Assembly: GCA_021772565.1 (NCBI GenBank)
Contig: JAJFLR010000071.1
Location: forward strand, 1-41,271
Reading direction: 5' to 3'
Origin: Opitutales bacterium
Lineage (GTDB): Bacteria; Verrucomicrobiota; Verrucomicrobiia; Opitutales; JAJFLR01
Length of the DNA: 41,271 bases
The position numbers and the translations under genes are program-made. The notes beneath the pieces were generated by a model. It saw only the letters and a list, made by a program, of their open reading frames with translations. It did not search any database and was not told the DNA's origin. Positions 1 to 41,271 of the stretch are shown here, piece after piece; within the stretch, counting starts at the first letter, position 1, and every line of letters starts with the position of its first letter.

Positions 1-1479
1 CCGCATCTTGAAAGATGCGGAAATATTATGAATTTTAGACAGGATTAACAGGATGAAGATTTGCTTCAATGGGGCCGCATCTTGAAAGATGCGGAAATAA
101 ACAGGGTAATGTGGGTAGAAGAACTCGTGGAATGGGCTTCAATGGGGCCGCATCTTGAAAGATGCGGAAATATTCAGGACACAGGAATACACGCTCAATA
201 TTACCGATGCTTCAATGGGGCCGCATCTTGAAAGATGCGGAAATTCGGTATAAAGAGGCTGAACAGATTTATGTTGGTAAGGCTTCAATGGGGCCGCATC
301 TTGAAAGATGCGGAAATGGGTGATTTGGCTATTCGTAAGAGTGGTGAGGCACAGGCTTCAATGGGGCCGCATCTTGAAAGATGCGGAAATCTTACCATAC
401 TTAACCAATTCAGCAAAGCACGGTTTGCTTCAATGGGGCCGCATCTTGAAAGATGCGGAAATCAATCAGTGATGACGGTACTACAGGGGTAGGGCATAGC
501 TTCAATGGGGCCGCATCTTGAAAGATGCGGAAATTTTGAATTCAGGTAGTCTTGATGATGCGGAAAGTTGCTTCAATGGGGCCGCATCTTGAAAGATGCG
601 GAAATCTACACGCTGAAATGCCTGACCCCAGTCGCCGGTTAGCTTCAATGGGGCCGCATCTTGAAAGATGCGGAAATTGATCTGCGTGCTATCGGAGCTG
701 ACTTCAAAAGTGTTGCTTCAATGGGGCCGCATCTTGAAAGATGCGGAAATCCCTTTACCGGAGATTGTATTAAAGCTACTAATTTTGCTTCAATGGGGCC
801 GCATCTTGAAAGATGCGGAAATGCAATCCATTGATATTATTTACCGCATTGAAGTTGGGCTTCAATGGGGCCGCATCTTGAAAGATGCGGAAATGATTTT
901 CACGTAAGCCAGAGGCGTTACGCCTTCACCGCTTCAATGGGGCCGCATCTTGAAAGATGCGGAAATTGCTCATGGTGCCCAGATCAGCCCCGCGCCAGAG
1001 TGCTTCAATGGGGCCGCATCTTGAAAGATGCGGAAATAAGTGGCGTATCGCAAGCAATAGCTGAGGCGATAGTTTGCTTCAATGGGGCCGCATCTTGAAA
1101 GATGCGGAAATGAGCTGGCCTATCCGGTGCGTGCAGCTTTTGAGGACAAGCTTCAATGGGGCCGCATCTTGAAAGATGCGGAAATCGATCCATAAATGAT
1201 CGACCTCCCTCACGAGCGGTAGTGCTTCAATGGGGCCGCATCTTGAAAGATGCGGAAATGCATAACAAATTCCTCAAGACTTACTTTCATGGGTGTGCTT
1301 CAATGGGGCCGCATCTTGAAAGATGCGGAAATACTTGTATAAGTCATGGCTGTACCGCCGTGAGAAGCAGCTTCAATGGGGCCGCATCTTGAAAGATGCG
1401 GAAATAATCGCTTGGGGTTGTTTTAAATCAAATCAATCACAACGCTTCAATGGGGCCGCATCTTGAAAGATGCGGAAAT
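1..1479 (-). CRISPR. Type I-G CRISPR array, 20 full repeats plus one truncated
   Basis: Full 36-bp repeats start at 63, 136, 209, 282, 355, 427, 499, 570, 642, 715, 787, 859, 931, 1002, 1076, 1150, 1224, 1297, 1370 and 1444; bases 1-24 are the end of another repeat cut by the window edge. All copies look identical. Spacers are 35-38 bp and all different. Read on the minus strand, the repeat is ATTTCC, an 8-bp hairpin (CCGCATCT with AGATGCGG) around TTCA, then CCCCATTGAAGC. The ATTGAAGC end is the usual 5' handle of type I crRNAs, so transcription should run on the minus strand from the cas2 side and new spacers enter near 1443. The adjacent minus-strand genes are type I-G, and the hairpin is the expected substrate of the Cas6-like part of Csb2. 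The array continues outside the window, so its true length is unknown. Confidence 0.98.
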
Positions 1480-1722
1480 AGCAACCCTTATAACTTGTTG
1501 TAATTAAATATCTTAACATTCATTATACGAGTGCCTAAAAATTTGCCTAATATTTTGAATCTCCATACAGCTAAAAACACAAAAAAATTAATACAAGCAT
1601 TTAGTAATGAAAAGCTTCGAGTGCCTCCTGAAAAAAACTCATCACCTAGCCTCTCGCTTTTCACCTGTCAAAGAACTTTCAAAACAATCATTAAAAAATT
1701 ATTGATGTTATCATCAATCAAT
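1480..1722 (-). promoter_or_regulatory. CRISPR leader between cas2 and the array
   Basis: This A+T-rich stretch has no convincing gene and lies directly upstream of the first repeat when the array is read on the minus strand. It should hold the array promoter and the signals for spacer integration. The 9-mer CGAGTGCCT occurs twice, at 1528-1536 and 1618-1626, 90 bp apart, and could be a leader motif. No promoter was identified with certainty. Leader function is inferred from repeat orientation and position. Confidence 0.65.
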
Positions 1723-2013
1723 CTACGCGACAAAACATGATTCAACTGTTTTTGAGTAAGTCTGCCCTAATGCAGTAATAATTAACTCACCCCGGGCATG
1801 ACATAATCCAAGATCAATAAAAAGCACCTGATCTTCATTTTCATTTATAATTTCTTTTATCTTATATTCAAATTCGATTAATTCGACGGAATTTAAATCA
1901 CATTCAAATACTGACAGTTGCAGGTGCCGGCCAAAGCCTTTGCAAATCTTAAAAACTTTCCGCAATCGCTTCGGATCACAAATATCGTAAGTAACTATAT
2001 AGTTTCGTCTCAT
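1723..2013 (-). CDS. cas2: CRISPR-associated endonuclease Cas2
   Basis: Cas2 is the small dimeric partner that bridges two Cas1 dimers in the spacer-integration complex. The protein begins MRRNYIVTYDI, with the conserved Asp after Tyr at the end of the first beta strand, followed by the DPKRLRKV helix and the FGRHLQLSVFEC segment typical of the ferredoxin-like Cas2 fold. From the ATG at 2013 it is 96 residues, the normal family length. An in-frame TTG ten codons upstream would give 106 residues but lies within the purine-rich AAGGAG stretch that probably serves as the ribosome site, so the ATG is preferred. It follows cas4-cas1 on the same strand after about 115 bp and is the last cas gene before the leader. 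Confidence 0.93.
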   Translation of the reverse strand: MRRNYIVTYDICDPKRLRKVFKICKGFGRHLQLSVFECDLNSVELIEFEYKIKEIINENEDQVLFIDLGLCHARGELIITALGQTYSKTVESCFVA

Positions 2014-2128
2014 AATTAATAGTATTTCCCTTCTCCTTAACAATTATAATCAGCTAACCTGAAGCCTGTTGCCAAGTTGCCAGATGTCGTTATTTCGCTC
2101 CTCGGTGCCATTGTTTCTTTTTCCAATT

Positions 2129-4027
2129 TTATCTTGTTATAAACGGTATGTAGTTTGGGATTTCTCCGGTCAACGTTTTTGCCAGTATTCTGAACTGCAG
2201 TTCAATGGCTCGACGATAACTGACTTTGTAATCAAAAACAGGATGGGTTACTACCGTTGCTAATCGTTTTTCATATGCTTGAAAAAATGTTTTTCGACCT
2301 ACGGCAGCTAAATTAACTGATTGCCCGGCCATGACAAAATTTTCAGGTTTCAGCATCCGATTATTAATCAATGTTATGACAACAGAATCAGCAATTATCG
2401 GCCGAAATTCTTCTATAATATCGAGTGCGAGTGCTGGCCTGCCAAATCGGGGTTGATGATAAAATCCGAGATAGGGATCAAAACCAACTGCAAGTGCTGC
2501 CAGTGTGCAATCCCTTACCAACAAACTATAAGCAAGTGAGAGCATGGCATTGACAGCATCCCGGGGAGGTCGTCGATTTCGTTTTTCAAACTGAAAACCA
2601 AATTCCAACTGTGAATCATCACCGGATTCTTCCTGTATTTTCCCCGTTTTTATTAACCCTGAAAAATTTTGAAAATATACATGGGCAGCTGCTCCTTCGA
2701 TACCGAGCAATGAAGCCATACTGTTTGCCGCCAGTGCAGAGTTGGCCGCATATTTGAGTTGTTTTAAAATTCCACGCGGCGGTTCAATATGATTTCTCAT
2801 CAACAATGTCCGTTGATTGCGAATTTTGCCGTGAACAAAATAACGGGACAAGTTAAGGCAGGTTTCGGAATCACCGGCAAATCGAAATTGTTCAATACGA
2901 GTAAATATATTTTTTAACCCATGACCGTGCGTCATTCCATAAAACCAACCTCCCATTGAAAAATAGGTGATCGGTACCTCACGTTCACATAAAGTTTGGA
3001 TCACCGCTGTCGAAATTTGAATTGGCCCGAACAAGGCCAAATGATGGACATCTTTGATTAAAATTTCCTGTATGACCTTGCCTTTTTCTTTGGCAACAAG
3101 GCAGCCTGATTTTTTACTCAGATAGATTCCCGGGGTATTGAGGTAAAATGTCCGCGTTTCAATATCCTGAGCCAAAGAACGCCTGACCGGATTAACCGGC
3201 ATTAAATCCGGGTAATTTTTAACAGGAAAATTGATAATTACATCGGTCGTTAATTGTTGCGGTTCAGCAGGAGTATTTTCCAGTGCAAGCTGCATTTGAT
3301 CTGACACTTCTTCATCTGTATTTCCCTTTAGTTCCTGTCGTAACCAAGTGGTTTCATCAGGCAGACAAACGGGTGCCAATGAACATCGGGCACATTTAGG
3401 AGAATTCTCCAACGGTGCCGGCAACTGGCCTTTCGCACACTTGCGTGCCAGAACTATCTGATTTAGAATCCAGTTTTCTGTATCGTTATCCAATTTAAAA
3501 CAAACGCGCTGCCGAGTCTCCCGGTAATAAATAATGCCCTCGTCGCAATTATAACCGTTATCACGCAGTAACAGAATTTGAAGTCCAAGCTGCATTCTGT
3601 CAGTATCCCAAAGTGTCTTCCCATCATCTTCTTCCTTTGGTGCCCCTTTTTTGTATTCTACCGGTTGTACTGTGAAAGACGAATCAGATTTATCCGCGTC
3701 AAACTTCACCTCCACCAAATCGAGTTTGGCCGAAACACCCAAACGCTCTGAACCGAGATTTACAGAACTGCTATGGATGATTTCCGATTCTTCTGAAACA
3801 ACTTCCTTTTTTTCAGATTTACCGGTTTTTTTTGCAGAAGGCAGAGCCCCTTTTCCCTTATCGACTCGCTTATGTTGAGCACTGCCCTTGAGTGTATCAG
3901 CGTTATGAACAAATATCCCTTCAACAAATTCAAAATAAAACAAACGGGGACAATAAACAAACTCGTTGAGCATACGAGCCTGTATCCACTGGAAGTCGGT
4001 ATTTAATTCTGTTTTAGCCGGGTTCAT
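2129..4027 (-). CDS. cas4-cas1: Cas4-Cas1 fusion protein (spacer acquisition)
   Basis: This 632-residue protein fuses two adaptation proteins, as is known for type I-G. Residues 1 to about 230 are Cas4: Cys26 in YCPRL and Cys212, Cys215 and Cys221 can hold an iron-sulfur cluster, and Asp103, Glu124 and Lys126 (EYK) form the RecB-like nuclease motif. Residues from about 285 to the end are Cas1: Glu444 in GIEGAAA, His524 in FYHQPRFGR and Asp536/Glu539 in LDIIEEFRP match the metal-binding catalytic site. Known fusions of this kind select protospacers with the right PAM, trim them and integrate them with Cas2. All catalytic residues appear intact, so adaptation should be possible. The linker around residues 45-90 and 225-275 is charged and variable. 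Start ATG at 4027; a 170-bp gap separates it from the broken toxin upstream. Confidence 0.95.
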   Translation of the reverse strand: MNPAKTELNTDFQWIQARMLNEFVYCPRLFYFEFVEGIFVHNADTLKGSAQHKRVDKGKGALPSAKKTGKSEKKEVVSEESEIIHSSSVNLGSERLGVSAKLDLVEVKFDADKSDSSFTVQPVEYKKGAPKEEDDGKTLWDTDRMQLGLQILLLRDNGYNCDEGIIYYRETRQRVCFKLDNDTENWILNQIVLARKCAKGQLPAPLENSPKCARCSLAPVCLPDETTWLRQELKGNTDEEVSDQMQLALENTPAEPQQLTTDVIINFPVKNYPDLMPVNPVRRSLAQDIETRTFYLNTPGIYLSKKSGCLVAKEKGKVIQEILIKDVHHLALFGPIQISTAVIQTLCEREVPITYFSMGGWFYGMTHGHGLKNIFTRIEQFRFAGDSETCLNLSRYFVHGKIRNQRTLLMRNHIEPPRGILKQLKYAANSALAANSMASLLGIEGAAAHVYFQNFSGLIKTGKIQEESGDDSQLEFGFQFEKRNRRPPRDAVNAMLSLAYSLLVRDCTLAALAVGFDPYLGFYHQPRFGRPALALDIIEEFRPIIADSVVITLINNRMLKPENFVMAGQSVNLAAVGRKTFFQAYEKRLATVVTHPVFDYKVSYRRAIELQFRILAKTLTGEIPNYIPFITR

Positions 4028-4190
4028 TATACAACTGAATACAATACAATGATTCGCTTAAAAGTGATCTCGATAAAATAGCGTCAAACTAAGTTCGTCG
4101 TCAACATCTAAATTGCGTTATTCAAAGTAAGGAGATTTATCGCACGACGCTACCCACCGTATAAAACAATTTCATTTAACTCCTTAGTAG

Positions 4191-4204
4191 ATTGAATATT
4201 CAAT
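4191..4204. promoter_or_regulatory. Perfect 14-bp palindrome ATTGAATATTCAAT
   Basis: The sequence ATTGAATATTCAAT is its own reverse complement. It overlaps the stop codon of the broken PIN toxin and lies in the gap upstream of cas4-cas1 (4028-4199), where nothing else was recognised. It could be an operator for a cas4-cas1 promoter or simply A+T-rich chance. Confidence 0.25.
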
Positions 4205-4614
4205 AGTCTATCGTTCTCAAAAAAGCAGATGCAGAGAAGATAGTTAGAGGACATCCTTTTAAATGTTTTTCATTACGAGTTATAATTGCATCCATATTTG
4301 CTGATATCGCAACAGTTACTCGTAAAGCATCTTCAAAATCATTCACGTCTAAAGAAAGTGCCTTTTGCACCTGAGCGGTAGCCGCTGGAATGACACTAAT
4401 AAAATCAATCAAATCAACGACAAACCGGCGAACAGTCGGCTCACCCCCTCCTGTTTAAAATATAATAAATGTTTGAAATCGAATGCCATGCAATAAAACC
4501 TGATCCAATATTATGTTCACACCAATCCAGAATTTTAACACTGTTATCACTAAACTTATTGCGATTCAAAGCCACATCAAGCAAGATATTGGTATCGAGT
4601 AGGATTTTTCTCAT
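4200..4614 (-). pseudogene. VapC-like PIN toxin, broken by a frameshift
   Basis: Translation from the ATG at 4614 gives a typical PIN ribonuclease start (MRKILLDTNILLDVAL, with the first catalytic Asp) and continues to about LNRRG, where a TGA follows a run of five G. Removing one G from that run restores a single frame, which goes on through VRRFVVDLIDFIS, the acidic DFEDAL motif and AIITRNEKHLKG, and ends at 4200. The reconstructed protein is about 137 residues, normal for VapC. The gene starts 6 bp after the antitoxin stop, forming a classical toxin-antitoxin pair. The shift may be a real inactivating mutation, a phase-variable G run or a sequencing error; the sequence alone cannot decide. 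Confidence 0.8.
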
Positions 4615-4619
4615 TATCT

Positions 4620-4844
4620 TTACTGGTGATGCTTCAGGAGATAATCCATACGAGGGTCATCAGTTGTCGATGGGGAATTAAACTTACCTCTCCATTTTGT
4701 GGTGAATGATGGATAGGATTTGTTGCAAAGTGTATTTAGATAATTCTCTACAATTTGTGATACTGATGCCTTGGATCGTCGAGCATAACGCTTTGCTTTC
4801 CTAATAGTACGACCATCAATGCTGATTGTTAATTTCTCTTTCAT
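4620..4844 (-). CDS. Antitoxin of the PIN module (DUF6364-like, ribbon-helix-helix)
   Basis: This 74-residue protein starts MKEKLTISIDGRTIRKAKRYA, the beta strand plus helix of a ribbon-helix-helix DNA-binding domain, followed by a second helix (SKASVSQIVENYLN). The C-terminal half, with KWRGKFNS and DPRMDYLLKHH, resembles the toxin-binding tail of DUF6364-type antitoxins. Such proteins neutralise the PIN toxin and repress their own promoter. A small inverted repeat (CATTA at 4842-4846, TAATG at 4853-4857) enclosing TTACGTAA spans the start codon and is a plausible operator. The module sits inside the cas gene row, 100 bp downstream of csb2 and upstream of cas4-cas1. It remains intact although its toxin partner is frameshifted. 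Confidence 0.7.
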   Translation of the reverse strand: MKEKLTISIDGRTIRKAKRYARRSKASVSQIVENYLNTLCNKSYPSFTTKWRGKFNSPSTTDDPRMDYLLKHHQ

Positions 4845-4944
4845 TATTTACGTAATGAAAGAAAAGCATACGTATAAATCGTAAGTAATCGAGCAGGATA
4901 ATTAATTTTTTAACATATTATTTCCCGGTATTACCCATACTCAT

Positions 4945-7299
4945 TCAAAATTCGCTTTCAATTACAGGCACAAAGAGCCCGAGGCCGAAATGGGAGGAAT
5001 GACCGAGAGCGAGGGGCATCACAACAGGTGATTCAAAAAACAGCTCGTAGAAAAAACCGATTCTTTGTTCAAATTTTTTTTTGTTAAATTCAGAATTATT
5101 ATTGTGACAGGCTACACTGACTGCACCGGAAAACAATGATGTATCAGAAACAGGTACTCGGACAATATCCCACATTGCTTGGGGAAGATTATTTTCTTGT
5201 GAGACTGTTTTTCCTTCGAGATTCGCCAACCGATGTATTTCGCAGGGAACATGAATGCCGGATCGTTTTAAACTATCGATCAATTGCTGCTCAGGCGAGT
5301 CTTTTACTTTGAGTTTTGCTCCATGAAGATTTCCACGATAAAAATGACGAGGTGGAACATAAGGTGTTAAGGATCGCCATTTACGTGCAGGTTTCATTAT
5401 CTTGGCAAATAGACCATCCTCAGGCAATTCATTTTGCATACGAACCATTACCGGTTTGACAGGATATTCACCTTTCCCCCAATAAAGAGATTTGACGCGT
5501 TGTAATGCCGATAATTCATCTTGCGTAAAACCGTAAGGACACCATAGGTGAAGTTCTTCTATTTGATTTGATTGTGAAATATTTCTCGGAAGTGGCAGAA
5601 AGAACGCATGTTGATGATCGTCTTTAAGATTACTCGGCTTGCTGTGCCCACTAAGTGCAAAAGAATTGCCATTAAATTTTTTGAGAGCGGCACTGCGAAA
5701 TTTTTCAGCAAGGGGTACGGTGAATTTTAATGGTATAGGTTTATGGTAATTGAATTTAAAGCAAAGATAATGAGCGATTTTCGGAATACTATATCTTTCT
5801 CTTTTTTTAGGTGCCATTAATCCGAGACCAAGAAAACGACCATCTCCTATCAATAAAGGTCCTTTAATCGGCTCTGTGAAAGATATTTCAACATGCCATA
5901 AACGTTGTTTCGAAAACCGAGTACCCTCAGCAAATGGTTCCACACGTTGTCCATTAGATTCAAATGGTTCTCGCTGTACACGGATCAAATTAGCGTTAGC
6001 TCTAATGTGTGCATAACGAAGTGCCTGAATAACAGCAGCAGCTCTCTGTACTTCATCTTTTATCCTTTTTGAATTATTCTTAACATTGTCCAAAACGAAG
6101 TCAGAATCAATTACAGCATCAGGCAAAGCAACAGGTGTTACAGAACGCCAGACCTGATAGCCTTTATCCTGATCAATCCCATAATGTTCATTCATCGATT
6201 TGTTTTCAGATCGTACAATATCTACCATACATTCCGCTTCCTCTACTTTTAATTGAATTCCAGAAAATGCCCAGAAGACATCTTTAGAGCAAATTGGACA
6301 ACCGGAAGACACTTCAATAATGATGCGCCGAATTCCACGGTCGGCATGATGAAAACCGATTGACGGCAAAGGAATAATTCTCACACGGTTTTCAGTTGGA
6401 CTAGCATCTGCTCCATTTGCCTTTCGACCAACAAAATAACTTTCGATTTCATTCTGATTTTCAATTAATGCCTTCTTAAGTTTTTGGACTGCCTTATCAC
6501 GCAAGGTGACTACCAACCGTGTTACCTGTTCGAGTGGCCAAATGGCAAACTTAGATTCTTCTGAGCTTTTACGAAGTTCATATACTTGATACGAAGGTGG
6601 ACTATTGTAGGCGATTGAATTGAATTTTGCTTTCGGCTGTTTTCGATAACTTTGCGATAAAGAGTGACCAGAGATTATAGTATCAAAGCGTTTGCTATTT
6701 GCCGCGTAACGCTTATTCAAACTTTCAATAGAACCTGTACAAGGAGATTTCAGCGTTAAACTACCACCTCCATTAAATGGACGATAGACTGAGCCCGGGT
6801 AGTATAAAGTTTGAGTATCAAATTCCTCTTTGCTAAGCAACTCGCTCCATGCCCAAGCTAAATCGACTCCTCGTCCAAACTGGTAAAGCTTATCGGCCAG
6901 TTTTTGGATGATCCTTGCATGCACTAAGTCACTTTTATTTTTATCAAAGATCCATGCATACAAAAAAGGTACCGAAGCATCGAATATAAATGGACGAATG
7001 AGTTTTGACGTCTTAATATCTACGATAAGTCGAGGATCACCTTGTTTCGCATCGAGATCGTTATTCGGTACGTAATTCGAGTAGCTTTCTCCTTTTACCA
7101 TGCGTGGACAGGCTATTACTGGCGGGACGCAGTTTTCTAACCACTTTAAAGCTTCAATTTCTGAGTCCGCCAATGGACCACTTAATCCTGCGCCTGCTAC
7201 TAACGCTTGAAAGAGCCTTGCAGGTGAAGGTGGCCAATCATCCATGCCATAGTAACGGCCATCATGCATGTGTACAGTGATTAAAAGAAATTGTGACAT
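4945..7299 (-). CDS. csb2: Csb2, Cas5-Cas6 fusion of type I-G (GSU0054 family)
   Basis: Csb2 combines the Cas5 role (holding the 5' handle of the crRNA in the effector) with the Cas6 role (cutting the repeat). The 784-residue protein starts with the family signature WPPSPARLFQALVA (residues 22-35). It has two RAMP-type glycine-rich loops: GDGRFLGLGL around residue 485, which ends the Cas5-like part, and GHSSHFGLGLF at 766-776, which ends the Cas6-like part and supplies His767 and His770 as candidate catalytic histidines. A segment near residues 330-340 contains CPIC. The start at 7299 lies 3 bp after the csb1 stop, so the two are co-transcribed and probably translationally coupled. Length and both domains look complete. 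Confidence 0.93.
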   Translation of the reverse strand: MSQFLLITVHMHDGRYYGMDDWPPSPARLFQALVAGAGLSGPLADSEIEALKWLENCVPPVIACPRMVKGESYSNYVPNNDLDAKQGDPRLIVDIKTSKLIRPFIFDASVPFLYAWIFDKNKSDLVHARIIQKLADKLYQFGRGVDLAWAWSELLSKEEFDTQTLYYPGSVYRPFNGGGSLTLKSPCTGSIESLNKRYAANSKRFDTIISGHSLSQSYRKQPKAKFNSIAYNSPPSYQVYELRKSSEESKFAIWPLEQVTRLVVTLRDKAVQKLKKALIENQNEIESYFVGRKANGADASPTENRVRIIPLPSIGFHHADRGIRRIIIEVSSGCPICSKDVFWAFSGIQLKVEEAECMVDIVRSENKSMNEHYGIDQDKGYQVWRSVTPVALPDAVIDSDFVLDNVKNNSKRIKDEVQRAAAVIQALRYAHIRANANLIRVQREPFESNGQRVEPFAEGTRFSKQRLWHVEISFTEPIKGPLLIGDGRFLGLGLMAPKKRERYSIPKIAHYLCFKFNYHKPIPLKFTVPLAEKFRSAALKKFNGNSFALSGHSKPSNLKDDHQHAFFLPLPRNISQSNQIEELHLWCPYGFTQDELSALQRVKSLYWGKGEYPVKPVMVRMQNELPEDGLFAKIMKPARKWRSLTPYVPPRHFYRGNLHGAKLKVKDSPEQQLIDSLKRSGIHVPCEIHRLANLEGKTVSQENNLPQAMWDIVRVPVSDTSLFSGAVSVACHNNNSEFNKKKFEQRIGFFYELFFESPVVMPLALGHSSHFGLGLFVPVIESEF

Positions 7300-7302
7300 C
7301 GC

Positions 7303-8541
7303 TTATTTGTTTTCTGTATCATCCTTAGGCTTCTTTTTTAGGAGCTTTTTGGCTTCAGAGTGATCGAATGTAAATTCAAGTTCTTTTTTAGGTCTCCATT
7401 TTTCCCTGAAATGGCTGGCAGCTTTTTCAGTGTATTCCTCGATTAATTTTTTAGCGTCCGCTGAATCCAAATTTAAAATTTCTGGCTTGCCGCGTCGTGG
7501 AATAGCATACCATTTATCATCTCCACTGTAACGTAGATTACAACCTTCTCTTAGAAATAGTTCTATATCAGCTGTTGCTGCAATAAGTGAAAGCCCAAGT
7601 AGATATTTGCGAATATGCGTTGTTTCGTTTTCGTCATTACCTCTTAACCCACGTAATGCGACAAGATTAACGGTAACATCACGTTCGATTCGGTCATTGA
7701 CTAAAACCCCTCCCAACACTCGTGCTTCTGGATTTGGTAATCCATCATTGCGGTATTGTGGTATCTTTGTATCTCTAAAAGTTGAGGGCGCATCAGCAAA
7801 CCCTACAACTGAAAGTTTTTTCTTTTGTTTTTTGGCTTCGTCATCTAACACCTTTTTAGATTCCTCGTCAAGAGTCTTCCAGATAGAATTAAATTGCGCA
7901 GCGGCATGAAGCGGATCAACATCCCATGCACGAATGATGGATCGAACTAATCGAGGTCGTTTCTCTCCAGAATTACGAGAGTCCCAAACGCCAAAGACCA
8001 AAGAGGTAGGCGCTAATTTACACAATGGTTCTGCATCTCCTGTATCCTTTAGCGTTTTAAAAGCAAGTTCGACATCTCTCATCAAACCTGTTGACGAACG
8101 AACTACGGCGTCTGCAATGCGGTGTGCCAAATCAAGTAATGAGCGTTTTTCTTTGCGAGGACTTTTACAGTTATCATTCTTAGTGCGATTTTCTTTTTTA
8201 CATATGTCACATTCACCACAGTCTTCTGTTCTGATAACAATATCGATCTGAGGAACGATCCATTTTTTACTGTCATCTTCCGTAGATTTAAAGATTGGCT
8301 CCAGTCGATTTGCTTGTGAGCCAACGCTATCAATTAGTGCAACACGTGTGCCGTCTGAAAGGGTATCAATGTTGTAACCAATATCTGCGTAAGTAGGTGG
8401 ATAGATAATACATCGATCATCTTCATTCAACATCTCAACAGAAAGAAGCTTCTGTTTCAGATGAAGGGCTACTGGGCCATTCATATTAGTTGCCCAATCA
8501 TCGAGCAGTTTTTCTGTTATTTTTTCTTCGGTATTATTCAT
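7303..8541 (-). CDS. csb1: Csb1, Cas7-type backbone subunit of type I-G (GSU0053 family)
   Basis: Csb1 is the repeated backbone subunit that coats the crRNA in the type I-G effector. The 412-residue protein carries the recognisable family core: SLLDLAHRIADAVVRSS (134-150), then PTSLVFGVWDSR (about 178-189) and KRPRLVRSIIRAW. Between the first beta region and that core lies a cysteine cluster, Cys108, Cys111, Cys114 and Cys125, which could bind zinc. The C-terminal tail is rich in lysine. The gene lies 32 bp downstream of csb3 and 3 bp upstream of csb2. The upstream sequence is A+T-rich with no Shine-Dalgarno site, as at many starts in this window. Confidence 0.92.
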   Translation of the reverse strand: MNNTEEKITEKLLDDWATNMNGPVALHLKQKLLSVEMLNEDDRCIIYPPTYADIGYNIDTLSDGTRVALIDSVGSQANRLEPIFKSTEDDSKKWIVPQIDIVIRTEDCGECDICKKENRTKNDNCKSPRKEKRSLLDLAHRIADAVVRSSTGLMRDVELAFKTLKDTGDAEPLCKLAPTSLVFGVWDSRNSGEKRPRLVRSIIRAWDVDPLHAAAQFNSIWKTLDEESKKVLDDEAKKQKKKLSVVGFADAPSTFRDTKIPQYRNDGLPNPEARVLGGVLVNDRIERDVTVNLVALRGLRGNDENETTHIRKYLLGLSLIAATADIELFLREGCNLRYSGDDKWYAIPRRGKPEILNLDSADAKKLIEEYTEKAASHFREKWRPKKELEFTFDHSEAKKLLKKKPKDDTENK

Positions 8542-8573
8542 TTTATATTTATTTATTAGATTAATTATCGTTG

Positions 8574-9539
8574 TTATATTTCCTTTTCAGCAAATGTAAT
8601 AACTTTATTTTTTCCAGAGAGATCTAGTATGAAATGGAATCTCCTAGTCGATGCGACAATGGGTGCTCCAGAGAATGTTATTCGTGCTAATATTGGAGGC
8701 AAAAGCCCAGACCAAACCCAGTAGCGAACCTTTCTTTTTTTTTTGCTTTTAGAGCTGGCTTTTTCATATTCGTCGGGGCGAGCGTGTTCCAAGCCCAATG
8801 CTGCAAGAAGCTCTACTACTGGAGATGAAGCAATTCCATGATGATGTTCATCTGGTGAATAACCAGCATCTATTGTAGTCCAAGCTCCTCTGGGATCAAA
8901 ATTAAAACTGCCACCCAAGTTAGTAAGCACATCAAAAGGTGAATTTATTAATTGGGCACTTTTTTGATTCCACAGATGAGTAATTCCCAGAGTCTTTATC
9001 TCAACGTTACTCTTTTTTTTGGTTGGTTTCTTGTAAGTTCCATTTAACATTGCAGATGCAATTTTTTGTGCCGATCTATTACCGGCATATAGTTTAAATG
9101 CGTTACGACTTGAGCCATCTGCCCAATGACTAATAACTACTGAACAATTCAACTCTGATGTAAGGTGAATAGGTAATGACATACGTAATGCTTCGTTGTC
9201 AGGATATGTTTCGAATAACTTTAGTTTTGTTTCTACTATTGATGCATCTGTATTGCTATTATTATCTTTGTTCTTTTTTTTCTTTTTATTAGGTGATTTA
9301 TCTTCGTATCCAATGTGAGCTAAACGTTCAATCTCTGCTGTAGTGAGAAATTTTAAAACAACTGCAAAAGGATTCTCTTCTCCATTAGCCTGTAAATGAA
9401 AACGCACATTAGATTCATCACTCCAATCAAAGCCACCTTCAGCATTTCCAAGAAGAGTATTGGCAGCTTCGAGAAATCCCAAACAGGCAAAAACTTGGCC
9501 AGGATTTAATAGATCTACAGGAATTGATGAGGTAGTCAT
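8574..9539 (-). CDS. csb3: Csb3, Cas8-like subunit of type I-G
   Basis: This 321-residue protein begins with SIPVDLLNPGQVFACLGFLEAA, the characteristic opening of the Csb3 family, which occupies the large-subunit (Cas8) position in this subtype and is thought to take part in PAM recognition and Cas3 recruitment. Other family-like parts are FNFDPRGAW around residues 213-221 and the GLEHARP region near 249. Two lysine-rich stretches (about residues 84-92 and 261-267) are low-complexity insertions that could contact nucleic acid. Its ATG overlaps the cas3 stop by one base (TAATG), so translation is coupled to cas3. Subunit naming in this subtype varies between Csb3 and Cas8g; the family call rests mainly on the N-terminal signature and operon position. 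Confidence 0.85.
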   Translation of the reverse strand: MTTSSIPVDLLNPGQVFACLGFLEAANTLLGNAEGGFDWSDESNVRFHLQANGEENPFAVVLKFLTTAEIERLAHIGYEDKSPNKKKKKNKDNNSNTDASIVETKLKLFETYPDNEALRMSLPIHLTSELNCSVVISHWADGSSRNAFKLYAGNRSAQKIASAMLNGTYKKPTKKKSNVEIKTLGITHLWNQKSAQLINSPFDVLTNLGGSFNFDPRGAWTTIDAGYSPDEHHHGIASSPVVELLAALGLEHARPDEYEKASSKSKKKRKVRYWVWSGLLPPILARITFSGAPIVASTRRFHFILDLSGKNKVITFAEKEI

Positions 9540-12415
9540 TATTCTTCCTCCTTTCTTGTTTCACTATTATTTTCTTCGTTCTCTCGCGAGGCTTGTTGGT
9601 CTGCTGAACGAAGTAATGTTTCCCACCAGGCAAGTCCCCACGGCCCCCAGCGTTTTTGTAAGCGAGCAAAACGCAGAGCTACTTCCTTAGCACGTTCCTG
9701 CAAAACTGAAGGTGGCGCTTCATTGCAACCGTTCGTTGAGATAATTGGGCGAGCATATCCGTGATGTGCGGCAATCAAATGAAGGGCAAGGTCTTGAAGA
9801 TTAGGTTCAAGGTTTTTGAAATCTTGATCTGATTTTGCCAGGAAGAAGGATGCAAATTCGTGACGGTAGCGATCCAGTATTGCGTAATTAATTGGGCCAG
9901 GTGTTTTTGCATAGATATGATCATCAGGTGCGTTAAATGCTCTTTGCCAAAGTTCGGAGCGTTTGCCTTCATCGTGGAGTCGGGCTGCAATGGAAAGCAT
10001 TTCAGCGTATGCCACTGGTAATTTGAGCTTTTGAGCAATTTCCTCAATTTTTACGACAACCCTATTTTGATGTTTTTCGAGAAGTTGATATTTACCGGCT
10101 GAACTATCATCTGCTGTTGCACTATCGTTCCGCCATTTCTCAATAATCAAGCAACTCTCTAATTCACCATCTTCGGTTTGTTTGGTTGCAAAAGAAAATC
10201 GCTGATACCATCCTAGTTTTTTTGGTTCGTCTATATCTCTCACTCGAAAGCGAACCACTGGTTCACCCTCTATTGGCTCGATCCAATTTTCACCATCGTC
10301 AATTGTGTGCGGTATGTTAGCAAAAGTAGAGTCTAGGAGACCATCGTTGTTGAGCCCCGCAAAACATGCATCAAGGACAATCGTTGTGCCAATAAGCTTT
10401 TGTTCTATGCTGTCCTTCCTTCTTTTATTGTTTTTCTTATCTGTATTATCAAACAAGAATTCATTTAACTTAAATTTATCAAGAACATCACCATTACGTC
10501 CCAGTACGAAAGCAACCACATCGTCTTTCTGTAATTGTGAACTATCGCTAGTAATTTTATCAGATATTCTTTTGTTGGGTGCTTTACTAATAACTTTTGT
10601 TGCACGTTTTGTTACCCAATCCATTACTCTGAAAGTCTCTGTTTCTAATATTTCACTGGCATGGGGTGGTGCCGCTTGGAAAAACGCATTTTGTTCGCTT
10701 GGTGTCGCTGGATTACCGGTAATACGAACAGGTAAATACTTGCGCCAAACAACAGATGTTTGTGGTTCCTGATCAACCCAACCACGCAACCACGGCTCTA
10801 TGTTAGGTCGTCCTGTATGTTTTTCAAGTGATGTCATTGACCAGGCATCAACCAATGCTCGTGTGAGGGCGGGATAAAGCGGTGGAGGGGTTGTTGCAGA
10901 ATCAAGTATTTTTTTTCGTTGTAAAATTTCTTCAGCGGCCAATTCATTCGACTCAACTGAAAGTGTACTAAGTTTAAGTTCTCGAAGTGCACCTGGGCTA
11001 ACATCGATACCACCTTCGTATTTAGGTAGTAAATCAAACGGCTTTGCGAGGATTGTATTTGATTCTAGTTCAATTAGATATTTTGCTAACTCCTTATTCT
11101 CTTTTTCCGTTCTATCCTCATTTAATTTTTTCTCGGCACTTTCGACTATCGCATTTTTTTTAGGTTCATGTAACAGAACATTTACTTTAGCATAACTATC
11201 ACCGCGCCGATTTACCCGTCCAAGTCTTTGCACCATTCGTTCCCAATGAACTATGTCGGAAACCATGTGCTGGGCATCCATATCGACGCCTACCTCACCA
11301 GCAGAAGTAGCAAAAATAAATGCGGGGTGTTCCAGAGTTACATTGTTTCCTGCGATAAATCCATGCTCTTTGAGCCATGATAAAGTTTTCTCACGTTCTA
11401 ATACCCTTCGTCCTCCAACAAAAAGTTGAATGTAGTCTTCAACTTTTTTAATCCCTTCTTTTTTGTGTTCTTTTGCGAGTTTTAGTAATGCATCCTTAGC
11501 TTTCTCTGCATCATTTCTTTTGTGACAATAAATGATTATTGGAATTTTGTTGTTACCCTGATCAGCTAAACTCCAAGCTTCATCAGCCAATTTTTGCGGT
11601 AGTTTTTCGTCGACGTTAATATGTACGAGTTTAAGTAATTTTTTTGCATCAAGTCTCTTTCTTGTAATAGTTCCCGGCTTCAAATCTGCTTCAGTTAGAC
11701 CAAATGTTTCGTTTCCTTTTGTTCGACCGGTTGCAGATAGAGACATAAGTTGGAACTTTGGAATAAGAGATCGAAATGCTTCATCATTAGAGCCGAAAAT
11801 ATTTTTAGAATCATTAGCGATTACTTCGAGAAGCTTCTCAAACGGTGGCACAAGGTGGGATTCGTCAAGTACGAGCAAAGTGTCCGCCCCCATCAATCCG
11901 GCATGATACGGTCTCATTTTCCGTGAAGTTCGATAACCCTCAAAGAACAACCGTGAACCTATCATATCGACAGTGCCAACAATGACCGCAGGCAAAGTAG
12001 GATTTTCAAGCCATTCCCGATTATCGACGTGTTTCCCTCTCAAAGTTGAAATCGGTAGTGGACGGGAAAGTCCTAATGCCTCTTTGATGTTAGGATTTTT
12101 CTCAATAAAACAACGTAGCTCTTCAGCAACTTCAGTAGCCTGATCGACCACGGCACGCCGATCCACGACATAAACTAATCGACGCGGTAATTCCGACCCC
12201 ATCGCCCTCGCAATGAGCCAGATTGCCATGACAGCAGTCTTACCAAGTCCGGTTGGAATGTCCAATGAACGAGGAATTAAACCAACATTAAAATTTTCCA
12301 ATAGTTTATTCTGCCAATTAAAAGGTGTATCAGGTTCGTTAAGACCTAACGCGTCGCGAAGCCATGTTTTGGCAATTGAATCTTTTTCAGTTTGATGATT
12401 AGTCAGCATTATCAT
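9539..12415 (-). CDS. cas3: Cas3 helicase-nuclease, type I-G (C-terminal HD)
   Basis: Cas3 is recruited to target DNA after crRNA pairing and unwinds and degrades it. The 958-residue protein has an SF2 helicase first: Walker A PTGLGKT (54-60), DESH box (184-187), SAT (227-229) and motif VI QRLGRVNRRG (396-405). The HD nuclease follows at the C-terminus: His814-Asp815 (LHDEGK), His852, His884-His885 (AHHG) and Asp939 (SADQQ). Helicase-then-HD is the reverse of the common Cas3 order and fits type I-G. All motifs are intact. ATG codons at 12415 and 12409 are both possible starts; AGAGAAC just upstream is a weak ribosome site. It is the first gene of the cas row. The tail after about residue 942 is acidic and basic low complexity. 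Confidence 0.94.
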   Translation of the reverse strand: MIMLTNHQTEKDSIAKTWLRDALGLNEPDTPFNWQNKLLENFNVGLIPRSLDIPTGLGKTAVMAIWLIARAMGSELPRRLVYVVDRRAVVDQATEVAEELRCFIEKNPNIKEALGLSRPLPISTLRGKHVDNREWLENPTLPAVIVGTVDMIGSRLFFEGYRTSRKMRPYHAGLMGADTLLVLDESHLVPPFEKLLEVIANDSKNIFGSNDEAFRSLIPKFQLMSLSATGRTKGNETFGLTEADLKPGTITRKRLDAKKLLKLVHINVDEKLPQKLADEAWSLADQGNNKIPIIIYCHKRNDAEKAKDALLKLAKEHKKEGIKKVEDYIQLFVGGRRVLEREKTLSWLKEHGFIAGNNVTLEHPAFIFATSAGEVGVDMDAQHMVSDIVHWERMVQRLGRVNRRGDSYAKVNVLLHEPKKNAIVESAEKKLNEDRTEKENKELAKYLIELESNTILAKPFDLLPKYEGGIDVSPGALRELKLSTLSVESNELAAEEILQRKKILDSATTPPPLYPALTRALVDAWSMTSLEKHTGRPNIEPWLRGWVDQEPQTSVVWRKYLPVRITGNPATPSEQNAFFQAAPPHASEILETETFRVMDWVTKRATKVISKAPNKRISDKITSDSSQLQKDDVVAFVLGRNGDVLDKFKLNEFLFDNTDKKNNKRRKDSIEQKLIGTTIVLDACFAGLNNDGLLDSTFANIPHTIDDGENWIEPIEGEPVVRFRVRDIDEPKKLGWYQRFSFATKQTEDGELESCLIIEKWRNDSATADDSSAGKYQLLEKHQNRVVVKIEEIAQKLKLPVAYAEMLSIAARLHDEGKRSELWQRAFNAPDDHIYAKTPGPINYAILDRYRHEFASFFLAKSDQDFKNLEPNLQDLALHLIAAHHGYARPIISTNGCNEAPPSVLQERAKEVALRFARLQKRWGPWGLAWWETLLRSADQQASRENEENNSETRKEEE

Positions 12416-12964
12416 CTAATGTTCTCTAAAATTAAAAAATCCGTGTTCAATACATTATCCATAGCTTTAGCGGTGGCTAATCCGCGTAAATCTGCGGCCA
12501 AAAAATTACTCTCAGGATTTTCTCTGTGTTCTTGGTGAACACGCTGAGTGTCACTTCTTTTATTTGTGTCCAACGAACGGAGCGAGACGCTCCGTCTACG
12601 GGTGGATTCCCCGCACGCCAATCGGCATTGGTAGTCGTACGGTTTATGATCGGTAGCGGTTTCAAATACAACTGGAAATTCAATCGACATGCTTGGTTAG
12701 GCTATTATTTATTGCTTATGCTTTGTATAGTTAGAAACGGGTTGAAATAATGAAATGGATTTTTTCATTATTTGGAATTAGTGATTATTTATTAGTTAAA
12801 CTAAATGATTTCTCAAATTATATTTCTCAATAGAAAGTTAAAATTTGTGTTGAATTTGTAATTAGAATACGGCGAACAATTTATACATAATTTTTTACAA
12901 CTCTTTAAAATAACATAAACTTTATTGACTTTGTAATAATAATATTAAATGTCAACATGAATGA
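12416..12964. repeat. Non-coding gap upstream of cas3 with dispersed-repeat debris
   Basis: No gene is supported here; the open frames on both strands have no coding character. Bases about 12470-12620 contain phrases typical of dispersed non-coding repeats in PVC-type genomes: AATCCGCGTAAATCTGCGGCC, a segment reading like TCTCTGTGTTCTTGGTG, and a perfect hairpin ACGGAGCG-AGA-CGCTCCGT at 12577-12595. The rest (12700-12964) is very A+T-rich and probably holds the cas3 promoter and the end of the neighbouring 82-residue gene. Confidence 0.5.
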
Positions 12965-13213
12965 TTAAATTTTTTGAGAAATATTTACCTTGAGAGATGA
13001 AGAATTTAAGCCATCTGGCAATAAAACTTGAAATCGGTCTTCTGCATCATCTACCTGTAGAACAATTTCCGCGTTCCCAGGTGGATAGTCTTTTGGAGAT
13101 TTTAATATGATAAAACTTCCTCCCATTTGTGTAATCGGAACAACACAATCCGCCAAAACAAGTTCCATATTCACTTTTGCTGAATGAGTAGACTGTAAAT
13201 TTGTAATTGTCAT
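12965..13213 (-). CDS. Small conserved-looking protein, function unknown
   Basis: The 82-residue product is soluble, with no signal peptide or membrane segment. It has the pattern MELVLADCVVPITQMGGSF followed by a proline-rich DYPPGNAEIVLQVDD stretch and LLPDGL, consistent with a small beta-strand protein. I recall similar small proteins next to kinase-like proteins, normally on the same strand, but cannot name the family with confidence. Here the ATG at 13213 overlaps the ATG of the kinase-like gene on the opposite strand (13212), so the ribosome sites lie inside each other's coding sequence. The alternative start Met16 (MELVLADC) would separate the two genes by 44 bp. Function is unknown; association with the kinase-like gene is inference. 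Confidence 0.5.
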   Translation of the reverse strand: MTITNLQSTHSAKVNMELVLADCVVPITQMGGSFIILKSPKDYPPGNAEIVLQVDDAEDRFQVLLPDGLNSSSLKVNISQKI

Positions 13214-13718
13214 GGATAATAAACTGATTCAACAAGCCGAACGTTATATAATGAAAAGAAACGTTCTCCTTACGAAACAATTGGGTATTGGAATTCATGG
13301 TGTTGTTTATGTTGCTATTGACAAGCAAAAAATGGAAAGATTTGCCGTTAAAATCCACCGGTATAAAGAAGCTTATCAGCGAGAATGTGCAATATATCGG
13401 CGTTTGGCAAAATTAGAGGTTTACCAAATTCAAGGATGCAACGTACCTCTATTACTAGGACAAGATGATGAGATATATGCAATTGAAATGACAATTGTAA
13501 GCCGACCATTTGTTTTGGATTTCGCTGGAGCATATTTAGATCATCCTCCCGATTTCCCGGAAAATGTGTGGGACGATTGGGAAAAAGAAAAAATTGCACA
13601 TTTTGAGAATGACTGGCCAGCAGTTGAATTCATTTTAGCCGAATTTCGTATGCATGGAATATTTCTCTATGATATTTCAAAAAATAACATTTCATTCCGC
13701 GATCCCGGTTATGTCTAA
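13212..13718 (+). CDS. Truncated protein-kinase-like protein
   Basis: The 168-residue protein resembles the N-lobe and the catalytic-loop region of a eukaryotic-like protein kinase. A glycine-rich loop (LGIGIHGVVYVA, about residues 25-36) is followed by the FAVKIH lysine motif (about 45-50) and an ECAIYRRL helix with a candidate Glu. The C-terminal YDISKNNISFRDPG looks like a degenerate HxD...N / DxG pair (D-x-x-x-x-N and D-P-G). A normal kinase is about 260 residues, so this is a short, specialised form; short proteins of this type are known, so truncation need not mean loss. Phosphotransfer activity cannot be assumed. It lies divergent to the 82-residue gene and ends 10 bp before the CRISPR-like mini-array. 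Confidence 0.6.
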   Translation: MDNKLIQQAERYIMKRNVLLTKQLGIGIHGVVYVAIDKQKMERFAVKIHRYKEAYQRECAIYRRLAKLEVYQIQGCNVPLLLGQDDEIYAIEMTIVSRPFVLDFAGAYLDHPPDFPENVWDDWEKEKIAHFENDWPAVEFILAEFRMHGIFLYDISKNNISFRDPGYV

Positions 13719-13727
13719 CTCTAATCG

Positions 13728-13817
13728 CGCCCCATTGAAGTATGTTCTTTTAAAGAGTTTTATACCTTAAGAAGAATCGTTATTTCCACGCTCCAACGAG
13801 CGTGGCCCCATTGAAGG
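13728..13817 (+). CRISPR. Solitary CRISPR-repeat-like element with degenerate partner (possible mini-array)
   Basis: Bases 13782-13817 form a 36-mer built like the repeat of the main array read in its transcribed direction: ATTTCC at the start, a perfect hairpin, and GGCCCCATTGAAG near the end. The hairpin arms and loop differ (CCACGCTC, CAAC, GAGCGTGG instead of CCGCATCT, TTCA, AGATGCGG), yet the arms still pair perfectly. Upstream, GCCCCATTGAAG recurs at 13729-13740 without a hairpin, leaving a spacer-sized gap of about 40 bp. The pattern degenerate repeat, spacer, full repeat resembles known mini-CRISPR genes such as creA/creR, but may be a relic of a lost array or part of a dispersed repeat. 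No Cas gene is adjacent; cas3 lies 1.3 kb away and faces the opposite way. Confidence 0.6.
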
Positions 13818-13858
13818 AGGAGCTTGCCAAATGGCGACTCCTTGCCTACATTCCAATA

Positions 13859-14107
13859 ATGAATTTAACATTAAGCATTCCTAACGAGTTGGCAGAGTCA
13901 TTAGCCTTTGATTAAAAAACGTTTGAAAACGACGTTCGTTTGGATCTTGCCGTGCTTTATTATCAGCAGGGCAAGCTGTCTCCGGGTCGGGCTGCCGAGT
14001 TAGCCGGATTGAAGCGAATTGAATTCGAAAGGATTTTTGGTGATCGAAGCATTGTTCGCGCATACTTGGAAGAGGGTATTGAACATGAACTAAGTGTTGA
14101 TATCTAA
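13859..14107 (+). pseudogene. UPF0175-family (antitoxin-like) gene with internal stop
   Basis: The frame opens with MNLTLSIPNELAESLAFD and reaches a TAA at 13913-13915. It then continues in the same frame with KTFENDVRLDLAVLYYQQ, GKLSPGRAAELAGLKRIEF and FERIFGD to a stop at 14107. The second part is the recognisable UPF0175 core, a small helix-turn-helix protein often acting as an antitoxin beside a PIN-type toxin. Apart from the single TAA the gene is complete (82 residues), so decay looks recent or the base is an error. No toxin gene follows; bases 14108-14247 hold nothing recognisable. The sequence is locally richer in G+C than its surroundings, consistent with transfer. Confidence 0.7.
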
Positions 14108-14247
14108 CCCGGCGACACCGGAAATATAAAGATATTAACGGAGGGCTCAGACATCGACTATGCTCAGTCCGGAACAAGTCTTCCCTACCCTATCTTCCGT
14201 TATTTATGAATTAAACTTTTATTAACTATAATCCTCAGCATATTATC

Positions 14248-17200
14248 TTACTGGCATGCTTCACATGTTCCGCCATTGATGAGCGCATCTATTGAGCAAG
14301 CTTGCTTTTCCGCTTCTGTATACTGAGTTGATTCTGTAGTACCATTAACATCAGCAGTTTTAATAACATCTGTTGATCCGTTATTGTTCATTGGTCCACG
14401 AACCTGACTCTTCATACTCACTGTCGCTTTTTCAATATTGGATGCTCCAAGTGTGCGAAGATAATAAGTCGTTTTTAAACCTTTGCGCCAGGCATCACGA
14501 TACATATGCGATAATGTTTTTAAATTTGGTTGTGCTAAAAACAGATTGACTGATTGTGACTGGTCAATCCATTTTTGTCGACGTGCGGCAGCTTCGATAA
14601 AATATGTTGAATCTATGCTGAACGCTGTCAGGAATTTCTTTTTCAAATTAACCGGTATGTTATCAATATTATTCAACTCGCCATCAAAGTACTTTAACTG
14701 ATCAATCATATCTGAATCCCAAAGTCCCTGGCTTTTCAAATCGTTGACCAAATATCGATTTAATACAATAAACTCACCTGATAAATTACTTTTCACAAAA
14801 AGGTTTTTATAGGTGGGTTCAATGCAAGGTGTACTTCCCATAATATTGGAAATTGTTGCCGTTGGGGCTATAGCCAGGACATTACTGTTTCGCATGCCGT
14901 GCGACTTAATTTTTTCACGCAGTGGTTGCCAGTCCATTTTCCCTTCAACCGGTACATCAATTGGAATTCCTCGCTCCTCTTCTAATATTTTCAAAGTATC
15001 TTGTGGCAATAAACCTCTGTCCCACTTTGAGCCGGAAAATGTGCTATATGCACCACGCTCTTTGGCAAGATCACACGATGCTTCATATGCGTAATAGGCA
15101 ATCGCTTCCATAAATTCGTCGTTAAATTCCACTGCTTTATCTGACGCAAAAGAAATATCTTTTTTATAAAGCGCATTTTGAATACCCATAACACCAAGAC
15201 CAATTGGCCGATGTCGCCTGTTGGATGTTTCAGCTGCCTTTGTGGGGTAAAAATTTATATCGATGACATTATCTAACGCACGCAAGGCAACTTGTATGGT
15301 ATCCCGCAGTTTTTCGTGATCAAGTGATCCATCATCATTAAGGTGATTCTCAAGAACCACCGATCCCAAATTACAAACTGCTGTTTCGTCCTCGCTGGTA
15401 TTAAGCGTTATTTCAGTGCACAAATTTGAACTGTGAATTACACCTACATGATCCTGTGGATTCCGAATGTTACAGGCATCTTTAAACGTTATCCATGGGT
15501 GACCGGTTTCAAACAACAGGGTAAGCATTTTTTTCCAGAGATCAAGTGCCGAAATTTTTTGACCAAGAATTCTGCCCTCTTCAGCCTGCTTTTCGTAATG
15601 AAGGTAACGCTCTTCAAATTTTTGCCCATATGTTTCATGGAGATCCGGCGTTTCATTAGATCGAAACAACGTCCAGTCCTGCCGTGCTTCCATACGTTTC
15701 ATGAATAGATCCGGAATCCAGTTAGCCGTATTCATGTCATGCGTGCGACGACGATCGTCTCCAGTATTCTTACGTAATTCCAGGAAATCAACAATATCGT
15801 TATGCCAGGTTTCGAGATAAGCACAACCTGAGCCGCGTCTTTTGCCACCTTGATTGACGGCAACGAGTTGATCATTGTGCAATTTAAGAAATGGGATTAC
15901 TCCCTGACTTTCACCGTTTGTTCCTTTAATATAACTTCCGGTACCGCGAACAGATGTCCAACTGCCGCCAAGACCGCCGGCCCATTTTGACAGAAATGCA
16001 TTTTCAGCAATTCCGCGGTGCATTATAGACTCAATACTATCATCAACTTTATAAAGATAGCAGGATGAAAGCTGACTGCGCAGCGTTCCACTATTAAATA
16101 ATGTGGGTGTCGATGAACAGAACCGTCGACCTTTGTACATTGAATAAAGTTTAATTACCCAATCTTCTTTTGCTAAAGAATCTTTGCTTTCGCCTTTTTT
16201 TTCTTCAAGAAACAGACCCATAGCCACACGCATCCAAAAAATTTGGGGTGTTTCAATTCGCCGTTGAACATCACCTGTTTTATCGACAATTAGGTAACGG
16301 TCAAAAAGAGTTTGAATGCCGAGGTATTCAAAATCCAGATCGGCCATCGGATCAAGTGCATCCGATAGCCGTTCCAGATCATAGTTTAGTAGTCGTTTGT
16401 CTAATCGTTCTATCTTTACACCGTGTCCGATGTATTTTAAAAATGCCTGGCTGTGAAAATGTTTTAGCCGCCCGACACCATCGCGTAATATATCCCACCC
16501 AAGAACTTCCTCATATATATAAGAAAGTAAAATTCGGGCAGAAAATTTAGCAAAGTCGGCATCTTTTTCTATTAAAGTTTTAGAATTCAGGATGATTGTT
16601 TTCTTCAACTCTTCTACAGTCATCTCTGCAAATATTGAACGGCGTAACTCAAATTCGATATCGTCTTTACTCATGTTGAGTTCAAGACCGATAGTTGCAA
16701 AATCTATTCTTAATCTAAGGTCGTGGCCATCCCAAAAAAATGTGGTTCCGTCTGATTTTTTTACTACGATCATTGCATCCTGACGGATTTCTCCCTCGGA
16801 AGCCTGACTAGTTTTTACTCTCAGATGTGTTCTGTGAGATCGATAGATAATATAATTCGAGGCTACCTTATAATGACCCTGCCTCATTAGTTCTTCCTCA
16901 ACAAGATCCTGAATCACTTCAATATGAACTCTGTGCTGTCCGGTTGATTTGAGTTTCTCTTCAACTGATCGAGCAATATCTACAGCCGGACTGGAATTTC
17001 TATTTAAGGAAAGGAATGCTTTGCGCACTGCAATCTCTACCTTATTTGCATCCCAAGGTGCTTCCATACCATTACGACGTACAACTGTTACCTGTAGTGA
17101 AAATGGATGTCGGGTCATTTTTTTTGATCGTTTAAAAACCAGACTTTTAGCAACATCGTGAGCGTTATGTTCAATGAGTGCTTTTTCAATCAAAAGGTAT

Positions 17201-17550
17201 ACGTCGTGAGCTGACAACGTTAGGCCTGCGCCGCCGCTTGTCTGTTCGATTAATGCAGTAGTAACTGCAGTAGCAACTTCTGCTACAAATAACTGATTTT
17301 TTTCAGTAAAAATAGCCTGAACCTCACGTGATAAAAGTAAGTTTGTCAGAGCGTTTCCAATTGTCTCGGCAATTTCAGCCAGATCAAAATCAACGACGCC
17401 ATCCTTGGCATGGACTTTTATATTTTCAGGTTGCTCAAGTAAATCGTTTGACACAACTTCTCGCCAATTATAATGGGTTTTTTTCTCATCTGAATCATTT
17501 GAATAGCGTTTAAGTGCGAGGTCTTCTTCTAGTGGAATATTATTTATCAT
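14248..17550 (-). CDS. nrdA: Ribonucleotide reductase large subunit, class I, three ATP-cone-like domains
   Basis: NrdA reduces ribonucleoside diphosphates to deoxyribonucleotides using a radical passed from NrdB. The 1100-residue protein has three ATP-cone-like regions: about 42-145, 153-248 (VVRRNGMEAPWDANKV) and 262-360 (VVKKSDGTTFFWDGHDL). The barrel follows. Cys497 (LSSCYL) and Cys726 (AVCNLG) are the redox pair, Asn709, Cys711 and Glu713 (NLCTE) the thiyl-radical site, and a C-terminal CEAC re-reduces the active site. Escherichia coli NrdA is about 760 residues with one cone; Chlamydia-type enzymes are similarly long. It lies 115 bp downstream of nrdB on the same strand. The cones should sense ATP and dATP, though each site's ligand binding is unproven. 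Confidence 0.96.
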   Translation of the reverse strand: MINNIPLEEDLALKRYSNDSDEKKTHYNWREVVSNDLLEQPENIKVHAKDGVVDFDLAEIAETIGNALTNLLLSREVQAIFTEKNQLFVAEVATAVTTALIEQTSGGAGLTLSAHDVYLLIEKALIEHNAHDVAKSLVFKRSKKMTRHPFSLQVTVVRRNGMEAPWDANKVEIAVRKAFLSLNRNSSPAVDIARSVEEKLKSTGQHRVHIEVIQDLVEEELMRQGHYKVASNYIIYRSHRTHLRVKTSQASEGEIRQDAMIVVKKSDGTTFFWDGHDLRLRIDFATIGLELNMSKDDIEFELRRSIFAEMTVEELKKTIILNSKTLIEKDADFAKFSARILLSYIYEEVLGWDILRDGVGRLKHFHSQAFLKYIGHGVKIERLDKRLLNYDLERLSDALDPMADLDFEYLGIQTLFDRYLIVDKTGDVQRRIETPQIFWMRVAMGLFLEEKKGESKDSLAKEDWVIKLYSMYKGRRFCSSTPTLFNSGTLRSQLSSCYLYKVDDSIESIMHRGIAENAFLSKWAGGLGGSWTSVRGTGSYIKGTNGESQGVIPFLKLHNDQLVAVNQGGKRRGSGCAYLETWHNDIVDFLELRKNTGDDRRRTHDMNTANWIPDLFMKRMEARQDWTLFRSNETPDLHETYGQKFEERYLHYEKQAEEGRILGQKISALDLWKKMLTLLFETGHPWITFKDACNIRNPQDHVGVIHSSNLCTEITLNTSEDETAVCNLGSVVLENHLNDDGSLDHEKLRDTIQVALRALDNVIDINFYPTKAAETSNRRHRPIGLGVMGIQNALYKKDISFASDKAVEFNDEFMEAIAYYAYEASCDLAKERGAYSTFSGSKWDRGLLPQDTLKILEEERGIPIDVPVEGKMDWQPLREKIKSHGMRNSNVLAIAPTATISNIMGSTPCIEPTYKNLFVKSNLSGEFIVLNRYLVNDLKSQGLWDSDMIDQLKYFDGELNNIDNIPVNLKKKFLTAFSIDSTYFIEAAARRQKWIDQSQSVNLFLAQPNLKTLSHMYRDAWRKGLKTTYYLRTLGASNIEKATVSMKSQVRGPMNNNGSTDVIKTADVNGTTESTQYTEAEKQACSIDALINGGTCEACQ

Positions 17551-17665
17551 TATTATTAGAATATTTTAATTTGTTATACGGTCTTAGTGTAGTTCGGAAA
17601 AATTTAGAAATTAACTATTTTGTGCGGTTATTGCATAACAAATCAGGAAAATTTTTTGGCTGGAT

Positions 17666-18751
<1,086 letters not shown>

Positions 18752-18836
18752 AATGATTGACTTACAAATTTGGTGTTAAAATTACTTAATTGAATAGAGT
18801 GATATGAGCATTGTATGAATAGTTTTAAAAATTACA

Positions 18837-18884
18837 ACACAATATATTGTGGTTTTTAGTAAAATATACCCCAACATATAGTGT
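18837..18884 (-). promoter_or_regulatory. Tandem NrdR boxes upstream of nrdB
   Basis: ACACAATATATTGTGG at 18837-18852 is nearly a perfect copy of the NrdR box (ACACWATATATWGTGT). A weaker copy, CCCCAACATATAGTGT, lies at 18869-18884. The 32-bp spacing between starts equals about three helical turns, as in known NrdR operators. The nearer box is 86 bp upstream of the nrdB start. NrdR represses ribonucleotide reductase genes when dATP is high; no nrdR gene lies in the window. Confidence 0.88.
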
Positions 18885-19052
18885 CAATAGATTTTTTGGT
18901 TTTTTTAAATTTTTTCTAAAAAATGAAATATAATAATCTATAAAGCGTTATTAATGTATTAAAATAGCCAAATAAATTGAATAAACAGTCATGAATTTCC
19001 TCACTTGTAGGCTAACTCGCAAGATTAACTTATTCCAAATTTTTTGGCCAGT

Positions 19053-19092
19053 TTATTCACAATTAAGAAGCCTTAAAACAGGGTTATTCACA
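19053..19092. promoter_or_regulatory. Two DnaA-box-like 9-mers between nrdB and the sigma factor gene
   Basis: TTATTCACA occurs at 19053-19061 and 19084-19092 in the same orientation, 31 bp apart. It fits the DnaA box consensus TTATNCACA. DnaA is known to control nrd promoters in E. coli. The boxes lie about 300 bp upstream of nrdB and 100 bp upstream of the divergent sigma gene, so either could be controlled. A+T richness makes chance occurrence plausible. Nothing else was recognised in 18752-19186 besides the NrdR boxes. Confidence 0.4.
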
Positions 19093-19186
19093 AGATTCAC
19101 AAGATATTAACGATAGCAATTTGTTAGCTTAAAAATTAATATAGTGAAGAATAATTGGCAATTACTGTAACTTTTAATGCTTTTCG

Positions 19187-19837
19187 GTGATTAATATTCA
19201 AGTGAGTGTTCAAATTCTACAACCATTGACATGGCAGCAATTGCACAACATGCTGATTTCAAATAGTAAAAGCATGCAAGTCGAAATAAAAGATTTAAAA
19301 AAAGAGCATGACGAGCAACTCATGCAAAAGGCCGGTATAGGCGATGAAGCGGCAATTGAAGAAATAATTAATAGATGGAAAAATCCGTTGATCAATTTTT
19401 TTTATCGATCACTAAGATCGTTTGAACAATCAGAAGATTTAACACAGACGGTCTTTATTCGACTCTATCGTGCAGCTCCTAATTATGTGCCCAAAGCAAA
19501 ATTTTCAACATACCTTTTTCAAATAGCCAGACATTTATTAATAAATGAGTATAGACGATCAGTTAGAAAACCACTCACAATTTGTGATCCGTTGGAATTC
19601 ACAACTACACCGGCAAACTTAAATAATGATCTCCGGATTAAAGAAATTGAAGAATTGTTTTCAAATGCTTTAGATGAATTACCGGAAACTCAAAAAACAG
19701 CACTACTACTATATAAACAACAAGAGCTAAGTTATAAAGAAATATCAGATACTATGGATGCTTCAGAAAGTGCTGTAAAAACTTGGATATTTCGCGCACG
19801 GCAGAACCTTAAGGAAGCACTGAAAGATATTCTATGA
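19187..19837 (+). CDS. ECF-type RNA polymerase sigma factor
   Basis: This is a two-domain extracytoplasmic-function sigma factor. Region 2 is visible in LINFFYRSLRSFEQSEDLTQ and VFIRLYRAA, with the conserved acidic DLTQ motif, followed by FSTYLFQIARHLLINEYRR. Region 4 is LPETQKTALLLYKQQELSYK and EISDTMDASESAVKTWIFRAR, the -35-binding helix-turn-helix. The longest frame uses a GTG at 19187 (216 residues); ATG codons at 19250 (195 residues) and 19274 (187 residues) fit the usual ECF length better, and no ribosome site decides between them. The stop overlaps the next start by 4 bp (ATGA), so sigma factor and downstream membrane protein are translationally coupled. The target regulon is unknown. 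Confidence 0.9.
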   Translation: MINIQVSVQILQPLTWQQLHNMLISNSKSMQVEIKDLKKEHDEQLMQKAGIGDEAAIEEIINRWKNPLINFFYRSLRSFEQSEDLTQTVFIRLYRAAPNYVPKAKFSTYLFQIARHLLINEYRRSVRKPLTICDPLEFTTTPANLNNDLRIKEIEELFSNALDELPETQKTALLLYKQQELSYKEISDTMDASESAVKTWIFRARQNLKEALKDIL

Positions 19838-20385
19838 AATCTGAAAAAACAAATTCATTCGACCCTGTAATCGAAAAAATTTTTGGCGAAAAGGTCACTT
19901 GCAGTAACGATTTTACTAAAAGAACAATTGAACGAATTAGTATGGAAGATCAACAACAGGTTGATTTAAAAATAGACGAAATACTAAAATATTATCCCAT
20001 AGAAACCTCAACTGGTTTTTCTGAAAAAACTCTCAGGCTTATACGTTTGGAAAATAATTATAACAAAAAAATTATACCACTCTTTAAAAACTTAGTTGGC
20101 CTAACAGCAATAGCTGCTGCAATTGTCTTTGCATTTATATCTGTTAAAAAAATAAATGAACCAATACTAACTGAAAAATTTTCAGCTTCGAATAAATATA
20201 ATTCATTAAATTCAATACCGACAATCCAGGTAAGAAATAAATATGTGGTAGCACAAAACAATGTTGATGATGTAAACAAATTACCGGTAATGACAGATAT
20301 ATTTCTCATGGCAGAAGGTTTATTAGATGCCCAAATATTATTACAGGATGAAAACATAGGAACACTGGCAATTGTAACAGATTAA
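19834..20385 (+). CDS. Single-pass membrane protein, candidate anti-sigma factor
   Basis: The 183-residue protein has a cytoplasmic N-terminal part of about 83 residues, one membrane span (about 86-106, LVGLTAIAAAIVFAFISV) and an outer part of about 75 residues. The N-terminal part has two similar phrases, FTKRTIERI and FSEKTLRLIRLE, that suggest repeated short helices. No zinc-binding anti-sigma motif (HxxxCxxC) is present. Overlap with the sigma gene and topology suggest it holds the sigma factor at the membrane, but this is inference from context; no family was recognised. The next gene starts one base after its stop. Confidence 0.65.
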   Translation: MKSEKTNSFDPVIEKIFGEKVTCSNDFTKRTIERISMEDQQQVDLKIDEILKYYPIETSTGFSEKTLRLIRLENNYNKKIIPLFKNLVGLTAIAAAIVFAFISVKKINEPILTEKFSASNKYNSLNSIPTIQVRNKYVVAQNNVDDVNKLPVMTDIFLMAEGLLDAQILLQDENIGTLAIVTD

Positions 20386-20386
20386 A

Positions 20387-21022
20387 ATGAAAAATAATTT
20401 CAGTTTAGCAGAAAAAATTAATAAAATCATTATGAACAACTTCAGTAAAACAAACGTAGCTAATTATATTATAATCTTATCATTAATTTTTGTAAATTCT
20501 GTTATAGAATTATCAGCAGAGATTAAATTTACAGGCCCTAACAATAACGACACTAACACAATTGAGTTAATTAATAAAGAATTGGAACATCCTCTTACGA
20601 AAAATAATAATAAGGCAGTTAGTGATGCTAAAATGCTTGAACGGTTCCTCCAGCTTACTCCTGACAAACTCACACGAATGAGACTCGTCATCGAAAAAAT
20701 TGAAAAAATGAGTGCCAATGAAAAAAAAGCATTAAGCAAACGTTTGAAACAATATTATGAATTAGAACCTGTTGTGCAAAAATCATTGCGAAATCAATGG
20801 GATAAAATACCGGTTGCAGAACGACACTTATTACGTAAACATTTCTTCGACTTAAATCCAATTGAAAGAGAGACAGAACAAGCCAAGTTAACCAAAATGA
20901 AATCTGAAGAAAGATTTACTTATTATCACGAAATTTTATCAACAATGAAAAACAAATTACGGGTTGTAAATAACAGTGGAATTAACAATAATTCAAGTAG
21001 TAACGAGATAATTTCCAAATAA
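20387..21022 (+). CDS. Secreted or anchored helical protein, DUF3106-like
   Basis: The 211-residue product has a hydrophobic N-terminal segment (ANYIIILSLIFVNSVIEL) that acts as a signal peptide or anchor; a start at the internal ATG 20432 would give a more standard signal peptide. The mature part is charged and helical with repeated phrases of the type LTPDKLTRMRLVIEKIEKMS, VAERHLLRKHFFDLNPIERE and MKSEERFTYYHEIL, matching the pattern of DUF3106-like proteins, which often follow sigma/anti-sigma pairs. It probably acts outside the inner membrane as part of the same regulatory unit. The C-terminus is Asn/Ser-rich and disordered. Role unknown. Confidence 0.6.
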   Translation: MKNNFSLAEKINKIIMNNFSKTNVANYIIILSLIFVNSVIELSAEIKFTGPNNNDTNTIELINKELEHPLTKNNNKAVSDAKMLERFLQLTPDKLTRMRLVIEKIEKMSANEKKALSKRLKQYYELEPVVQKSLRNQWDKIPVAERHLLRKHFFDLNPIERETEQAKLTKMKSEERFTYYHEILSTMKNKLRVVNNSGINNNSSSNEIISK

Positions 21023-21034
21023 ATTATTATTTAT

Positions 21035-21862
21035 ATGGACTGGAGAACTGTTAAAAAATTTCGGGATATTATTTATCAAAAATCCAACGGAATTGCTAAA
21101 ATAACGATCAACCGCCCAGAGAAACGTAACGCATTTAGACCGGAAACAGTTTTTGAAATGATTGAGGCATTTTCGGATGCAAGAGAGGATAGTAATATTG
21201 GTGTAATATTATTAACAGGTTCAGGACCTCACACAGATGGTAAGTATGCGTTTTGTTCCGGTGGCGATCAAAGTATACGTGGCAAAGCAGGTTATATTGA
21301 TAATAGCGGCACACCAAGATTAAATATATTAGATCTGCAACGACTAATACGATCCATGCCCAAAGTTGTTATTGCACTAGTAGCAGGTTATGCGATTGGT
21401 GGTGGACATGTTTTGCAAGTCATCTGCGATCTGACAATTGCCGCTGATAATGCAATTTTTGGTCAAACCGGACCCAAGGTGGGTAGTTTCGATGCCGGAT
21501 TTGGTAGTAGCTATCTGGCCCGAATTGTTGGACAAAAAAAGGCGAGAGAAATTTGGTTTCTTTGCCGCCAGTATAATGCAGATGAAGCTTCAAAAATGGG
21601 TCTTGTAAATAAAGTCGTACCAATTGAGCAACTCGAAGAAGAAGGTATTGAATGGGCAAATGAAATATTATCTAAAAGTCCATTGGCAATTAGATGTATA
21701 AAATCTGCACTCAATGCTGATTGTGATGGCCAGGCGGGGCTACAGGAATTAGCTGGAAATGCCACACTACTTTATTATTTATCTGAGGAAGGGTGTGAAG
21801 GTCATCAAGCATATCTAGAAAAAAGAACCCCTAAATTCACAGATTATCCCTGGTTGCCTTAA
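21035..21862 (+). CDS. menB: 1,4-Dihydroxy-2-naphthoyl-CoA synthase
   Basis: MenB closes the second ring of the naphthoquinone in menaquinone synthesis, converting o-succinylbenzoyl-CoA. The 275-residue protein belongs to the crotonase family and has MenB-specific features: AFCSGGDQ (the CoA and oxyanion-hole segment), [34 protein letters not shown] with the conserved catalytic Asp and Gly-Ser run, the [11 protein letters not shown] segment and the C-terminal YLEKRTPKF. Length matches the family. It starts 12 bp after the previous stop, so it may be co-transcribed with the sigma unit, although a functional link is not obvious. No other men gene lies in the window. Confidence 0.95.
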
Positions 21863-21942
21863 ATTACATACCCCATTTGTCTATTTTTTAATATTTTTAC
21901 TTTTCACCATTTTTTATAGTCTCTATATAGTTACTTTAAAAA

Positions 21943-23124
21943 ATGCACAAAACTAAATTTTATTATAATCTTTTACTTATTTCATTAATTTTTATTACTA
22001 CTACTAAGCTTCAGGCACAATTTTTCATGTCAATTGAAGAATTACCGGGTGGTATAAATGAAAATTCTGCACTTGCTATCTCTGATCTTCAAAATTTCAT
22101 TGTGGGTTCAAGTAGTACTAATAATGGCACTGAATCATTGTGGTGGGAAGAATGGGTTCATAGCTCACCGATGGGTGATTTAACTGGCGGAACTTTTGAG
22201 AGTGTTGCTAATGCCATTAGCGCAGATGGCTTGGTAACTACTGGTTATGGAACTAGTGCAAACGGTAAAGAAGCTTACAGCTGGACTAAAACCGGTGGTA
22301 TGGTTGGTATAGGTGATTTATCAGGTGGAACATTTAGCAGCGAGGGATTAGGTGTATCCGGTGATGGAAGTATTATAGTTGGAAAGAGTGAAAGCTCAAA
22401 TGGCACAGAAGCATTCAGTTATACAACTACTGGCGGCATGCAAGGATTGGGTGATTTATCAGGTGGTGGCTTTAACAGTCAAGCTAATGCAGTTTCAAGA
22501 GATGGTAGTGTAATTGTCGGTCAAGGGGAAAGCGCCTCAGGAACTGAAGCATTTAGTTATACAACCGCTGGAGGCATGCAGGGATTAGGTGATCTCGCCG
22601 GTGGAGGTTTTAGCAGTACTGCAAATAGTGTCACAACTGATGCATTGGCGACAGAAACCGTGATTGTAGGTAGCAGTGAAAGCAGCAATGGTACGGAAGC
22701 ATTTCGATGGACTGCATCAGGTGGTATTATAGGATTGGGTGATCTTGGAGGAGGAGCATTTTCTAGTGTTGCCAACGATGTTAGCCAGGATGGTAATAGA
22801 GTAGTTGGAAATGCTACAACAGCGTTGGGACAAGAAGCATTTTTGTGGGACTCTAATGATGGAATGGTTAGACTACAGAACTATATCGTAAATGATTTTG
22901 GGTTTGATTTAACTGGCTGGCATCTTCTAACGGCACAATCAATCAGAGGTGATGGTCATGTGATTGTTGGAACAGGTATTAATCCAGATGGTGAAATGCA
23001 GGGATACGTATTTTCTGAATCTGGATATGCAATTCCATTTCACTTTAATCCCTCAATTGGAATTGCTATACTTGCCTTAATAATGGGTGCTGAAACTAAG
23101 AGAAGAAAACTAAAAAAAGTTTAG
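21943..23124 (+). CDS. HAF-repeat surface protein with C-terminal anchor-like tail
   Basis: The 393-residue protein has a signal peptide (about residues 1-26, ending QAQ) and five repeats of about 46 residues from residue 78 to about 310, each starting GDL(S/T/A/G)GG and containing a VG, an EAF and a GGM phrase. These are HAF-type extracellular repeats, expected to form a beta-propeller-like fold. The tail reads IPFHFNPSIGIAILALIMG followed by KRRKLKK: a hydrophobic helix and a basic end preceded by PFxFxPSxG. That layout resembles C-terminal sorting or anchoring signals but lacks the PEP motif. Function is unknown; exported location is well supported. It converges on mreD, and the short gap 23125-23193 holds no clear terminator. 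Confidence 0.8.
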   Translation: MHKTKFYYNLLLISLIFITTTKLQAQFFMSIEELPGGINENSALAISDLQNFIVGSSSTNNGTESLWWEEWVHSSPMGDLTGGTFESVANAISADGLVTTGYGTSANGKEAYSWTKTGGMVGIGDLSGGTFSSEGLGVSGDGSIIVGKSESSNGTEAFSYTTTGGMQGLGDLSGGGFNSQANAVSRDGSVIVGQGESASGTEAFSYTTAGGMQGLGDLAGGGFSSTANSVTTDALATETVIVGSSESSNGTEAFRWTASGGIIGLGDLGGGAFSSVANDVSQDGNRVVGNATTALGQEAFLWDSNDGMVRLQNYIVNDFGFDLTGWHLLTAQSIRGDGHVIVGTGINPDGEMQGYVFSESGYAIPFHFNPSIGIAILALIMGAETKRRKLKKV

Positions 23125-23193
23125 TTTTACCGAAGTATCTTTCTTCTTGGTAAGCTTCCAAGGTCACACGTCACACATCCAAATGGGAATAAA

Positions 23194-23724
23194 TCATACC
23201 TCCTGAAGCTCACCAGCAATATCAATCCCCTGGTTATATAGTAATTGTGTTTGAAGCTTAATATAGATGCCTGTGGTTAATATTAGAATAAATTGAGAGA
23301 TCAACAAATTTGATAAACAATTTACCCAATATACCCAACTGCCCAAAGAATTTATTCCGACTATTAAAGAGAAGATCACAAATATTAAGCAATTTGATCC
23401 AAATGCGACAGTGATAAGATGAATCGCCTTTTCACGTCTTATTCTTTGTCGAAATACTACAATAATACCATAAGTCAGAATAAATAAGGAAAGTAGTATA
23501 CCAAATTTTGAAGGATAAAATACCTCCAATAATATTGCTGTTAGTATAGTTACAATTATACCATGACGTAATCTTAAATAGAGCGTTGAAAATAGAATAA
23601 ATAGTGAGAATAATTCAATATGAATTCCCCATTTTGAAAGATATTCATTAATTTTAACTATTAAAATGAGTAAAAAAAAATTGGAAAACAATATTACCCA
23701 CAGTCTATAATCCCGATTAACCAT
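23194..23724 (-). CDS. mreD: Rod shape-determining membrane protein MreD
   Basis: MreD is an integral membrane part of the cell-wall elongation complex. The protein is about 176 residues from the ATG at 23724 (a TTG at 23733 adds three residues) and is mostly hydrophobic, with about five membrane segments starting near LWVILFSNFFLLILIV. Sequence similarity of MreD is low in general, so the call rests on length, topology and position directly after mreC, 14 bp away. It is the last gene of mreBCD. No penicillin-binding protein 2 or rodA gene follows; the next gene converges from the other strand. Confidence 0.8.
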   Translation of the reverse strand: MVNRDYRLWVILFSNFFLLILIVKINEYLSKWGIHIELFSLFILFSTLYLRLRHGIIVTILTAILLEVFYPSKFGILLSLFILTYGIIVVFRQRIRREKAIHLITVAFGSNCLIFVIFSLIVGINSLGSWVYWVNCLSNLLISQFILILTTGIYIKLQTQLLYNQGIDIAGELQEV

Positions 23725-23738
23725 ATTTTTCAAAATTA

Positions 23739-24575
23739 CTATTTATTAATTTCTGGGTTTATTGGGAGAAGTACAACTACTTCCTCTAAACTTAATAATT
23801 GTTGATCCAGTTTGACATCACCATTTTGAAATAGACCATTACTATCCATTTTCACATTTTCTATTTGACCAATAGTTAGTCCATCAGGAAATGCCCCACC
23901 TAATTTTGAAGAAACTAGACGGATTGAGTTAATATTAGAACTAACGTCTGGTGGTATATTACGCACAAGTCCAGATGGTTGAGAAAAAACTAAATTAACA
24001 CTCCCACTATAAATAACGGGTCGCTCATCATTTTCAATATGAGCAGCTATTCTGAAATTAATATCGCTGACCAATTCAACCACTGAAGTATTGCTGTGAA
24101 CTTCTTTAATACGACCAACCACACCACCTGAGTAGATTACTGCCGCCCCTTCTACAATATTGAAATTGTGTCCTTTGCTAATAATCACCTGATGCCACCA
24201 ACTGTTGATGTCACGACGAATAACTCTAGCAACCTCATTTCTATAAATTACATGTGATTGTAAATTGAGTAGCTTCTCGAGCCTTTTCAATTCACTAGTT
24301 AACGTTTCAAATGTTTGTAATCGTAATTCATAAGCAGCATTTAAACGTGCTAAATCCTTACCTGCTTCAATAATTTCTGCTTTGGAATGATTATGAAGCG
24401 ACCAGTTATTTTGAAAATTTCTAATTTCCGAGAGCGCACTCCAAACAGGTGCCTGAAACTCGTAAAAGGTTACTCTTAGAAAAGATTTTACAACGACAGG
24501 GATGATCCACCAAATAATAAGTAGAGTTACCAGAGCTAAAATCGGTTTTCCGGAAAAAATCTGATTTTTGAGCAA
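23739..24575 (-). CDS. mreC: Rod shape-determining protein MreC
   Basis: MreC is a periplasmic scaffold that links MreB filaments to the wall synthases. The 278-residue protein has an N-terminal membrane helix (about 13-30, ILALVTLLIIWWIIPVVV), a helical coiled-coil stretch (about 60-105, ending in LTSELKRLEKLLNL) and a beta-rich C-terminal part including VIRRDINSWWHQVIISKGHN and GAAVIYSGGVVGRI, which is the MreC signature region. Length is typical. It lies 19 bp after mreB and 14 bp before mreD, so the three form one transcription unit. Confidence 0.94.
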   Translation of the reverse strand: MLKNQIFSGKPILALVTLLIIWWIIPVVVKSFLRVTFYEFQAPVWSALSEIRNFQNNWSLHNHSKAEIIEAGKDLARLNAAYELRLQTFETLTSELKRLEKLLNLQSHVIYRNEVARVIRRDINSWWHQVIISKGHNFNIVEGAAVIYSGGVVGRIKEVHSNTSVVELVSDINFRIAAHIENDERPVIYSGSVNLVFSQPSGLVRNIPPDVSSNINSIRLVSSKLGGAFPDGLTIGQIENVKMDSNGLFQNGDVKLDQQLLSLEEVVVLLPINPEINK

Positions 24576-24594
24576 TTGGCTTACTGTTTAACGA

Positions 24595-25617
24595 TTAGGA
24601 TGCTCCTGATTTAAGCAACCACTGAAGATTTTGAAGTACAACCCCAGTACCATTTGCTACAGCACGTAATGCATCATCTGCTACAATAATCGGCAATCCT
24701 GTCTTTTCACTTATTAATAAATCTAATTTTCGAATCAAGGATCCGCCACCAGCCATAACAATACCACGATCAACAAGATCAGCTGAGAGTTCAGGAGGAC
24801 AACGCTCCAATGCATTTCTGACTAGATCAACAATCGAATTTAATGTTTCTAACAATGGTTGCCTGACTTCAGTCGAAGTAATATGCAATGTTTTTGGAAG
24901 TCCGGCAGTATAGTCACGCCCTTTAACTTCCAATGTTAACTCTTCATCCAATGGTAGCGCAGAGCCAATTTTAACTTTTATTTCCTCAGCGGTACGAACT
25001 CCGATCATTAATTTATAAGCTCGTTTCATATAACTGATTATTGCATCATCCATTTCATCACCACCGACACGAATACTTTTTGAAAACACAACACCTGAGA
25101 GTGAAATTATTGCTACTTCAGTAGTACCGCCACCGATATCGACAATCATGCTAGCAGTAGGCTCGACAATTGGCAATCCTACACCAATAGCAGCTGCCAT
25201 CGGTTCTTCAAGCAAGACAACATCTCTAGCGCCTGCATGTTGAGCAGACTCCCTAACGGCTCGTCTTTCGACTTCAGTAATACCAGAAGGAACAGCAATA
25301 ACAACTCGAGGTGGGGCAAACTTCATAGTGTGATGGACTTTACCAATAAAATAGCGAAGCATTGCCTCAGTAATTTCAAAATCAGCAATCACACCATCTT
25401 TCATTGGACGCAGTGCAGTTATATTACCGGGTGTACGACCGAGCATTCGTCTCGCTTCATTTCCTACTGCCACAACTTTTTTAGTGTCATTTCTAATAGC
25501 TACAACACTGGGCTCTTGCAGTATTACCCCTTTATCTTTTACGAACACTAAAGTATTAGCTGTTCCTAAATCTATGCCTACATCATTTGAAAAAAAGCCG
25601 AGATATTTTCCTAACAT
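24595..25617 (-). CDS. mreB: Rod shape-determining protein MreB (bacterial actin)
   Basis: MreB forms membrane-bound filaments that guide lateral wall synthesis. The 340-residue protein has the actin-fold nucleotide motifs: phosphate 1 VGIDLGTANTLVFV (about 13-26), the connect region with VIAVPSGITEVERRAV, phosphate 2 SMIVDIGGGTTEVAI (about 156-170) and the adenosine motif IVMAGGGSLIRKLD near residue 290. Length is normal and no residue is missing. It is the first gene of mreBCD. The organism is therefore probably rod-shaped or at least elongates laterally. Confidence 0.97.
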   Translation of the reverse strand: MLGKYLGFFSNDVGIDLGTANTLVFVKDKGVILQEPSVVAIRNDTKKVVAVGNEARRMLGRTPGNITALRPMKDGVIADFEITEAMLRYFIGKVHHTMKFAPPRVVIAVPSGITEVERRAVRESAQHAGARDVVLLEEPMAAAIGVGLPIVEPTASMIVDIGGGTTEVAIISLSGVVFSKSIRVGGDEMDDAIISYMKRAYKLMIGVRTAEEIKVKIGSALPLDEELTLEVKGRDYTAGLPKTLHITSTEVRQPLLETLNSIVDLVRNALERCPPELSADLVDRGIVMAGGGSLIRKLDLLISEKTGLPIIVADDALRAVANGTGVVLQNLQWLLKSGAS

Positions 25618-25974
25618 TTCTCATAAAGTTTAAGTTTCATTCAGTAATTGTTTGTCTAGTTTGTTGAAAGTTAAATTTAATTTTATTATTAGTCACTAAA
25701 GTCAAAATATTATTATTAACAGCTTACTCGATAGTTACTAACTTTTAAACGGTTATGCCCTGATACCAGCATTATAAAATGTGATTTTATAAAATATAAA
25801 TTGTTCCAAAAAAAATTAATTTTTTTATTCAGAAGTTATTAAAATAGAAATTAATTTAGATTGTCTAATGAACCTATTAACTTATTGAATCAACCAATAA
25901 AAAACATCGGGGCAATGAATTTAACTTTAATGTTTAATAAAATCCTATATCAGGGCTAACGCTATTAATGTAAT
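25618..25974. promoter_or_regulatory. Divergent intergenic region between mreB and the antiporter gene
   Basis: This very A+T-rich stretch holds no gene and must contain the divergent promoters of mreB and the antiporter. A perfect inverted repeat, TTATAAAAT-GTG-ATTTTATAA, lies at 25772-25792 and could be an operator or a hairpin. No promoter elements were assigned. Confidence 0.4.
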
Positions 25975-28314
25975 ATGTTTCTATCAACAGTTCAACAGCA
26001 TGGAGGTGGAATTGTATCAGATTTGGGAATAGTCCTTGCTGCTGCAGCAATTGTCGCATTAATTTTTCATCGTTTCAAACTACCGGTAATTTTTGGTTAT
26101 ATACTTTGTGGAATCTTATTGGGGCCAAATTTATTTCCCCATTCTGCGATTAATGACCTTCACACGGTGAATGAACTGAGTGAGCTAGGAGTCATTTTTT
26201 TACTATTTTATATTGGCCTGGAGTTTGATCTGAGAAAACTACAAAGCTTGTTTATACCGGCTATGACCGCACTGGTACTACAAACAATCGCTATGATTTT
26301 GCTGATCATGTTTTTCACTCCAATGCTGCAATGGAGTCCGATAAACAGCATTTTCCTTGGGAGTCTACTGGCTATCAGCTCATCAATGGTAACAATTCAA
26401 GTATTGAGATCCCAAGGACGAATAAAACACCCACATGCTCAATTAGCGATTTCAATTTTGATTCTAGAAGATATCCTGGCAATTCTTATACTCGTTGTAC
26501 TCTCAGGAGTCGCCGCCTCAGGTAAGTTTGAGTGGGGATCAGTTTGGAAAATCATCATGTTCATTGGCATATTTATCGTTGGCATATTTTACTCCGGTAA
26601 ACTGGTCGCTCATCGTTTAATAAACTATTTGAATAAGATTGGCAGCCTCGAACTGATCACAATTTTTTCGATCGGTATAGCCTTAGGACTAAGTGTCCTG
26701 GCGCATAAATTTCAATTCTCAATGGCCTTAGGTGCTTTCATGGGTGGTGCTATTCTCTCTCAATCACCGTTATCTGATATGATTGAAAAATCAAATCGTC
26801 CTATGCGCGATGTCTTTAGTGCAATATTTTTCGTATCTATTGGGATGTTGATAAAGCCTGAACTCTTACTACAAGACTGGAAATGGATAATTGTATTATC
26901 ATTTTTTGTTTTAATCGGAAAAATTTTAGCCTGTTGGTTAGGTCCATTCCTGGGAGGACATCCATCTCGAAGTGCATTTAAATCTTCAATTGCCAAGAGC
27001 CAGATCGGAGAGTTCAGTTTTATAATTGCAGGTCTCGGTCAAACATTGGGTGTAACTGATGAACGTTTATTGAGTTTTGCAGTTGGAATTGCTCTTATAA
27101 CAATTCTCACTACACCTATTCTCAGTAAAAATTCGGAATCTTTATTTTTATTATTCTCAAGATTTGTCCCCAAGCAACTGCTTGTCGTTAGTCAATTTTA
27201 TAGATCAATCCTTGACTCTATATCTGTAGACATCAGTAATAGCCAGACAATCTTTCAATTTAAGCGACCTGCATTTCAAATATTCAGGAATTTTTTTATC
27301 ATTAATGGCATAATTTTGGTCGCCTATTTCCTGGCCAATAAATTGCAAAACAGCACCTATCTGAATAATTATGCATTGAGTGTGCAATCCATAACCTGGC
27401 TGTGCACCGCATTATTACTGACCCCATTTCTCATCGGAATGATTAGAAACCTAAATGAAATAATTATGCAAATTTTTGAATCCACTTTTCAAGCCAACGA
27501 AAATGACCAGCAAATTAAATTTAATATTATTAAGATTTTTCAAAAATTAACCCTGATGGTTTTAATAATAATTGTGGGTGGAATTTATTTATCTGCCTCA
27601 GCAGCATACTTCCCAAGTGGAACTTCATTATTAATATTTCTTAGCCTAATCTGCATAGTCGTTATCTTTTTCAGAGGTCAAATCTCCACTATTGAATGTC
27701 ATTTAGAACAGATGTTTATCCGGACATTTGAACAAAAAACTGAAACAAAAGAAGAAATACATAGAAAAGAAACATTTAATGAAATATCTAAAAAATATCC
27801 ATGGCCGGTAAAATTGTGTGAAGCAAAAATTGCACCGGGTACTGTTGCATGTGGCCAACGGATAAAAGATTTTGATTTGAGAAATCAGACAGGTTGTACA
27901 ATAATAGCTGTCGAACGCGAAAAATTTAATTTTATACATCCAAGTCCTGAATTCCCAATTTTTCAAGGTGATAAACTGACCCTGCTCGGCACTGAGTCTC
28001 AAAATAAAAAATCTCAGACTTATCTGGCATCTAAACAAAATGATGTGAATGAGACCAAACAAAACCGATCAATCAAGATGGATCAAGTTTACCTGGGATC
28101 GAAATCGATGCTCAACGAAAATACTTTGGCCGCAGCAAATATTCGGAAAAATTTTGGCGTAAATGTCATTGGATTACAAAGAGGGGCTGAACAAATTACT
28201 TCTCCTCAAGCAGATGAATTATTAAAATCTGGTGACGTTCTCTACGTTATCGGTGATGAAAATTCCATTAATAAATTTATCCAACATAATAGTACCGCAG
28301 AAAATACGGGTTAA
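25975..28314 (+). CDS. CPA2-family cation/proton antiporter with two TrkA-C domains
   Basis: The protein belongs to the monovalent cation:proton antiporter-2 family (KefB/KefC and relatives) and exchanges K+ or Na+ for protons across the inner membrane. The first 390 residues form the exchanger with about 12 membrane segments, including GYILCGILLGPN, FLLFYIGLEFDL and the ion-binding ILEDILAILIL stretch. A further hydrophobic region with four or so segments (about 440-570) follows. The end carries two RCK-C (TrkA-C) domains, about residues 620-685 and 700-775, each of the form G-x-x-I...FQGDKLTLLG or GDVLYVIGD. A Rossmann NAD domain (RCK-N) as in KefC is not apparent. These domains probably bind a small ligand, perhaps a nucleotide. 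Total length is 779 residues. Confidence 0.88.
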   Translation: MFLSTVQQHGGGIVSDLGIVLAAAAIVALIFHRFKLPVIFGYILCGILLGPNLFPHSAINDLHTVNELSELGVIFLLFYIGLEFDLRKLQSLFIPAMTALVLQTIAMILLIMFFTPMLQWSPINSIFLGSLLAISSSMVTIQVLRSQGRIKHPHAQLAISILILEDILAILILVVLSGVAASGKFEWGSVWKIIMFIGIFIVGIFYSGKLVAHRLINYLNKIGSLELITIFSIGIALGLSVLAHKFQFSMALGAFMGGAILSQSPLSDMIEKSNRPMRDVFSAIFFVSIGMLIKPELLLQDWKWIIVLSFFVLIGKILACWLGPFLGGHPSRSAFKSSIAKSQIGEFSFIIAGLGQTLGVTDERLLSFAVGIALITILTTPILSKNSESLFLLFSRFVPKQLLVVSQFYRSILDSISVDISNSQTIFQFKRPAFQIFRNFFIINGIILVAYFLANKLQNSTYLNNYALSVQSITWLCTALLLTPFLIGMIRNLNEIIMQIFESTFQANENDQQIKFNIIKIFQKLTLMVLIIIVGGIYLSASAAYFPSGTSLLIFLSLICIVVIFFRGQISTIECHLEQMFIRTFEQKTETKEEIHRKETFNEISKKYPWPVKLCEAKIAPGTVACGQRIKDFDLRNQTGCTIIAVEREKFNFIHPSPEFPIFQGDKLTLLGTESQNKKSQTYLASKQNDVNETKQNRSIKMDQVYLGSKSMLNENTLAAANIRKNFGVNVIGLQRGAEQITSPQADELLKSGDVLYVIGDENSINKFIQHNSTAENTG

Positions 28315-28430
28315 TATCTTGCTAGATTGTGAACAATTAGTTGAACTCATACATTGACAATAGTTATTTGGAAAATTTTATTTCGACTTTAATAACACTT
28401 CGAATTCATAAAAAATTCTGTACATAATAA

Positions 28431-30374
28431 ATGAGTGACAATTTAAAACACGAATGCGGTGTAGCTCTCATTCGCTTGTTAAAGCCGCTGCAGTTTTACG
28501 AACACAATTATGGCACTCCCCTTTATGGGTTTCACAAACTATTTCTATTGTTGGAAAAACAACATAACCGAGGACAGGATGGTTGTGGAATCGGTTCTGT
28601 GAAATTAAATATGTCACCCGGTCAGCCCTATATGTTTCGTGACCGTGAGATTAAAACAAATTCACTTGATCGTATTTTCAACCGACAATTAGCTGATTAT
28701 GATAAATTGATACAAGAAGGACTAATTATCCCGGAAATTGCCCAAACAGTAAAAAATTATTTTGAATTTGGTGGTGAGGTACTCATGGGGCATTTGCGAT
28801 ATGGAACTTCCGGTAAATTTGACCAGAGCAGTTGTCATCCCTATGTGCGGAGAAGTAATTGGCCGACTAAAAACTTAATGCTGTTGGGAAATTTCAATAT
28901 GACCAACACTGATAAGCTTAATCAGTTTTTGATAAATCGCGGACAACATCCAATTTTTGAAACAGATACCCAGAGTGTTCTTGAGGAAATTGGCTTTCAT
29001 CTCGATGAACAGCACAATGAAATTTATCGTCAGATGAGAGATTCGGGCAACACCGGTGTTGATATTCCTGAAATAATAAGTGATCAACTTGATCCGGTAA
29101 ATATTTTAAATAAATCTGCACAAGTCTGGGATGGCGGTTATACGATTGCAGGTTTGATAGGAAATGGTGACGCGTTTGCAGCGAGAGATCCAAACGGCAT
29201 CAGACCTTGTCATTACTATCAATCAGATGAAATTGTTGCCATCGCTTCAGAGCGAGTGCCTTTGATGACAGTATTTGATATACCTAAAGATGAAATCCGG
29301 GAAGTCGAACCGGGTAATGTTATTTTAATTAAAAATAATGGTGAGATTACCAGTAAACGTTTTGCTGAAACAAAAAAAACCACACCCTGCTCCTTTGAGC
29401 GTATCTATTTTTCTCGAGGGAATGATCCCGATATTGACTGCGAACGCAAAGCTTTGGGAAAAGCACTTTCATCGCGAATTCTCGATTCAATAGATTGCGA
29501 TATGAAAAACACTGTCTTCAGCTTTATACCCAATACTGCTGAAACTGCTTTTTACGGCTTGATGGAAGAATTGAGAAATAAAAGAAGGGTTTCTGTTAAA
29601 CAAAGAATATTAGAAGCCCATAAAGAAAATAAAATTACTGAAAATTTATTAGATGAGTTAATATTAGATAACTGGCCAAGAGGGGAAAAAATTGCCCATA
29701 AAGATGTTAAATTAAGAACGTTTATCAGCCAGGAAAAAAGCCGCGGAAAACTGGTTGCCCACGTCTATGATATCACTTATGGCGTAGTTAAACCCGATGA
29801 TAATCTTGTTATAATAGACGACTCAATAGTTCGCGGTACAACTTTGAGAAAATCTATTCTTAAAATTCTCACCCGTACACAGCCCAAAAAAATAGTTATC
29901 TCATCGACGGCACCGCAAATACGTTATCCAGACTGCTATGGCATCGATATGTCAGAGCTCGGTAAATTTATCGCCTTTCAAGCGACTATAGAATTGATAA
30001 ATGAACAAGGGAAAAAAGACCTGATTCTTGAAACCTATCAAAGGTGTTGTGAAGAGATTGAGAAACCCGTAGATGAAATGAAAAACTGTGTGAAAGATAT
30101 TTACAGTCCATTTTCAACAGAAGAAATTTCAAAAAAAATAGCAGAACTTGTTTACCCTCATAGTTCTGATTGGCATGGGCCTCTTGAAATTATTTTTCAA
30201 TCAATAGAAGATTTACACAGTGCAATTCCCAATCATCAGGGCGACTGGTATTTCACGGGTGACTATCCAACACCTGGCGGATTCGAAGTAGTCAATAAAG
30301 CTTTTATTCATTATTATGAAAAAAAGAGTGGACGTGTCTATGACACTAAATTTCCTTTAACACAATATGGGTAA
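28431..30374 (+). CDS. purF: Amidophosphoribosyltransferase (long form)
   Basis: PurF makes phosphoribosylamine from PRPP and glutamine, the first step of purine synthesis. The 647-residue protein has the glutamine amidotransferase nucleophile at Cys9 (KHECGVALIR), so the N-terminal eight residues would be removed or the Cys exposed, and the QHNRGQDGCG signature. The phosphoribosyltransferase part has the PRPP loop IIDDSIVRGTT at about 461-471. E. coli PurF is 505 residues; the extra length, about 130 residues, lies mainly in inserts after the amidotransferase core and at the C-terminus, as in a long subfamily found in Bacteroidota and PVC bacteria. The stop overlaps purM by 8 bp, so the two are translationally coupled. 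Confidence 0.94.
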   Translation: MSDNLKHECGVALIRLLKPLQFYEHNYGTPLYGFHKLFLLLEKQHNRGQDGCGIGSVKLNMSPGQPYMFRDREIKTNSLDRIFNRQLADYDKLIQEGLIIPEIAQTVKNYFEFGGEVLMGHLRYGTSGKFDQSSCHPYVRRSNWPTKNLMLLGNFNMTNTDKLNQFLINRGQHPIFETDTQSVLEEIGFHLDEQHNEIYRQMRDSGNTGVDIPEIISDQLDPVNILNKSAQVWDGGYTIAGLIGNGDAFAARDPNGIRPCHYYQSDEIVAIASERVPLMTVFDIPKDEIREVEPGNVILIKNNGEITSKRFAETKKTTPCSFERIYFSRGNDPDIDCERKALGKALSSRILDSIDCDMKNTVFSFIPNTAETAFYGLMEELRNKRRVSVKQRILEAHKENKITENLLDELILDNWPRGEKIAHKDVKLRTFISQEKSRGKLVAHVYDITYGVVKPDDNLVIIDDSIVRGTTLRKSILKILTRTQPKKIVISSTAPQIRYPDCYGIDMSELGKFIAFQATIELINEQGKKDLILETYQRCCEEIEKPVDEMKNCVKDIYSPFSTEEISKKIAELVYPHSSDWHGPLEIIFQSIEDLHSAIPNHQGDWYFTGDYPTPGGFEVVNKAFIHYYEKKSGRVYDTKFPLTQYG

Positions 30375-31440
30375 AGCAAAAGCATATACTAAAGCCGGTG
30401 TTGATATTGACTTGGCTGATGGGATCAAAAAAGGTTTAAAATCTCAGTTAAAAAAAGCAACTAGACCTGAAGTGTTAGGCAGCATTGGTGGCTTTGGCGG
30501 TTTATTTGATCTGAGTAAATCCAAATTTAAAAACCCGGTGCTCGTCAGCAGTACAGATGGTGTTGGCACAAAACTTAAAATCGCTTTTGCCTCTGGACAA
30601 CATAAAGGCATCGGCGAAGATATCGTCAATCATTGCTTAAACGATATCGCAGTTGTAGGAGCTGAGCCATTGTATTTTCTCGATTATTTTGGTGCCGGAA
30701 AATTGGATGCAAAAGTTTTTCACCAGGTATTGACTGGAATGGCTAAAGCTTGCACTGCTGCAAAATGTGCACTCATTGGTGGAGAAACTGCGCAAATGGC
30801 CGGATTTTATAAAGACGACGAATATGATATCGTTGGAACAATCGTTGGCATCGCTGAAAAAAATAAATTGTTATCAGGAGCTCCAACAAAACCGGGTGAT
30901 GTAATAATTGGCATTGGCTCAAACGGACTTCACACTAACGGATACTCGCTAGCCAGAAATTTGTTTTTCAAAAAAATGAGGCTCAAGGTAAATGATCCGT
31001 TTCCGGGTGAAAAAAGATCGGTTGCATCCGTCTTACTAAAATCGCACCTGAATTATGCTAATCTCATTCAATCATTGCTGACAAAATTCAATAAAGGTTC
31101 GAACTATAGCAAACGAAATGGAAACAAAATTTTTGGTATTGCCCACATCACCGGTGGCGGATTTACCGGAAATATTCCGAGAATATTACCGGACAATTGT
31201 GACGCTGTTATCAATACAAAGAGCTGGCCACTTACTAATGTTTTTAAAGTTATTTCAGAGCGAGGAAAAATCTCTTTCGAAGAACTATATGAAGTTTTCA
31301 ATATGGGCATCGGTCTTACCTTAACTGTCTCAAAAGATCAGGCTGATGAAATTTTTAAACACGCAAAAATATTAAAACACAAAGCTTATCTAATCGGAAA
31401 TATTGTAAAAGGATCTAATAAAGTAAAATTAATTCCATAA
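30367..31440 (+). CDS. purM: Phosphoribosylformylglycinamidine cyclo-ligase (AIR synthetase)
   Basis: PurM closes the imidazole ring, turning FGAM into AIR with ATP in purine synthesis. The 357-residue protein has the family signatures: Y-T-K-A-G-V-D at the start, STDGVGTKLKIA (about 59-70), EDIVNHCLNDIAVVGAEPLYFLDYF, LIGGETAQMAGFY and the GSNGLHTNGYSLAR segment (about 183-196). Near residue 258 it has HITGGGFTGNIPRILP. The length is normal. The overlap with purF by 8 bp gives a purF-purM operon. The next gene starts 4 bp after its stop. Confidence 0.96.
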   Translation: MGKAKAYTKAGVDIDLADGIKKGLKSQLKKATRPEVLGSIGGFGGLFDLSKSKFKNPVLVSSTDGVGTKLKIAFASGQHKGIGEDIVNHCLNDIAVVGAEPLYFLDYFGAGKLDAKVFHQVLTGMAKACTAAKCALIGGETAQMAGFYKDDEYDIVGTIVGIAEKNKLLSGAPTKPGDVIIGIGSNGLHTNGYSLARNLFFKKMRLKVNDPFPGEKRSVASVLLKSHLNYANLIQSLLTKFNKGSNYSKRNGNKIFGIAHITGGGFTGNIPRILPDNCDAVINTKSWPLTNVFKVISERGKISFEELYEVFNMGIGLTLTVSKDQADEIFKHAKILKHKAYLIGNIVKGSNKVKLIP

Positions 31441-31444
31441 CCCA

Positions 31445-32446
31445 ATGAAATTGCGCCTCTGCTCCTACAATATTGAATGGTTTAATCGACTGTTTAATAA
31501 AGATAACTCGATAAAAACAGGTAGTAAGGAAAGAAAACGAATCGAGGCAATTAAGAATGTTCTCAAACATTTAAATCCTGATCTTATCGGTATCACTGAA
31601 GCACCTAACGCATCAAAAGATAAATCAGAGTCGACTACTAAAAAATTAGAAGCTTTTGCTAAAGAATCAAATTTACCAACGACAAAAGCCATCACCGGTT
31701 TTATTTCAAGTGGCAGACAGGAAATTGCCATACTTTATAATCCGAATAAATTTTCAATTAAACATTCACCCGGTGGAAAAAGAAATTCAAAATCAAATCC
31801 ACGATTTAATGAAGAATTTCTTTATGATACCGATGATGATAATATCAAAGAATTATATCGACTCTATCGCCCACCATTGGAAGCAAAAATAACTGTTAAG
31901 AATAATGGATTTGAATTTAGAATAATTGTTGTCCACACAAAATCAAAAGGCATCTTCAGTAATCTCGATCGACTGCATTGGGAACGCGAGTCTCAACGTA
32001 ACAGGCTCAAACTATACGCTGAATGCGAATGGATACGAAGGCATGTAGATCAGTTTATTGACCGCAAAGAACCGGTCATCGTTATGGGAGATATTAATGA
32101 CGGCCCGGGGATGGACTATTACGAATTTAAAAATTGTCGAAGTGCTGTGGAGATTTTGATGGGTGATATTTTTGAAGCTGAAAAAATCCTGAAAAGTTAT
32201 GCCGGTAAACCTAAGTGGACAGCAAATGGCTGGAAGCCGGCATCAACACGATTTACCGACTCATTTACTGAGAGACCTGTAAATGTTTTGATTGATCACA
32301 TATTGGTTTCTAAAGGTATTAAAGTGTCTGGTAAAAACCCTCACACAATCTGGAATCCGTATGAAAATAATATAGCAAAAGTTATAAAGCCAGATTTAGC
32401 GTTAGCTTCCGATCACTTTCCGGTGACGCTGGATATTAGTGTTTGA
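31445..32446 (+). CDS. Endonuclease/exonuclease/phosphatase (EEP) family protein
   Basis: The 333-residue protein has the EEP (DNase I-like) fold. The opening SYNIEWFNRLF supplies the metal-binding Asn, DLIGITEA the metal-binding Glu, and the middle part has VVHTKSKG. VIVMGDINDGP carries the catalytic Asp and Asn, and the C-terminal ASDHFPVTLDI the catalytic Asp-His pair. No signal peptide is present, so it acts in the cytoplasm. The family cuts phosphodiesters in nucleic acids or lipids and the substrate cannot be told from sequence. It begins 4 bp after purM and probably shares its transcript. Confidence 0.88.
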   Translation: MKLRLCSYNIEWFNRLFNKDNSIKTGSKERKRIEAIKNVLKHLNPDLIGITEAPNASKDKSESTTKKLEAFAKESNLPTTKAITGFISSGRQEIAILYNPNKFSIKHSPGGKRNSKSNPRFNEEFLYDTDDDNIKELYRLYRPPLEAKITVKNNGFEFRIIVVHTKSKGIFSNLDRLHWERESQRNRLKLYAECEWIRRHVDQFIDRKEPVIVMGDINDGPGMDYYEFKNCRSAVEILMGDIFEAEKILKSYAGKPKWTANGWKPASTRFTDSFTERPVNVLIDHILVSKGIKVSGKNPHTIWNPYENNIAKVIKPDLALASDHFPVTLDISV

Positions 32447-32451
32447 ATTGA

Positions 32452-32471
32452 TTTGATAAATACATATCAAA
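32452..32471. promoter_or_regulatory. Inverted repeat upstream of vapB, candidate operator
   Basis: TTTGATA at 32452-32458 and TATCAAA at 32465-32471 form a perfect 7-bp inverted repeat around AATACA, 17 bp before the vapB start. VapBC complexes usually repress their own promoter by binding such a site. Assignment is from position and symmetry only. Confidence 0.5.
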
Positions 32472-32488
32472 CGTAAATATTCATATGT

Positions 32489-32689
32489 ATGAAAACTACA
32501 TTAAATATTGATGATGAATTATTGGATCAAGCAAGAGGTTATACTGGCGTTAATGAGAAAACACGACTCGTCCATATGGGATTGGAATTATTGGTTCAAC
32601 AAGAGGCAGCACGACGCCTTTCTGCGTTAGGAGGAATAAGTCCAACACTTAAAATCGAATCTCGATTAAAGCGAACTTCATCTAAATAG
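32489..32689 (+). CDS. vapB: VapB-type antitoxin
   Basis: The 66-residue protein starts MKTTLNIDDELLDQARGYTG, the usual N-terminal beta strand and helix of VapB antitoxins, and continues with EKTRLVHMGLELLVQQEAARRL to a basic tail (RLKRTSSK). It should bind and inhibit the following toxin and help repress the pair's promoter. The stop is 4 bp before the toxin's ATG. An inverted repeat upstream is the likely operator. Length is typical. Confidence 0.88.
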   Translation: MKTTLNIDDELLDQARGYTGVNEKTRLVHMGLELLVQQEAARRLSALGGISPTLKIESRLKRTSSK

Positions 32690-32693
32690 AAAC

Positions 32694-33074
32694 ATGTTGG
32701 TACTAGTTGATACATCTATCTGGATTGATCACTTTAGAATAGGCGAAAAACAACTAGTTGAACTGCTAAAGTTAAACCAAGTATCAACACATGAAATAAT
32801 AATTGGTGAACTCACAACAGGGAATCTTCCTAATCGCAATCAAACATTAAACGATCTAACTAGATTACCAAAAGTAAGTGAAGCACTTTTCGATGAAGTA
32901 TTCAGTCTCCTGGAAACAAATAATTTTTATGGAAAAGGACTGCAGTGGAATGATCTGCATATTCTCGCCTCAGCAAAAATAAGTAACGTTGAATTATGGA
33001 CGCGCGATAAATGTTTGCAACAAGCTGCAAAGAAATTGAAATGCGAATATATATTCAAAAAAAAGGGAGAATAA
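32694..33074 (+). CDS. vapC: VapC toxin (PIN-domain ribonuclease)
   Basis: VapC toxins are Mg-dependent ribonucleases that cleave RNA, often tRNA. The 126-residue protein has the four acidic PIN residues in expected places: Asp6 in LVDTSIWIDHF, Glu39 in IIGELTTGNL, Asp87 in the WNDLHILASA segment and Asp104 in LWTRDKCL. All are intact, so unlike the PIN gene in the cas locus this toxin should work. It follows vapB by 4 bp and is closed by an intrinsic terminator that overlaps its stop codon. The pair is inserted between the purFM-EEP unit and the PEP-CTERM gene, a typical mobile toxin-antitoxin position. Confidence 0.93.
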   Translation: MLVLVDTSIWIDHFRIGEKQLVELLKLNQVSTHEIIIGELTTGNLPNRNQTLNDLTRLPKVSEALFDEVFSLLETNNFYGKGLQWNDLHILASAKISNVELWTRDKCLQQAAKKLKCEYIFKKKGE

Positions 33075-33089
33075 AATCTCCCTTTTTTT
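33058..33089. terminator. Bidirectional intrinsic terminator after vapC
   Basis: A perfect GGGAGA / TCTCCC stem (33065-33070 with 33077-33082) around ATAAAA is preceded by a run of A and followed by seven T. It works as a rho-independent terminator for vapC and, read the other way, for the convergent PEP-CTERM gene ending at 33111. Confidence 0.9.
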
Positions 33090-33110
33090 ATCTAAATTAT
33101 TTTAAAATCT

Positions 33111-34049
33111 CTATTTCTTAAACCGTCTATACAAAATCAATCCAAATGACAAAATTGAAATGATTAGAGCATATGTAGATGGTTCTGGCACTGCTTGAAG
33201 ACGACCACTTAAACTAAAGTAACCACCAAACTGTCCTTGGTAAATAAAGTTACTGCTTACGGCAGATTGTATAGTATCATTAGAAACGCGAACAAGCCCA
33301 CCAGCGTTGTTAACATCTAGCATAAAAGCATCTGCAATATCAGAATTTACCCCGACTAATCCTGCCTCTTTAGTTACAGTCATATCTCCTGAATGACCAA
33401 AAATTACATCATCCCCCACTCCGGCATTATTATAATCAATTGACATCCAAATTGGAGCATAACCAAATTGTACAATTGGCGAGCCATCTAGTACGAGAGC
33501 ATAAAAAACTTCAGCCTGATTCGCAGAATAATATCTCTCTTCAAGTGTACTTCCAGACCAGGCTGACCATTGAGAATCGACGCCTAAAGTCCCAACTTGT
33601 GCTCCTGTTGTTGGATTGAGAGCATTCGTATCAGCACCCAAATTATACGAGTTGTCGAACAGTCCTCCCACAGCACCAGTTATTAGACCAAGATTTGTAG
33701 AATCTTTTCCGTTACTAGTCAGCGCAGTGATTAAATTTGTAAATCCTGAAACATCGCCATTACCAGTACCATTTGCCATAACAGTTGCGCCACCCGGTGT
33801 GGGACTGCTTTCTCGTCCTGATATTGCATAAAAGGCAACTGACCCAGATGGATTCTGACTTACTAGTGAATGCCCGGTATTTCCTGCAGTCTGATATCCT
33901 GAAACACCTTTTGAGTTAGTTTCCAAGCCTGAGATACCAATCTGATTTGCCACATCTGCTAATCTATTTATAAAAACCTGTGAATTTAATACAACAGGCA
34001 ACGTTAACATTATTATTATACATTTGAGATAATTATTTATTTTAATCAT
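33111..34049 (-). CDS. PEP-CTERM sorting-domain protein
   Basis: The exported protein is 312 residues from the ATG at 34049; a TTG further up would add eight. It has a signal peptide (about the first 24 residues, hydrophobic run CIIIMLTLPVVL) and a C-terminal PEP-CTERM signal, VPEPSTYALIISILSFGLIL followed by the basic YRRFKK. PEP-CTERM tails are recognised by exosortase (EpsH) and released to the cell surface or matrix. The middle part is Gly/Ser/Thr/Asn-rich, with no recognised domain and probably beta structure. No exosortase gene lies in the window. It shares a bidirectional terminator with vapC. Confidence 0.9.
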   Translation of the reverse strand: MIKINNYLKCIIIMLTLPVVLNSQVFINRLADVANQIGISGLETNSKGVSGYQTAGNTGHSLVSQNPSGSVAFYAISGRESSPTPGGATVMANGTGNGDVSGFTNLITALTSNGKDSTNLGLITGAVGGLFDNSYNLGADTNALNPTTGAQVGTLGVDSQWSAWSGSTLEERYYSANQAEVFYALVLDGSPIVQFGYAPIWMSIDYNNAGVGDDVIFGHSGDMTVTKEAGLVGVNSDIADAFMLDVNNAGGLVRVSNDTIQSAVSSNFIYQGQFGGYFSLSGRLQAVPEPSTYALIISILSFGLILYRRFKK

Positions 34050-34131
34050 AGTGCCTAAGTAAAATATATTCAAAAATCAGATTGGCAAGAAAAAATAATA
34101 ACGCAACTGCATCTATTATAGGTTACTTCAA

Positions 34132-34581
34132 TTACTCCTCAATTATCTTGGCATATCTGTCAGCATTTACTTTTTTAAATAACCCGGTAGTTAAATTTCC
34201 ATCATCTATTTTTTCATCTATTTTCAGAAAAACATCCTCTGGCAAACCATCTCCGACAATACTAATACCCGCAGTAAAACCAAAAGCGTTTTCATCCCAA
34301 TCCCATTTACCGCCAACAGCTGTAAATTCAGTACATTTTCCGTCATCCAAATATTCTTCCATACCTGTTGGTATCACACCCCGATTAGCATCGCCCGGGA
34401 AATCACCTTCTTCAAGTGCGTATTGCTCAAACGCATCAGAGTAAATTCTCCAATCATTGATTAAACGAGTTGTTTGCGCGGAAGCGCGCACTTTGTTTAT
34501 ATAAGGAAGTGCAATTGTTGATAGTAGTCCAATTAATACAACTACTATCATTATTTCGACTAGAGTGAACCCTTTTTTCAT
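34132..34581 (-). CDS. Type IV pilin-like protein (pseudopilin)
   Basis: The 149-residue protein has a class III signal peptide: MKKG then FTLVEIMIVVVLIGLLSTIA, cut after the Gly by a prepilin peptidase, with the conserved Glu5 of the mature protein. The rest is a globular pseudopilin-like domain containing GDFPGDANRGVIPTGMEEYL and CTEFTAVGGKWDWDENAFGF, as in the GspG/PilE-like secreted pseudopilins common in PVC bacteria. It should be assembled by type II secretion or type IV pilus machinery. The only other such part in the window is a GspF-like gene 2.2 kb away. Function beyond that is unknown. Confidence 0.9.
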   Translation of the reverse strand: MKKGFTLVEIMIVVVLIGLLSTIALPYINKVRASAQTTRLINDWRIYSDAFEQYALEEGDFPGDANRGVIPTGMEEYLDDGKCTEFTAVGGKWDWDENAFGFTAGISIVGDGLPEDVFLKIDEKIDDGNLTTGLFKKVNADRYAKIIEE

Positions 34582-34694
34582 TGAGCTAGTTGATTTAGAG
34601 TGAAATATAGGAGGCGTATAGTTCTTACGTTAAATACAAAAAATTTAAAATGTCCAATTAACTTTCGATTATTATAAATTAATTTACATCTATT

Positions 34695-36188
34695 TCAAGA
34701 GATTGGGGTAATTTCCTTAGACAAAGCCACAGCTTTTAACATACCTTTGGCTTTATTTATTGTTTCCTGGTATTCATTTGCGGGGACTGAATCGGCAACG
34801 AGTCCGGCACCGGATTGAATGAAAATTTTTCCATCCTTTAATAATGCTGTCCGTATCGTTATACAGGAGTCTAAATTTCCATCATAACTAAAATATCCCA
34901 AGGCACCGGCATACGGTCCCCTTTGCTCTTTTTCTAATTCTGAAATAATTTGCATCGCTCTAACTTTTGGAGCCCCACTCACAGTACCCGCCGGAAAAGT
35001 TGCCCTCATTAAATCATAGGCATTTTTATCCGAATTTAAAATTCCTTCAACCTGAGATACAATATGCATCACATGAGAATAGCGTTCGACTATCATGTAT
35101 TCCGGAACAGTTACACTTCCATAATCACAAACACGCCCGAGATCATTGCGAGAAAGATCAACCAACATTAAATGCTCAGCACGTTCTTTCTCATCACTTA
35201 ACAAATCTTTCTCATTGGCTAAATCTTCGTCAAAGTTTTTCCCTCTTGGTCTGGTTCCGGCAATTGGTCTTGTCTCAGCCAATCGATTGGTTAATCTAAC
35301 ATGAACTTCCGGCGATGCACCGACTAATGAGAAATTCTCAGTTTCAAAAATGAACATATAAGGTGAAGGATTAACAGTTCTTAATGCCCGATATAGATCG
35401 AGTGGCGAACGATTGTAGTCAGTCTCAAATCGTTGCGAAAGTACCACCTGTATGATATCACCGGCACTAATATATTCTTTGCACTTTGAAACATATTCTT
35501 CAAAATCCGGGCGTTCAAAATTTCCCTTGGGCACTTTTATTTCTGAAAGCTGTGTGAGTGCAAACGGTGCCAGCACTCTGCCCTTTTGTAACGTTTGACA
35601 AATGGTTTTAATTTCCTCAACCGTCTTTAGATACGACTCTTTAGCATTATCTTCTACATGTGAGTTCACACAAATTCGGATTGTCTGATTCGCTCGATCA
35701 AAAATAATTACTGTATCAATAATCATATAGTAACTAATCGGCATACCAAGAACATCTTGCTCAGCAAATGGAACTGTTGACTCTAAGCAATGGATATATT
35801 CATAATCCAGGAATCCGACGGCTCCACCGATAAATCGAGGCATATTTTCCAACTTAACAGGTTTGTATAGTGCCATCTCCTCTTCAATAATTTTCAGAGG
35901 ATCCTGCGGTGTGGGAAGACTTATTTGATCACCAGAGCGATCGATAATTTCAGTTTCATCACGATAAGATTTAATTATCTTCCGCGGATTATAACCGATA
36001 AAAGAATAGCGATTGAGCTGAGTGCCTCCTTCAATAGATTCAAAAAGAAATGCGTTTCCCCCTTCTCTCAATTTTGAATAAAGAGAAACCGGAGTTTCAA
36101 AATCAGCTATTAAGTCAGTATATACCGGAATAAGATTACCTTGATCTGATAATTTGATAAATTCTGTTTCTGTTGGATAAATGTTCAT
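34695..36188 (-). CDS. trpE: Anthranilate synthase component I
   Basis: TrpE forms anthranilate from chorismate and ammonia, the first tryptophan step. The 497-residue protein has a N-terminal regulatory region with [18 protein letters not shown] (close to the LLES tryptophan-binding motif) and a C-terminal chorismate-binding domain with [20 protein letters not shown] (about 313-323), [19 protein letters not shown] and [19 protein letters not shown] (about 404-422), and ends with [19 protein letters not shown]. All active-site motifs are intact. No trpG or other trp gene is next to it, so it is a lone gene; the glutaminase must be encoded elsewhere. para-Aminobenzoate synthase (PabB) is the alternative, but the tryptophan-type N-terminus and length favour TrpE. 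Confidence 0.9.
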
Positions 36189-36526
36189 AATAAATTTTGA
36201 GTTATGTGTTAAGATTGCTTCAAATATTGTTGATTTGAAAGATTATTATATTCAGCACTTTGCTAATTATAATTGTGGGATATTTCTAAAATCCCGAATT
36301 CTTATTGATCGCTGTTAAATTATATTAACTACATCGATCGTCTCTTCTTATATAGGTATGATCAACCTATTTGGAAGTTGCTTTAAATCTTAAAGCGCCA
36401 ACCCAAACTATTTTTAATCTTATTAAGTAAATTTAGATTTATATTAATTTTCATTTCAAAAAATTTATATTGGTCATTAATTGACGATAAAAAACAGTGC
36501 TGTCAATATCGTTATCATAAAAAAAA

Positions 36527-36761
36527 TTAGCCACAGATATTCACAGATTAAACACTGATAGAAAAGAAATGAAATTGTATATAAAAAACGGACATATTGA
36601 ATATAGCATCTGCCATTAGGAATATTCGAAATAACCGAATATTTTGATGTCCAAAGAATTTGCAAGTTCAGAACTCAGTAATCAATACGTTATTATTCAA
36701 ATACAATCGCAATTTTAAATCCCGTATTCCAGGATTTAAATCTGTGAAAATCTGTGGCTAA
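36527..36761. repeat. Inverted repeat pair, TTAGCCACAGAT type, in a 620-bp gap
   Basis: Bases 36527-36550 start TTAGCCACAGATATTCACAG and the reverse complement of 36738-36761 starts TTAGCCACAGATTTTCACAG. The two 24-bp arms differ at about two positions and flank about 190 bp. The same phrase is a recurrent dispersed repeat in many PVC-type genomes. The gap 36189-36811 has no supported gene; open frames inside it have no coding character. Whether the arms bound a mobile unit or are two insertions of one repeat cannot be decided. Confidence 0.7.
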
Positions 36762-36811
36762 GTAATTACATCAATAATAGCTAGTGTTAGTTTATATACC
36801 TCGAGTATAAA

Positions 36812-37783
36812 TTATTTACCCATATTCATAATATTATCAACATATCCCGAGAAAAATCCCATTATCTGTGTAGCCATATATATCGCTAATAGCAGAAACA
36901 TTAGTTTTGGAATCCAGAAACTGATCATGGCAATTTTTTGATTTGCTTGTTCCTGAAATCTTTCAGCAAGGACACCTAAATTCTCAACCAGTTGTCCGGT
37001 TCTTTCACCGGCTGTATAGAAAGTCTCAAAATCTTTTGGGAAACATTTAAATTGCGCCATACGATTGCCAGGTGAAACTCCTTTCTTAATATCGTTTGAT
37101 AAATCCAGCATGGCATCTTTTATTTTAGGATCACCAGACGCTATACTTGCACCATACCACGATTCAATAGTAGTAGCACCGGCACTCATAAATGCTTCCA
37201 GAGTAAAACAAAATGAAGCCAGTGCCTGATTTTTGCTGTAGCCTTTTATGCCGGGTATAACATTCATCATTTTTTTTAATATCGGACTACGTTTTATATA
37301 CAAATATATTGCACTGCCGATAACTAACCACAAAGGAATAAGAACTTTGAAAACATCGACAAAGTAACGAGCGAAATGTGTCTGCACTTCGGACTCAGCA
37401 TTAAACTCAATTAAACTAAATACGGGAAAAATAAAAATACCAAAATGCAGAACAGCCAGTGGATAAATTGTTGCAAATATAAATTTAGAAATATTTTTGG
37501 CATTTCGCTTATGTTGCTCCCCAAGTTTTAAAAATGTTTGCGGTAGTTTACCGGTAGCACCTGCAGCAGAGATTAGATATCGATCAGAAATCGGCAACCA
37601 ACTGGGTGCATTTTCAACAACAGTGTCCAAATTTTCACCAGCGAGTAATTTGTCTGATAATTTAAAAGCGTCCTGTTGTGGAATCCCTTTGGAAAGTTTG
37701 AGTGATTCTGCTAGAGTTAAACCTGCTTCAAGGTTTTGGGATAATTGATGATACCATTGGTCTAATTTTTTTGAAGTCACCAT
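36812..37783 (-). CDS. GspF/PilC-family inner-membrane protein
   Basis: The protein is 323 residues from the ATG at 37783 (upstream in-frame ATG at 37795 and TTG at 37822 are less likely). GspF and PilC are inner-membrane platforms of type II secretion and type IV pili. Two repeated GspF domains are visible: one starting LDQWYHQLSQNLEAGLTLAE with GATGKLPQTF, then membrane spans (FIFATIYPLAVLHFGIFIF and the VLIPLWLVIGSAIYLYI run), and a second starting QALASFCFTLEAFMSAGATT with GERTGQLVENL and a C-terminal membrane helix near MLFLLLAIYM. No GspE, PilB or other secretion gene adjoins it, so it is an orphan or its partners lie elsewhere. Confidence 0.85.
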   Translation of the reverse strand: MVTSKKLDQWYHQLSQNLEAGLTLAESLKLSKGIPQQDAFKLSDKLLAGENLDTVVENAPSWLPISDRYLISAAGATGKLPQTFLKLGEQHKRNAKNISKFIFATIYPLAVLHFGIFIFPVFSLIEFNAESEVQTHFARYFVDVFKVLIPLWLVIGSAIYLYIKRSPILKKMMNVIPGIKGYSKNQALASFCFTLEAFMSAGATTIESWYGASIASGDPKIKDAMLDLSNDIKKGVSPGNRMAQFKCFPKDFETFYTAGERTGQLVENLGVLAERFQEQANQKIAMISFWIPKLMFLLLAIYMATQIMGFFSGYVDNIMNMGK

Positions 37784-37904
37784 AATATAAAACATCCATA
37801 ATCGAATTATAACTATTGGCAAATTGTAAAATGAAAATCATTAATTAGTCCTATCGGAAAAAGCCAGTAGCCAAACCGACAATACTCAGATAGAATTTTA
37901 CATC

Positions 37905-38068
37905 TCACCATTCACCATTCACCATTCACCATCTACCATCTACCATCTGCCATCTACCATCTGCCATCTACCATCTGCCATCTACCATCTGCCATCTGCC
38001 ATCTGCCATCTGCCATCTGCCATCTGCTATCTGCCATCTGCTATTGGCTATCTGCTATTTGCTATTTG
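37905..38068. repeat. Heptamer microsatellite (TCACCAT / CTACCAT / CTGCCAT)
   Basis: About 23 tandem 7-base units, first TCACCAT (4 copies), then CTACCAT and CTGCCAT alternating, then CTGCCAT and CTGCTAT. Read on the other strand it is the GATGGCA / GATGGTA pattern seen in intergenic DNA of many PVC genomes. The rest of the gap between the GspF-like gene and ndk (37784-38164) shows no gene. Confidence 0.95.
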
Positions 38069-38164
38069 TATTCCATTACATATCACATGTAGCTCAAAAT
38101 TTTTAATCTTGCCTTTATTAAAAATAGTAATCCTCTCTCTAGATTCAAATTAAAATAGATAAAT

Positions 38165-38584
38165 ATGGAAAAGACATTAATAATTTTTAAGCCCGATAGT
38201 TTAGAAAACAAAAAAATAGGCGAATCATTAAGACGTTTTGAAGAAGAAGGATTTGATATTTGTGCCTGTAAAATGGTACAATTAAATGAAAAAATTCTTC
38301 ATGAACATTACGCTCACATTAAACATATTTCGGTTTTCCCAAGTATTGTTAATTATATGAGTTCGCGTCCGGTTATCATAATGGTGCTACAAGGCAAAGA
38401 CGCTATTCAAAGAGTCCGTGATTTATTGGGACCAACTGATTCAGCAATTGCTCCAAAAGGAACAATCCGCGGTGACCTTGGCACAGATAAAACTCGCAAT
38501 ATCGCACATGCATCTGACAGTCCGGAAAATGCTGAAATTGAAATCAAACGCTTTTTTGCATTTGATGAATTATTTGAGGTTTAA
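38165..38584 (+). CDS. ndk: Nucleoside diphosphate kinase
   Basis: Ndk transfers the gamma phosphate between nucleoside triphosphates and diphosphates through a phosphohistidine. The 139-residue protein starts MEKTLIIFKPDSLENKKIGE, has the family's RPVIIMVLQGKDAIQRVRDLLG segment, GTIRGDLGTDKTRNIAHASDS with the catalytic His at residue 119 and the downstream SPENAEIEIKRFF. Length is normal and no key residue is missing. It stands alone between repeat-rich DNA and the decayed hsdR. Confidence 0.96.
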   Translation: MEKTLIIFKPDSLENKKIGESLRRFEEEGFDICACKMVQLNEKILHEHYAHIKHISVFPSIVNYMSSRPVIIMVLQGKDAIQRVRDLLGPTDSAIAPKGTIRGDLGTDKTRNIAHASDSPENAEIEIKRFFAFDELFEV

Positions 38585-38809
38585 TTAAGCAACAGCTAGA
38601 TTGCCAATTTTTTTCTTCAGTTAATTTTTATGAATTTTCTTTGCGCTCTTCGCCTGCTTAGCGGTTAGTTTCTTTTTGTTTAAAACTATGGTAGGGTTTT
38701 AAGATTTTAAGAATAACGTTCTGCAGGAAATTCTTCTTCCAGTTTTTTTCGTTCCTGCTGTTTTAATTCCCTCAACAAATCTGATTTCTCATTTCTCTAC
38801 ATCTAGAAA
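38585..38809. other. Gap between ndk and hsdR with a repeat-like phrase and a short coding remnant
   Basis: CTTTGCGCTCTTCGCCTGC followed by TTAGCGGTTAG near 38640-38668 resembles another dispersed repeat of this group. On the minus strand bases about 38705-38795 encode NEKSDLLRELKQQERKKLEE followed by EFPAERYS and a stop, without a start codon; it looks like the tail of a lost gene and could be a remnant of the restriction locus. Confidence 0.35.
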
Positions 38810-40920
38810 TCATACACTCCACTCTTCCGCTAACGCCTTGGCTTGTTCAATAACTCGTTTAACCGCTTCCTCTTGACCGGCTGGCGGATACTTATACTTC
38901 CTCAGTAAACGCTTGATCAACAAACGCATCTTTGCCCGGACACTATCTCTTACTTGCCAGTCCACCGATGTGCTATTCCTCAGTTTCTCAGTCAGCTCAG
39001 TCGCCAGCCCCTTAAGTGTTTCGTCGCCCATTGCTTTGAGAACTTCAGGCCGTTCAGCCAGTGCGTCATAAAAGGCAATTTCATCCGCATTCAACCCGAG
39101 CTCATCATCACGCTTCATTGCTTCCTGAAAGTCTTTAGCCAGCGCTATCATCTCTTCGATTACCTGTGCCGTTTCGATTGCTCGGTTGTTGTAATTCCTC
39201 AAGGGTTCGAGAAGACGATCGCTAAACTTTTTTTCCTGAACAACATTGGTTCGACTATGTGACCGAATCTGGTCGCGTAACAAACGTTCAAGAAGTTCGA
39301 TAGCGAAATTCTTTGCAGGCATTTTCCTCACGTCGTCGAGAAATTCATCAGAGAGCAATCCGATGTTTGGTTTTTCAATTCCAGCCAAGGCAAAAATATC
39401 TACCACTCCGCCAGCTACGACCGCATTATCCAGGATCTGTTTTAGCACAGAGTCTCGAGTCTTTTCCGATGGTTTCTTTGGAGTAGTGGCGTCTTTGATA
39501 ATGACTGCCCTAACCGCATTAAAGAAAGCAATCTCCTCCCTCAACTCTGTTGCAGTATCCAGAGTACTGCAAAGCGAATAAGCCTTACTCACACTTGCCA
39601 TCACATCCGAATAACGCTTCTTCCCATCTGCTAGACCGAGAATATGATTCCCTGCGGGTATGAGGACTACTAATGGATTTGCTTTATAGTCGGAATAGTC
39701 GAAGCCACCATCCGAAGCAAACATCCCGCGAATCACATCTATCTTCTCCAACAGGATCTTCAAAGCATCATCTGCTTTTACCGTGGGCTGCCCTTTCCCT
39801 TTCGCTTCAGTGTAGGTTTTCATGGCTCGCTTCAATTCCGAGGCGATACCAATATAGTCTACAACCAGCCCACCTGGCTTGTCTTTAAAAACACGATTCA
39901 CTCTAGCTATAGCCTGTGCCAGGTTGTGTCCCTTCATAGGTTTGTCCACATACATAGTATGGCAGCAAGGAGCATCAAATCCCGTTAGCCACATGTCTCG
40001 AACGATTACCAGCTTCAGTGGGTCAGCAGGATCCTTAAATCTTTTTTCGAGGCGTTTCTTCTCCTGCCTGGTAAAAATGTGATCTTGAATTCCTTTCCTG
40101 TCGGTGGCGTTTCCAGTCATAACAATACGTATCGTTCCGTCCTCTGGATCATAGCCGATATCATTGCCACTCTTTACTCGCCGACTACCCGCCCAATCCG
40201 GTCTAAGCGCTGTAATTTCGTCAAACAAAGAAACACAGATTTCCCTGCTCATACACACGATCATCCCTTTGCCATCGAGGGCCTCATAACGCGTTTCAAA
40301 ATGCTTTACCAAATCTTCTGCCACTTCTTGCATGCGCGGCTGAGCACCCACCAACTTTGCAAGTTCTGACCAACGGCTTTTCGTCTTCTCACGTTCGGAT
40401 ACATCTTCCTCCTCTTCGACAACTTCGTCCACCTCTTCATTGAGAGCATCGATTTCCTCACGGTTAATATCGAGCTTCGCCAAACGACTCTCATAAAAAA
40501 TTTCTACTGTGGCCTTATCGTCGACTGCATCCTGAATATCATAAATACTTACGTAATCTCCAAAGACTCCCCGCGTATCTTTGTCCAAAGCCTCAATCGG
40601 AGTTCCGGTAAATCCAATGAAGGATGCATAAGGCAAAGCATCACGCATATGCTTGGCGAAACCGACTTTGTACATCCCCGTTTTCTGATCCAGTCTCGAC
40701 TTTAGTCCATATTGACTTCGGTGAGCCTCATCAGAAATAACGACTACATTGTGCCGTGGACATAGCGCAGGATGATTCTCCTCTCAATCCAGTAGCGAGA
40801 ATTTTTGAACCGTGGTAAAAATGATTCCTCCTGACTTTCGAGACATTAATTTCTCCCGTAGCTCAGCACGACTATCAGCCTGCTCTGGTGTTTGTTTTAA
40901 AAGATCCTTCGCCAGACAAA
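38810..40920 (-). pseudogene. hsdR: Type I restriction enzyme R subunit (HsdR), interrupted
   Basis: HsdR is the translocase/nuclease subunit of a type I restriction system. The open part from 40675 to 38810 holds helicase motif III (GFTGTPIEA), WLTGFDAP and motif VI ([16 protein letters not shown]), then the C-terminal helical region that binds HsdM. Upstream the same frame continues with [14 protein letters not shown] (DEAH box) and GGIIFTTVQKFSLLD, but a TGA stands at 40784-40786 between LLD and EENHPAL, and the frame ends near 40920 where mobile DNA begins. The N-terminal nuclease and Walker A are missing. The gene is visibly richer in G+C than its neighbours. No hsdM or hsdS gene lies in the window. 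It is not expected to work. Confidence 0.88.
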
Positions 40921-41271
40921 ATTCAGACCTCAGTAGTATAGGGTCTGATGGGCAGAGATAAAACGCAAAACCAAATCCTGTTTTTCAATTGCAAAGCTGT
41001 ATGGTGAGACTCTTCTGAGCAGATGGAAGAATTAATACCAAAACATCAACCCACACGGCAATGTATTATAGGTGTGGACAAGAAAAATCCTGTCTTTACG
41101 GTTTTTCGAGAGCTAAAAAATAAGCGTTTATATGTATATTGGGGGCACGAATTACTGGAAGTCATCAATGATGATCGCCATAGTGCAGATTATAAATTAT
41201 TAGTGGCTCGTCTTTATAACGCAGGATTGAAGAAAAAAACCTTGCAGGAACAATTTGATGTCGATCCCAAG
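40921..41271 (+). mobile_element. Left part of an insertion sequence inside hsdR
   Basis: hsdR similarity stops at about 40918-40925, and the following sequence (ATTCAGACCTCAGTAGTATA, then GGGTCTGATGGGCAG) leads into a transposase-like frame on the plus strand. The element continues beyond the window, so its other end, terminal repeats and target duplication cannot be seen. The exact boundary is uncertain by several bases. Confidence 0.6.
41023..41271 (+). CDS. Transposase-like protein, N-terminal part (cut by window edge)
   Basis: The open frame starts at the ATG 41023 (MEELIPKHQPTRQCIIGVDK) and runs through the window end, giving 83 residues. It contains an N-terminal beta-rich segment (VFTVFRELKNKRLYVYW) and a helix-turn-helix-like stretch, LLVARLYNAGLKKKTLQEQF then DVDPK. 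Such a domain is common at the start of transposases, and the position inside a broken hsdR supports that. The family was not identified; a short upstream ATG at 41001 is closed by a stop. Confidence 0.6.
   Translation, partial: MEELIPKHQPTRQCIIGVDKKNPVFTVFRELKNKRLYVYWGHELLEVINDDRHSADYKLLVARLYNAGLKKKTLQEQFDVDPK

Follow-up and report, generated by a model that had tools for sequence, protein, structure and literature searches.

A lone CRISPR repeat as half of a mini-array: a probable built-in RNA brake on a type I-G CRISPR-Cas system

Described Cascade-guided regulators and the host locus

CreR elements (cas-regulating RNAs) have been reported for type I-B, I-E and V-A systems (PMC13131331; reviewed in PMC12737573). 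The element described here resembles them in being a mini-array outside the main array and next to cas genes, with a PAM and partial complementarity upstream of cas, where repression without cleavage would be expected, but it differs in having a type I-G effector (Csb2/Cas7g/Cas8g, TTN PAM) and in its place at the 3′ end of another gene, an accessory one that is kinase-like in this locus and encodes a DUF3368 toxin in relatives. CreA, the antitoxin RNA of type I-B CreTA (PMC9458426), likewise has two degenerate repeats with processing features and a spacer with a 5′ half partly complementary to a promoter and a mismatched 3′ half; here, however, the target is upstream of cas, and no creT-like RNA toxin was recognised, a class for which no dedicated search method exists. 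CrePA is a protein toxin repressed by Cascade-CreA and carries a KilA-N domain (PMC12737573). A protein gene and a guide gene also lie together beside cas in the present locus, but the gene is kinase-like (or DUF3368 in relatives), with no match to KilA-N in the adjacent genes (kinase-like and PilZ-like), and its control by the guide is putative. Racr, solitary viral repeats that serve as viral anti-CRISPRs (PMC10651486), have the solitary CRISPR repeat in common with this element, which differs in adjoining cas genes and carrying a guide with a local target. The literature searched contained no report of CreR or CreA in type I-G; the primary CreR paper lay outside it and may list I-G candidates.

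The window (the whole stretch of DNA analysed, 41,271 nucleotides) is an entire 41-kb contig (G000:C93), the minus strand of which carries a type I-G CRISPR-Cas locus. From the left contig end, which cuts the main array, the order is a 21-repeat array (1-1479; repeat ATTTCCGCATCTTTCAAGATGCGGCCCCATTGAAGC), a cas4g/cas1g fusion (2129-4027; NF049935, E=8.3e-206), csb2, encoding the fused Cas5/Cas6 that processes repeats (4945-7299; TIGR02165, E=9.7e-99), csb1/cas7g (7303-8541; PF09617, E=1.4e-30), cas8g2 (8574-9539; TIGR04106, E=8.8e-46) and the type I-G cas3 gene, cas3g (9539-12415; TIGR02621, E=2.3e-168). The type I-G genes (Csb1, Csb2, Cas8g, Cas3g and Cas4/1) are thus present. The first ORF of the cas operon (12412-12690, minus strand), ahead of cas3, has a Cas3g-like N-terminal start (MSIEFPVVFETATDHKPYDYQCRLACG) followed by unrelated sequence and is a probable cas3 relic. 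N-terminal Cas3g-like fragments running into unrelated sequence were also seen in three of the type I-G loci compared below (L101, L120 and L146), and in L114 a fragment next to the mini-array begins as an HD-domain start, then continues as unrelated sequence; such fragments beside mini-arrays give the impression that the elements went into, or took the place of, an older cas3. Elsewhere in the window, a tandem 7/14-nt repeat (CCATCTACCATCTG) occupies an intergenic segment (37880-38075) and ORF 21943-23124 contains internal 138-nt repeats (22171-22629).

Anatomy of the mini-array and its predicted local target

A repeat-spacer-repeat element lies at 13698-13817 on the plus strand, comprising a degenerate first repeat (R1, 13698-13741), a 40-nt spacer or guide (13742-13781; ATGTTCTTTTAAAGAGTTTTATACCTTAAGAAGAATCGTT) and a full 36-nt repeat (R2, 13782-13817; ATTTCCACGCTCCAACGAGCGTGGCCCCATTGAAGG). 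The initial annotation had presented R2 as a lone repeat ~1.4 kb from the cas genes, with the outer blocks of the array repeat kept and both arms changed together over an 8-bp pairing, and these observations hold: the distance to the cas3 start (12415) agrees, ATTTCC...GGCCCCATTGAAG is retained, and both arms of the rebuilt stem (CCACGCTC/GAGCGTGG) differ from those of the array repeat but nonetheless pair perfectly (8 bp, 4-nt loop, -13.9 kcal/mol; 0/200 shuffles as good). Twelve handle bases had also been seen to recur at 13729-13740, about one spacer length away. This second copy, 76 nt upstream of that in R2, is present and the spacer measures 40 nt, but the copy exceeds 12 bases, a second stem (CGCGAT, 13698-13703; ATCGCG, 13724-13729; expanded 20-nt loop) making it a repeat, R1. 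The R1 arms end exactly 4 nt (CCCC, 13730-13733) before the ATTGAAG of the handle (ATTGAAGT, 13734-13741), and the 5′ arm falls among the final codons of the kinase-like ORF, the stop codon of which is at 13716-13718. Csb2 of type I-G cleaves 4 nt 3′ of the base of the hairpin, so that a handle of 8 nt remains (PMC9638904). Both repeats therefore have the geometry expected for Csb2 processing, and the features on which processing and loading depend, stem and 5′ handle, are kept.

When the handle was followed through the 3.57-Mb genome, the exact 12-mer GCCCCATTGAAG was found, outside R1 and R2, only in CRISPR sequences, namely the main array and a two-repeat remnant on contig C38; the chance expectation for GGCCCCATTGAAG with <=2 mismatches is 0.75 per window. 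The remnant (G000:C38:26560-26670; L001 1426-1530), near another contig's end, consists of a repeat that differs by one change, then a 38-nt spacer and a repeat cut short; it could be where the main array ends or a further mini-array. The exact 34-mer had no match among the genome contigs searched, nor had the stem sequence in the viral contigs searched, and Rfam gave no match. Hits to the repeat pattern in G104, G117 and G030 proved to be ordinary arrays.

The predicted target (protospacer) of the spacer is on the minus strand at 12877-12916, matched from 12916 downwards and flanked by the PAM TTT (12917-12919), in agreement with the TTN PAM of type I-G (PMC9638904). The first 20 nt match at 18 positions, with mismatches at 6 and 19; when compared unweighted and with no PAM required, spacer nt 1-18 are identical to 12916-12899 at 17/18 positions, position 6 being the sole difference, and the distal half of the spacer does not match. 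None of 20,000 shuffled spacers reached 17/18, and the 20 window array spacers scored at most 14 in the same unweighted test, as did the spacers of other elements (<=14). The pattern ATGTTNTTTTAAAGAGTT occurs exactly in the whole genome only in spacer and target, and no further near-exact match to the spacer seed was found in the 3.57 Mb. A match at 12419, just ahead of the cas3 start (7-nt seed), was superseded by that at 12899-12916. The target falls between a small gene (12965-13213) and the first cas-operon ORF (start 12690), both on the minus strand, and is 187-226 bp upstream of that ORF. As in CreR, a repeat-spacer-repeat mini-array outside the main array and near cas genes thus has PAM-bearing partial complementarity to sequence upstream of the cas operon at the same locus.

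Mini-arrays and accessory genes across type I-G loci

Regions (n=110), mostly around csb1 of type I-G loci from Verrucomicrobiota, Planctomycetota, Acidobacteriota, Proteobacteria and others, were collected and searched for the handle-hairpin and R1-spacer-R2 anatomy outside arrays. Anatomy and position picked out 22 mini-arrays near type I-G cas genes in several phyla, and a PAM-anchored seed test was run for each against the surrounding 3.2 kb (permutation floor 0.001). A significant match was obtained for 17/22 elements (p<=0.007; 13 at the floor), with a Fisher combined p=2e-27, although the set includes related loci (L101/L133, L170/L175) and these p-values are optimistic. All 17 significant targets are upstream of the element and none is downstream, while no target was detectable for the remaining five (L108, L141, L169, L175 and L205). 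With the unweighted test and no PAM demand, 10/22 reach p<=0.02, and TTN is present in 10/10 of these mini-array targets compared with 14/167 (8%) best matches of array spacers. Type I effectors flip out every sixth guide base. Mismatches at positions 6 and 12 are therefore the expected signature, and 11 of the 18 mismatches within positions 1-16 fall there (p=1.6e-6), with none at positions 1-5, 7, 10, 11 or 13-16. The spacers of L170 and L175, from related Planctomycetota, have their first 16 nt in common and diverge thereafter, as expected if selection acts on the seed alone.

Targets mostly lie 5-280 bp ahead of the first cas gene; in L148, L164, L170 and L204 the interval between the target and the first cas gene identified is 400-1000 bp, and in L146 the target is not plainly tied to a cas promoter. 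In L120 (G023) the target starts ~5 bp ahead of csb1, and no accessory gene separates the two. Two gene orders recur. In class A (L101, L102, L109, L114 and L133) the cas operon is followed by the target, a divergent DUF3368 (PIN-type) toxin gene, the mini-array and a UPF0175 antitoxin gene. In class B (the window, L164, L165, L170 and L175) the cas operon and target are followed by a small gene, a kinase-like gene head to head with it and the mini-array, with a significant target in every locus except L175. In the kinase-linked L164, L165 and L170 the geometry resembles that of the window: the target, on the opposite strand, is 846-863 nt upstream of the handle, compared with 817 nt in the window. 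Mini-arrays or lone repeats also adjoin other toxin-antitoxin-like genes (PIN, XRE, short antitoxin-like ORFs) in L167, L159, L146 and L164.

The initial annotation was borne out in placing the repeat between a kinase-like gene and a broken antitoxin-like gene. The former (13212-13718, plus strand; 168 aa), in the 3′ end of which the mini-array begins, has a GxGxHG loop, an ALK/AVK lysine and a D(V/I)xxxN motif. Its AlphaFold model, a confident one (pLDDT 91.9), gave partial best matches to protein-kinase folds, e.g. CK2, and assignment to a known family was rejected, the only matches being weak ones to Pkinase and PrkT. A profile of the kinase-like family hit 3/388 genomes of the phylum, all among the 20 that are I-G-positive, but the window accounts for one of the hits and the profile derives from I-G neighbours, making an association with type I-G suggestive only. 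The small gene (12965-13213, minus strand; 82 aa), between the kinase-like gene and the target, encodes a protein modelled as a barrel with weak resemblance to PilZ-type barrels. Start codons of kinase-like/PilZ-like pairs overlap or lie within a few nt of each other, head to head, in the window (12965-13718) and in L135, L164, L165, L170, L175, L133 and L113; with this layout, their promoters must be inside or beyond the partner gene. Directly behind R2 is a UPF0175 antitoxin remnant (13859-14107, plus strand; PF03683, E=1.5e-13 for the second fragment) with one in-frame stop (TAA, 13913-13915), so that the window looks like a class A locus with the toxin slot now occupied by the kinase-like gene.

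Proposed function and alternative explanations

The lone repeat is half of a mini-array, and with good confidence we take the element to be a one-spacer mini-array with a crRNA-like guide that would let the type I-G Cascade repress its own cas genes (CreR-like autorepression). The earlier suggestion of a CreTA- or CreR-like mini-array is strongly supported by the spacer's seed match, anchored on a PAM and located ahead of the cas operon, and by recurrence of this anatomy and targeting in many unrelated type I-G loci, where similar candidate brakes adjoin the cas genes. Against autorepression are the 5/22 elements with no detectable target, the larger target-to-cas distances in L148, L164, L170 and L204, the uncertain tie to a cas promoter in L146, the unusual length of the R1 loop, the probable cas3 relic between target and cas3, and the fact that the promoter-like sites found over the target are on the plus strand and at chance level. 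As between the two described models, the evidence favours CreR-like cas control, with control of the kinase-like gene possible.

A CreTA/CrePA-like addiction or alarm module, in which the guide also or mainly represses the accessory gene (kinase-like here, the DUF3368 PIN toxin in class A) and loss or inhibition of Cascade frees it, is a possibility we hold tentatively. In the five class A loci the cas operon and the divergent toxin gene flank the target, the element follows immediately 3′ of the toxin gene and UPF0175 comes next. A kinase-like gene takes the toxin's place in the window and in L164/L165/L170; a pair of weak promoter-like sites pointing toward the kinase-like gene lies over the target in the chance-level scan, and the head-to-head overlap means that the kinase promoter must be inside or beyond the small gene, toward the target. 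In the window, however, the 249-bp small gene separates the target from the kinase-like start, and in L120 cas control alone suffices, since no accessory gene intervenes between target and csb1. Co-control of accessory genes is possible and most plausible in class A, where the target sits in the shared divergent region. Its generalisation, a widespread type I-G module in which a guide in the 3′ UTR of a kinase-like or PIN-toxin gene would act at one site to repress that divergent accessory gene together with the cas operon, is if anything slightly more speculative. The divergent repeats, of which only two are left, the broken UPF0175 gene alongside and the two-repeat remnant on C38 could instead indicate a functionless relic of a second type I-G array, as had been proposed, or an old self-acquired spacer; we consider this improbable, as a relic leaves the spacer-target match unexplained, and the stem changes are compensatory, both handles are intact, the seed match differs at tolerated positions, other genomes have the same anatomy with different spacers and matching targets, and L170 and L175 agree over the seed but not beyond it. 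An ordinary dispersed or chance hairpin repeat, the main alternative raised at the outset, is refuted: the 73-nt repeat plus flank and the 22-nt flank each occur once in the genome, and the handle 12-mer is CRISPR-restricted.

Starting from what is observed (the anatomy, a target unique in the genome with its PAM, the seed pattern and their recurrence), autorepression would proceed as follows. Co-transcription with the kinase-like gene is likely because R1 begins inside the last codons of its ORF, and the transcript would read on through R1-spacer-R2. Csb2, judging by the geometry, would cut 4 nt past each hairpin and free a ATTGAAGU-spacer-R2 hairpin, giving a predicted guide RNA with its 5′ end at 13734, starting AUUGAAGU. 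Cascade loaded with this guide would bind at 12877-12919 upstream of the cas operon, where TTT and ~18-21 nt of near-complementarity are present. Because the distal half of the spacer is mismatched, Cas3 would probably not be licensed to cut, and the complex would block transcription instead. By analogy with known CreR systems, occupation of Cascade by other crRNAs or by an anti-CRISPR may lift repression and raise cas expression.

Type I-G is the least studied of the type I subtypes, and recurrent autorepression there would make RNA-guided autorepression of cas genes near-general in type I. PAM, seed and mismatch spacing are visible in the natural targets and would allow the seed rules of I-G to be read from genomes, and the undescribed kinase-like and PilZ-like gene pair are candidate I-G accessory genes. 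The position of the elements behind toxin or kinase-like genes ties cas autoregulation to toxin-antitoxin-like modules, and, if dual control were true, the locus would be a sensor of CRISPR status, with the kinase or toxin released once Cascade is titrated away or blocked by anti-CRISPRs.
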